Notes under the pieces: model-generated | Databases searched by the model: none | What the model saw: the letters and a program-made list of their open reading frames with translations, nothing else | What the model was told of the DNA's origin: nothing | In this document: positions 1-44,112 of the stretch, piece by piece | Numbering within the stretch: position 1 is the stretch's first letter | How the letters are laid out: every line of letters begins with the position of its first letter | From: Candidatus Daviesbacteria bacterium | GTDB taxonomy: Bacteria > Patescibacteriota > Microgenomatia > Daviesbacterales > UBA10151 | Assembly: GCA_016183265.1 (NCBI GenBank) | Contig: JACPEX010000023.1 | Span: 1-44,112 of the forward strand | Direction of reading: 5' to 3' | DNA: 44,112 bases | Program-made: the position numbers and the translations under genes

Positions 1-17
1 ATGAGGAGATTATTTTC

Positions 18-791
18 ATGACCCATTCGACAAGCTCAGGGCGAGAGCCCAAAGTTTTAGTATTAAAAGCCGAAGGGACAAATAGAGACGAGGAGATGGA
101 TTATGCTTTTAAAATTGCCGGTGGTGATCCGGAAATAATACACATTAACGAGTTGCGCTCCGGAAAAATTAAATTAAATGATTTTCAAATACTGGCTCTT
201 CCCGGAGGGTTTGCTTATGGTGATGATATAGTTTCCGGAAAAATATTGGCAATAGAGCTGACGGCTTTTTTGGGGAAAGAAATGAAGAAATTTATTGAAA
301 GAAAGGATACTGCCATTATAGGTATTTGCAACGGTTTTCAGGTTTTGGTCAGGACCGGCCTTTTGCCATTTAGAAAAATCGGCGAGATGGATGTGACTTT
401 GACTAATAATGATTCCGGACATTTTGAGTGCCGTTGGGTAAAAGTAAAAGTTAATCCGAAAAATATCAGTAAATTTTTGGAAGGTATAAGTGATGAAATA
501 ATGTGGTTACCTATAGCCCACGGAGAAGGTAAATTTTTAACGGATGAAAAAACTTTAAAGAAAGTTGAAAAAAATAATCTGGTGGCATTTAGATATATCG
601 GTAACCCGAATGGTTCGTTAAATGACATTGTCGGGGTGACTGATACAACCGGCAGGATTTTAGGAATGATGCCGCACCCGGAGTGCTTTGTGAGAATTGA
701 ACAATATCCCAACTGGAGGCGTGGTAAAGTTAAAGTTGATGGTTTGCCGATTTTTGAAAATATTGTAAAGTGGGTAAAGGAGCAAAGATGA
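18..791 (+). CDS. purQ: Phosphoribosylformylglycinamidine synthase, glutaminase subunit PurQ
   Basis: Class I glutamine amidotransferase that supplies ammonia to PurL for FGAM formation, step 4 of purine synthesis. The nucleophile elbow GICNGFQ places the catalytic Cys near residue 104, and PHPE near residue 217 supplies His and Glu. LPGGFAYGDD is typical of the family. It starts at ATG 18 with AGGAGA about 8 nt upstream. Residues 2-10 (THSTSSGRE) precede the usual KVLVLKAEGTN start of the fold and are encoded by a palindromic-repeat-like sequence, so they look like a late addition. It overlaps guaA by 4 nt (ATGA). purL is not visible and probably lies to the left. Confidence 0.95.
   Translation: MTHSTSSGREPKVLVLKAEGTNRDEEMDYAFKIAGGDPEIIHINELRSGKIKLNDFQILALPGGFAYGDDIVSGKILAIELTAFLGKEMKKFIERKDTAIIGICNGFQVLVRTGLLPFRKIGEMDVTLTNNDSGHFECRWVKVKVNPKNISKFLEGISDEIMWLPIAHGEGKFLTDEKTLKKVEKNNLVAFRYIGNPNGSLNDIVGVTDTTGRILGMMPHPECFVRIEQYPNWRRGKVKVDGLPIFENIVKWVKEQR
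26..52. repeat. REP-like half palindrome and hairpin in the 5' end of purQ
   Basis: The stretch contains TTCGACAAGCTCAGGGCGA followed by a small hairpin GGGC-GAGA-GCCC. TTCGACAAGCTCAG resembles half of a palindromic extragenic repeat I know from many bacterial genomes; that match is from memory. Here it is read through in frame and encodes the non-conserved N-terminal residues of PurQ. Confidence 0.5.
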
Positions 792-2311
792 TAATCCTTA
801 TAGATTTTGGGTCGCAGACAGCACATCTGATAGCCAGAAGAATTAGGGAGTTAGGAACAGATGTGATGATTGCTGTACCGGAAGTTGAGCTGGAAAGAAT
901 TAAACAATTGAAACCACAGGGAATAATTTTATCAGGGGGCCCGGCAGATGTTTTTAAAAAAGGCGCCCCCACCACTAACCCAAAGATTTTTGATCTGGGA
1001 GCGCCAATTTTAGGTATTTGTTACGGGCACCAATTAATGGGACATCTGTTAAGAGGCAAAGTAATCACCGGATCAAAAAAGGAATTTGGCCCGGTAGAAC
1101 TAATTATTGAGAAATCTTCAAGTTTGTTATCCGGGGTACCGAGTGGTATTACGGTTTGGATGTCACACGGAAATGAAGTAGTTAAACTTCCGGAAGGTTT
1201 TGTAGATAATGCCAGGACTGCTACTAAACCCCATACTGTTATTTCAAATGAAAATAAAAAGCTATACGGCATCCAATTTCATCCGGAGGTAGTCCATACC
1301 GAATACGGAGAACAGATTTTGGAAAACTTTTTAAGGATCTGCGGCATTGCCCCCAAGCGCCGGAAATTTTCCAGGCAATTTGTTGATAATTTAATTCAGG
1401 ATGTTAAGGATTCAGTAAGAAACGAGAAGGTAATATGCGCTTTATCAGGAGGGGTGGATTCCTCGGTGGCTGCCCTTTTAGTCCATAAAGCAATTAGCAA
1501 AAACTTAACTTCCTATTATATAGATTCAGGTTTGATGCGGGATGGGGAAACTGAAAGTTTACAAAAAGTTTTTTCCCAACATTACAAAATGGATATACAA
1601 ATTATTGATGCCAAGGATAAATTCTTCAGAGCCCTGAAGGGTATTAAAGATCCGGAAGAAAAAAGAAAACTCATCGGTAGAGTTTTCATTGAAGTTTTTG
1701 AAACTGCTGCCGAAAAAACCGGGGCTAAGTTTTTAGTCCAAGGCACAATTTATCCGGATGTTATTGAATCTGCCGGGACGAAACATGCCCAAGTAATTAA
1801 ATCCCATCATAATGTGGGGGCTTTGCCGGAAAAAATGAACCTGGCTTTAATTGAACCCTTAAGGAATTTCTATAAAGATGAGGTCAGGCAAATAGGTGAA
1901 ATTTTGGGGTTACCAAAAACAATCATAAACAGGCAACCCTTTCCTGGACCTGGGCTGGCAGTAAGAATTATTGGAGATGTAACTGAGGAAAAATTAGAAA
2001 TCCTAAGAATGGCAGATAAAATTATTCAACAAGAAGTTGAAAAAACTGATTGGATTAAAAAACTATGGCAGATATTTGCCGTATTTACCGGAATTAAAAC
2101 AACCGGAGTCAGGGGAGACGGACGGGTGTACGGGGAAACAATTGCAATTCGGGCAATTGAAGCAAAAGATGCCATGTCTGCCAGTTTCGCTAAACTGCCC
2201 TATGAGCTTTTGGAAAAAATTAGTTTAAGAATTGTAACCGAAGTTCCGGAAGTAAACCGCGTCGTCTACGACATCACCAACAAACCCCCTGCGACAATGG
2301 AATGGGAATAG
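788..2311 (+). CDS. guaA: GMP synthase (glutamine-hydrolysing)
   Basis: Converts XMP to GMP using glutamine and ATP, the last step of the guanine branch. An N-terminal glutaminase domain (GICYGHQL, Cys near residue 78; QFHPEV near 165) precedes the ATP-pyrophosphatase domain with the PP-loop SGGVDSS near residue 220. The C-terminal dimerisation domain carries RQPFPGPGLAVRI and ends with the typical KPPATMEWE. I chose ATG 788, which overlaps the purQ stop as ATGA with AAAGGAGC upstream. An in-frame start at 770 would add six residues before the conserved MIILIDFG. Its length of 507 aa is usual. It converges on purA with only 9 nt between. Confidence 0.97.
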   Translation: MIILIDFGSQTAHLIARRIRELGTDVMIAVPEVELERIKQLKPQGIILSGGPADVFKKGAPTTNPKIFDLGAPILGICYGHQLMGHLLRGKVITGSKKEFGPVELIIEKSSSLLSGVPSGITVWMSHGNEVVKLPEGFVDNARTATKPHTVISNENKKLYGIQFHPEVVHTEYGEQILENFLRICGIAPKRRKFSRQFVDNLIQDVKDSVRNEKVICALSGGVDSSVAALLVHKAISKNLTSYYIDSGLMRDGETESLQKVFSQHYKMDIQIIDAKDKFFRALKGIKDPEEKRKLIGRVFIEVFETAAEKTGAKFLVQGTIYPDVIESAGTKHAQVIKSHHNVGALPEKMNLALIEPLRNFYKDEVRQIGEILGLPKTIINRQPFPGPGLAVRIIGDVTEEKLEILRMADKIIQQEVEKTDWIKKLWQIFAVFTGIKTTGVRGDGRVYGETIAIRAIEAKDAMSASFAKLPYELLEKISLRIVTEVPEVNRVVYDITNKPPATMEWE

Positions 2312-2315
2312 AGAA

Positions 2316-3631
<1,316 letters not shown>

Positions 3632-3636
3632 AAGTT

Positions 3637-4662
3637 ATGGGAGATATAATTTACAAAGATTATACGATTGTAACTTTAGGTTCTCACTCGGCGCTGCAAA
3701 TCCTCAAAGGCGCTAAAGATGAAGGGTTTAAAACTGCAGTAGTTTGTACTCCGGATAGAATAACCCTTTACAACTCTTATTCAAATTTCATAGATAAAAT
3801 TTTAAAAATTAAGACCTGGAAAGATTTTCCCAAGCTTGAAAGAGAGTTAATTAAAAAAGACTGTATTATTATTCCTCATGGCTCTTTTGTGGCTTATCTG
3901 GGAATGGAAGAAAATAAAAATATGCAAGTGCCATATTTTGGCAACAAAAAGGTTTTGGATTGGGAAGAAAACAGGCAAATGCAAAGAGAGTGGATGGAAG
4001 AAGCAGGGGTTAAGGTTCCGCACAAGTTTAAAAAAGGAGACAAAATAGATAGGGCTGTTATTGTTAAGTCTTATGGGGCTGCCGGCGGCAAAGGGTATTT
4101 TACGGCCAGAAACCAAAAAGAATTTGATGAAAAATTAAAAAATTACAATGAAGAAAGATTCATGGTGCAGGAATATGTAGTTGGCGTGCCGGTTTATTTT
4201 CACTTTTTTTATTCACCTCTAACTAAGAAAGTAGAAATGATGAGTGTTGATAAGCGTTATGAAACCAATGTTGATTCTTTGGGCAGAATTCCGGCCAAAT
4301 CTCAGCGGGGTTTAAATATTGAACCGTCATTTGAAGTGGTAGCCAATATACCAATGGCTATCAGGGAATCGCTTTTACCGGAAGCAATCTCAATGGCAGA
4401 AAGAGTGATTGAGGCTTCCCAAAAACTAATTTCCCCTAAAGGTTTGTTTGGGCCGTTTTGTTTGGAAACAATTATTACTTCGAAAGAGGAAATTTATGTG
4501 ATTGAAATTTCTGCCAGGATTGTGGCCGGAACTAATTGTTTCATTAACGGCTCGCCGTACACATATCTTTTGTATGATGAACCAATGTCTACAGGAAGGC
4601 GTATTGCCAGAGAGATCAAGAATGCAATAAACTCAAATAAGCTGAAGGAGGTTTTAGATTAA
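3637..4662 (+). CDS. purP: Formate-dependent FAICAR synthetase PurP (archaeal type)
   Basis: ATP-grasp enzyme that makes FAICAR from AICAR, formate and ATP; known mainly from archaea. It follows the archaeal PurP pattern from end to end: [18 protein letters not shown] at the start, [12 protein letters not shown], the glycine-rich GAAGGKGYF loop, [22 protein letters not shown], and [17 protein letters not shown]. The length of 341 aa fits the family. It starts one base inside the spacing of a consensus promoter and is followed, with a 1-nt overlap, by a paralogue. A complete purH lies two genes downstream, so the AICAR formylation step appears doubly encoded. Confidence 0.9.
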
Positions 4663-5732
4663 TGAAAAATTATACGATTGCTGTTTTAGGTTCTCATTCT
4701 GCGCTAGATTTATGCCGCGGGGCAAAAGATTTAGGATTTAAAACTTTAGTAATTTGCCAGAAAGGCAGAGAAAAAACTTATGCAAAATATTTTAAAAATA
4801 TTGTGGATGAGGTAATTATTCTGGATAAATTTGCAGATATTTTAAAACCGGAAATCCAAAAAGAGTTAATTCAAAGAAACTGTATATTTATTCCGCACAG
4901 GTCTTTTGAAGTTTACATTAATGATTACAATGCGATTGAGAAGAAATTCAAAGTACCAATGTTTGGAAATAAGTTTTTACTAAAAGCAGAAGAGCGGGGA
5001 GTAAAACCAAACCAATATGACTTATTAGATGCCGCCAAAATCCGTTACCCTAAACAATTTAGCGACCCGAAAGATATTGACAGGCTTTGTATTGTCAAAG
5101 TTTTGGAAAAGATGAGAGGATTTGAAAGGGCATTTTTCTTGGCCGAAAATTACGAGGAATTTCTTATGTATGCATCAAATGCAATCTCAGCCAATAGAAT
5201 TACAAAGCAACAATTAGAAAAAGTTGTCATTGAGGAGTTTATTATTGGGGTGCAAGTTAACTTTAATTTCTTTTATGATCCAATTGATGGTAGATTAGAG
5301 TTAATCGGAACAGACACCAGAAGACAAACAAATATTGAAGGTCTAGTTAGAACTCCTGCTCCTTATCAACAGTCTATTATGGCAAAAACGCAGATTAAAT
5401 ATGAAGAAGCCGGACATATTGCTGTGACAGTTCTAGAATCATTACTTGAGGATGCATTTGCGATGGGGGAAAGTTTTGTAGAAGCGTCAAAGAAAATGGT
5501 GGCACCCGGTGTGATTGGCCCGTTTGGTTTGCAGACTATGATAACTGCCGGTCCTCCTAAAAAAGAAATTATTGTCTTTGATGTTTCGCCCAGGATGCCC
5601 GGGAGCCCCGGAATCTTTGCGACACCATACAGCGGATATTTATATGGAGAAAATATTTCAATGGGTAAACGGGTGGCAATGGAAATAAAAATGGCTATAG
5701 AGAAAGGGGAATTGAGTAAAATTTTAACATGA
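4662..5732 (+). CDS. PurP paralogue, divergent FAICAR synthetase-like ATP-grasp protein
   Basis: A second PurP-family protein of 356 aa, clearly homologous to its upstream neighbour (LGSHSALDLCRGAKDLGF, EEFIIGVQVNFNFFYDP, GPFGLQ). Several active-site segments differ: the glycine-rich GAAGGKGYF becomes EKMRGFERAFF, IIPHGSF becomes FIPHRSF, and SARIVAGTN becomes SPRMPGSPG. Archaea such as Thermococcales also carry PurP paralogues of uncertain role. It may be a non-catalytic partner in a mixed oligomer or act on another substrate. AAGGAGG about 10 nt upstream supports the start. It overlaps purH by 4 nt, so it belongs to the purine operon. Confidence 0.8.
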   Translation: MKNYTIAVLGSHSALDLCRGAKDLGFKTLVICQKGREKTYAKYFKNIVDEVIILDKFADILKPEIQKELIQRNCIFIPHRSFEVYINDYNAIEKKFKVPMFGNKFLLKAEERGVKPNQYDLLDAAKIRYPKQFSDPKDIDRLCIVKVLEKMRGFERAFFLAENYEEFLMYASNAISANRITKQQLEKVVIEEFIIGVQVNFNFFYDPIDGRLELIGTDTRRQTNIEGLVRTPAPYQQSIMAKTQIKYEEAGHIAVTVLESLLEDAFAMGESFVEASKKMVAPGVIGPFGLQTMITAGPPKKEIIVFDVSPRMPGSPGIFATPYSGYLYGENISMGKRVAMEIKMAIEKGELSKILT

Positions 5733-7231
5733 AAAAATATGCACTTTTGAGCGTCTATGATAAAACCGGGATTGCAGATTTTGCTAAGGTTTTAGCGGGT
5801 CTTGGGTATGAGATTATTTCTACAGGCGGAACTTTAAAGGTGCTGGAAGAAGCAGGTATTAAAGTAATACCTATTGATGAGATAACCGGCAACCCAAGGG
5901 ATTCATTTGACGGCAGGATGAAAACCATTAGTTTTCAGATTGAGTCCGGGATTTTATTTGACCGACAAAATCCAGCTCATGTTAAACAAGCTGAAGAGTT
6001 AAAAATCCCACAAATAGATATCGTAGTTTGCAATCTTTATCCTTTTGAAGAAAAGCCCGGAATTGAAACCATTGATGTTGGCGGGCCGACGATGATACGG
6101 GCTGCCGCCAAAAATTATAAGAATGTTTTGGTTGTAGTAGACCCAAGGGATTACGGGCAAGCATTCGATAAATCAAAGCAGCAGTTGGCAGCAAAAGCTT
6201 TTTATCACCTGTCTTTTTATGATTCCCAAATTGGCAAGTTCTTTAGTAATGAAAAATTTCCGGATGAAGTAACAATCCCGCTTAGGAAAACAAGCGTTTT
6301 GCGTTATGGGGAAAATCCTCATCAGACCGGAGCTTTATATTTAATGCCTAAAACAAATTCCCCAATCGGGAAGTTAAAGCACCTATGGGGCAGGGAATTG
6401 TCCGGCACAAATATTGGGGATATTTATATTGGTTTAGAAACAGTCAGGCAATTTATAGAACCCGCGGCGGCGGTGATGAAACATTTAAGCCCCTGTGGTA
6501 TAGCCACCGGCAAAAGCGCCGAAGAAGCTTTAGACCGGGCTGTAAAGGCAGACCCTGTTTCTGCTTTTGGCGGTGTGATAGTTTTAAATAAGCCGATGGA
6601 TCTGGCGGCAGCAAAAATAATAGCTACATTCAAAAATGAAAAAGAAGGCAATACCGATATAGTGGCTGTTCCGGAAATTTCTGATGATGCTTTAGAGCTT
6701 TTGAAAAAAGTTAGGAAAACCATGGGGGTTTATACATTTGGTCAAATCCCAACGGAGAGAACTGAAAATTGGGATTTGAAATATTTTGCCGGGGCAGTAT
6801 TATTGCAGGATTTTGATGATGAAGTTGAAAGTAGTTTTAAGGATTGGAAAGTTGTTACCAGGAAAAAACCTACAGAAAAGCAATTAGGACAGATGAAATT
6901 TGGTTTTAAAGCTGTAAAAGCAGTCAGGTCTAATGCAGTGATAGTAATTGATAAAGATATTCCGATGACGCGCGGCATTGGTTCCGGACAAACATCCAGG
7001 ATTGGCGCAACCAAAATTGCCCTAGAGCAGGCTGCAGATTTGGCAAAAGGTGGTATTCTAATAAGTGACAGCTTTTTTCCGTTTGATGATTCGGTTAAAC
7101 TTTCGGCAAAATATGGTATTGCAGCAGTAGTAGAGCAGGGAGGTTCTGTCCAGGATCAGGCCTCAATTGATGCGGCTGATGGAGCAGGCATTCCGATGGT
7201 CTTTACCGGAAGGAGGGCATTTAGGCATTAG
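5729..7231 (+). CDS. purH: Bifunctional AICAR transformylase / IMP cyclohydrolase
   Basis: Carries out the last two steps to IMP: formylation of AICAR with 10-formyl-tetrahydrofolate, then ring closure. The N-terminal MGS-like cyclohydrolase domain (LLSVYDKTG, STGGT, DSFDGRMKT) is followed by the transformylase domain. The catalytic Lys-His pair is at residues 251-252 (KHLSPCG), with YGENPHQ before it, and FTGRRAFRH closes the protein. At 500 aa both halves look complete, which makes the nearby purP genes redundant for AICAR formylation unless folate or formate supply decides the route. Starts in an ATGA overlap with the PurP paralogue. Confidence 0.96.
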   Translation: MKKYALLSVYDKTGIADFAKVLAGLGYEIISTGGTLKVLEEAGIKVIPIDEITGNPRDSFDGRMKTISFQIESGILFDRQNPAHVKQAEELKIPQIDIVVCNLYPFEEKPGIETIDVGGPTMIRAAAKNYKNVLVVVDPRDYGQAFDKSKQQLAAKAFYHLSFYDSQIGKFFSNEKFPDEVTIPLRKTSVLRYGENPHQTGALYLMPKTNSPIGKLKHLWGRELSGTNIGDIYIGLETVRQFIEPAAAVMKHLSPCGIATGKSAEEALDRAVKADPVSAFGGVIVLNKPMDLAAAKIIATFKNEKEGNTDIVAVPEISDDALELLKKVRKTMGVYTFGQIPTERTENWDLKYFAGAVLLQDFDDEVESSFKDWKVVTRKKPTEKQLGQMKFGFKAVKAVRSNAVIVIDKDIPMTRGIGSGQTSRIGATKIALEQAADLAKGGILISDSFFPFDDSVKLSAKYGIAAVVEQGGSVQDQASIDAADGAGIPMVFTGRRAFRH

Positions 7232-7233
7232 AT

Positions 7234-8598
7234 ATGAAAGATTACTTAACATACCAATCACCTTTTTCCTGGAGATATGGGTCTGAGGAAATGAGAAAGA
7301 TTTTCTCTGAGGAAAATAAGTATAAATTATGGCGTAAAATATGGGTGGCTTTGGCCCGGGCTCAATACAAAGATGGTTTGGTTTCTGCAGAAGAGTTAAA
7401 AGATTTAGAAAATAACCAAGATAATATTGATATAGCAAGGATTTGGGAAATTGAGAAAGATACCCGTCATGATGTGGTAGCGGCCATCAAAGAGTTTGCA
7501 GAAAAAACCAAAATAGGCGGAGGCAAGATTCATCTTGGCGCTACCTCAATGGATATTTCAGATAATAGTGAAACGATAAGATTAACTGAGGCGTTAGAGT
7601 TAATAGAGAAGCAATTAAAAAAACTGCTTAAAAGCTTTGGTGAAAAAATAGAAAAATATGCAGACCTTGTTTGTATGGGGTATACCCATCTGCAGCCTGC
7701 AGAGCCAACTACTTTAGGTTATAGGTTTGCCTTTTATGCCCAGGATTTATTAATGGATCTTTCAGCTTTGCAATTTGTCAAAAAGAATTTAAAAGGTAAA
7801 GGGCTCAAAGGGGCTGTTGGAACTTCAGCAAGCTATACCGAGGGGGTTGAAGCTGAGGTGCTTAAGGAATTAGGAATTGAAGCATTTGAAGTAACAAATC
7901 AAACAGCTCCCAGAAAAATAGAAGTTTGGGTGGCAAATTTACTTTCATCTATTGCCCAGTCTTTGAATAAATTTGCTTTTGATTTAAGGATCATGCAGTC
8001 GCCCGGGTTTGGGGAGTGGCAGGAGCCTTTTGCTAAAACTCAGGTTGGTTCATCAGCTATGCCGTTTAAAAGAAACCCGATAAAATCAGAACAGATTTGC
8101 TCACTGGCAAGGATAGTTGCAAATTCAGCAAAAACTTTGTGGGATAATGCAGCCAACCAACTTTTGGAGCGGACGCTGGATGATTCAGCAAACAGAAGGG
8201 CAGCTATTCCGGAGATGTTTTTGGCAATAGATGAAATGTTTAATTCTGCGCTTAATATTATTAATGGCTTAACGGTAAACGACAAACGGATAACGAAGAA
8301 CTTAGATATCTATTGGCCTTTTTCGGCAAGCGAGGGAATCATTATTGCCTCTGTAAAAAAAGGTGCAGACAGGCAAAAAATTCATGAGGAATTAAGAGAG
8401 ATTTCGATGAAAGCATGGGAAGCAATTCAAGATGGAAACCCTAATCCGATGGAGGGTTTACTGGAAGAAAATTTATTTTTAAAACAATATTTAAAACCAG
8501 TTGAAATTATAGAAATTTTAGATGCTAAAAACCATATTGGAAATGCTAAAGAGAGAGCGTTGACTTTAGCCGGACAAATTAAGAAAATAACATCATGA
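7234..8598 (+). CDS. purB: Adenylosuccinate lyase
   Basis: Fumarase/aspartase-superfamily lyase acting twice in the pathway: SAICAR to AICAR, and adenylosuccinate to AMP. The superfamily signature GSSAMPFKRNPIKSE is present with its flexible catalytic loop; TRHDVVA and GYTHLQPAEPTT contribute the other active-site segments. Its 454 aa is normal. The start is 2 nt after the purH stop with no obvious Shine-Dalgarno, suggesting translational coupling. The end overlaps purE by 4 nt. Confidence 0.96.
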   Translation: MKDYLTYQSPFSWRYGSEEMRKIFSEENKYKLWRKIWVALARAQYKDGLVSAEELKDLENNQDNIDIARIWEIEKDTRHDVVAAIKEFAEKTKIGGGKIHLGATSMDISDNSETIRLTEALELIEKQLKKLLKSFGEKIEKYADLVCMGYTHLQPAEPTTLGYRFAFYAQDLLMDLSALQFVKKNLKGKGLKGAVGTSASYTEGVEAEVLKELGIEAFEVTNQTAPRKIEVWVANLLSSIAQSLNKFAFDLRIMQSPGFGEWQEPFAKTQVGSSAMPFKRNPIKSEQICSLARIVANSAKTLWDNAANQLLERTLDDSANRRAAIPEMFLAIDEMFNSALNIINGLTVNDKRITKNLDIYWPFSASEGIIIASVKKGADRQKIHEELREISMKAWEAIQDGNPNPMEGLLEENLFLKQYLKPVEIIEILDAKNHIGNAKERALTLAGQIKKITS

Positions 8599-9074
8599 AA
8601 AAAGTATTAATTATTGCTGCATCGGATTCTGATTTAGAAGTGATGTGTAATGCCGGGAAAATCCTGGATGAATTCGGGATAGAGTATGAAATGACAATTT
8701 CTTCCGCCCACAGGTCACCGGAACGGACAAAAGAATTGGTAGAAAAAGCTAAAAATGAGGAGATAAAAGTTATTATTGCCGGGGCCGGGATGGCAGCGCA
8801 TTTAGCCGGAGTTATTGCTGCAGAATTTCCTTTACCGGTGATCGGGGTTCCTTTGGAAAGCGGAGTTTTAAGCGGTGTGGATGCGCTGCTTTCTACGATG
8901 CAGATGCCGCCGGGAGTGCCGGTTGCAACAATGGCAATTAACGGGTCAAAAAATGCAGGTATTTTGGCTGTGCAAATTTTGGCAACTTCCGATGAAGCTC
9001 TAAAACAAAAAATAGTGGAGTTTAGAAATAAAATGTCAATGGCAGTACAGGAAAAATCTTTGAAATTAAAATGA
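8595..9074 (+). CDS. purE: N5-CAIR mutase (class I PurE)
   Basis: Moves the carboxyl group in N5-CAIR to give CAIR. The substrate-binding pattern SDSDLEVM, then SSAHRSPERT with the catalytic His, then AGAGMAAHLAG and GVPLESG, is that of PurE. The SDSDLEVM form and 159 aa fit the bacterial class I enzyme, which normally works with PurK; no purK is in this window. Overlaps of 4 nt on both sides (with purB and purC) place it firmly in the operon. Confidence 0.95.
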   Translation: MKKVLIIAASDSDLEVMCNAGKILDEFGIEYEMTISSAHRSPERTKELVEKAKNEEIKVIIAGAGMAAHLAGVIAAEFPLPVIGVPLESGVLSGVDALLSTMQMPPGVPVATMAINGSKNAGILAVQILATSDEALKQKIVEFRNKMSMAVQEKSLKLK

Positions 9075-10012
9075 GTGTTTTAAAAAATGTAAATATTTCA
9101 GGTTTTGGCAAAAAGTATCAGGGTAAGGTTAGAGATAGTTACGCGCTAGATAGCAAAAGAATTATTGTTACAACTGACAGGCAATCTGCATTTGACCGGG
9201 TGTTAGGTTTTATTCCGTTTAAAGGGCAAGTCCTAACTAAACTCTCGGAATTTTGGTTTAATAAAACTGCTGATATTATTCAAAATCATTTAATTTCAGT
9301 TCCTGACCCCAATGTGATGGTGGTAAAAAATTGTAAAGTTATCCCGATTGAGATGGTAGTTAGGGGTTATATAACCGGCGTGACTGATACCTCGATCTGG
9401 GGTTCTTATGAAAAAGGAGAAAGAACAATTTATGGAATAAAATTTCCGGAGGGCTTAAAGAAAAACCAAAAATTGCCTGAGCCGGTGATAACTCCAACAA
9501 CTAAAGCAGAAGCAGGACACGACGAAAGACTGACAGAAAAAGAAATTCTCCAAAGAAGGATCGTATCTCCACCGATATGGAGACAGATGAAAAAGGCGGC
9601 TTTGGCGCTTTTTGAAAGAGGGCAAAAGATTTGTGAAAAGGCGGGAATTATTTTAGTTGATACTAAATATGAATTTGGACTAGATGAAGAAGGGGAACTA
9701 ATACTGGTGGATGAAATACACACCCCAGATTCCTCAAGGTACTGGATCAAAAAGACTTATCAAAAGAGATTCTCCAAAGGATTAGAACCGGAAAGTTATG
9801 ATAAAGAGCCTCTTAGGATTTGGTTTAAGAGCCATGGGTTCTCTGGTAAGGGCAGAATTCCTAAGATGCCGCCTGAATTTATTGCTAAAATGAGCAGCCT
9901 CTATATGAGTATTTATGAAAAAATCACCGGCCAAAAATTTATCCCTGACAGAACAAAAAATGTAAATAAAAGAATTAAAGATAATCTTCAAGTTCGTGAT
10001 ATAATTTACTAA
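9071..10012 (+). CDS. purC: SAICAR synthetase
   Basis: Joins CAIR and aspartate with ATP to form SAICAR. Recognisable segments are GKVRDSYAL at the ATP site, TTDRQSAFDR, EMVVRGYITG, TPTTKAEAGHDERLT, and DEIHTPDSSRYW. The length of 313 aa matches the longer yeast-like form rather than the roughly 240-aa E. coli form. It starts in an ATGA overlap with purE. Its 3' end contains the predicted promoter of prs. Confidence 0.95.
   Translation: MSVLKNVNISGFGKKYQGKVRDSYALDSKRIIVTTDRQSAFDRVLGFIPFKGQVLTKLSEFWFNKTADIIQNHLISVPDPNVMVVKNCKVIPIEMVVRGYITGVTDTSIWGSYEKGERTIYGIKFPEGLKKNQKLPEPVITPTTKAEAGHDERLTEKEILQRRIVSPPIWRQMKKAALALFERGQKICEKAGIILVDTKYEFGLDEEGELILVDEIHTPDSSRYWIKKTYQKRFSKGLEPESYDKEPLRIWFKSHGFSGKGRIPKMPPEFIAKMSSLYMSIYEKITGQKFIPDRTKNVNKRIKDNLQVRDIIY
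9997..10005 (+). promoter_or_regulatory. Internal extended -10 promoter for prs
   Basis: TGATATAAT, a TGN-extended consensus -10, lies in the last codons of purC and ends 8 nt before the prs ATG. No convincing -35 was found. It would let PRPP synthase be made independently of the purine operon. Confidence 0.55.
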
Positions 10013-10013
10013 C

Positions 10014-11000
10014 ATGCCGAGTAATAATGGTTTTGTAATTTTAACAGGGACTGCGAATGTAAAATTGGCAAAAGATATTGCCAAAATTTTAGGTAAAAAT
10101 GCTGATGAAACTGTTACTGTTTTTGCGGACGGTGAAAAAAGAATTATTATCCCCGAGAATTTAAGAAAAAGGGACGTTTTTATCATCCAGCCGACTTGTC
10201 CGCCTGTAGATGCAAATATCATGGAATTATTTTTAATGCTGGATGCAGCTAAAAGGTCATCAGCTGCAGAAGTATCTGCCGTCATTCCTTATTTTGGTTA
10301 TTCCAGGCAGGACCGGAAAGACCGGCCCCGTGTTCCTATTTCCGCCTCAATTATTGCCAGATTAATCGAGTTTGCCGGAGCAGATCGGATTTTAACAATC
10401 GACATCCACAGCGAGCAAGAGCCAGGGTTTGTAGAAATCCCCTGGGATAATTTGTATGGTAGTTATTCATTTCTGCCGGAACTAAAAAAACATTTTAGTA
10501 ATGGTTTAGTTGTTGCATCACCGGATAAGGGAGGTGTTCCTAAGGCCGCTTTTTATTCTGAATTGTTAGGAGCTGAAGGGATGGCAATAGTTTTTAAAGA
10601 AAGGGATGTACAAAAGATGAACGTGAGTAAAACTTTAGACATGATTGGCAATGTTACAGGCAATGACGTGTTAATTGTAGATGATATGATTGATACGGCA
10701 GGGACTATTTGTGATGCAGCAGAGCTGATTAAGGAAAGAGGCGCCAGTAGTATTTCTGTGGCTGCTACTCATGGACTTTTTTCCGGTCCTGCGTTAGAAA
10801 GAATCAAAGAGGCTCCTATTGATAAGATTTTTATAACAGATACAGTACCGCTTAAAGAAGAGATCTTGAAAGATCCAAAAGTAATAGTTGTTTCTGTTGC
10901 ACCACTTTTAGCAGAGGCGATAGAATGTATTTATAAAGGTGATTCAATGAGCGAAAAATTAATTCCCAAAGCCCACCAAACCCACGAAGAAAGAAATTAG
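10014..11000 (+). CDS. prs: Ribose-phosphate pyrophosphokinase (PRPP synthetase)
   Basis: Makes PRPP from ribose 5-phosphate and ATP, feeding the purine pathway encoded beside it. The family segments are FADGEKRIIIPENLR, YFGYSRQDRKDRPR, DIHSEQEPGF, SPDKGG, and the PRPP loop VDDMIDTAGTI. At 328 aa it is slightly longer than the usual 310-315. It starts just downstream of an extended -10 box and ends directly against the convergent purM gene with no intergenic base. Confidence 0.95.
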   Translation: MPSNNGFVILTGTANVKLAKDIAKILGKNADETVTVFADGEKRIIIPENLRKRDVFIIQPTCPPVDANIMELFLMLDAAKRSSAAEVSAVIPYFGYSRQDRKDRPRVPISASIIARLIEFAGADRILTIDIHSEQEPGFVEIPWDNLYGSYSFLPELKKHFSNGLVVASPDKGGVPKAAFYSELLGAEGMAIVFKERDVQKMNVSKTLDMIGNVTGNDVLIVDDMIDTAGTICDAAELIKERGASSISVAATHGLFSGPALERIKEAPIDKIFITDTVPLKEEILKDPKVIVVSVAPLLAEAIECIYKGDSMSEKLIPKAHQTHEERN

Positions 11001-12074
11001 CTAGCGTATCCCTAAAGTCTCAGCTTTAAAGGTGATATCCTTTGGCTCGATGATTACTTGCTTAGGGCCGCCTTGAATTACTCCGGCGTTCCAGGATTTT
11101 AAATTATGCTTTGCTGCAATAGCTTGCGCTTTTTCTATTTGATCAGTCGGTAAATAAACCGCAAAACCTGCACCCATGTTAAAATTTGCATACATTTCCT
11201 CATCGCTGTTCCCTGAATTTTCTTGTATAAAATTAAAGATTTCAGGAACAGAGGGAACCTCGTTAATAAAATAAGTAAATTCCCTGTCTGCCCGCATCAG
11301 TTTTCTGAAACCATGTCCCGTGATATTGACCATGTAATGAATATCAATATTTGCCTCGAATAGAGCTTTAATTAAAGCTACGTATATATGGGTAGGAATA
11401 AGCAGGGTTTCTCCGTACATTGATCCGTCAGGCAGTTTAGTAGCGTATCCGTCGGGAATTTTTTCTGCAACAACTCTTGCCAGCGATAAACCATTGGCAT
11501 GAATGCCGCTTGATTCTATAAGCAAAATTGCATCTCCTGGTGTAAGTTTGTTTCCTAAAATAAGCCTCTCTTTTGGCTCAATAATTCCGATACATGACCC
11601 AGCCAAATCGATAGTTTCAGGATTAATAATACCTGCAAGTCCAGGAGTTTCTCCGCCGCCCCAAGTTACACCTGCCATTTGGCAAGCCTTAGCCCAGCCT
11701 TCTACCAAAGCAGCAGAACGCTCTTTATCAGCAAACCAATTTGGGTCTCCGGTGGCAAAATAAGCATTAATGACTTGTGGTTTGGCACCGACTGTAATTA
11801 TGTCATTGACAATAGCTGCTACAGTATCCTGAGCAATGGTTTCATAACTCTTTCTCATTTCATCAGCAACTAAATTTTTTGTTCCTAAGCCCTCAATCAC
11901 AAAAGCCCGAAAGCAATCTTCTTCCTCCCAAACATAGGCTGACTCGCCGCGGCTCATCGCAACTTCAGGAAAATTTTTTGCAGTTTGTTTGCCCGCGTCC
12001 TGGGCCAATCTTTTGACCGGATCTAAAACGTTATAATTTACACCTGTCTTCGAATAATTAATCTTTGACTTCAT
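11001..12074 (-). CDS. purM: Phosphoribosylformylglycinamidine cyclo-ligase (AIR synthetase)
   Basis: ATP-dependent ring closure of FGAM to AIR, step 5 of purine synthesis. Its PurM-like features are YSKTGVNYN at the N-terminus, NDIITVGAKPQ, GGGETPGL, the ESSGIHANGLSLAR segment and NITGHGFRKL in place of the common NITGGG. The protein is a divergent family member of 357 aa, so a related AIR-synthase-fold enzyme is the alternative, but the purine context makes PurM the clear choice. It is transcribed against prs. TATATT lies 9 nt before its ATG. Confidence 0.88.
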   Translation of the reverse strand: MKSKINYSKTGVNYNVLDPVKRLAQDAGKQTAKNFPEVAMSRGESAYVWEEEDCFRAFVIEGLGTKNLVADEMRKSYETIAQDTVAAIVNDIITVGAKPQVINAYFATGDPNWFADKERSAALVEGWAKACQMAGVTWGGGETPGLAGIINPETIDLAGSCIGIIEPKERLILGNKLTPGDAILLIESSGIHANGLSLARVVAEKIPDGYATKLPDGSMYGETLLIPTHIYVALIKALFEANIDIHYMVNITGHGFRKLMRADREFTYFINEVPSVPEIFNFIQENSGNSDEEMYANFNMGAGFAVYLPTDQIEKAQAIAAKHNLKSWNAGVIQGGPKQVIIEPKDITFKAETLGIR

Positions 12075-12106
12075 TCTGTTGTTAATATACCATAAATTAT
12101 ACAGTT

Positions 12107-12331
12107 ATGATTACTGCAATAGCCTATTATTTAATTTTAGGAAAACCGGTGATTTTTTATTTGGGAATTTTGACTTATTTATCATTTTTATTTACTGCTC
12201 TGTTAGGTTATACTTATTTTAAAGGCAGGCCGATTTTGCCTTTTGCTTGGCACCCCAGGTTTGCCGCTGTTTCTTTGATTTTGGCTACCATTCATGGTCT
12301 TTTAGGTCTTTCATTGTACTTACGCTTTTAA
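12107..12331 (+). CDS. Small membrane protein of unknown function
   Basis: A 74-residue, very hydrophobic protein with about three membrane-spanning stretches (roughly residues 3-20, 22-37 and 50-70). Two histidines (in AWHPRF and TIHGLL) flank the last segment, a spacing that could suit haem or metal binding, but no family is recognised. An AT-rich -10-like sequence lies directly upstream with no Shine-Dalgarno. Its stop codon falls in the first copy of the direct repeat that flanks the next two genes. Confidence 0.55.
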   Translation: MITAIAYYLILGKPVIFYLGILTYLSFLFTALLGYTYFKGRPILPFAWHPRFAAVSLILATIHGLLGLSLYLRF

Positions 12332-12347
12332 GTATCCTTAATACCTC
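12311..12347. repeat. Direct repeat, left copy, flanking the glycosyltransferase module
   Basis: By hand alignment this matches 14511-14548 at 32 of 37 positions with one gap; the shared core is TACTTACG(C/T)TTTTAAG. The left copy spans the stop codon of the small membrane protein and the last codons of the convergent methyltransferase. Confidence 0.65.
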
Positions 12348-12979
12348 CTTCTTAAAACAAAAGTTACTTCCATGCCAAAAAAAGAGAATATTTTTTCTTT
12401 GATTTCGAACTCAGCCCTTTCTATTAATTCTTCCAGTTGTTCGTGATGAAAGGGATGTAAATGGGCATTTTTCCAAACCCTACCTTTGGTATTTTCCCAG
12501 ATAAACCAGACAATTCTAAACAGAAGACTTCCTGAATCCATTGTTAAAATTAAAGTACCCTTTTTGCCTAGTACTCTCTTGATTTCTTTAAGACATTCTG
12601 CCGGATTTTCAACATGCTCAACAGTTTCATAAAATAGTATCAGGTCAAAGTAATCTTTTCTAAAGGGTAATTTTTGAGCAGATGCAACTTTAAATTTAAT
12701 ATGCGGATAGTTTTTTTTGGCAGAAGCAATGGCTTTATCGTAGATGTCTATCCCAAAGTAGTGGGCTTCAGGTATTGCTTTAGCAATTTCCGAAACCATA
12801 AAACCTGAGGCGCATCCAACATCTAAACAATTTTTAAAGTGTAAATCCGCAATAATCTTTTTGGCCAAATTAATTTTTGTTTTATGCCAAAGCCACTGAA
12901 AAAAATTGTTTTTCACTCCCTGTTGATAATAATTGACTGGTACTTTACTCCAGGTACTATATAGTTTGTGATTTTGCAT
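12338..12979 (-). CDS. Class I SAM-dependent methyltransferase
   Basis: Probable small-molecule or glycan methyltransferase of 213 aa. The SAM site is CLDVGCASGFM (motif I, near residue 53), followed by an acidic FGIDIY strand end, ASAQKLPF, and LILFYETVEHVENP, as in the Methyltransf_11 type. The substrate cannot be told. Its start overlaps the end of the glycosyltransferase gene by 23 nt, so the two are probably cotranscribed and may act on the same cell-surface glycan or lipid. The last codons lie in a direct repeat. Confidence 0.8.
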   Translation of the reverse strand: MQNHKLYSTWSKVPVNYYQQGVKNNFFQWLWHKTKINLAKKIIADLHFKNCLDVGCASGFMVSEIAKAIPEAHYFGIDIYDKAIASAKKNYPHIKFKVASAQKLPFRKDYFDLILFYETVEHVENPAECLKEIKRVLGKKGTLILTMDSGSLLFRIVWFIWENTKGRVWKNAHLHPFHHEQLEELIERAEFEIKEKIFSFFGMEVTFVLRRRY

Positions 12980-14495
12980 ATTTTAAAACAGTGAAACCGC
13001 TAAAATTTTTTTCTTCAACTAATTTACCATTTTTTTGGGCCCACACCCGACCCAAATTTTTATAGATATCAGGAATTCTGCCGGTCTCCGAGATTAATAA
13101 ATAAAAGTATTTTTCTTCTGCTTGGCTTTTGGGTAATAAATCATAAGGATGGAGTTGATCGCCGCCTAACCAACCAGGTACATATCCAAACCTGCTTTTT
13201 CCATACCAATTATAAAGATAAGCCCACATACCGTTGTAATAAAGAGGATAAGTAACTGCATTAATGGCAAATGGCTGCCCTGCTGCGCTTTGGTAAGTAT
13301 AATCCACTACTTTTAGCTGATAATCCAAATATGAGGTAGGGTCATATATTGAATCAAATAATTCATAGGCTTTTTGAGGTCTAGTTATAACAATGTTAAT
13401 ATTGCTTAAAGTAATTGCCGCCATTATTCCTAAAATTAAAAAAGGGTATCTTAACTTTGATATGGTATATCCCGAAATTAATGCTATAGCTGGCGGCAAT
13501 CCGATTAAAAACCAAGGCTTTTGATGATAGCCCAAAATGAGAGTGATAGCAGGAGAGAATAGATACAACAGTAGAAAATAAATTGCATATTTTTCTTGTC
13601 TAGCTAATTGAGTTTTTAATAATATGTACAAAATAATTAAGATGATAACAGCCGCAATGAAAATGCCAAAGTCCAGCCTTTGTGGGAATAAGTTACGGGA
13701 GAAATTAATACCAAAATCCTGTAAAAAAAGCAGTAAGCGGTCCATATAAGATAATTTGGCATCAGTAAAGCTGGAAGAGAAATTCAACAGCATATTAATC
13801 CCAGTAAAGTTAAGTTTTATTTCAGTCAAAATCAAAGTCGAGACGGAAGTCAGAAATACTAAGATGGAGAATATAAAGAATTTAAAACTGGGCACTTGCG
13901 GTTTGAAAATAAGCCAGTAAATAAAAAAGATGGGAATCAGGTATAAAAAAGATAGATCTGCTTGTATAGATAATCCTAAGGCAACAGCTGATAAGACTAA
14001 TCCCCATTTCTTTTGCAAAAATAACAGCCAAAGTCCCAGATAAAAAAGAGGAACAGTAAAAATTGTGACTGTATCAATGGTCAGCCAATTTGAGAATTTG
14101 ATAATTTCAAAAGAAACAGCAGCTAAACTAGCTGCTAAAATGCCCGGTAATGGTTTTTTAAACATGGAACGGGCTAAAAGAAAAACAATCAGTGAAGTTA
14201 AAGTATTGAAAAAAATATTCCAGTAAGCACTGATTAATGGGTTGCCTTTGGAAGTAAGGAACGGGATTAGATTATAGTAATAATAGAATACTCCATGGTG
14301 GATTTTAGGATCGCCATAAATAGCCCGTCCGATAATCAAGAGCTGATGATCTACTGCTAGTTTATATGTATAAAACAGGTCTTCATACTGATCATAATCG
14401 AAAACAATATTTGCCCCTTTTATATTTTCATATCTCAACCAGAAACCGAATAATAACAAACTAATAAGAATAAGAATAATGTTTAATTTCGACAT
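12957..14495 (-). CDS. Multi-spanning membrane glycosyltransferase (GT-C / PMT-like)
   Basis: A 512-aa protein with a first membrane span at residues 4-22, then an acidic loop (FDYDQYEDL) that fits the catalytic region of GT-C enzymes using polyprenyl-phosphate sugars. Around ten further hydrophobic segments and a soluble C-terminal domain of about 120 residues follow. This matches the ArnT/PMT (GT39-like) architecture; the donor and acceptor are unknown. TATAAT ends 7 nt before the ATG. With the methyltransferase it forms a two-gene module between direct repeats. Confidence 0.75.
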   Translation of the reverse strand: MSKLNIILILISLLLFGFWLRYENIKGANIVFDYDQYEDLFYTYKLAVDHQLLIIGRAIYGDPKIHHGVFYYYYNLIPFLTSKGNPLISAYWNIFFNTLTSLIVFLLARSMFKKPLPGILAASLAAVSFEIIKFSNWLTIDTVTIFTVPLFYLGLWLLFLQKKWGLVLSAVALGLSIQADLSFLYLIPIFFIYWLIFKPQVPSFKFFIFSILVFLTSVSTLILTEIKLNFTGINMLLNFSSSFTDAKLSYMDRLLLFLQDFGINFSRNLFPQRLDFGIFIAAVIILIILYILLKTQLARQEKYAIYFLLLYLFSPAITLILGYHQKPWFLIGLPPAIALISGYTISKLRYPFLILGIMAAITLSNINIVITRPQKAYELFDSIYDPTSYLDYQLKVVDYTYQSAAGQPFAINAVTYPLYYNGMWAYLYNWYGKSRFGYVPGWLGGDQLHPYDLLPKSQAEEKYFYLLISETGRIPDIYKNLGRVWAQKNGKLVEEKNFSGFTVLKYAKSQTI

Positions 14496-14502
14496 ATGCT
14501 TG

Positions 14503-14508
14503 ATTATA
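14503..14508 (-). promoter_or_regulatory. -10 box of the glycosyltransferase gene
   Basis: Minus-strand TATAAT, 7 nt before the start codon; only a weak -35 candidate (TTAAAA) lies 17 nt upstream. Confidence 0.45.
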
Positions 14509-14510
14509 TA

Positions 14511-14548
14511 TAATTTTACTTACGTTTTTAAGCATCTTTAAATACCTC
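14511..14548. repeat. Direct repeat, right copy
   Basis: Partner of 12311-12347. This copy still reads FYLRF-stop in the frame that ends the small membrane protein in the left copy (LYLRF-stop), so it may be the remnant of a duplicated gene end. It lies between the divergent glycosyltransferase and ppsA genes. Confidence 0.65.
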
Positions 14549-14573
14549 TTACATAATTCTTTAACTAAAATGA

Positions 14574-14579
14574 TACAAT
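14574..14579 (+). promoter_or_regulatory. -10 box of ppsA
   Basis: TACAAT ends 8 nt before the ppsA ATG. No good -35 at 17 nt; TTACAT at 14549-14554 would need a 19-nt spacer. Confidence 0.4.
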
Positions 14580-14587
14580 AAATTTAT

Positions 14588-16942
14588 ATGGTCTCGTCCT
14601 TTATTAAACATTTTGAAGAGACTGATATGGATAGCGTATCTGAGGTGGGGGGGAAGAATGCTTCTTTAGGGGAGATGATTCAAAGCTTTAAAGGGACTGA
14701 TATTAATATCCCTAGCGGATTTGTGGTGACAGCCACAGCATACAAATATTTCATTACTAAAACTGGCTTAGATAAGTATATTCGAGAGCAGCTAGAAGAT
14801 TTAGATACCCATAATTTAAAGGAATTAGAAAATAAAGGACATAGTATCAGAGAAAAGATTAAATCTACTTCGTTTCCAGGTGATTTGGAAAAAGCCATTA
14901 AGGAAGCTTTTAAAATTGCCGAAAATAAATACGGCAAAGGAGCTGATTTTGCTGTACGCTCTTCTGCTACGGCTGAGGATTTGCCGGGCGCATCATTTGC
15001 CGGGGAACATGAAACATTTTTAAATGTCAGAGGAGAAGCAGGAATTTTAAAAGCAATTAAAGGAGCAATGGCCTCTCTTTTTACCAACCGGGCTATTTCA
15101 TACCGTGAAGATAAAGGGTTTAATCATTTAAAAGTTTATTTGTCAGTGGGGGTGCAAAAAATGGTCCGGTCTGATAAGGCTTGTTCCGGAGTGATGTTTA
15201 CTCTTGATACTGAAACAGGTTTTAAAGATGTAGTTTTAATTAATGCCTCCTGGGGGTTGGGGGAAATGATAGTGCAGGGAGAGGTGACGCCGGATGAATT
15301 TTTGGTCTTTAAAAAAACCTCTGCCATCATTGATAAAAAATTAGGGGTAAAAGTAAGAAAAATGGTTTATGGTAAGGAAAAGCCAACTGAAATTGTGCAA
15401 ACTTCTGATAAAGAAAAAGAGGATTTTACTTTATCCGATCAAGAAATTCTAACATTAGCTGAATGGGGAATGAAAATTGAAGAGCATTATACCCGTAAAA
15501 ATAACAAATGGACTCCAATGGATACAGAATGGGCAAAAGACGGTTTAGATGGAAAGTTATACATTATCCAGGCCAGGCCGGAAACAGTTCATGCGGAAAG
15601 AAATCTTTCAATTGTTAAAGAGTATTTAAGAATTGAAGATGGGGAAGAAATAGTTAAAGGAGCCTCTGTAGGTAACAAAATCAGCGCCGGTCCGGCCCGG
15701 ATTATTTTAGATCCAAAAGATATTCATGATTTTAAAAAAGGTGAAGTCTTGATTACTAAAATGACAGATCCTGATTGGGAGCCGATTATGAAAATTGCTG
15801 CAGCAATTGTAACGGATCAGGGGGGTAGGACTTCCCATGCTGCTATAGTTTCCCGGGAATTAGGTATTCCGGCAATTGTTGGCTGTAAAGATGCCACTGC
15901 TAGAATTAAAAATGGAGAAGTCATTACGGTAGATTGTACAGGGGAAGAGGGGGTTGTGTTTAAGGGACAGTTGAAATTTGAAGTTTTGGAGCATGATATC
16001 AAAGACGTTCCTCAAACAAAGACTCGCATTATGATGAATATTGCTACCCCCGAAACTGCTTTTGAAAAATCATTTTTACCAAATAAAGGGGTGGGTTTGG
16101 CCAGGGAAGAATTTATTATTGCCTCAAACATCGGGATTCACCCTCTGGCGGCAGTAAATTATGACAAACTGCCGAAAGTCGTCAAAGATGAAATTGATAG
16201 GAGAACTTTGGGATATCCAGACAAAAAGCAGTTTTATATAGATAAACTGGCATACGGTATTGCCCGGATTTCTACAGCTTTTTACCCTAACCCGGTGATT
16301 GTCCGCTTTTCCGATTTTAAGACTAATGAATACAGGTCGCTTTTAGGAGGGTATTTATTTGAACCGCAGGAGGAAAATCCGATGATCGGATGGAGAGGCG
16401 CGTCCCGGTATTATTCCCCGGATTTTGCCCCGGCATTTTTACTGGAGATTGAAGCAATTAAAAAAGTAATTGGGGAGATGGGGCTTACAAATACAGCCGT
16501 GATGGTGCCATTTTGCCGGACTCCGGAAGAAGGTAAAAAAGTTATTAAAATTATGAATGATAATGGTCTGAAAGATATAAAAACTTATGTGATGTGTGAG
16601 ATTCCTTCAAATGTATTACTGGCTGAGCAGTTTTTAGATGTTTTTGACGGGATGAGTATTGGCAGTAATGACCTGACGCAGCTGACCATGGGGATAGATA
16701 GGGATGGCAATGAGAAAATTAAAGGGATTGCCAATGAAAATAATGAGGCAGTTAAAATACTCATTTCCGAAGTAATTAAAAAGTGTAAAGCCCGGGGAAA
16801 ATATATCGGCATTTGCGGCCAGGCCCCGTCTGATTATCCGGAATTTGTGGAATTTTTGGTTAAAGAGGGAATTGACAGTATTTCCCTAAACCCAGATACA
16901 GTTATTAAAACAACTTTAGCGGTTCACAAACTGGAATCTTGA
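14588..16942 (+). CDS. ppsA: Phosphoenolpyruvate synthase
   Basis: Interconverts pyruvate plus ATP and PEP plus AMP and phosphate. The nucleotide-binding N-terminal half has GGKNASLGEMI and AVRSSATAEDLPGASFAG. The swivelling phosphohistidine domain has GGRTSHAAIVSRELG with the catalytic His near residue 417. The C-terminal TIM barrel ends with SIGSNDLTQLTMGIDRD and the CGQAPSD Cys segment. At 784 aa it is the PpsA type, not PPDK. Enolase and phosphoglycerate mutase follow after a toxin-antitoxin pair, so the group serves lower glycolysis or gluconeogenesis. The stop overlaps the -35 region of the next promoter. Confidence 0.95.
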   Translation: MVSSFIKHFEETDMDSVSEVGGKNASLGEMIQSFKGTDINIPSGFVVTATAYKYFITKTGLDKYIREQLEDLDTHNLKELENKGHSIREKIKSTSFPGDLEKAIKEAFKIAENKYGKGADFAVRSSATAEDLPGASFAGEHETFLNVRGEAGILKAIKGAMASLFTNRAISYREDKGFNHLKVYLSVGVQKMVRSDKACSGVMFTLDTETGFKDVVLINASWGLGEMIVQGEVTPDEFLVFKKTSAIIDKKLGVKVRKMVYGKEKPTEIVQTSDKEKEDFTLSDQEILTLAEWGMKIEEHYTRKNNKWTPMDTEWAKDGLDGKLYIIQARPETVHAERNLSIVKEYLRIEDGEEIVKGASVGNKISAGPARIILDPKDIHDFKKGEVLITKMTDPDWEPIMKIAAAIVTDQGGRTSHAAIVSRELGIPAIVGCKDATARIKNGEVITVDCTGEEGVVFKGQLKFEVLEHDIKDVPQTKTRIMMNIATPETAFEKSFLPNKGVGLAREEFIIASNIGIHPLAAVNYDKLPKVVKDEIDRRTLGYPDKKQFYIDKLAYGIARISTAFYPNPVIVRFSDFKTNEYRSLLGGYLFEPQEENPMIGWRGASRYYSPDFAPAFLLEIEAIKKVIGEMGLTNTAVMVPFCRTPEEGKKVIKIMNDNGLKDIKTYVMCEIPSNVLLAEQFLDVFDGMSIGSNDLTQLTMGIDRDGNEKIKGIANENNEAVKILISEVIKKCKARGKYIGICGQAPSDYPEFVEFLVKEGIDSISLNPDTVIKTTLAVHKLES

Positions 16943-16972
16943 CAAATGTAATACAAATGTAATACAATACAA
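16939..16972 (+). promoter_or_regulatory. Promoter with 11-bp direct repeats before the toxin-antitoxin pair
   Basis: TTGACA (16939-16944), an 18-nt spacer and TACAAT (16963-16968) end 4 nt before the toxin ATG. The spacer holds two perfect tandem copies of ACAAATGTAAT (16942-16952 and 16953-16963) and a partial third copy running into the start codon. An 11-bp period puts the copies on one face of the helix, as expected for an operator bound by the antitoxin. The transcript would be leaderless. Confidence 0.65.
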
Positions 16973-17251
16973 ATGACAAAGATTGTAATTAAAAAATTAA
17001 TTTGGGATGAATATAACATTGAACATATTAAAAAACATGAGGTTGCTCAAGCCGAAGTTGAAGAGGTAGCTAAGAATATAGTAGGTCATAAGCAATCTAA
17101 ACTGGGTAGATATCTAATAATAGGTAGGACTGGTCCAAGAATTATATCGGTAGCCGTTAGTAGAAAAGCAATAGGAATTTATTATCCGGTTACTGCAAGA
17201 GATGCATCTAAAAAAGAAAGGAAAATTGTGTATGAAAAAGAAAAAATTTAA
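16973..17251 (+). CDS. BrnT-like toxin of a type II toxin-antitoxin system
   Basis: A basic 92-aa protein. Its IKKLIWDEYNIEHIKKH start and the C-terminal YYPVTARDASKKERKIVYE pattern resemble BrnT, a RelE-superfamily RNase whose end typically reads (R/S)AR.A...ER..Y. The gene order, toxin before antitoxin, is also that of brnTA. It overlaps the antitoxin gene by 20 nt, giving tight coupling. A consensus promoter with repeated operator-like boxes precedes it. Function is inferred from similarity by eye. Confidence 0.7.
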   Translation: MTKIVIKKLIWDEYNIEHIKKHEVAQAEVEEVAKNIVGHKQSKLGRYLIIGRTGPRIISVAVSRKAIGIYYPVTARDASKKERKIVYEKEKI

Positions 17252-17510
17252 CTTTCCTGATTTTAATAAAATGAGTTATGAAGAAGAAGCCAATTGGTGG
17301 GATACTCATGATTGGGGAGAGTTTTGGGATGAGTTGAAGGATGTTGATATTGTTTTTGAGTTACATAAGCCAAAAGATGAAACTATAATTGTCCGGATGC
17401 AAAAAAGTTTAAAGGCTAAATTAGCCAGGATTGCCAAGGCAAAGGGTTTAAATATGTCTTCTCTTGCCAGGTTATGGCTGGTGGAAAAACTCCAATCAAG
17501 CCGATCTTAA
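17232..17510 (+). CDS. BrnA-like antitoxin with ribbon-helix-helix C-terminus
   Basis: A 92-aa protein when started at ATG 17232 (an upstream ATG at 17202 is less likely, lying deep in the toxin gene). Residues around 13-30 (SYEEEANWWDTHDWGEFWDE) match the toxin-binding region of BrnA/COG5304-type antitoxins. The C-terminal IIVRMQKSLKAKLARIAK and NMSSLARLWL fit a CopG-like ribbon-helix-helix DNA-binding domain. It would neutralise the toxin and bind the repeats upstream. The stop lies 1 nt before the enolase ATG, so enolase is probably cotranscribed. Confidence 0.75.
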   Translation: MKKKKFNFPDFNKMSYEEEANWWDTHDWGEFWDELKDVDIVFELHKPKDETIIVRMQKSLKAKLARIAKAKGLNMSSLARLWLVEKLQSSRS

Positions 17511-17511
17511 A

Positions 17512-18666
17512 ATGAAAATTGAAGATATTCAGTTAAAAATAATTCCGGACTCCCGGGGTAAAGATACTTTGGAGGCAACTTTAAGATCCGGTGATTTTGA
17601 AGCTTCAGCCAGTGTGCCTTCGGGCAAAAGTACCGGAGCAACCGAAGTGGCGGTTTTGCCGCCTGACCAAGCTATAACTAAAATTCCTTGGTTGCTTTCC
17701 CAACTAAAAGATCAGCAATTTGTAAGCCTTGAGCAATTTGATTTTCATCTCTTAACTTTAGACGGAACTCCAAACAAATCAAGTTTGGGAGGAAATTTGA
17801 TTTTAGCTCTAAGCATGGCTTTTGCCAGGTTGTTGGCTAAAGAAGCAAACCTGGAACTTTTTGAATTTCTGGCAAGAACTTCGGGAACTAAGCAAAGCTT
17901 GCCACTTCGCGGTAAAAAAATTAAAATGCCTTTTTGTTTTTTTAATTTAATTAACGGAGGCCTTCATGCAGAAAACTCTTTACCTTTTCAAGAATATCTA
18001 TTAATTCCTCAAACTAAGTCACCAAAACAAAATTTGGAAATAGCATTGTCTGCAACTAATGTTCTTAAAGAAAAAATCCAAAGTGAATATGGCCAGGTAA
18101 ATTATGGTGATGAAGGAGGTTTTACAGTTCCTTCAAATGATCCCTTAAAAGGTTTACAGCTTCTGCAAAACCTTGAGGGGAAGTTTGGCCTGGATGTGGC
18201 GGCTTCAACAATGACAGAAAAACAAAGCATAGAATTTTATAAAAAAGTGGTTGAGAAATTTCCAATTTTATCAATAGAAGACCCATATCCGGAGGAAGAC
18301 TGGGATGATTTTTCAAAAATAACTGCTGAATTGGGAAATAAAATATGGATAATAGGCGATGATTTATTGACTACTAATGTAGCCAGAATTAAAAAAGCTT
18401 ATGCTTTGAAAGCAGTAAATGCCGTACTTATTAAGCCAAACCAAATCGGGACAATTACAGAAACTATCCAGGCTGTAAATTTAGCCAAAAGCTATGGATG
18501 GAAAATCGTTGTAAGCCACAGGTCAGGGGAAACTATGGATACTTTTATTGCTGACCTGGCGGTAGGGGTTGGGGCAGATGGATTAAAATCCGGCTGTCCT
18601 TTGCAGAAAGAAAGATTAGTGAAGTATCAGAGATTAGTAGAAATCGAGGGAACATGGCGAAACTAG
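17512..18666 (+). CDS. eno: Enolase (short form)
   Basis: Interconverts 2-phosphoglycerate and PEP. Active-site segments are present: DSRGKDTLE, PSGKSTG, NGGLHAEN, NYGDEGGF, SIEDPYPEEDW, GDDLLTTN, KPNQIGT with the catalytic Lys, SHRSGET, and LKSGCPLQKERLVKYQ. At 384 aa it is some 40 residues shorter than usual enolases and divergent, but no key residue seen is missing. ATG 17512 gives the conserved MKIEDIQLKII start; an in-frame ATG at 17464 would only add residues encoded inside the antitoxin gene. It overlaps gpmA by 13 nt. Confidence 0.92.
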   Translation: MKIEDIQLKIIPDSRGKDTLEATLRSGDFEASASVPSGKSTGATEVAVLPPDQAITKIPWLLSQLKDQQFVSLEQFDFHLLTLDGTPNKSSLGGNLILALSMAFARLLAKEANLELFEFLARTSGTKQSLPLRGKKIKMPFCFFNLINGGLHAENSLPFQEYLLIPQTKSPKQNLEIALSATNVLKEKIQSEYGQVNYGDEGGFTVPSNDPLKGLQLLQNLEGKFGLDVAASTMTEKQSIEFYKKVVEKFPILSIEDPYPEEDWDDFSKITAELGNKIWIIGDDLLTTNVARIKKAYALKAVNAVLIKPNQIGTITETIQAVNLAKSYGWKIVVSHRSGETMDTFIADLAVGVGADGLKSGCPLQKERLVKYQRLVEIEGTWRN

Positions 18667-19259
18667 TTTTAGTCAGACATGGGGAATCAACCTGGAATGC
18701 CAAAGGAATTTGGACAGGACTGACTGATGTGGGGCTAACTGAAAAAGGAAAAAAAGAGGCGCAAATTGCCGGAAAAGCAATTAAAGGTATTAACTTTCAG
18801 ATTGCCTTTGTTTCTGTATTAAAAAGAGCCAAGGAAACTTTAGAAGAGATAGAGAAAATTTTAGGAGTAAAACTTCCTGCTATAGAAAATGCAGCTTTAA
18901 ATGAAAGAGATTATGGGGATTATACCGGCAAAAATAAATGGCAGGTAAGGCAAGAAATTGGCGAGGAAGAATTTTTGAAACTGCGCCGGAGCTGGGATTA
19001 TCCAGTACCTAACGGGGAATCACTGAAACAAGTCTATGAAAGGACAGTACCCTATTATCAAGAACATATTTTGCCGGAACTACAAAAAGGCAAAAATGTT
19101 TTAGTATCTGCCCATGGTAATTCCTTACGCGCTTTAGTTAAATTTTTAGATAATTTATCTGATGAAGATGTTGCAAAACTTGAGATTCCTACCGGACAGG
19201 TTCTAGTCTATGAAATTTCTCCGGACGGTAAAATTCTTTCCAAAGAAATTAGGGAGTAA
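18654..19259 (+). CDS. gpmA: Phosphoglycerate mutase (dPGM-like)
   Basis: Histidine-phosphatase-superfamily mutase converting 3- to 2-phosphoglycerate. LVRHGESTWN carries the phosphorylated His (residue 9). TGLTDVGLTEKG, NERDYGDYTGKNK, the GESLKQVYERTVPYY region and SAHGNSLRALV with the second His follow, as in GpmA. Its 201 aa is shorter than the 228-250 aa of typical GpmA, the loss lying mostly in the C-terminal half. Overlap with enolase, the next enzyme in the pathway, supports the assignment over a generic phosphatase. Confidence 0.88.
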   Translation: MAKLVLVRHGESTWNAKGIWTGLTDVGLTEKGKKEAQIAGKAIKGINFQIAFVSVLKRAKETLEEIEKILGVKLPAIENAALNERDYGDYTGKNKWQVRQEIGEEEFLKLRRSWDYPVPNGESLKQVYERTVPYYQEHILPELQKGKNVLVSAHGNSLRALVKFLDNLSDEDVAKLEIPTGQVLVYEISPDGKILSKEIRE

Positions 19260-19330
19260 AAATATGGTTCCTTTCTTATTGTTTACCAAATTCTTACAAA
19301 TTAATTCATTTTTAGGTTTAAACTGATACA

Positions 19331-20479
19331 GTGACTGTCACAAAGTTTGAATCGATTTGGACGGGGACAACGCCCGTAACTGATTACCCGGAACTTAGCA
19401 AAGATTTAGTAGTTGATGTGATAATCATTGGCGGCGGAATAACAGGCATAAATGCCGCATACTTTTTAAAATCTCAAGGCCAAAAAGTAGCAATTATTGA
19501 GGCAAATAAAATTGCTACCGGCACTTCTGGTAATACTACTGCTAAGATAACTTCTTTGCACGAATTAAGGTATGCTTATTTAATGAAAAAATTCGGAAAA
19601 AATAGCGCCCAAATTTATGCTGATGCCAACCAGTGGGCAATTAAGGAAGTAGAAAACATTATTAATAAAGAAGATATTGAATGTGATTTCGTAAAAGCTC
19701 CGGCATTTACTTACACCAGGACAAAAAGGGATTTAGATAGAATTAAACAGGAAGTAGAAGCTGCGAAGGATTTAAATTTACCGGCATCTTTTGTGACTGA
19801 AATCCAAAACTTCCCATTTGGAATTTTCGGGGCAGTTAAATTTGATAACCAAGCCTATTTTCATCCCAGAAAATACCTTTTGAAATTAGCGGAAAAAATT
19901 AATATATTTGAAAAAACCAGAGCTTTAGATATTAAAGAAGGAAGTAGCTTTTGTGAAGTAAAAACTAACCGAAAAAACATCAGAGGCAAATTCATAATTA
20001 TTGCTACTAATTTTCCTTTTTATGATCCTTATGGGATTTTTACTAAGATTTATAGAACCGGCTCTTATGCCTTAGCTGCCAGAGTTGCAAAAATACCTGA
20101 TGGAATGTTTCTTGGCGCCCAAGGGGATGACTTGTCTTTTAGGCCGCACAATGAGTGGTTAATCATCGGAGGTAAGCATCATAATATTGACGAAATTGGG
20201 AATATTAATGAGAGGTTTAATGAGCTGGTAAAATTAGCAAATAAAGATTTTCAAATATCAAGTACTGACTATATGTGGGGGGCGCAGGATACTATGTCTT
20301 TGGACCAAGTCCCATATATTGGTAAGATGCCGCAAGCTAAAAGAATTTTTGTGGCAACCGGTTTTAGCGCCTGGGGGATGACTACCGGCGTATTGGCAGC
20401 CAAACTATTAACTGATCTAATTTTAGAAAGAAAAAATGACTGGCAAGAATTTTATAGTCCAGCAAGACTGAGGAGGTGA
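19331..20479 (+). CDS. FAD-dependent oxidoreductase of the DadA/glycine oxidase family
   Basis: A 382-aa flavoprotein of the D-amino-acid dehydrogenase superfamily. VDVIIIGGGITGINAAYFLK is the FAD-binding Rossmann motif (residues 28-47), GTSGNTTAKITSLH follows, and the C-terminal FVATGFSAWGMTTGVLAAK is the second FAD-contacting segment. In many bacteria this protein type is fused to a C-terminal Rieske domain; here that part is a separate gene immediately downstream. The start is GTG 19331, with TAAACT ending 6 nt upstream. The substrate is unknown. Confidence 0.82.
   Translation: MTVTKFESIWTGTTPVTDYPELSKDLVVDVIIIGGGITGINAAYFLKSQGQKVAIIEANKIATGTSGNTTAKITSLHELRYAYLMKKFGKNSAQIYADANQWAIKEVENIINKEDIECDFVKAPAFTYTRTKRDLDRIKQEVEAAKDLNLPASFVTEIQNFPFGIFGAVKFDNQAYFHPRKYLLKLAEKINIFEKTRALDIKEGSSFCEVKTNRKNIRGKFIIIATNFPFYDPYGIFTKIYRTGSYALAARVAKIPDGMFLGAQGDDLSFRPHNEWLIIGGKHHNIDEIGNINERFNELVKLANKDFQISSTDYMWGAQDTMSLDQVPYIGKMPQAKRIFVATGFSAWGMTTGVLAAKLLTDLILERKNDWQEFYSPARLRR
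20471..20478 (+). promoter_or_regulatory. Strong Shine-Dalgarno selecting a TTG start
   Basis: AGGAGGTG, continuing as AGGAGGTGATT, is a near-perfect complement to the 16S rRNA 3' end. It lies 6 nt before TTG 20485, favouring that codon over the GTG inside the Shine-Dalgarno itself. Confidence 0.75.
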
Positions 20480-20484
20480 TTATT

Positions 20485-20733
20485 TTGGATATTGATATTG
20501 AAAAAGGAGAAGGAAAAATTATTGATTATAAAGGGCAAAAGTTAGGAATATATAAGAATGAAAACGGTAAGATATTTGCAGTTATTCCGGATTGCACTTA
20601 TGAGGGTTGTCGGTTAAATTGGGATAAAAAAGAAAAGAATTGGGTTTGTCCTTGTTGTGGGTCAAGGTTTAGTTATGAAGGAAAGGTGATTAACGGCCCG
20701 GCTACGGAAAATTTGGAAAAAGCTACAATTTAA
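20485..20733 (+). CDS. Rieske-like protein without the two histidine ligands
   Basis: An 82-aa protein with the Rieske [2Fe-2S] fold pattern: DCTYEGCRLNW then WVCPCCGSRFSYEGKVINGP. In a normal Rieske site these read CTHxGC and CPCHGS. Here the first His is Tyr39 and the second is Cys58, while Cys37 and Cys55 (iron ligands) and Cys42 and Cys57 (disulphide pair) remain. It cannot form the standard 2Cys-2His cluster; an all-Cys site or a lost cluster are the options. It overlaps the end of the FAD oxidoreductase open frame region, directly following it, and is the detached C-terminal domain of that enzyme type. Confidence 0.8.
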   Translation: MDIDIEKGEGKIIDYKGQKLGIYKNENGKIFAVIPDCTYEGCRLNWDKKEKNWVCPCCGSRFSYEGKVINGPATENLEKATI

Positions 20734-20734
20734 T

Positions 20735-21448
20735 TTAAATATCGATTATTTTATAAGGCTTTTGGGGTTGGATTTTTAAAAGTAACGGAAAAGATACATT
20801 ATAAACCGGGATGCCTTTTTGGGTTTTGCCTTCCGGACTGCCATGATGGGCATGACCGTGGAAAACAGCTGTGACTCCGAAATCATCGATAGGTTGGACT
20901 AACCGATTAGTGCCTAACATAGGATAGATTTCCAGAGATTCTCCCACTACAGTTTGACGGATTGGGGAATAGTGTAGTATTACGATTTTTTTCTCTGTTT
21001 CAAGTTTTGTTAAAGCTTCTTCCAATTTTATGGCCTCATTTATTGCCTCAAAGACAAATTGTTTCAAAATTTGTTCTCCATATGGTTCAGTCAGGTGTTT
21101 ATCAAACCCCCCGCCAAAACCCTTAGCGCCGACAATGCCAATATCTTTAAAAATATAAGGTCGGTTGTCTAAGATATGCATTTTTTGGTATAGGATTTTT
21201 TTAATCTCCTCTTGCTGATTTGTTGAAAAGTCGTGATTTCCCAGTACTCCCACAACAGGTATTTTGCAAAAGCTAAGTTCTTCGGATAGTATTTCGGCTT
21301 CTTCCAATAATCCATCCTGGGTTAAATCTCCGGCAATAAGCAGGATATCAGCTTTTCTGGAAATATCCACGAAAATAGATCTGAAAATCCCCTGAGAATC
21401 CTGTGTTGTATGTAAATCAGCCATGGCGGCAATTCTGGTTTTCATCAT
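20735..21448 (-). CDS. Calcineurin-like metallophosphoesterase
   Basis: A 237-aa phosphoesterase with the full set of dimetal ligands: ADLH (D11, H13), AGDLTQDG, GNHD (near residues 68-71), LHYSP, and FHGHAHHG. The short, single-domain form suggests a soluble cytoplasmic enzyme, but the substrate cannot be told. Two adjacent ATGs (21448, 21445) could serve as start; the first overlaps the stop of the upstream nucleotidyltransferase gene, so both proteins are coupled in translation. It converges on the Rieske-like gene with 1 nt between. Confidence 0.85.
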   Translation of the reverse strand: MMKTRIAAMADLHTTQDSQGIFRSIFVDISRKADILLIAGDLTQDGLLEEAEILSEELSFCKIPVVGVLGNHDFSTNQQEEIKKILYQKMHILDNRPYIFKDIGIVGAKGFGGGFDKHLTEPYGEQILKQFVFEAINEAIKLEEALTKLETEKKIVILHYSPIRQTVVGESLEIYPMLGTNRLVQPIDDFGVTAVFHGHAHHGSPEGKTQKGIPVYNVSFPLLLKIQPQKPYKIIDI

Positions 21449-22185
21449 GATATAGTGGTAAAACCTAATTTGGTAATATCATCTTTATATTGAGTTCTTG
21501 ATAGAAGTGGTCCCCGGCAAATTTTATCCCGGGGTATGGGATTTTTGAGCTGATAATTTAGACGGGAGATCAATTCTTCCAAAAGCCATTTAGGGATCAG
21601 ATCCCTTTTTGAAGGATAAATAAAACGGAAATTTATTAATAGTGATAAAAGTATTTCCCAATTATTTTCCATCCGCATCAGCAACCTTTTCCAGTCTAGT
21701 TTTTTGTCTGAGGTTAGAATCAGGTGATTAATATCCGCCCCATCAAACCGGTTACGGTCCTGGATATAAGCTTTGGACCAGACCAATTCTTCTCTGGGAG
21801 CAAGTTTAACTGTTTGCCCAAAAAGACGGATTTCCGAAGCATATTCAAACCAAAGGTCATCAACAGTAATTAGATAGCTGGGCGAGGAGAATAAAATATC
21901 AACCCGGGTTTTGGAATTTAAATTGTGATTATTAGTTTTAGGCGGTAAAGCTTGAGCTATCCACCTTTCATCCAGAATTTTTGTTTCTACGCCGTTTGTC
22001 TTTAAAATAGTGATAATTTTTGGATAATCCCCGCCTTTGCAGTAAATATCCAAATCATTGGTCGGGCGGTTAAGATCAGTATACTTAAATACGGCTAAAC
22101 CACCTCCTATTACAAAGAGTATTTTATGTTTGATGATGATACTTATAACTTTGTTGTAAAAATCCCCTGCATCGGTATTTTGCAC
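21445..22185 (-). CDS. Nucleotidyltransferase-fold protein
   Basis: A 246-aa protein whose N-terminal region (FVIGGGLAVFKYT, then RPTNDLDIYCKGGDY, then TRVDILF) follows the minimal nucleotidyltransferase pattern GG..A, DxD and a third acid. AREELVWSKAY and DGADINHLI resemble the helical part of COG4849/AbiEii-like proteins. It could transfer a nucleotide to RNA, a protein or a small molecule; no cognate HEPN-type partner is adjacent, the neighbour being a phosphoesterase. The start is GTG 22185. Confidence 0.7.
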   Translation of the reverse strand: MQNTDAGDFYNKVISIIIKHKILFVIGGGLAVFKYTDLNRPTNDLDIYCKGGDYPKIITILKTNGVETKILDERWIAQALPPKTNNHNLNSKTRVDILFSSPSYLITVDDLWFEYASEIRLFGQTVKLAPREELVWSKAYIQDRNRFDGADINHLILTSDKKLDWKRLLMRMENNWEILLSLLINFRFIYPSKRDLIPKWLLEELISRLNYQLKNPIPRDKICRGPLLSRTQYKDDITKLGFTTIS

Positions 22186-22203
22186 AATAAAAAGATAAGC
22201 GTA

Positions 22204-22216
22204 TCCTATGATAGGA
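22204..22216. promoter_or_regulatory. Short palindrome upstream of the peroxiredoxin and nucleotidyltransferase genes
   Basis: TCCTAT-G-ATAGGA is a perfect 6-bp inverted repeat in the 115-nt divergent intergenic region. It could be an operator for either gene; the rest of the region is plain AT-rich sequence. Confidence 0.3.
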
Positions 22217-22300
22217 ATATTAAAACTAAGTAATAATCCTGTTACGGTTTTAATGGTTAATTCTTACTTAAATTTTATTTACTGATGATAAATTTAAATC

Positions 22301-22774
22301 ATGCCAACCAGAGGGTCACTAAAAAAGGGAGTAAAAGCGCCTGATTTTACTCTTAAAGTTACGCCTGACCAACAAGTTTCATTGTCAGATTTTAAGGGTC
22401 AACCAGTGGTGCTAATTTTTTACCCTGCGGATTTTAGCCCTGTTTGTACTGATGAAACTGCTGTCTTTGATAAACTCCTTCCTAAATTTAAAAAATACAA
22501 AGCCCAGCTTTTAGGGATTTCTGTTGATAATGTTTGGAGTCATTTAGCTTTTGCCAGAGAGCGCAATATTCAATTTCCGCTGCTGTCAGACTTTCATCCT
22601 AAAGGGGAGGTTGCAAAAACTTACAATGCATACCGGGAAGAAGATGGGGAAGCAGAGAGGGCGCTCTATCTAATTGATAAAAATGGTAATATTGCCTGGA
22701 GCTATATTTCTCCGGTTGGTGTTAATCCGGGAGCAGAGGAAGTCTTACAAACTTTAGAGGATTTAAGTAAATAA
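22301..22774 (+). CDS. Peroxiredoxin (BCP/AhpC-TSA family)
   Basis: Thiol peroxidase of 157 aa that reduces peroxides. The fold starts with KAPDFTLKV and FKGQPVVLIFYPADFSPVCTDE, where the peroxidatic Cys is near residue 50 in the usual PxxxT/SxxC context (here the Pro-to-Cys segment ends SPVCTDE). FPLLSDFHP and RALYLIDKNGNIAW follow. No second conserved Cys is obvious, so it may be a 1-Cys type. It precedes a DUF3175 gene with a 1-nt overlap, and MsrB elsewhere in the window also serves oxidative repair. Confidence 0.88.
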   Translation: MPTRGSLKKGVKAPDFTLKVTPDQQVSLSDFKGQPVVLIFYPADFSPVCTDETAVFDKLLPKFKKYKAQLLGISVDNVWSHLAFARERNIQFPLLSDFHPKGEVAKTYNAYREEDGEAERALYLIDKNGNIAWSYISPVGVNPGAEEVLQTLEDLSK

Positions 22775-23037
22775 TGGTTAAAAGGTGGTCGCAAAAGGTA
22801 ACAGAAGAAAGTAGTGCCTTGGATTTGGATAGTGGGGTATTTACTTGGGATAACCCAAAAAAGATTGCCCAATCTTTAAAGAGATCGGCCGAGAAAAGCC
22901 AACGAAGAAAGGCTAAGCCTTTTCAATCTGCTATGAGCATGCTTAATTTTTATATAAATCGGGCAGGTAAAGGTTTGAATCCAAAACAAAAACCGGTTTT
23001 GGAAAAGGCAAAAATAGAACTAAGAAAATTATACTGA
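22774..23037 (+). CDS. DUF3175 family protein
   Basis: An 87-aa basic protein. WSQKVTEESSALDLDSGVFTW, KKIAQSLKRSAEKS and the PFQSAMSMLNFYINRAGKGL segment match the small DUF3175 family as I remember it. Its function is unknown. It is coupled to the peroxiredoxin gene by an overlapping stop and start. Confidence 0.75.
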   Translation: MVKRWSQKVTEESSALDLDSGVFTWDNPKKIAQSLKRSAEKSQRRKAKPFQSAMSMLNFYINRAGKGLNPKQKPVLEKAKIELRKLY

Positions 23038-23110
23038 ATATATCTCAAAGGTCTTTTTCTATACTTCCTCTTTTAGAATTAGGGTGGGCAATGATGGAAA
23101 TTTTCATTAG

Positions 23111-23464
23111 CTAATAAACGTTTTCATAGTGATTCAAACGCAGGATCTTATCAGTTTCTGAAAGGATAATTGCCACTACATCAATCCGGCAGAGTACAGT
23201 TTTTCCGTTCATATAAACTTCTGCCATTCTTCTGATCTTTTGTAATTTATAAGCGTTAATCATTTCTTCGGGTAAGCCAAAATCAATGCCTTTTTTAGTT
23301 TTTACCTCCACAAAAACCAATACATTTTTGTCTTTGGCTATGATGTCAATTTCTCCAAACTTATTACTGAAATTTCTTTTAAGGATTTCAAAACCTTTAT
23401 CTTTGAGAGATTGCGCGGCAAAATCTTCACCCAGTTGACCGGTTTGACGATTAAAATATTTCAT
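23111..23464 (-). CDS. YraN/UPF0102 family protein
   Basis: A 117-aa protein with the restriction-endonuclease-like fold typical of YraN: GQLGEDFAAQSLKDKGFEIL, then NKFGEIDIIAKD with the Glu-x-Asp pair and LVFVEVKTKKG with the ExK motif. Its cellular role is not settled. It overlaps comM by 4 nt, a common pairing, and forms the end of a yraN-comM-dprA group connected to DNA processing. Confidence 0.88.
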   Translation of the reverse strand: MKYFNRQTGQLGEDFAAQSLKDKGFEILKRNFSNKFGEIDIIAKDKNVLVFVEVKTKKGIDFGLPEEMINAYKLQKIRRMAEVYMNGKTVLCRIDVVAIILSETDKILRLNHYENVY

Positions 23465-25011
23465 ATTATTTGTTTATATTGCAGGGCTTCGGCCATATGT
23501 ACAGGGAGGATTTTTTCGGTAGATTCAAGATCCGCTATAGTACGGGCTACTTTAATAAGCCGGAAATAACTGCGGGCGGAGAAATCAAATCTGTCTGCAG
23601 CCAGTTTTAATAAATTTTCTGCCTCAGGAGTCAGAAAACAATATTTTTTGACATCGCTATTTTTCATCTGGGAATTTGTATAGAGACTCCGCTTTTCCTC
23701 ATTTTTAAAACGTTTACTTTGAATATTCCTGGCTTTAATCACTTGTTTTTTTGCCTCTTTTGAAGAAATCCGGTTTACCTCTTTATTCCCAGTGAGAGAC
23801 AGTTTTTCAGATTCTACAGCTGAAACCGGCACAAAAAGGTCAACCCGGTCCAGAATCGGTCCGGAAATACGGTGCCGGTATTTGGCAATTTGTTTATCAG
23901 AACACTTACATTCCCGTTTCGGATGTCCCAAGTAGCCGCAGGGGCAGGGGTTGATTGCTGCAATCATGGTGAAGGATGCAGGATATTTGACATGTCCTGC
24001 CACCCGGACAATTTCAACAGTCCCGTCTTCCATCGGTTGTCTTAAGCTTTCCAAAACAGTTCTTGGAAATTCAGGCATTTCATCCAGGAATAAAACTCCC
24101 AGATGGGCTAAACTAACTTCACCGGGAAGGGGGTTGCTGCCGCCGCCAATCATACCTGCATTTGAAATGCCGTGATGGGGGGCGCGGAATGGCCGGCGCA
24201 AAACTAAAGGCTGGCCTGTATTTAGGAGCCCTGAAACAGAATAAATTCTTGTGACTTCCAGCGCTTCCGCCGGATTAAGCGGGGGGAGGATCCCCGGTAA
24301 AGCGCGGGATAACATTGTTTTACCCGTACCCGGAGGCCCCCACATCAGGAGATTGTGCCCTCCGGCTGCGGCGATAATCAAAGCCCTTTTTGCCTGTTCC
24401 TGTCCGGCAATTTCCGAAAGATTAGATTCCATCAAAATGTCCTCATCATCCGTCGGAATAGATCTTGCCTTTAAGGGTGCAATTTCCCTGCCCAGTAAAT
24501 GTCCGGCTAACTGTGACAAAGTGCTTACCGGAAAAATCTTTGTTCCTGTGACGACAACTGCTTCTGAAGCGCTTAACTCCGGCACAAAAATTTTTGTATC
24601 CGGACCAATTTTTTGGGCAAAAAGGGCTAAAAGTAAAATACCCCTGGTTGGCCGCAAACTGCCGTCAAGAGACAGCTCGCCGTAAAAGAAAGCCTTGGTT
24701 AAATCAAGATTTTCAGGAATGCCGACTTGGCCGCTTGCTAAAAGTATGCCAAGGGCGATCGGTAAGTCATAAGCTGATCCGTCTTTTGGTAAATCAGCCG
24801 GAGCCAGATTAACCGTTATTTTTTTCGGCGGAAAATCGAGTTTAGAATTAACAATGGCGGTTTTGACCCGTTCCCGCGCTTCTTCAATAGCTTTGCTGGC
24901 TAAACCGACGATGGTAAAACCGGGGAAGCCGCTTGAAGCCACGTCTACCTCTACATCTACCGGTACTGTTTCCAGACCGACATTGGCAATTGAGCGGATT
25001 TTAATTAGCAT
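23461..25011 (-). CDS. comM: ComM/YifB family Mg-chelatase-like AAA+ ATPase
   Basis: A 516-aa hexameric helicase-type ATPase that in Vibrio promotes branch migration during natural transformation. An N-terminal Lon-protease-like domain (residues 1-170) precedes the AAA+ module with Walker A GPPGTGKTML near residue 225 and Walker B VLFLDEMPEF. PCPCGYLGHPKRECKC forms the inserted Cys cluster, and a C-terminal helical domain follows. Overlap with both yraN and dprA shows one operon, pointing to uptake or processing of incoming DNA. Confidence 0.93.
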   Translation of the reverse strand: MLIKIRSIANVGLETVPVDVEVDVASSGFPGFTIVGLASKAIEEARERVKTAIVNSKLDFPPKKITVNLAPADLPKDGSAYDLPIALGILLASGQVGIPENLDLTKAFFYGELSLDGSLRPTRGILLLALFAQKIGPDTKIFVPELSASEAVVVTGTKIFPVSTLSQLAGHLLGREIAPLKARSIPTDDEDILMESNLSEIAGQEQAKRALIIAAAGGHNLLMWGPPGTGKTMLSRALPGILPPLNPAEALEVTRIYSVSGLLNTGQPLVLRRPFRAPHHGISNAGMIGGGSNPLPGEVSLAHLGVLFLDEMPEFPRTVLESLRQPMEDGTVEIVRVAGHVKYPASFTMIAAINPCPCGYLGHPKRECKCSDKQIAKYRHRISGPILDRVDLFVPVSAVESEKLSLTGNKEVNRISSKEAKKQVIKARNIQSKRFKNEEKRSLYTNSQMKNSDVKKYCFLTPEAENLLKLAADRFDFSARSYFRLIKVARTIADLESTEKILPVHMAEALQYKQII

Positions 25012-25819
25012 CGGCTATAAAGTATTTTCCTCCTTTTTCCATGATCTGGCCGGATAGCAGCAGTAATGAAAGTTTAGCGCCGGCTTCGGAAACAGGCATC
25101 TGCAGTTTGCGGGCAATTTCATCGGTAGTTAAAGCTTCGTTTAAAAGAATTTGTACCAGCGGATCATCGGGCAGAAAACTGATTTGACTGGATTCGCCCA
25201 GCCAAATTTTTGCCACCCCTTTGGCTATTAATTGGTTTGTTCCCTTTGAAGTGCGTGAGGTAATTGGTCCGGGCACTGCCCAAAGTTTTCTTTTAAGTTT
25301 ACATGCCATGGCTGCAGTGATTAATGAACCGCTCTTTTCTGCGGCCTCAGCTACAATAACTTCCGAGGATAATGCCGCTACTATCCTGTTCCTTGAAGGA
25401 AATGTCCAATGGCTGGCTTTCATTGTTTCCCATTCCGACAGCAGCAGACCGCCTGATGAAATAATTTTTTTGGCCAGTTTGAAATCTTCGCCGGTCAGGA
25501 TAGTGTTTATTCCCCAGCCTAAAACCGCGATAGTTTGTCCGCCGCTTTCAGTGCAGATCCGGTGGGCGTATTGGTCTACTCCATACATGAAGCCTGAAAC
25601 AACAGTCTTACCGCTACTTATAAGAGCGGGGATAATTTTTTCCACCACCCGGCTTCCGTAATCAGTCATTTTCCGACTGCCCACCACTGCCACGCAGTCT
25701 TTGAAAATTTCCGGATTTAAGTTACCCGAATAATAAAGTTGTCTGGGTGGCGTTGATAGGTCAAGCAGTTTTTGCAGCTCGGGAATCTTTTGCCAATTAT
25801 CCAGTTTTTTATAAAGCAT
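25001..25819 (-). CDS. dprA: DNA processing protein DprA/Smf
   Basis: Loads RecA on incoming single-stranded DNA during transformation. The Rossmann-like core shows VAVVGSRKMTDYG, SGFMYGVDQYAHR, IAVLGWGINTIL, FPSRNRIVAALS, and EAAEKSGSLITA. A short C-terminal winged-helix-like region (ALTTDEIARKLQMPV) follows. I start at ATG 25819 (272 aa) rather than 25864, because an extended -10 box sits 6 nt before it and the extra 15 residues are not DprA-like. It overlaps comM by 11 nt. Confidence 0.9.
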   Translation of the reverse strand: MLYKKLDNWQKIPELQKLLDLSTPPRQLYYSGNLNPEIFKDCVAVVGSRKMTDYGSRVVEKIIPALISSGKTVVSGFMYGVDQYAHRICTESGGQTIAVLGWGINTILTGEDFKLAKKIISSGGLLLSEWETMKASHWTFPSRNRIVAALSSEVIVAEAAEKSGSLITAAMACKLKRKLWAVPGPITSRTSKGTNQLIAKGVAKIWLGESSQISFLPDDPLVQILLNEALTTDEIARKLQMPVSEAGAKLSLLLLSGQIMEKGGKYFIADAN

Positions 25820-25825
25820 GTTTAA

Positions 25826-25834
25826 ATAGTACCA
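25826..25834 (-). promoter_or_regulatory. Extended -10 promoter of dprA-comM-yraN
   Basis: Minus-strand TGG-TACTAT ends 6 nt before the dprA ATG; no good -35. It lies just upstream of the dprA coding start, within the 45 nt between the M23-like gene stop and dprA. Confidence 0.5.
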
Positions 25835-25863
25835 TAAGAAGAAAAGAAGAAACTGCTTGGGCA

Positions 25864-26532
25864 CTAACCCTTACAAAGAGTGCTTTGGGAGCCGCTGATG
25901 GAATCTGCCGCGGGAAGGGATTTTACTTTGGCAGAATCTGAAGCTTCCAATAAATCAAACCAGCAGATAGCGTTTTGCCTTGGGCCCTGGAAAATTTTTC
26001 CTCTCATATCATAAACTCCAAAATCTACAAAAACATTGTTGTTCTGTCTAAACCCAACTGAGGTAGCAATTACCTCGCCTGTTTTGACACTTACTCCTGA
26101 CTTGATTCGGGAAGTTCTTGAATCGTGTTCTTTGGCTGCCGGCAGATCTTCTATTGCTTTGGCAAATTTAGGGGCAAGTGTTAAGAGGTGATCAAAACGG
26201 TACATTATTCCGCAGGAAGTTCTGAAATCAAACAGATATTGTACTTCTCCCTGTTCGATATACCTGCTGGCACTATCAAATTCTGCATCCATTGGCGCCC
26301 GCACTTCTATTTCATCAATCTTTGAGGAGTCAAAACGGAATCCGCCGTGCGGTTTGAAATCACCGCCACGGATTTGACCCGGATAAAGGATGGAGGTTAC
26401 TTTGCTTAGATCAACCGGAGTTTGCAAAATCAGAGGATCGGGGCAAGGTCCTGCCGGCTTACGGAAGAAGAATCCAAAACCCAAAATAGCAACTACAATA
26501 AGCACTGCAATTACTAAAACCTTTGGCAGCAT
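25864..26532 (-). CDS. Membrane-anchored protein with a possible M23 (LytM)-like domain
   Basis: A 222-aa protein with one N-terminal membrane span (residues 5-23) and the rest outside the cytoplasm. PHGGFRFD, RAPMDAEF, CGIMYRFDHLL and VKTGEVIATSV followed by VFVDFGVYD occur in the order of the beta-sheet fold of M23 peptidases. The metal-binding HxxxD and HxH sets are not convincingly complete, so it may be a non-catalytic member. It lies divergent from the beta-propeller gene, suggesting envelope function. Assignment is tentative. Confidence 0.5.
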   Translation of the reverse strand: MLPKVLVIAVLIVVAILGFGFFFRKPAGPCPDPLILQTPVDLSKVTSILYPGQIRGGDFKPHGGFRFDSSKIDEIEVRAPMDAEFDSASRYIEQGEVQYLFDFRTSCGIMYRFDHLLTLAPKFAKAIEDLPAAKEHDSRTSRIKSGVSVKTGEVIATSVGFRQNNNVFVDFGVYDMRGKIFQGPRQNAICWFDLLEASDSAKVKSLPAADSISGSQSTLCKG

Positions 26533-26554
26533 ATTTTAAGCTTAACATATAAAC

Positions 26555-26584
26555 TTGATTCTTAGTTAATAATTTGTTTACTAT
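26555..26584 (+). promoter_or_regulatory. Promoter of the beta-propeller gene
   Basis: TTGATT (26555-26560), 18-nt spacer, TACTAT (26579-26584), then 6 nt to the ATG at 26591. Confidence 0.55.
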
Positions 26585-26590
26585 AAATAT

Positions 26591-28498
26591 ATGGTGGAAA
26601 AAAAAGTTCCTTTGTGGGCTATTGCCGTAACTTTATCATTGGTTTTAGTTTTTGGTGTAGTTTGGGGTATGGTGATACTTTCTTTAACAAAGGTTAATCT
26701 GCAGACTTCCTCCCCAGGGCAAGCAGCAGACTCTTTAAAGGAAATTACAGTCACAAAAATCAACTCTAAATATAAAGCGGCCTCTTCAAAACCTACCGGG
26801 TCATTTACTACCGGCCAGGAAGCGGATATTATGCTATCAGGCATTGGTTTTAACAAATCCGGCGGGGCTTTACTTTTTAATCATCCGGGCAATATCACTT
26901 CAGACGGGCAGGGATTGATTTTGGCCGACAGGAATAATAACAGGGTTTTAATCTGGAAGGAAGCTCCCACCGGCAATACCCCTCCTGATTTGGTTTTGGG
27001 CCAAAAGGATTTTAATACGAATAACCCGGGTACGGGCCTGGATGAGCTGAATTGGCCGGTAGGTGTTGCAACTGACGGTAAAAGACTGGTGGTGGCGGAT
27101 ACGGAAAATGACCGGATTTTAATTTGGACTTCTCTGCCTTCCCAAAACGGACAGAAAGCGGATTTGGAGATTAAGGATCCTGTGCGCGGTCACGGCGGGG
27201 ACAAAAGGCTGAAAACTTCCTGGCCCTGGGCTGTCTGGACAGATGGGGAAAAATTGGCAGTTGCGGCAACCGGCAGCCAAAGTGTGCTGATTTGGAAGAC
27301 CTTCCCGATTCAAAGCAATCAGCCTGCTGATATTGTTTTGGATTTACCAAATTATTTTGGCACTCCCAGGACTTTAGGCAGCGATGGTACAAACCTCGTG
27401 GTTGGAGATCATAACGCAAAGCCTGCCGACAGCCGCCAGGGGACATTTTTCTGGAAAACTTTTCCCATAAAAAATACTGAACCCGATTTTTTCAGGGCCG
27501 GAGGGACACTGCTTTGGGGGCCGACAGTGACAAAAAACGGTAAGCTGATTGGTATTTCCGATCAGATTCACATCTGGAACAGCTTCCCCCAAAGTCAAAC
27601 GGAGGAGCCTGATTTATCAATAGGAGCGCTTCCAAATGGCAGCGGTTATGACTTTGGCGGGATGCAGGCAGGTGACGGTTCATCTCTTGTAATGATAGGT
27701 GACAGACTTTATGTATCTTTATCAAATGGCAATAAGATTGTCGGCTTTAAAAAGATGCCTCAAAGAAAAGACCAAAAACCGGATTTTGCAATCGGGTCAC
27801 CGGATATTAATACTAATACTTTGCTGACCAATTATTTTTTAACCAATCCACAAGTAGCAACTGATGGCAAGAGTTTAATAGCAGGGTCCACTTTTGGGGG
27901 ACTAAGGCTTTACATCTGGAAACAGATTCCCGATGAAGACGGAGCTAAACCTGATTTTGTCTATAACTTAAATTTTGCACCAAACTATATTGGCATTATA
28001 GACGGGAAATTAATGGCGGCAGGGGATCAAATTACGGCTGTTTGGAATAAAGTACCCCTTGACGGTGAAGAACCTGACCAAATCATCCGGGGGGAAATTA
28101 ATCCGGCTTCTTTTGCAGGCGGCGGGGAATATATAGCCTTAAAAAGAGGGGAATTTGAGATTGCAATTTACCGCAAAAGCGACACAGGTCTTAAAACCCC
28201 CCTGAAAATTATAGGCAGAGGATTTGTGAATTTGCCTGAGGGAGCTTTGGTTTCCTGGGGGAAGCTTTTTGTAGCTGATACAGGTAACCATCGGGTTTTG
28301 ATCTGGAATAAAGTTGAAAGTGCGATAGCGGGTTTAGATCCGGATGTGATTTTGGGGCAGGATTCTGCGGGCGGTAATGAACCGGGGGTTACTAAGAATG
28401 GTCTGTTTAGGCCTGCATCTTTGGCTTTTGACGGTTCATATCTCTGGGTCGGAGAAAGAAAATTTTCCAACAGAATTTTAAGATTTTCAGTAAAATAA
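26591..28498 (+). CDS. Membrane-anchored beta-propeller protein with about ten NHL-like repeats
   Basis: A 635-aa protein with one N-terminal membrane helix (residues 7-29) and a long extracellular part built from repeats. Each repeat contains a strand pair like LVVADTENDRILIW and then LP or FP, a polar turn and PD followed by a hydrophobic strand (for example KTFPIQSNQPADIVLDL). I count about ten or eleven such units, more than a single seven-blade propeller, so two propellers or a large ring are possible. It probably binds proteins or glycans at the cell surface. A small Q-rich anchored protein follows with its own strong Shine-Dalgarno. Confidence 0.75.
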   Translation: MVEKKVPLWAIAVTLSLVLVFGVVWGMVILSLTKVNLQTSSPGQAADSLKEITVTKINSKYKAASSKPTGSFTTGQEADIMLSGIGFNKSGGALLFNHPGNITSDGQGLILADRNNNRVLIWKEAPTGNTPPDLVLGQKDFNTNNPGTGLDELNWPVGVATDGKRLVVADTENDRILIWTSLPSQNGQKADLEIKDPVRGHGGDKRLKTSWPWAVWTDGEKLAVAATGSQSVLIWKTFPIQSNQPADIVLDLPNYFGTPRTLGSDGTNLVVGDHNAKPADSRQGTFFWKTFPIKNTEPDFFRAGGTLLWGPTVTKNGKLIGISDQIHIWNSFPQSQTEEPDLSIGALPNGSGYDFGGMQAGDGSSLVMIGDRLYVSLSNGNKIVGFKKMPQRKDQKPDFAIGSPDINTNTLLTNYFLTNPQVATDGKSLIAGSTFGGLRLYIWKQIPDEDGAKPDFVYNLNFAPNYIGIIDGKLMAAGDQITAVWNKVPLDGEEPDQIIRGEINPASFAGGGEYIALKRGEFEIAIYRKSDTGLKTPLKIIGRGFVNLPEGALVSWGKLFVADTGNHRVLIWNKVESAIAGLDPDVILGQDSAGGNEPGVTKNGLFRPASLAFDGSYLWVGERKFSNRILRFSVK

Positions 28499-28515
28499 AA
28501 AAGGGGGTGAATTTT

Positions 28516-28779
28516 TTGGATACGAAAAAATTGTTAATTATTACCTGGGTAGGGATGGCATTACTTATAGGGCTGGGGGTAGGGTATCTTTTGGGACTTA
28601 GAGGTTTTGGTCAGCCGAGCCGTGACATTGGGCTTTACGGACAAGGTGGACAGATGGGGAATCAGCAGGGGAATATGGGTCAGCAGCCGCAGCAGCAGCA
28701 GGGTGTTCCTCAACAGGGAGCGCCAAATCAGGCGCCAAATCAAGGTAGTCAACCAGTTCAGCAACCTTTGGGCAGATAA
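28516..28779 (+). CDS. Small membrane-anchored Gln/Pro/Gly-rich protein
   Basis: An 87-aa protein from TTG 28516, selected by AGGGGGTGA 6 nt upstream; the GTG at 28507 lies inside that Shine-Dalgarno. One membrane helix (about residues 6-28, ITWVGMALLIGLGVGYLLGL) is followed by a low-complexity tail with many Gln, Asn, Gly and Pro, likely extended and outside the cell. It directly follows the beta-propeller gene and may be its partner or a spacer in the cell surface. No family is recognised. Confidence 0.65.
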   Translation: MDTKKLLIITWVGMALLIGLGVGYLLGLRGFGQPSRDIGLYGQGGQMGNQQGNMGQQPQQQQGVPQQGAPNQAPNQGSQPVQQPLGR

Positions 28780-28782
28780 GTT

Positions 28783-28801
28783 AGCGAACTTCGCTTTTTT
28801 T
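28783..28801 (+). terminator. Weak intrinsic terminator
   Basis: AGCG-AACTT-CGCT followed by a run of seven T. The stem is only 4 bp, so it would be weak, but the position after the beta-propeller/Q-rich operon fits. Confidence 0.4.
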
Positions 28802-28823
28802 GAGCCTACAATGAATTAAAAAC

Positions 28824-28867
28824 CCTTAGGTGTCAATACAAATCCACCCCCCAGGTGGAAAGTTTTG
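28824..28867. repeat. Dispersed ~44-bp element, copy A
   Basis: It begins CCTTAGGTGTCAATACAAAT and continues with a hairpin CCACC-CCCCA-GGTGG. It aligns with copy B at 31958-32000 over its full length. Both copies lie between genes. Confidence 0.6.
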
Positions 28868-28868
28868 T

Positions 28869-29528
28869 TTAGATTCGTACTCCTTCAATAACAGCTCGTT
28901 TTCTGGAAACTAAATCAATTGGTCTTAGATGGTGACCCTTTCTGTTAATATCATCACTTTCGCTGATATAAATAAGCGAATATTTTGCCTCGGTTTGATT
29001 GCGCCGTTGAGCATATGCAGCCTTTAAAGCAACTTTTCCATGCCAACTTACTTCTCTGACTGCCTCCCAAGAGAAATAAGATCCATTTGCCGCAAAGGGA
29101 GAAAGTAAGATAATATCTGATACTGACGGTTGTTTTGTTTCTAGTGTAAACCGTTTGCCAATGTCTGAAAGACTAACCCTTGTTTTATCCACAGGATCGT
29201 TGATTGGCCAATGATAAGCTTCCTGGATAGCGAAAAAACAGAGGTTAGAATCATCGAAGCGATTAGGATTTGTATTCAACCAGTCGTAAAATCTATAGAG
29301 AGGAGTGTGCTGCAGCCTTATAAATTGAGGATGGTGTTGTAAATTAAAGAAAAATTTAGCTACCCCTCTGGAATTTTCCACAGCTGCCATAGCAGCTTGC
29401 CTGATTTCAGTGATAGCATTGGTGCGGAAATCTAAAACCTCCCGGATATTCCCGGCTTTAAAAATCGGGGGGAAGGAATCGATTCCTATCTCTGAATAAA
29501 AATGATGATTATATTTCATTTGTTCCAT
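28869..29528 (-). CDS. Protein of unknown function (219 aa)
   Basis: No family recognised. Started at ATG 29528 it has no signal peptide or membrane segment; the possible longer form from TTG 29606 would read through the promoter. It is rich in aromatic residues and histidines (QHHPQFIRLQHTPLYRFYDW) and looks like a folded soluble protein with mixed alpha/beta content (SDIILLSPFAANGSYFSW, KYSLIYISESDDINRKG). A consensus promoter lies directly upstream. It stands alone between a repeat element and msrB. Confidence 0.6.
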   Translation of the reverse strand: MEQMKYNHHFYSEIGIDSFPPIFKAGNIREVLDFRTNAITEIRQAAMAAVENSRGVAKFFFNLQHHPQFIRLQHTPLYRFYDWLNTNPNRFDDSNLCFFAIQEAYHWPINDPVDKTRVSLSDIGKRFTLETKQPSVSDIILLSPFAANGSYFSWEAVREVSWHGKVALKAAYAQRRNQTEAKYSLIYISESDDINRKGHHLRPIDLVSRKRAVIEGVRI

Positions 29529-29537
29529 AGAGCCTAT

Positions 29538-29566
29538 AGCATATAGAAAAAAGGGGATAAAGTCAA
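29538..29566 (-). promoter_or_regulatory. Promoter of the 219-aa unknown gene
   Basis: Minus-strand TTGACT (29566-29561), 17-nt spacer, TATGCT (29543-29538), 9 nt to the ATG. This decides the start codon of the gene. Confidence 0.6.
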
Positions 29567-29652
29567 GTGCGCTTATGAGGAAAAAACTCCCCCGATACTT
29601 TCTCAAGTTTCTCTTTGAAATGAACCTAAATTAAATTTCCCAAAAAACCTTT

Positions 29653-30042
29653 TTATTTATGTAAAACTTCTGGCAATTTTGAATTTTTTGGGATAAATTT
29701 GATAGAAAGCGAATTAACGCATTCTCTGGTATTTTTATTAGTTAAATTTTCTCCTTTAAATTCATGTCCTAAATGAGCCTTGCAATTTGCGCACTCTATT
29801 TTTACTCTTCCTCCATCAGGATCAGGCAAACGCTTTAGCGCGTTAGGAAAGCTTTCATCAAACGAGGGCCAGCCGCATCCGGCATCAAACTTTGCTTTGG
29901 AGGAAAACAGGGGATTGTTGCACTTCCGGCAGATAAACATCCCGTCTTTATAAAAATTATCATATTCACCGGAAAAAGGCGCTTCCGTGCCCTTGCCTTC
30001 GATAACCTGCTTTTCTTCCGGAGATAAATTGTTGTAAGCCAT
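29653..30042 (-). CDS. msrB: Peptide methionine-(R)-S-oxide reductase MsrB
   Basis: Repairs oxidised methionine (R-sulfoxide) in proteins. All key parts are visible in 129 aa: zinc-binding Cys38/Cys41 and Cys84/Cys87, the GCGWPSF substrate segment, HLGHEF, and the catalytic Cys108 in RECVNSLSIKF. It is a single-domain cytoplasmic form. TAAGAT lies 7 nt before the ATG. It is divergent from the NYN-domain gene with 36 nt between. Confidence 0.95.
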   Translation of the reverse strand: MAYNNLSPEEKQVIEGKGTEAPFSGEYDNFYKDGMFICRKCNNPLFSSKAKFDAGCGWPSFDESFPNALKRLPDPDGGRVKIECANCKAHLGHEFKGENLTNKNTRECVNSLSIKFIPKNSKLPEVLHK

Positions 30043-30063
30043 TAAATCAATCTTACTACATTC

Positions 30064-30072
30064 TGCTATAAT
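30064..30072 (+). promoter_or_regulatory. Extended -10 promoter of the NYN-domain gene
   Basis: TGC-TATAAT, a TGN-extended consensus -10, ends 6 nt before the ATG at 30079, predicting a leaderless mRNA. Confidence 0.6.
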
Positions 30073-30078
30073 TCCTTC

Positions 30079-30588
30079 ATGGAAACATTTGCTTTTATTG
30101 ATAGTCAGAATCTAAACTTAGGGACAAGTAAAGATATTTTTCATGAAAGGAACCTAATTTACAAAGGCTGGAAGTTAGACTTTAAAAAATTCAGGAGATA
30201 TTTGACTGATAAATTCCGAACTAAAAAAGCCTTCTTATTTATCGGCTATGTAAAACAAAACGAGAGGATGTATAGACGACTAAAATCATATGGCTATGAA
30301 CTTATCTTTAAACCTACAATAAAAGATAATAGAGGGGATCAAAAAGGCAATGTGGATGCAGAATTAGTATTATATTCTGCTGCTATAGAATATCCAAATT
30401 ATGAGAAAGCAATAATTGTTTCCGGGGATGGTGACTTCTATTGCCTATATGATTTTTTAGAGAAGAATAAGAAGCTGTTTCACTTAATCATTCCAAATAA
30501 GCTTTCAGAATCAAGTCTTTTGAAAAAGTTCCAAAAATACAAAATATTTTTATACAGGGAAAAACAAAAACTGGAATTTAAGCCATAA
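30079..30588 (+). CDS. NYN-domain (LabA/DUF88-like) putative ribonuclease
   Basis: A 169-aa PIN-like nuclease. The acidic metal site is formed by FAFIDSQNL (Asp near residue 8), GNVDAELVL in the middle, and IIVSGDGDFYCL with two Asp residues. This matches NYN proteins, which cut structured RNA or act in RNA processing. The N-terminal ID-Q-NL form is that of the LabA/DUF88 group. No toxin-antitoxin partner is next to it; ychF follows after a leader with a hairpin. Confidence 0.82.
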   Translation: METFAFIDSQNLNLGTSKDIFHERNLIYKGWKLDFKKFRRYLTDKFRTKKAFLFIGYVKQNERMYRRLKSYGYELIFKPTIKDNRGDQKGNVDAELVLYSAAIEYPNYEKAIIVSGDGDFYCLYDFLEKNKKLFHLIIPNKLSESSLLKKFQKYKIFLYREKQKLEFKP

Positions 30589-30593
30589 AAAAT

Positions 30594-30639
30594 GGGAGGC
30601 GTCGCAAATAGACACGCAGTCTATTGGTCGTATTCTCCC
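30594..30639 (+). other. Hairpin in the 92-nt region before ychF
   Basis: Outer arms GGGAG (30594-30598) and CTCCC (30635-30639) enclose an inner perfect stem AATAGAC/GTCTATT (30607-30613 and 30619-30625) with loop ACGCA. No T-run follows, so it is not a typical terminator. It could be a 5' leader structure of ychF or an mRNA-end structure of the NYN gene. Confidence 0.45.
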
Positions 30640-30680
30640 TAGTGATAAATATATCCTACCATGAAAGGAGCTAAAAATCA

Positions 30681-31613
30681 ATGCCATTAAAAGTTGGGAT
30701 AGTTGGATTGCCAAATGTAGGAAAAAGCACCCTGTTTAATGCCCTTTTGAAAAAAAGAGTAGCTCTTTCTGCCAATTATCCTTTTGCAACAGTTGAACCA
30801 AATGTGGGAGTTGTGGCGGTGCCGGATAATAGATTGCAAGCGCTTAGTGAATTAGTGCAAAGGGAAGAGTCAATGAGTGAAAAACCTCCGGTAGTTCCGG
30901 CTGTTGTGGAGTTTGTAGATATTGCAGGGCTTGTTAAAGGCGCGGCAGAAGGGGAAGGATTGGGAAACCAGTTTTTAAGCCATATCCGGGAGGTAGATGC
31001 CATAATTCATGTGATAAGGGATTTCGAAGACCCGAATATTATCAGGGCAGGCGGCTCAAGTAATCCAAAAGATGATAAAGAACTGATAGAAACGGAGTTG
31101 GCTTTAGCTGATATAGACAAGGTGGACAAATTATCAACAAAACCGGTTCTGTACGTTTATAATGTAAGCGAAGAGGAATATGAATCAAGAATTAAGAATC
31201 AAGAATCAAGCAAAGATCAGGTTGTAATTAGTGCAAAAATAGAAGAAGAGCTGGTGGATTATTCAGAAGAAGAAAGGAAAGAATATTTACATGAGCTGGG
31301 AATTGAAGAAACCGGTTTGGAGAGGCTAATTAAAAAGGCATATGCTCTTTTGGGTTTGATTTCTTTTTTAACAGCCGGTAAAAAAGAAGTGAAGGCCTGG
31401 ACCATAAAGCAAGGCACTAAAGCCCCTCAAGCTGCAGGGGTAATCCATACTGATTTTGAGAAAAATTTTATCAGGGCAGAAGTTGTAAGTTATGATGAGT
31501 TATTAGTTCACGGTTCACGGTCAAAAGCAAAAGAAGCCGGAAAAGTCAGGACAGAAGGGAAAGATTATATAATGAAAGACGGGGATGTGGTGGAATTTTT
31601 AGTGGGTTCTTAA
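30681..31613 (+). CDS. ychF: Ribosome-binding ATPase YchF lacking the coiled-coil arm
   Basis: Obg-family P-loop ATPase that binds ribosomes. Seen in order: GLPNVGKST (G1, residues 9-17), YPFATVEPN, DIAGLVKGAAEGEGLGNQFL (G3), YNVSEEE in place of NxxE (G4), and a C-terminal TGS domain (AWTIKQGTKAPQAAGVIH). It has 310 aa against about 363 usually. The missing part is the helical arm that should lie between ETELALADI and KPVLYVYN. A 28-bp heptamer array (31182-31209) is read in frame just after G4. AAAGGAG lies 10 nt before the ATG. Confidence 0.92.
   Translation: MPLKVGIVGLPNVGKSTLFNALLKKRVALSANYPFATVEPNVGVVAVPDNRLQALSELVQREESMSEKPPVVPAVVEFVDIAGLVKGAAEGEGLGNQFLSHIREVDAIIHVIRDFEDPNIIRAGGSSNPKDDKELIETELALADIDKVDKLSTKPVLYVYNVSEEEYESRIKNQESSKDQVVISAKIEEELVDYSEEERKEYLHELGIEETGLERLIKKAYALLGLISFLTAGKKEVKAWTIKQGTKAPQAAGVIHTDFEKNFIRAEVVSYDELLVHGSRSKAKEAGKVRTEGKDYIMKDGDVVEFLVGS
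31182..31209. repeat. Heptamer array in ychF (GAATCAA/GAATTAA x4)
   Basis: Four tandem 7-mers: GAATCAA, GAATTAA, GAATCAA, GAATCAA. They encode residues ESRIKNQESS in a loop between the G4 strand and the next. The same 7-mer GAATCAA and its variant GAATAAA recur upstream of the EamA gene. Confidence 0.85.
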
Positions 31614-31622
31614 CTAAATTAG

Positions 31623-31853
31623 TTACCAGTTTTTGATTAGCTTGCCATCCTTATCTTTCATTACTCCTGCTATAGCCATTATAGCATCGATTAAAGCCTA
31701 GATTCCTAAACCTCCGAGCGTAAACAGCATTAATAACCCCGTACCTATTTTTCCTAAATAAAATCTATGTGCGCCAAAAGTGCCTAAAAACCAGGCCAAC
31801 AAGCTTGTAGCAAGTCTTGATTTGTGGGAAATTTCTGCTTGTGTGTCATTCAT
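31623..31853 (-). pseudogene. TM2-domain protein gene with an in-frame amber codon
   Basis: Minus-strand ATG 31853 with AAGGAG 7 nt upstream opens a 76-codon TM2-domain protein. It has LLAWFLGTFGAHRFYLGK (residues 18-35), then GTGLLMLFTLGGLGI, then ALIDAIMAI and a KDKDGKLIKNW end. Codon 52 (31700-31698) is TAG where the family has Trp (GIWALID), a single TGG-to-TAG change. Everything else, including the ribosome site and true stop, is intact, so the break is recent, a sequencing error, or read through. It occupies most of the 421-nt region between ychF and the acyltransferase, which has no other gene. Confidence 0.8.
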
Positions 31854-31957
31854 CAGATACTCCTTTCTTATTTAGAATATCAAATTATTTTTGTGAACGC
31901 AATGGGGATATATTGATAACTAGTTTTATCTTAATATTACCAAAAAATATTAAAAAT

Positions 31958-32000
31958 CCTGGGGTGCAGCTACAAGTCCACCCCCAGGGTGAAAAATTTG
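31958..32000. repeat. Dispersed ~44-bp element, copy B
   Basis: It begins CCTGGGGTGCAGCTACAAGT and contains the hairpin CACCC-CCA-GGGTG in place of the CCACC/GGTGG pair of copy A, so the stem is kept with changed bases. Its end overlaps the -35 box of the acyltransferase promoter. Confidence 0.6.
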
Positions 32001-32026
32001 CTTGTAAAGAAGGAAACCATTATAAT
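31998..32026 (+). promoter_or_regulatory. Promoter of the acyltransferase gene
   Basis: TTGCTT (31998-32003), 17-nt spacer, TATAAT (32021-32026), 8 nt to the ATG at 32035. Confidence 0.65.
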
Positions 32027-32034
32027 GGCAGGCT

Positions 32035-32895
32035 ATGTTAGAAAGAACAACACAAAGATTAGTAAATTTTTTTGCCGAGAGAACCCTAAAAGCTCATGTT
32101 GATAAACATATAGAACCATCAGTAGAAGCTAGAATTAAGGAATTAATGCGGGCTAAAGGAGTATTCATCGTTTATGCAAATCACCAAGGTCATGCTGATG
32201 GGATAGCGCTGGCAGTCATGTCAGAATATCTTAGGCAACTTGCAGCCGAGGTTGACTTCGATCTTAAAGGTTTTGCTGCCCCGATGGCCAGATCTTGGGC
32301 TTCAGGCGATCAGAATATAGAACTAAAACAAAGCTATGACTTATTAAGTGGAGCTGGACGAAAATATGGATTGGAAAGAGAAATGGTTAAAGAGTTGCGG
32401 CCTTTTCGTGAGAAATTAAAACAAGGATATGGAATAATGGTTTTGCCTGAAGGTTCAGTAGAGGGTGGATCCTATATCAAAGGAACAAAGCGAGTGAAGG
32501 GGATGCAAAAGATAGATGACGATAGCTTAATGTTATGGATCAAATTGGCAGGCAAAGACGTAGCTTTTCAACCGCTAGCTTTACAAGGTAGTTCTAATAT
32601 AGCTCAAAAAGAAGATGGGGTCACTAAATTAACTCGCCGAGGTAAGTGGTCTCTAATTGCTGGAGCTTTAGGTATACCAATAGGCATTCAAAAAATAGAA
32701 GCCACTTTATTGATGCCGTATACAGTTGAGGAGATTACACGACATTTGGGTGATAATTGGATGGAGAAAAGTGAAGCCTTTAATAACCATGCAATGAGGA
32801 GATTGAACTCAGGACTTCCTCCTGATGCACGGGGATACTACGGAAGAATTACTGATGATATTGCTCAAACTATTGCAGTTTCAGCAGCTTCCTAG
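32035..32895 (+). CDS. PlsC-like acyltransferase
   Basis: A 286-aa protein of the glycerolphosphate acyltransferase type. The catalytic HxxxxD motif is in ANHQGHADG (near residues 48-56), and VLPEGSVEGGSYIKGTKR is the acceptor-phosphate-binding motif III (usually PEGTRS). The remaining motifs are weak, and there is no clear membrane helix, so substrate and true activity are uncertain. It likely acts on lipid at the inner membrane surface. Its last codons contain the promoter of the rpsF-ssb operon. Confidence 0.7.
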   Translation: MLERTTQRLVNFFAERTLKAHVDKHIEPSVEARIKELMRAKGVFIVYANHQGHADGIALAVMSEYLRQLAAEVDFDLKGFAAPMARSWASGDQNIELKQSYDLLSGAGRKYGLEREMVKELRPFREKLKQGYGIMVLPEGSVEGGSYIKGTKRVKGMQKIDDDSLMLWIKLAGKDVAFQPLALQGSSNIAQKEDGVTKLTRRGKWSLIAGALGIPIGIQKIEATLLMPYTVEEITRHLGDNWMEKSEAFNNHAMRRLNSGLPPDARGYYGRITDDIAQTIAVSAAS

Positions 32896-32901
32896 TACAA
32901 T
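32873..32901 (+). promoter_or_regulatory. Promoter of rpsF-ssb
   Basis: TTGCAG (32873-32878), 17-nt spacer, TACAAT (32896-32901), 7 nt to the rpsF ATG. The -35 lies inside the acyltransferase gene. Confidence 0.65.
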
Positions 32902-32908
32902 AACCCAC

Positions 32909-33190
32909 ATGAATTCATATTTGTTGACTTTAGTTTTGAAACCAAAGATGGAAGATGGCGATAGAAAGGCTCTTCTTGATTCTATTACTAAAAAAATATT
33001 AGGCAGTGATGGCAAGATTGAAAAAGAAGATTTGTGGGGAGAACGGCCTTTCGCTTACCCAATCAAAAGGGAAACCTCCGGGTTTTATGCCCATTTTGAA
33101 ATTACCGCTGACCCTAAAGAAACACAAGGTCTTGACAAGAGTTTGGATTTGGAAGAAGATGTGTTGAGATATTTACTGATCAGAAGATAG
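32909..33190 (+). CDS. rpsF: 30S ribosomal protein bS6
   Basis: Binds 16S rRNA together with bS18 on the platform of the small subunit. The sequence follows bS6: YLLTLVLKPKM, then LWGERPFAYPIKRETSGFYAHFEI, then the end DEDVLRYLLIRR-like LEEDVLRYLLIRR. It has 93 aa from ATG 32909; an in-frame ATG at 32825 would add residues encoded inside the acyltransferase gene. A consensus promoter 7 nt upstream fixes the start. ssb follows 3 nt later. Confidence 0.93.
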   Translation: MNSYLLTLVLKPKMEDGDRKALLDSITKKILGSDGKIEKEDLWGERPFAYPIKRETSGFYAHFEITADPKETQGLDKSLDLEEDVLRYLLIRR

Positions 33191-33193
33191 CAT

Positions 33194-33670
33194 ATGGCAT
33201 CAAGAAGTTGGAATAGAGTTGAGCTAATAGGTAATTTAACAAGGGACCCTGAACTTCGATATACCCCCAATGGTGCCGCTGTAGCTACATTTGGTATGGC
33301 TACTAATAGAACTTATGTTACTGAAGGCGAAAGAAAAGAAGAGGTAGATTTTCATAAATTAGTGGCTTGGAATAAATTAGCCGAACTTTGTAACCAGCTT
33401 TTGAAAAAGGGCATGCGGGTATTTATCTCCGGAAGGTTACAAACCAGGTCATGGGAAGCGCAAGACGGTACCCAAAGGCAAACTACGGAAATTGTAGTAG
33501 AGGATATGATTATACTGACCCCTAAGGTCAACGGAGTAGCGGCGGCAGCTCCTGAGGAGATAGAGGCAGAACCGGTTAAAACAGAAGAGAAACCAGAGCC
33601 CAAAGAAGAAAAAGAAGAGCCGGCAGAAAAAGCCCCTCAAGAAGAAGTTAAGGAGGATCTTCCATTCTAG
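33194..33670 (+). CDS. ssb: Single-stranded DNA-binding protein
   Basis: A 158-aa SSB with the OB fold in residues 1-112 (NRVELIGNLTRDPELRYTPN, FHKLVAWNKLAELC, KGMRVFISGRLQTRSWEAQDG). An acidic, Pro/Glu/Lys-rich disordered linker follows, and the conserved tip DLPF recruits partner proteins. It is cotranscribed with rpsF, the usual rpsF-ssb arrangement; the normally adjacent rpsR is pushed 0.9 kb downstream by an inserted hydrolase gene. Confidence 0.96.
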   Translation: MASRSWNRVELIGNLTRDPELRYTPNGAAVATFGMATNRTYVTEGERKEEVDFHKLVAWNKLAELCNQLLKKGMRVFISGRLQTRSWEAQDGTQRQTTEIVVEDMIILTPKVNGVAAAAPEEIEAEPVKTEEKPEPKEEKEEPAEKAPQEEVKEDLPF

Positions 33671-33686
33671 TTTTATACCTCATAGT

Positions 33687-33716
33687 TTGACATTAATTTA
33701 ATTTTTCGTGTAGAAT
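33687..33716 (+). promoter_or_regulatory. Promoter of the inserted hydrolase gene
   Basis: TTGACA (33687-33692), 18-nt spacer, TAGAAT (33711-33716), 10 nt to the ATG at 33727. Confidence 0.6.
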
Positions 33717-33726
33717 TCTTCTTCAA

Positions 33727-34548
33727 ATGGCAGAAAGAATATATCCTCCTACGGAATGTAGGTCATTTCCCGGGTTTAATTTGGAAATATACTGGCCAAA
33801 GAATCAAATCTTTTCTGTTCCGGTATTAGTAGCAGCTGGGTTTAGTTCTAATGCAGAATCTATGCAGCTTGTATCTCATGAATTAGCTTTGGCTGGTTTT
33901 ATAGCTTTATGTCCAGAATTTAAAATAGGATATGAGCCGAGAAGATTAGGTTTTTTACCGGATGTTGATAGGGCTAAAAGAAAGGCGATATTGCATACAA
34001 TTGGAGATTTTGGGCCAGTTGATGTAATTGCTCACTCTAAGGGAGCTATTGAAATAATTTCAGTTGCCAGAGATTATGCAAGTTTTCGTAATATTCTTCT
34101 TGTGACACCAGGGGGTGTGCATCCAAATAGAGGCTTTTTTTCAGTTGCATGGAATCTGATAATGGGTGATTTTAGAAATCATAAACATAAAAAGCAGCTA
34201 GAACAGGAAGGTGGAGTAATTACTGATTTGTTACGAGTAAATAGTAAAATTAGTAAAGCCTACAGGAAAAATAAAACAAGAGTGATCTTAGAAAATTTGA
34301 CCTCTGCAGCAGTGTCCATTGATCAGTACTTTTCTGAGTTACAAAGGAGGGGTATCAAAATTGCGATTGTAGCTCAGGAAGATGATGGATACTTTTCGCC
34401 AGATTATCTAAACCCGCAAGGAGGAGATATTAAGGGTGTTGAACGATTTGTTGTGCTGCCCGGTGTTCACGGAGCAATGAAATTTGTTCCTAAATCGTGC
34501 AGAGAAATTATATGTATTCTTAAAGAAATGATACAAATTAGTCATTAA
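33727..34548 (+). CDS. Alpha/beta hydrolase-fold protein
   Basis: A 273-aa cytoplasmic hydrolase. The nucleophile elbow AHSKGA holds Ser near residue 100, the acid is likely in AQEDDGYFSP near 217, and the catalytic His in LPGVHGAMKF near 249. PVLVAAGFSSNAESMQ after the first strand gives the oxyanion region. The substrate is unknown; an esterase or lipase is the simplest guess. It has its own promoter and separates ssb from rpsR, so it looks like an insertion into the ribosomal-protein operon. Confidence 0.75.
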   Translation: MAERIYPPTECRSFPGFNLEIYWPKNQIFSVPVLVAAGFSSNAESMQLVSHELALAGFIALCPEFKIGYEPRRLGFLPDVDRAKRKAILHTIGDFGPVDVIAHSKGAIEIISVARDYASFRNILLVTPGGVHPNRGFFSVAWNLIMGDFRNHKHKKQLEQEGGVITDLLRVNSKISKAYRKNKTRVILENLTSAAVSIDQYFSELQRRGIKIAIVAQEDDGYFSPDYLNPQGGDIKGVERFVVLPGVHGAMKFVPKSCREIICILKEMIQISH

Positions 34549-34558
34549 CTGATCTCTA

Positions 34559-34587
34559 TTGCTGTAAAGGCAAATTTAATATATAAT
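34559..34587 (+). promoter_or_regulatory. Promoter of rpsR
   Basis: TTGCTG (34559-34564), 17-nt spacer, TATAAT (34582-34587), 9 nt to the ATG at 34597. It compensates for the separation of rpsR from rpsF-ssb. Confidence 0.65.
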
Positions 34588-34596
34588 TTCCAGATT

Positions 34597-34932
34597 ATGG
34601 CAGTTAAAAAGATCACCAGAAAAGTTATTTCTCCTTCAAAGAAGGATTTTAAGGAGAAAGAAGTTAAAGAGAAAGCGATAGAAGTACCGAAGACTGAAGA
34701 GGTTGGCAAACCAGGGGGCGCCTCCGGCGCTAAAAGAGTCTGTTTCTTTCACCAGAGCAAAACAGAACCAACCTATACCGATATTGTGACCCTGCGGAAA
34801 TTTATCACCGACCGGGCTAAGATTGTGGCTAAAGCAAAAACTAACCTGTGCAGTAAACATCAAAGAGAAGTTTGCAGGCAAATCAAATATGCCCGTCATT
34901 TAGCCCTGCTTCCTTTTGTCCCCAAGGTGTAA
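34597..34932 (+). CDS. rpsR: 30S ribosomal protein bS18 with N-terminal extension
   Basis: The C-terminal 65 residues are bS18: CFFHQSKTEPTYTDIVTL, RKFITDRAKIV, LCSKHQREVCRQIKYARHLALLPFV. Partner of bS6 on the 30S platform. About 45 Lys- and Glu-rich residues precede this part and have no counterpart in ordinary bS18 (about 75 aa); they are likely disordered. It carries its own promoter. It is followed 30 nt downstream by an unknown gene with a separate -10 box. Confidence 0.88.
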   Translation: MAVKKITRKVISPSKKDFKEKEVKEKAIEVPKTEEVGKPGGASGAKRVCFFHQSKTEPTYTDIVTLRKFITDRAKIVAKAKTNLCSKHQREVCRQIKYARHLALLPFVPKV

Positions 34933-34947
34933 AAGAGAACTGTCTAG

Positions 34948-34956
34948 TGGTAAACT
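34948..34956 (+). promoter_or_regulatory. Extended -10 promoter of the 221-aa unknown gene
   Basis: TGG-TAAACT ends 6 nt before the ATG at 34963. The same TAAACT-6 nt-start spacing occurs before the FAD oxidoreductase at 19319-19324. Confidence 0.45.
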
Positions 34957-34962
34957 AGTTTT

Positions 34963-35628
34963 ATGCCCAAGATTACCGGCTTATTTGAGATCTTTGATAA
35001 TTTGGATCAAATGCCTATAGATGCTGTAGCCGCCTGGCTTAAGCCTGTACCTCAACTTGTAGCTTTGGAGAATTATTTAGCCAACAGAATTTTGTATCCG
35101 CAGGTTTTGCCACAAACAGAATATGATATGCAAACAGATCTGGCGATATTGCGGGAAGCACTGAAGATTAATGGCCCGAAATTTTTTAAAAACTCAAATG
35201 CATTACTTGGTGACAATCCCTTTATTAATATTACAATGCGAAAATTAATGATACCTTTGGAGTTTGTCAACTTCGTACCTACTCTCTCGAGCTTGGTTTA
35301 TGCATTTATTGACGCCTTCCTTTTAGACCGGAAAAAGAAAGACTGGTTTGAAGATTTATGGTCGGTAGTTCTAACTGATGATAGTGATGAAACAGTAGGA
35401 TCGGTGATTCTACCGCAATTTGATACTTTTGGGGGGATTATTAATTTAAAATTACTAGGTAAAAATTATCAGATTAAGCAAGGTGGTTTAACAATAATTC
35501 CTTGTTCTAAAGATAGATGCGAAATAGCATATAAGTTGCAAAATGGCAAAGTGCTGGGTAAAACCGAAAATGCTATTGAAGTTTCAGGGGGAAAATTAGG
35601 TTTAGTCGTTGACGGGAGGAACCCATGA
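34963..35628 (+). CDS. Unknown protein, first of a conserved-looking pair (221 aa)
   Basis: No family recognised. The N-terminal 100 residues look helical (LPQTEYDMQTDLAILREALK). A hydrophobic stretch (LEFVNFVPTLSSLVYAFIDAFLL, about residues 100-122) could be a buried helix or one membrane span. The C-terminal 90 residues look like beta-sheet and end in CSKDRCEIAYKLQNGKVLGK, GGKLGLVVDGR. It overlaps the following gene by 4 nt, and the two are likely to work together. A weak recollection links similar gene pairs to Chloroflexi genomes, but this is not evidence. Confidence 0.6.
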   Translation: MPKITGLFEIFDNLDQMPIDAVAAWLKPVPQLVALENYLANRILYPQVLPQTEYDMQTDLAILREALKINGPKFFKNSNALLGDNPFINITMRKLMIPLEFVNFVPTLSSLVYAFIDAFLLDRKKKDWFEDLWSVVLTDDSDETVGSVILPQFDTFGGIINLKLLGKNYQIKQGGLTIIPCSKDRCEIAYKLQNGKVLGKTENAIEVSGGKLGLVVDGRNP

Positions 35629-36767
35629 AGTTTTTTGCGCCATACCGTGTGCGGGTAGAGAAAGACATAATAACTAGGGTGGTGAGAATTTTAAAGGGCA
35701 GAGGCAGTCTTTATGTCAAGGCTAATCAGGAGGTGACTCCGGAGGAGATTATTGGTATCGGAGAAATTACTTCCGGATTCCGGACAATAAATTTATCTAC
35801 GGAACTTTCTGTTTCACCAAATGAAGTAGGTCAATACTTAACAAGAAATTTAGGCCAAAGAATCTATAAAGGTGAGTTATTAGCATTTAAAAAAGGAGGT
35901 TTATTTAAAGGTAAACAAGTAGTAATTGCTCCTACAGACGGCATACTGGATTTTTTGAATATTAAGACTGGCGAGCTAAAGATCTCTCTTTTGCCAAAAA
36001 AAGTTGATCTGTTGGCAGGAGTTTATGGTATTGTGGAAGATATCGATGCAGAAAGAGGACATGCAGTAATTAGAACTCAAGTCAGTCAGGTGCGCGGCAT
36101 ATTAGGTTTTGGTAAACCCTGTGACGGCATGATGCATATTTTGGACAGAAGAGATGTTTTAATCCCTAAAAGCGTTATCCAACCAAAATATGGCGGACAT
36201 ATATTAGTTGGAGGCAGCTTATTTTTTAAAGAAACAATTTCATCTGCTATTTCAGCCGGAGTTAGCGGTATTATTACCGGAGGGATTAATGCGCAGGATT
36301 ACAAGGAAATGGCTAGCGGCCGTCTAGTTTTTCCAAAAAAGCTGGATAATGATATAGGAATAGGGATTTTAATTTGTGAAGGTTTTGGTTCGGTTCCAAT
36401 CGCAGATGATATTTTTAAGATGCTGTCAGCATATGAGGGGAGGTTTGTTTTTCTGGATGGAAATAAGGCTTTAATCAACTTACCTTCATTTTCTTCTTCC
36501 AGTTTAATTAAAGTTAAAAATACTCAATTACCTAAATTACCGGACATTTTAACAACTGAAGCAGGTTCCAGTGGCATTTCAGAACTCGAAGTAGGTTTAA
36601 AGGTAAGGATAATAGGTAATTCTTACTTTGGCGAACAAGGGAAACTTTTGGCGATTGATAACTCTCCAACTTTACTGCCTTCCAAAATAAAAACATATCT
36701 GGCAACAGTGGAAACTTCCAGAAGAAAAATTCAGGTACCTGTTGCTAACTTAGAAATAATAAGGTAA
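35625..36767 (+). CDS. Unknown protein with barrel-sandwich and KOW-like segments (380 aa)
   Basis: No named family is recognised, but the parts are suggestive. Residues 75-110 (GQRIYKGELLAFKKG, VVIAPTDGILDF) resemble a lipoyl/barrel-sandwich hybrid. Residues 175-225 (GHILVGGSLFFKETISSA, AGVSGIITGGINAQDY) form a glycine-rich alpha/beta segment. The last 50 residues (VGLKVRIIGNSYFGEQGKLL, TSRRKIQVPVANLEII) look like a KOW motif, as in NusG and ribosomal proteins. No membrane span is seen. It is coupled to the 221-aa gene upstream. Confidence 0.6.
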   Translation: MKFFAPYRVRVEKDIITRVVRILKGRGSLYVKANQEVTPEEIIGIGEITSGFRTINLSTELSVSPNEVGQYLTRNLGQRIYKGELLAFKKGGLFKGKQVVIAPTDGILDFLNIKTGELKISLLPKKVDLLAGVYGIVEDIDAERGHAVIRTQVSQVRGILGFGKPCDGMMHILDRRDVLIPKSVIQPKYGGHILVGGSLFFKETISSAISAGVSGIITGGINAQDYKEMASGRLVFPKKLDNDIGIGILICEGFGSVPIADDIFKMLSAYEGRFVFLDGNKALINLPSFSSSSLIKVKNTQLPKLPDILTTEAGSSGISELEVGLKVRIIGNSYFGEQGKLLAIDNSPTLLPSKIKTYLATVETSRRKIQVPVANLEIIR

Positions 36768-36778
36768 GCTAGGAGTTT

Positions 36779-37978
36779 GTGAATGCCAGAATAGTTTTAA
36801 TTGTTATACTTGGCTTTTTAATTGGTTGGCAATTGGGGCATAGAGATGTACAGGTTAAATTTGCCGGACTGCGGCCGACAGTTTCTGTTACCGGTAAAGA
36901 AGTTCCCAAAAATATTAATATAGATTTTAAATTATTTTGGGATACCTGGGATTTGGTATCACGGTCGTATTTAGATAAAAGCGCCATAGATCCTCAAAAA
37001 TTATTTTACGGGGCGATATCCGGCATGGTGTCTGCCTTGGGGGATCCTTATACGGTTTTCCTGCCGCCTGAACAACAAAAGTTTTCCAAAGATGAGCTGG
37101 ATGGTTCTTTTGAAGGAGTAGGTATCCAACTGGGTTTTAATAAAGAAAAAAGACTGGTGGTGATTGCCCCACTAGAGGGCACGCCGGCCAAAAAGGAAGG
37201 GATAAAACCTCAAGATGTGATAGTAAAAATTGATGATAAAGAAACTTCTAATATGACTCTGCCTGAAGCGGTTAATTTAATTAGAGGACCAAAAGGAACA
37301 AAGGTTAATTTGGCTATTTTTAGGGAAGGCGATTCGGATACTACGTTATTTACTCTAAAGCGTGATGACATTATTGTCAAAAGCGTAGAAGTTATCTTTA
37401 AAGATACGGCCGGCAGTAAAAAAATGGCTATTATTAAATTATCAAGGTTTGGAGAGAGGACGGAGAACGAATGGAATGAGGCTGTAAATAGCTTGCTTTC
37501 AGCTAATGCTCAGGCTATAGTTTTGGACTTAAGGAATAATCCTGGCGGATTTTTGAACGGGGCAGTGTTTATAGCCTCAGAATTTTTAGAAGGAGGCGAT
37601 GTGGTTTTGCAGGAAAACAGTCAGGGCGAAAGAGTAGCTTTTAAAGTCAACAGAACAGGTATGCTGACAAATATCCCAATGGTGGTGTTGATTAATAAAG
37701 GCTCTGCTTCAGCCTCAGAAATTGTGGCCGGGGCTCTGCAAGACAGAAATAGAGCAAAGCTGGTCGGAGAAAAGTCATTTGGTAAAGGCACAATCCAGGA
37801 GGCGCAGGATTTAGCAGGCGGAGCTGGTATCCATATTACGGTAGCCAAATGGTTGACCCCGGACGGAAGATGGGTTAATACTACCCAAGGTCTTGAGCCG
37901 GATGTTAAAATAGAGATGGATAAAGAGGATGCGACCAAGGATCCACAACTGGAAAAAGCTTTGGAAATACTGGAATAA
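36779..37978 (+). CDS. C-terminal processing protease (CtpA/Prc, family S41)
   Basis: Membrane-anchored serine protease of 399 aa facing the outside. An N-terminal membrane helix (residues 4-19) is followed by a PDZ domain near 110-185 (GVGIQLGFNKEKRLVVI, GIKPQDVIVKIDD) and the S41 catalytic domain. The nucleophile Ser is in NKGSASASEIV (307-315) and the Lys in KSFGKG (336). The start is GTG 36779 with AGGAG close upstream. It overlaps the HtrA-type gene by 1 nt; together they form a protein quality-control pair of the envelope. Confidence 0.93.
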   Translation: MNARIVLIVILGFLIGWQLGHRDVQVKFAGLRPTVSVTGKEVPKNINIDFKLFWDTWDLVSRSYLDKSAIDPQKLFYGAISGMVSALGDPYTVFLPPEQQKFSKDELDGSFEGVGIQLGFNKEKRLVVIAPLEGTPAKKEGIKPQDVIVKIDDKETSNMTLPEAVNLIRGPKGTKVNLAIFREGDSDTTLFTLKRDDIIVKSVEVIFKDTAGSKKMAIIKLSRFGERTENEWNEAVNSLLSANAQAIVLDLRNNPGGFLNGAVFIASEFLEGGDVVLQENSQGERVAFKVNRTGMLTNIPMVVLINKGSASASEIVAGALQDRNRAKLVGEKSFGKGTIQEAQDLAGGAGIHITVAKWLTPDGRWVNTTQGLEPDVKIEMDKEDATKDPQLEKALEILE

Positions 37979-39102
37979 TGGACTATCTAAAACTGCCTAA
38001 ATTAAATTTAAGCGCAATGGTAATAGCATTAGCGCTGGGTGTGGCAGCGGCTGTGCTGGTGTATCAAGCGCAAATCAGAGGCTTGATTCCCAATCTCAGC
38101 GGTAAATTGCCAAAGCCTGAGCAGGCTGAAACCAGGACTATTGTCCAGGAAGAAAATGCGGTTATTTCAGTTGTTGAGAAAACCTCCGCCTCGGTTGTGG
38201 CAATTGGCGCCACTACCAGAGTCTTTAATCCTTTTGATCCCTTCTCGGTACCCAAAAGCAGAAACAGTACGATTGGCACTGGTTTTGTGGTGTCGGAAAA
38301 GGGAATTATCGTTACTAATAAACATGTGGTAAGTGAATCTGATATTAAATACAACGTAGTTTCCAAAGATGGCAAAAAATACGAGATCAAAAAAATCTAC
38401 CGCGATCCTATTTTAGATTTGGCCATTGCGCAAATTGATGCCGCGGATTTAAAAGCTTTGGAACTTGGTGATTCTGCCAAGCTAAAGGTTGGGCAAACAG
38501 TGATTGCGATAGGCAATGCTTTAGGCAGGTTTACCAATACGGTGACAACCGGGGTGGTTTCCGGAATGGGCAGAAAAGTGGTGGCAGGGGATCCGTTTTC
38601 CGGTTCGGAAGAAAGCCTTGATGATTTGATTCAAACTGATGCGGCAATAAATCCCGGGAATTCAGGCGGACCGCTTTTAAATTCTGCCGGACAGGTAATT
38701 GGGGTCAATGTGGCCACCACTGAAGGGGCGCAAAATATCGGTTTTGCTATTCCTATAAATTCGGTTAAAAAAATTGTGGATGAATTTGTTCAAAAAGGTA
38801 CTGTTTCAAGACCATTCCTGGGGGTCAGATATAGGTTTATATCCAAGGATGTGGCTATTATGAATGAGGTGCCTCAGGGGGCTTATATCCAGGAAGTGGT
38901 TGCAGGGTCAGCTGCCCAAAAAGCGGGTGTTCGGGAAGGGGATATTATTACTAAGGTAGACGGGCAGGCAGTGGATTCTGAATCCAAGATTTCTCAAGTA
39001 ATTGCGGATAAAAAAATAGGTAACAATCTTAATTTAACTGTCTGGAATGACGGGAAAGAAAGATCAGCAACAGCTACTTTACAAGAGTTGCCTAATAATT
39101 AA
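37978..39102 (+). CDS. HtrA/DegP-type serine protease with PDZ domain
   Basis: A 374-aa trypsin-like protease anchored by an N-terminal helix (residues 12-30). The catalytic triad is complete: His116 (NKHVV), Asp147 (LDLAIAQID) and Ser229 (GNSGGPLL). One PDZ domain (residues 275-370) contains YIQEVVAGSAAQKAGVREGD. It probably degrades misfolded envelope proteins. Cotranscribed with the S41 protease. Its last 24 nt overlap the convergent prmC gene. Confidence 0.94.
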   Translation: MDYLKLPKLNLSAMVIALALGVAAAVLVYQAQIRGLIPNLSGKLPKPEQAETRTIVQEENAVISVVEKTSASVVAIGATTRVFNPFDPFSVPKSRNSTIGTGFVVSEKGIIVTNKHVVSESDIKYNVVSKDGKKYEIKKIYRDPILDLAIAQIDAADLKALELGDSAKLKVGQTVIAIGNALGRFTNTVTTGVVSGMGRKVVAGDPFSGSEESLDDLIQTDAAINPGNSGGPLLNSAGQVIGVNVATTEGAQNIGFAIPINSVKKIVDEFVQKGTVSRPFLGVRYRFISKDVAIMNEVPQGAYIQEVVAGSAAQKAGVREGDIITKVDGQAVDSESKISQVIADKKIGNNLNLTVWNDGKERSATATLQELPNN

Positions 39103-39771
39103 TATCCTTTGTAAGTGAGCCAGGTCTTTTTTAACTTCAATTTGAGCATTTGGAAAATACTTTTGCGCTTCCAAAGCTGCTAGCTCTCCGTGGGTATAAT
39201 CAATCTCTCCAATAATTAACTTAGGCTTCCAGCCTTTATCTTGAATTTGTTGGAATAATTTTCTATAAAGTTCAAAGCCGTCTTCGCCTCCATCCAAGGC
39301 TACATGAGGTTCAAAATCCTTTACAGAAGAATCTAAATATGGAATCCTGGCAGAAGGAATATAGGGCAAATTTGTAACAATAATTAGCCTTACACCCTTG
39401 GGGTGTAATCGTAAGTTTGAAAGTAAATTACTTTGAATAAACTTAATTCTGTTTTCAACTTTATGGAATTTGGCATTCTGTTTGGCAATTTTGAGAGCTT
39501 TCTCTGAAACATCAGTAGCAATGATTTTTACGTTCCCACTTGACGAGTGGGAAGCTAAACTTATGGCAATGTTGCCTGAACCGGTACCGACATCTAAAAT
39601 AGTAAGTAGTTGGTAGTAAGTAGTTGGTAGTAAGGAAATAAATTTTAATACTTCATCAACCAACAGTTCTGTTTCCGGGCGGGGGATTAAAACATCTGGG
39701 TTAACTTTGAATTTTAGTTTGCAGAATTCAACACAGCCATTAGTGTATTGAGAGGGCTTGGATGATATCAT
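39079..39771 (-). CDS. prmC: Release factor glutamine methyltransferase PrmC, N-terminal domain missing
   Basis: Methylates the Gln of the GGQ motif of release factors. It begins almost at the conserved [18 protein letters not shown], so the helical N-terminal domain (about 70 residues of the usual 280) is absent. Motif I is DVGTGSG (60-66). The substrate-binding NPPY motif reads NLPY (134-137). The gene overlaps prfA, its substrate, by 32 nt. It holds a heptamer array (39601-39635) and two 8-bp hairpins, all read in frame in linkers. Confidence 0.87.
39390..39408. repeat. Perfect 8-bp hairpin in prmC (possible copy C of the dispersed element)
   Basis: TTACACCC-TTG-GGGTGTAA. With its right flank (ATCGTAAGTTTGA) it aligns loosely with copies A and B of the dispersed element, differing mostly by transitions. 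It encodes part of the RLHPKGVRL loop. Confidence 0.5.
39533..39553. repeat. Perfect 8-bp hairpin in prmC
   Basis: TTCCCACT-TGACG-AGTGGGAA, encoding the SHSSSG loop between the motif I helix and the next strand. It looks like an inserted small palindrome. Confidence 0.6.
39601..39635. repeat. Heptamer array in prmC (five units)
   Basis: AGTAAGT, AGTTGGT, AGTAAGT, AGTTGGT, AGTAAGG: five 7-mers alternating two sequences. They encode the linker LPTTYYQLL before motif I. Confidence 0.85.
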
Positions 39772-40663
39772 CTAAATCTCCTTCCAAAATCCTGTCTAAA
39801 TTGTGCCAGGATTTATTAATCCTGTGGTCTGTGACCCTGTTTTGGGGAAAATTATATGTCCGGATTTTTTCACTTCTTTCACCGGTTCCCACCTGGGCTG
39901 CCCTTTGGGCTTCAATGTTACCCACATTTTTTTGCTGCTCCAGTTCCCAAATTTTAGATCTTAAGAGATTCATGGCATTTTCCCTGTTTTGCAGTTGTGA
40001 CCTTTCTGTTTGACAGGTAACTACAATACCTGAGGGGATATGTTTAAGCCTGACGGCTGTGGAGACTTTGTTAACATTCTGCCCCCCGGCCCCGCCCGCC
40101 CTAAAAGCTTCAAATTCTATTTCAGAAGGGTTAATAACAACTTGAGTGGCCGAGACTTGAGGTAAAACAGCCACTGTGGCAGTTGAGGTGTGAATTCTGC
40201 CGGAAGATTCTGTAGTAGGTACCCTTTGTACTCTATGTACTCCTGATTCATACTTTAAAGCAGAATATGCACCTTTGCCGTTAATTTTTAGTACAAGTTC
40301 TTTGATTTGTCCTAAGTTTCCTTCTGACCGGTCTAACTCTTCAACTTTCCATTTATTGTTTTGGGCAAACCTGGTATACATCCGGGTTAGATCCCCGGCA
40401 AAAAGCCCTGCTTCATCGCCCCCGGCAGCAGACCTGATTTCCAAAATAGCTATATTGGGATTTAATCCGTCTTCCGTCTTCTGACTTCCGTCTTCCGCAG
40501 CGGTAGTCGGTAGACTGTAGTCGGTAGACAGGGCTTCTTTCTGTTTTTCCAAATCCTTAATTTCATCTTGAGCCAGTTGGGCCATTTCCGGGTCATTAAG
40601 TAAAGTTTTTACTTCCTCAATCCGTCTATTTATTTGGTCAATTTGTTCTTTGAGGTAATCCAT
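39740..40663 (-). CDS. prfA: Peptide chain release factor 1, short form
   Basis: Terminates translation at UAA and UAG. The stop-codon-reading PxT motif is PTT (149-151, in [14 protein letters not shown]) and the catalytic GGQ is at 193-195. It has 307 aa against about 360, because roughly 60 N-terminal residues of domain 1 are missing; rpmE ends directly before its ATG, leaving no room for them. Residues 46-66 come from a 63-bp double heptamer array. The gene lies between rpmE and prmC, a single operon. Confidence 0.93.
40467..40529. repeat. Double heptamer array in prfA
   Basis: Units CCGTCTT, CCGTCTT, CTGACTT, CCGTCTT, a junction CCGCAGC, then GGTAGTC, GGTAGAC, TGTAGTC, GGTAGAC. Nine 7-mers make 63 bp, exactly 21 codons, so the frame is kept. 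The second half resembles the prmC array (GTAGT..GGTAG). Confidence 0.88.
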
Positions 40664-40990
40664 CTAGGATGGGATTTGTTTGCGGGCCTGCATAAGTAAA
40701 TCTTTTAAGGATGGCCGTTCTTTCTTTTTATCTGCAACCCTGGATTTTCTGGCTTCCAAAATTTTCTTTCTCTCTTCCTGTTTGACTTTAGAAGTTTCAG
40801 TTTTTTTGATAAACCTGTCTACTTGTCCTAAAGTATCAACAAACTTTTGTTGGCCGGTAAATAAGGGATGGCATTTGCTGCAAATATCCACACGGATAGC
40901 CTGCAGGGTTGAGCCTGTTGTAAAAGCGGCGCCGCAAGCGCAACTGACTTGGGCATCCGGATACCAATCTGGATGAATGTTTGCTTTCAT
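40664..40990 (-). CDS. rpmE: 50S ribosomal protein bL31 with C-terminal extension
   Basis: The first 65 residues are bL31 of the zinc-binding type: MKANIHPDWYPDAQVSCACG, Cys17/Cys19 and Cys37/Cys40 (VDICSKCHPLFTG), then GQQKFVDTLGQVDRF. A Lys- and Glu-rich tail of about 45 residues extends beyond the usual 70 aa. It is first in the rpmE-prfA-prmC operon, with a consensus promoter 8 nt before the ATG and no Shine-Dalgarno. Confidence 0.92.
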   Translation of the reverse strand: MKANIHPDWYPDAQVSCACGAAFTTGSTLQAIRVDICSKCHPLFTGQQKFVDTLGQVDRFIKKTETSKVKQEERKKILEARKSRVADKKKERPSLKDLLMQARKQIPS

Positions 40991-40998
40991 AAGAGGGT

Positions 40999-41027
40999 AT
41001 TATAACAGGTATGAATTAAAAGTTCAA
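40999..41027 (-). promoter_or_regulatory. Promoter of rpmE-prfA-prmC
   Basis: Minus-strand TTGAAC (41027-41022), 17-nt spacer, TATAAT (41004-40999), 8 nt to the ATG. Confidence 0.65.
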
Positions 41028-41074
41028 AATTTAAGTTTTACTATTACTTTCGTTGTTTTAATGAAGATCTATAG

Positions 41075-41103
41075 TTGAATTCAATAGATATTTAATATAT
41101 AAT
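41075..41103 (+). promoter_or_regulatory. Promoter of the 402-aa orphan gene
   Basis: TTGAAT (41075-41080), 17-nt spacer, TATAAT (41098-41103), 9 nt to the ATG at 41113. Confidence 0.65.
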
Positions 41104-41112
41104 TATAAGTCT

Positions 41113-42321
41113 ATGACAGAAGCAAGAAAAGATCTTCATGAAAGTGTTTTTCAACAGATAAAAGGAAAACAGGATGGAAAAATATCTTATACAACTTCTA
41201 TGGCCGAGAGGGTTATAGCAAGATCGTCAAGTTTGTTACAAGTAGAAGGTTTGCCTGCGGGAGAAATTATTGCTCCAACAGATAAACAATTATCATATAT
41301 GGTTTATCAAACCTTAGCTCATTTAATATTAGATAGAGAAAGAAGTGGACATGGAACAGAAGACTGGGAACCTGCAATATTATCAGTTGAATTGAGTGTA
41401 GAAAGCCCCAGAAATAGATCTTTATTAGATAGAACAGATCCTAGCCATGCAGGTATTTTTAATAGAACATTTAAAGGGGAAGATGATGATATAACAGCTG
41501 TTACGTTTAGATATTCACCAGGAGGAGTTGATGATGATCGGGTTTTTGCTGATAAATATGCAATAAGGATTGAAGAAGAATCAGTAACTCCATCAATTGT
41601 TGATATGGACAGATACGAAGGAAGACGAAGCCTGCCAGATGTGAAAGCTCTTGTTGAAACAATTGCTGCCGGAGATATAGATGGATCGATTAACGATTTA
41701 TCTAATTTAGGAGCAGGAAGAAGGAGTATTGTATCTAGATATATTGATGATGTTTTATATTCCTCTACTTCTCAGGCAGAAACAGCAAATGTTTTAAGAT
41801 TTTTAATTCGTGGAGTACAACAAGAAGCATTATCAATAGAAGATCTTGCAGGACAATTATCTTGGTCAATTGAAAATAGAAATAGATCAAGAAGTGATCT
41901 AAGATATGTTGTTTTTCGAGATCTTCCAGAATATGCAGAAGCATTTGGTTTAATAAAAGCACATGTTGTCCCTGTGGATGAAGATGGTACGAATGTGTTA
42001 TGGAAATGTGTAGATTCCATACCGTGGGTAGTAAAAAAGGGAGCGCTTACTGATGAAGATTTTCAAAGAATTGCTGATTTGTTACCAAGATGGGCTGCTC
42101 AACTTGATGCAGAACCACGAAATCATGATATAGGCAATATAGTACCAACAGTTTATAGTCTTACATCTGTTTTAATGCATATTGCTCAAAACAAAAATCA
42201 ATCAAAAATCGCGTTACAAGCATTAGAAGTAGTAAAAAATAGTAAATCTCTTGGAAATCAAACTTCTTCTATTGTTGATTATCATACTTCCCAAAGACTT
42301 CTAGGTTCAGTTTTTGAGTAA
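41113..42321 (+). CDS. Unknown protein (402 aa), possible orphan
   Basis: No family or catalytic motif recognised. It is acidic, has no signal peptide and no membrane span. Residues 1-160 hold mixed strands and charged loops (EGEDDDITAVTFRYSPGG-like segment). Residues 165-400 look all-helical and repeat-like (NDLSNLGAGRRSIVSRYIDD, ADLLPRWAAQLDAEP, IALQALEVVKNSKSLG), perhaps an ARM/HEAT-type scaffold. It uses AGA for nearly all Arg and is somewhat more AT-rich than neighbouring genes, hinting at transfer. A consensus promoter precedes it and it is transcribed alone. Confidence 0.6.
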   Translation: MTEARKDLHESVFQQIKGKQDGKISYTTSMAERVIARSSSLLQVEGLPAGEIIAPTDKQLSYMVYQTLAHLILDRERSGHGTEDWEPAILSVELSVESPRNRSLLDRTDPSHAGIFNRTFKGEDDDITAVTFRYSPGGVDDDRVFADKYAIRIEEESVTPSIVDMDRYEGRRSLPDVKALVETIAAGDIDGSINDLSNLGAGRRSIVSRYIDDVLYSSTSQAETANVLRFLIRGVQQEALSIEDLAGQLSWSIENRNRSRSDLRYVVFRDLPEYAEAFGLIKAHVVPVDEDGTNVLWKCVDSIPWVVKKGALTDEDFQRIADLLPRWAAQLDAEPRNHDIGNIVPTVYSLTSVLMHIAQNKNQSKIALQALEVVKNSKSLGNQTSSIVDYHTSQRLLGSVFE

Positions 42322-42329
42322 TTTGAAAT

Positions 42330-43268
42330 TCAAACCCTGTGGGCACGATGGTGTCTATGGTGGGCTTCTTTTGCAAGAGTTCCCAAATATGCGCCTATTG
42401 CCACTAAAACTGCTCCTACTAAAAATGACTTTGACATATTTTCACCTAAAATTGTGACTGCTAAGATTGTGGCTATAAATGGTTCGATGTATTGGAATAA
42501 GTTAGCAGTGGTGACAGAGGTTTTAGATAAACCCCATTCAAATAGAAAATAAGCAGAAATTGAGGAAAGTAAAACCATAAAGGTTAACCCTAATAAGCCT
42601 AAGATGGTGACATGGCTAGTCCAATTAGGATTTTTGATATATTCAATAGCAGCTGGGATAAAAAAGGTGATGGTGCCTATTAAAAAAGCTATGGCTGTAA
42701 TGATCAATGTAGGGTATTTACCGGATACCTTTTTAGATACAGTAGCTCCCAGCACCCAACACAGCGAGGCTAAAACTATTAACATATTACCAGTTAGCAT
42801 TTGAGAGGAGATCGTGCCAGTAATGATTCCAGGTAACCCAACTATTACCAGAGCCCCTAAAAAACCAAGTGCTACCCCAAAAAGGTTAACAAGATAAATC
42901 TTTTCTTTTAAAAACCACCAGCCTAAGAGGACAGAAAAAGAAGGGATAAGCAAAGTTAAGAAAGAGGCATCAATAACTGTAGTCCTTTTGATGCCTTCAA
43001 AAAATAAGGTGATATTTAAGGTAATAATTAAAACACCGATTGCAATTAGTTTAGGTAAGTCTTTTTTGTCTATTTTAATTTTTTTGGTTTCTGCTATAAA
43101 AAATGGCGCCAAAAGCAAGGAGGCAAAGGCAAACCGCAATAGGGCTAACGTCATTGGGGGGAATTCCTGCAGGGTGATTTTGGCAACTACAAAATTAGCA
43201 CCCCAGATTAAGTGGGCTAAAATTAGGGCGAGATATGGCCAGGGTTTGGTAAATATTTGTGACGACAT
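42330..43268 (-). CDS. EamA-family (DMT superfamily) transporter
   Basis: A 312-aa inner-membrane protein with about ten hydrophobic helices in two repeats. The first EamA repeat begins LILAHLIWGANFVVAKITL with the typical WG.NF pattern, the second begins MLIVLASLCWVLGATVSKKV. The substrate, an exported or imported metabolite, is unknown. The tail EAHHRHHRAHRV is His/Arg-rich and cytoplasmic. Its promoter is built from a heptamer array immediately upstream, so expression could depend on repeat number. Confidence 0.88.
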   Translation of the reverse strand: MSSQIFTKPWPYLALILAHLIWGANFVVAKITLQEFPPMTLALLRFAFASLLLAPFFIAETKKIKIDKKDLPKLIAIGVLIITLNITLFFEGIKRTTVIDASFLTLLIPSFSVLLGWWFLKEKIYLVNLFGVALGFLGALVIVGLPGIITGTISSQMLTGNMLIVLASLCWVLGATVSKKVSGKYPTLIITAIAFLIGTITFFIPAAIEYIKNPNWTSHVTILGLLGLTFMVLLSSISAYFLFEWGLSKTSVTTANLFQYIEPFIATILAVTILGENMSKSFLVGAVLVAIGAYLGTLAKEAHHRHHRAHRV

Positions 43269-43274
43269 TATTTA

Positions 43275-43303
43275 AGAATAAAGAATAAAGAATAAAGAAT
43301 CAA
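43275..43303 (-). promoter_or_regulatory. EamA promoter formed by a heptamer array
   Basis: Plus-strand units GAATAAA x3 (43276-43296) and GAATCAA (43297-43303). On the minus strand the variant unit gives TTGATT (43303-43298) as -35, the repeats fill a 17-nt spacer, and TATTCT (43280-43275) is the -10, 6 nt before the ATG. Gain or loss of one unit would change the spacer by 7 nt. Confidence 0.5.
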
Positions 43304-43319
43304 GCTTAATTCATAATTC

Positions 43320-44112
43320 TTATTGCTTAATTCTAAAGATGGCTTCGTCAAGTGAAAGAGTTTCCTGGGTTCTTTCTTTGAGATTTTTTAAAACAACTTT
43401 ATCTTCTTTTGTTTCTTCGGGTCCAATAATTATGGCAAATGGTATGTCTTTTTGGTCAGCATATTTTAGCTGTTTATCTAATTTGGTATCCGGATTTAGC
43501 CATAATTCACAATTTACTTTCGAACGCAAAGCAGAACTTAGCTCTATTGATTTTTGCTCCAATTCTTTGGAAAATACTGTTACTAAAACTTTAGTAGTAG
43601 CCAGGTCAGCAGGGAATAAGTCTAATTGATCCATGGCTTCAATGATCCGGTCAAAGCCATAAGATACTCCAACTGCCGGGATGCTGTTGTTGGCAAAAAG
43701 GCCGATTAAATTATCATACCTGCCGCCTCCGGCTATGGAACCAACACTGTAATCTTCTATTTCTACCTCAAAAATCATGCCGGTGTAGTAATCCAAACCT
43801 CTTGCTAAAGTTGGGGTGAATTCATAATTTACACCTGATTTTTCCAGATAAGAAAATATTTGCTGTAAGTTTTCAGTAGGCTTGTTATTTTCAAACTTTT
43901 CTAAGGTATCTGAGGATAATCCTGCCTCAGCTAAATCTTTAATTACCTTGTCTCTGCCTACTTTTTTTAACTTATCAATTATTCTGGTAGCATCAGGAGA
44001 AATATCCTCAAAAAGCCTGCGGTCATTTATTAATATTTTGAAGTTTTGAAAACCTAATTCTTTTAAAGAGTTGGCAACTGTGGTAATAATTTCTGCATCA
44101 GCCAAAGGGGAG
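43320..44112 (-). CDS. hisS: Histidyl-tRNA synthetase, C-terminal part (cut by window edge)
   Basis: Charges tRNA-His. At least 264 residues are visible; the frame runs open through the right edge (reading SPLADAEIITT), so the N-terminal part with motifs 1 and 2 lies outside. Seen are ARGLDYYTGMIFEVEI and GSIAGGGRYDNLI of the histidine-binding region, motif 3 GVSYGFDRI, and the C-terminal anticodon-binding domain (VLVTVFSKELEQ, FAIIIGPEE). It ends just upstream of the heptamer array that precedes the EamA gene. Confidence 0.93.
   Translation of the reverse strand, partial: SPLADAEIITTVANSLKELGFQNFKILINDRRLFEDISPDATRIIDKLKKVGRDKVIKDLAEAGLSSDTLEKFENNKPTENLQQIFSYLEKSGVNYEFTPTLARGLDYYTGMIFEVEIEDYSVGSIAGGGRYDNLIGLFANNSIPAVGVSYGFDRIIEAMDQLDLFPADLATTKVLVTVFSKELEQKSIELSSALRSKVNCELWLNPDTKLDKQLKYADQKDIPFAIIIGPEETKEDKVVLKNLKERTQETLSLDEAIFRIKQ

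Follow-up and report, generated by a model that had tools for sequence, protein, structure and literature searches.

The window, a 44,112-nucleotide stretch of DNA from a Candidatus Daviesbacteria genome (G000), encodes a natural, conserved, histidine-less protein of Rieske fold that is paired with a flavoprotein. Exchange of both Rieske histidines is known from the laboratory; a limited search of the open-access literature returned neither a report of a natural His-less Rieske protein nor a natural, conserved case of this exchange. With moderate confidence, we propose that a [2Fe-2S] Rieske site has here been converted by nature to a mononuclear iron (or zinc) thiolate site, which would need no cluster assembly and would still serve the flavoprotein. 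If this is true, an electron carrier can persist after cluster-building machinery is lost, by switching metal, and the protein offers a small natural system on which to test such switching.

Fold and ligand site of the window protein

The protein comprises 82 residues and is encoded on the forward strand at positions 20485–20733 of the window. Its TTG start codon lies 8 nt past a Shine-Dalgarno sequence, AGGAGG (20471–20476, forward strand), which falls within the final codons of the gene before it. That partner gene (19331–20479, forward strand) encodes a DAO-type FAD oxidoreductase of 382 residues, identified by a PF01266 match (1.4e-41) and by its orthologues. Elsewhere in the window, an AhpC/TSA-family peroxiredoxin (22301–22774, forward strand; PF00578, 7.8e-39) is encoded two genes downstream of the Rieske-like gene, past two minus-strand genes, and two overlapping small ORFs of 92 and 102 residues (16973–17510, forward strand) resemble, by eye, a toxin-antitoxin pair of the BrnT/BrnA type.

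The 82-residue protein scores 43.6 bits with the Rieske family model PF00355, whose cut-off is 20.3. Its AlphaFold2 model has a mean pLDDT of 93 and matches known Rieske structures, with Z scores of 13.7 to 8hn2 and 12.4 to 5cxm. Judged by this model and the family match, the protein combines a Rieske fold with a non-Rieske ligand set. Loop 1, canonically CTHMGC, reads CTYEGC (20593–20610, forward strand), with Cys37, Tyr39 in place of the histidine, and Cys42, formerly a disulfide cysteine. Loop 2, canonically WDCPCHGS, reads WVCPCCGS (20641–20664, forward strand), with Cys55, the former disulfide cysteine Cys57, and Cys58 in place of the second histidine. Relative to the canonical domain, four site positions are altered together: His to Tyr, Met/Leu to Glu, Asp to Val and His to Cys. 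Residues 37, 42, 55, 57 and 58 are the only five cysteines, and histidine is absent from the whole protein.

The Rieske ligand motif, C-x-H ... C-x2-H, is accordingly missing, its two halves being CTY and CPCC. Within the CPCCGS of loop 2 (nt 20647–20664), CPCCG (nt 20647–20661) constitutes a CPxCG knuckle of the rubredoxin type. Loop 1, however, lacks the C-x2-CG knuckle of rubredoxin, as CTYEGC is C-x4-C. Nor does the protein contain the plant-type [2Fe-2S] ferredoxin motif, C-x4-C-x2-C ... C, as no third cysteine occurs within two residues after the C-x4-C of loop 1. An initial sequence-only reading had described a Rieske-like protein with both histidine ligands replaced, leaving five cysteines and a tyrosine, behind a flavoprotein of a kind that usually carries a normal Rieske domain as a fusion. 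The translation and the PF00355 match confirm the first of these points, and the PF01266 match and the fused copies in relatives bear out the second.

Conservation in a second genus and ancestry of the gene pair

The homologue search covered three sets of genomes: 45 from the family, 374 from the class and 380 from the phylum. One match, from another genus of this family (G018, locus L003), carries the same altered site; here too the Rieske-like gene is split off and lies directly behind the same flavoprotein gene, with the same Shine-Dalgarno and TTG layout. The two proteins are identical at 48 of 80 residues (60%) and at all 14 residues of the two-loop site, an agreement with a P value of 3e-4 if identities were randomly placed. 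Five of the 14 site codons differ synonymously, and dN comes to about 0.25, dS being saturated. Besides the cysteines, other loop residues are conserved between the two, including Pro, Gly, Tyr and Glu. This pattern indicates that the altered site is under maintaining selection. At almost every strongly conserved position the flavoproteins of both genomes keep the usual residue, and the enzyme as such therefore appears intact.

Sequencing error and chance are excluded, because the identical replacements recur in a second genus alongside synonymous changes; gene decay is excluded by the same copy, by the synonymous changes within the site and by a dN well below dS. The initial reading had asked whether Tyr and Cys are conserved in homologues, and held that close homologues with normal ligands would mark this copy as decayed. 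The answer to each is divided: both residues are identical in the second genus, but all 22 other same-phylum homologues that were aligned retain both histidines (CxHx[GD]C...C[PD]CHG), and canonical homologues of up to 57% identity exist, yet the best match has the variant site. Its idea of a variant beside the flavoprotein stands: the variant is real and conserved, given the site identity and gene pairing in the second genus. The class search, repeated around another centre on nearly the same genomes, yielded no additional carrier; a scan of virus contigs found no relative, and every match in a plasmid scan fell below 60% identity.

In most relatives for which the flavoprotein gene is covered, the Rieske domain forms the C-terminus of the DAO-type flavoprotein. 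In such canonical fusions (for example G023, G174 and G061, and plasmid records annotated as FAD-dependent oxidoreductase), the flavoprotein is orthologous and the Rieske domain homologous to those of the window, the latter at 42–57% identity in same-phylum copies. A canonical copy has CxH...CPCH and is in most cases fused, whereas the window version is a separate gene with CxY...CPCC, adjacent to the orthologous flavoprotein gene in both variant genomes. In a flavoprotein tree, the two variant genomes group with the canonical fused copies of G023 and G174, the clade of four having 100/100 support and the two variants as sisters only 81/61; in the short Rieske-domain tree, the precise position of the variants stays ambiguous. 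We suggest that the protein began as the C-terminal part of a DAO-type flavoprotein, in the form of a canonical Rieske domain, and that, in one small-genome bacterial lineage, this domain became a separate gene behind the flavoprotein gene and had its site rebuilt. Flavoprotein and Rieske domain are also split in G604 (L044:132-1740), where the canonical histidine ligands remain, so splitting of the fusion can be rejected as a sufficient cause of ligand loss.

Cluster assembly and the likely metal site

We compared assembly genes across 20 genomes with the domain, namely the two variant genomes and 18 canonical carriers. A cysteine desulfurase-type protein, called by a PF00266 match of 1e-20 or better, occurs in 17 of the 18 canonical carriers, the exception (G111) being 60% complete. 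SufB/D (PF01458) occurs in 7 of the 20. Neither variant genome has a PF00266 match at this threshold or a PF01458 match. Whole-assembly tblastn searches, for which the queries were Isc proteins of E. coli, SufB- and SufS-type proteins from the same phylum, and IscS and IscU of relatives, found nothing in either genome except DnaK-type matches to HscA. Cysteine desulfurase, IscU and SufB/D are therefore not recognisable in the window genome (84% complete) or in its counterpart (93% complete), and scanning both for ferredoxin-type motifs gave no match. Loss of the ligands is associated with absence of assembly genes (Fisher P 0.016, or 0.006 without G111), though the two variant genomes share ancestry and amount effectively to one event at most.

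Within the family at large, a clear cysteine desulfurase occurs in only about 7 of 45 members, with weaker matches near 90 bits in five more. Many of these 45 genomes (for example G004, G006, G007 and G011) encode radical-SAM proteins and have no clear cysteine desulfurase. The window genome itself retains two radical-SAM proteins, so it must obtain some clusters despite the absence of known assembly genes; no radical-SAM match was found in G018. Searches of open-access papers yielded nothing on loss of Fe-S assembly in these bacteria. In several genomes of the class, SufD-like and SufS-like genes flank a gene for a small canonical Rieske ferredoxin (L009, L010, L012 and L013), although the SufS-like gene was not seen at L013.

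The rebuilt site would no longer hold a His2Cys2 [2Fe-2S] cluster and most likely binds a single metal ion, either iron as in rubredoxin or else zinc. Candidate ligands are Cys37, Cys55 and Cys58, joined by Cys42 or Tyr39. Such a site could fill directly from cellular metal, needing neither cysteine desulfurase nor scaffold. We prefer iron to zinc because the partner is a redox enzyme; an iron site would receive its electrons from that enzyme's reduced flavin, a role that presumably fell to the Rieske domain before. An engineered precedent is the archaeal Rieske-type ferredoxin (ARF) of Sulfolobus solfataricus, in which the triple mutation H44I/K45C/H64C is described as producing a rubredoxin-like Fe(Cys)4 site (PMC2946596, citing Iwasaki 2005). 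The C-x4-C spacing of loop 1 differs from the C-x2-C of rubredoxin and of this mutant and leaves the fourth ligand uncertain; since the spare loop-1 cysteine lies two positions beyond the one added in the mutant, that ligand could be Cys42 or Tyr39.

Other fates of the site can be envisaged. The two knuckles might bind zinc in a small module resembling a zinc ribbon, with a stabilising or regulatory role towards the flavoprotein and no part in electron transport; this amounts to the zinc half of our proposal minus electron transfer. Zinc-finger models do respond to the variants (zf-UDP at 22.6 bits and zf-Sec23_Sec24 at 14.4 bits), and Rieske cluster-binding loops are said in PMC2946596 to resemble rubredoxin and zinc-ribbon scaffolds; however, both matches fall under their cut-offs, and an electron-accepting domain is what the partner, a redox flavoprotein, normally bears, so we regard a purely structural zinc as unlikely. 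The initial reading had also offered a low-potential [2Fe-2S] cluster with all-Cys ligands, to which a Cys3Tyr set may be added. Four cysteines are available, beyond one another's loops, the radical-SAM proteins of the window genome imply that some clusters are present, and H64C alone is reported to give the archaeal protein a low-potential [2Fe-2S] cluster with three Cys and one His (PMC2946596). The variant, though, has no histidine at all, the ARF double mutant H44C/H64C largely fails to assemble its cluster according to the same source, and no known assembly system turned up in either variant genome, all of which make this cluster improbable. Of the mechanisms offered by that reading, the single rubredoxin-like metal fits best.

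Two further readings involve no metal. A dithiol/disulfide relay fed by the flavoprotein would account for five conserved cysteines, two of them adjacent (Cys57 and Cys58), but the flavoprotein has only two cysteines, Cys118 and Cys208, which are far apart and form no CxxC of the thioredoxin reductase kind, and conservation extends to the Pro, Gly, Tyr and Glu of the loops; we consider such thiol chemistry very doubtful. Still harder to credit is a structural remnant, in which the cofactor was lost and the domain kept solely as a folding partner of the flavoprotein, like the cluster-less folds of the NirD type. In its favour, both variant genomes encode the domain separately, and NirD, a Rieske fold without a cluster, is an established precedent, yet the site is fully conserved between two genera, has gained a cysteine and evolves with dN far below dS, while the split but canonical gene of G604 indicates that splitting by itself brings no loss.

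Comparison with known systems

A possible parallel to the proposed metal site comes from Bacteroidota. A scan of genome contigs, which is uninformative on frequency as CPCCGSRF was among its patterns, recovered seven proteins of about 150 residues with CPCCGSRF and five conserved cysteines (L015:4791-5255, L016:4791-5255, L017:1441-1878, L018:4869-5324, L020:4806-5276, L021:151-588 and L026:4791-5246). Each has a Rieske-like domain and, by eye, an N-terminal signal peptide of the lipoprotein type with no twin-arginine motif. The model of one has a pLDDT of 79.5 and matches the Rieske structure 8hn2 (E 3.8e-6); no NCBIfam model reached its cut-off against these lipoproteins. In loop 1, five of the seven have Tyr, one Asn and one His. 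They thus share loop 2, the five cysteines and mostly the tyrosine with the window protein, but differ in having a signal peptide and a longer loop 1, with no flavoprotein neighbour seen and 31–34% identity to it. Several of their genes adjoin a gene resembling S-adenosylhomocysteine hydrolase.

Export by Sec takes place in the unfolded state, and proteins that use this route could not carry along a cluster built in the cytoplasm. The lipoproteins would be another case of a Rieske fold that has no access to cluster assembly and bears a site of this type. Short-domain trees neither support nor reject a common origin of the two variants (AU p 0.80 with the ligand columns included and 0.61 with them removed); independent origin is favoured only by the flavoprotein linkage and the 99/99.9 support for the phylum's own group in the masked tree. 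We tentatively extend our proposal, as a possibility rather than an expectation, to a Rieske electron carrier that became a rubredoxin-like mononuclear iron carrier once a reduced genome had lost Fe-S assembly, the exported lipoproteins having arrived at a similar solution, whereby folds cut off from assembly adopt a self-filling metal site. On our reading, the automatic label "Rieske [2Fe-2S]" would over-predict clusters in reduced genomes and in Bacteroidota lipoproteins.

Among characterised systems, the ARF triple mutant, as described in PMC2946596, shares with the window protein the Rieske scaffold, loss of the loop-1 histidine, replacement of the loop-2 histidine by cysteine (the equivalent of H64C) and the CPxCG knuckle. 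That mutant is engineered, has its extra loop-1 cysteine at C-x2-C and lacks the disulfide cysteine pair; the natural variant instead has a loop 1 of the Tyr39/Glu43 type with C-x4-C, its spare cysteine being a former disulfide cysteine. With rubredoxin, the window protein has in common the loop-2 CPxCG knuckle and possibly an Fe(Cys)4 site, but its fold is that of Rieske proteins and its loop 1 is C-x4-C rather than C-x2-CG. Like NirD and the Rieske_2 family (PF13806), it is a Rieske fold without the His2Cys2 ligand set. NirD, however, keeps no metal-type set of cysteines, whereas all five are conserved in the His-less variant.
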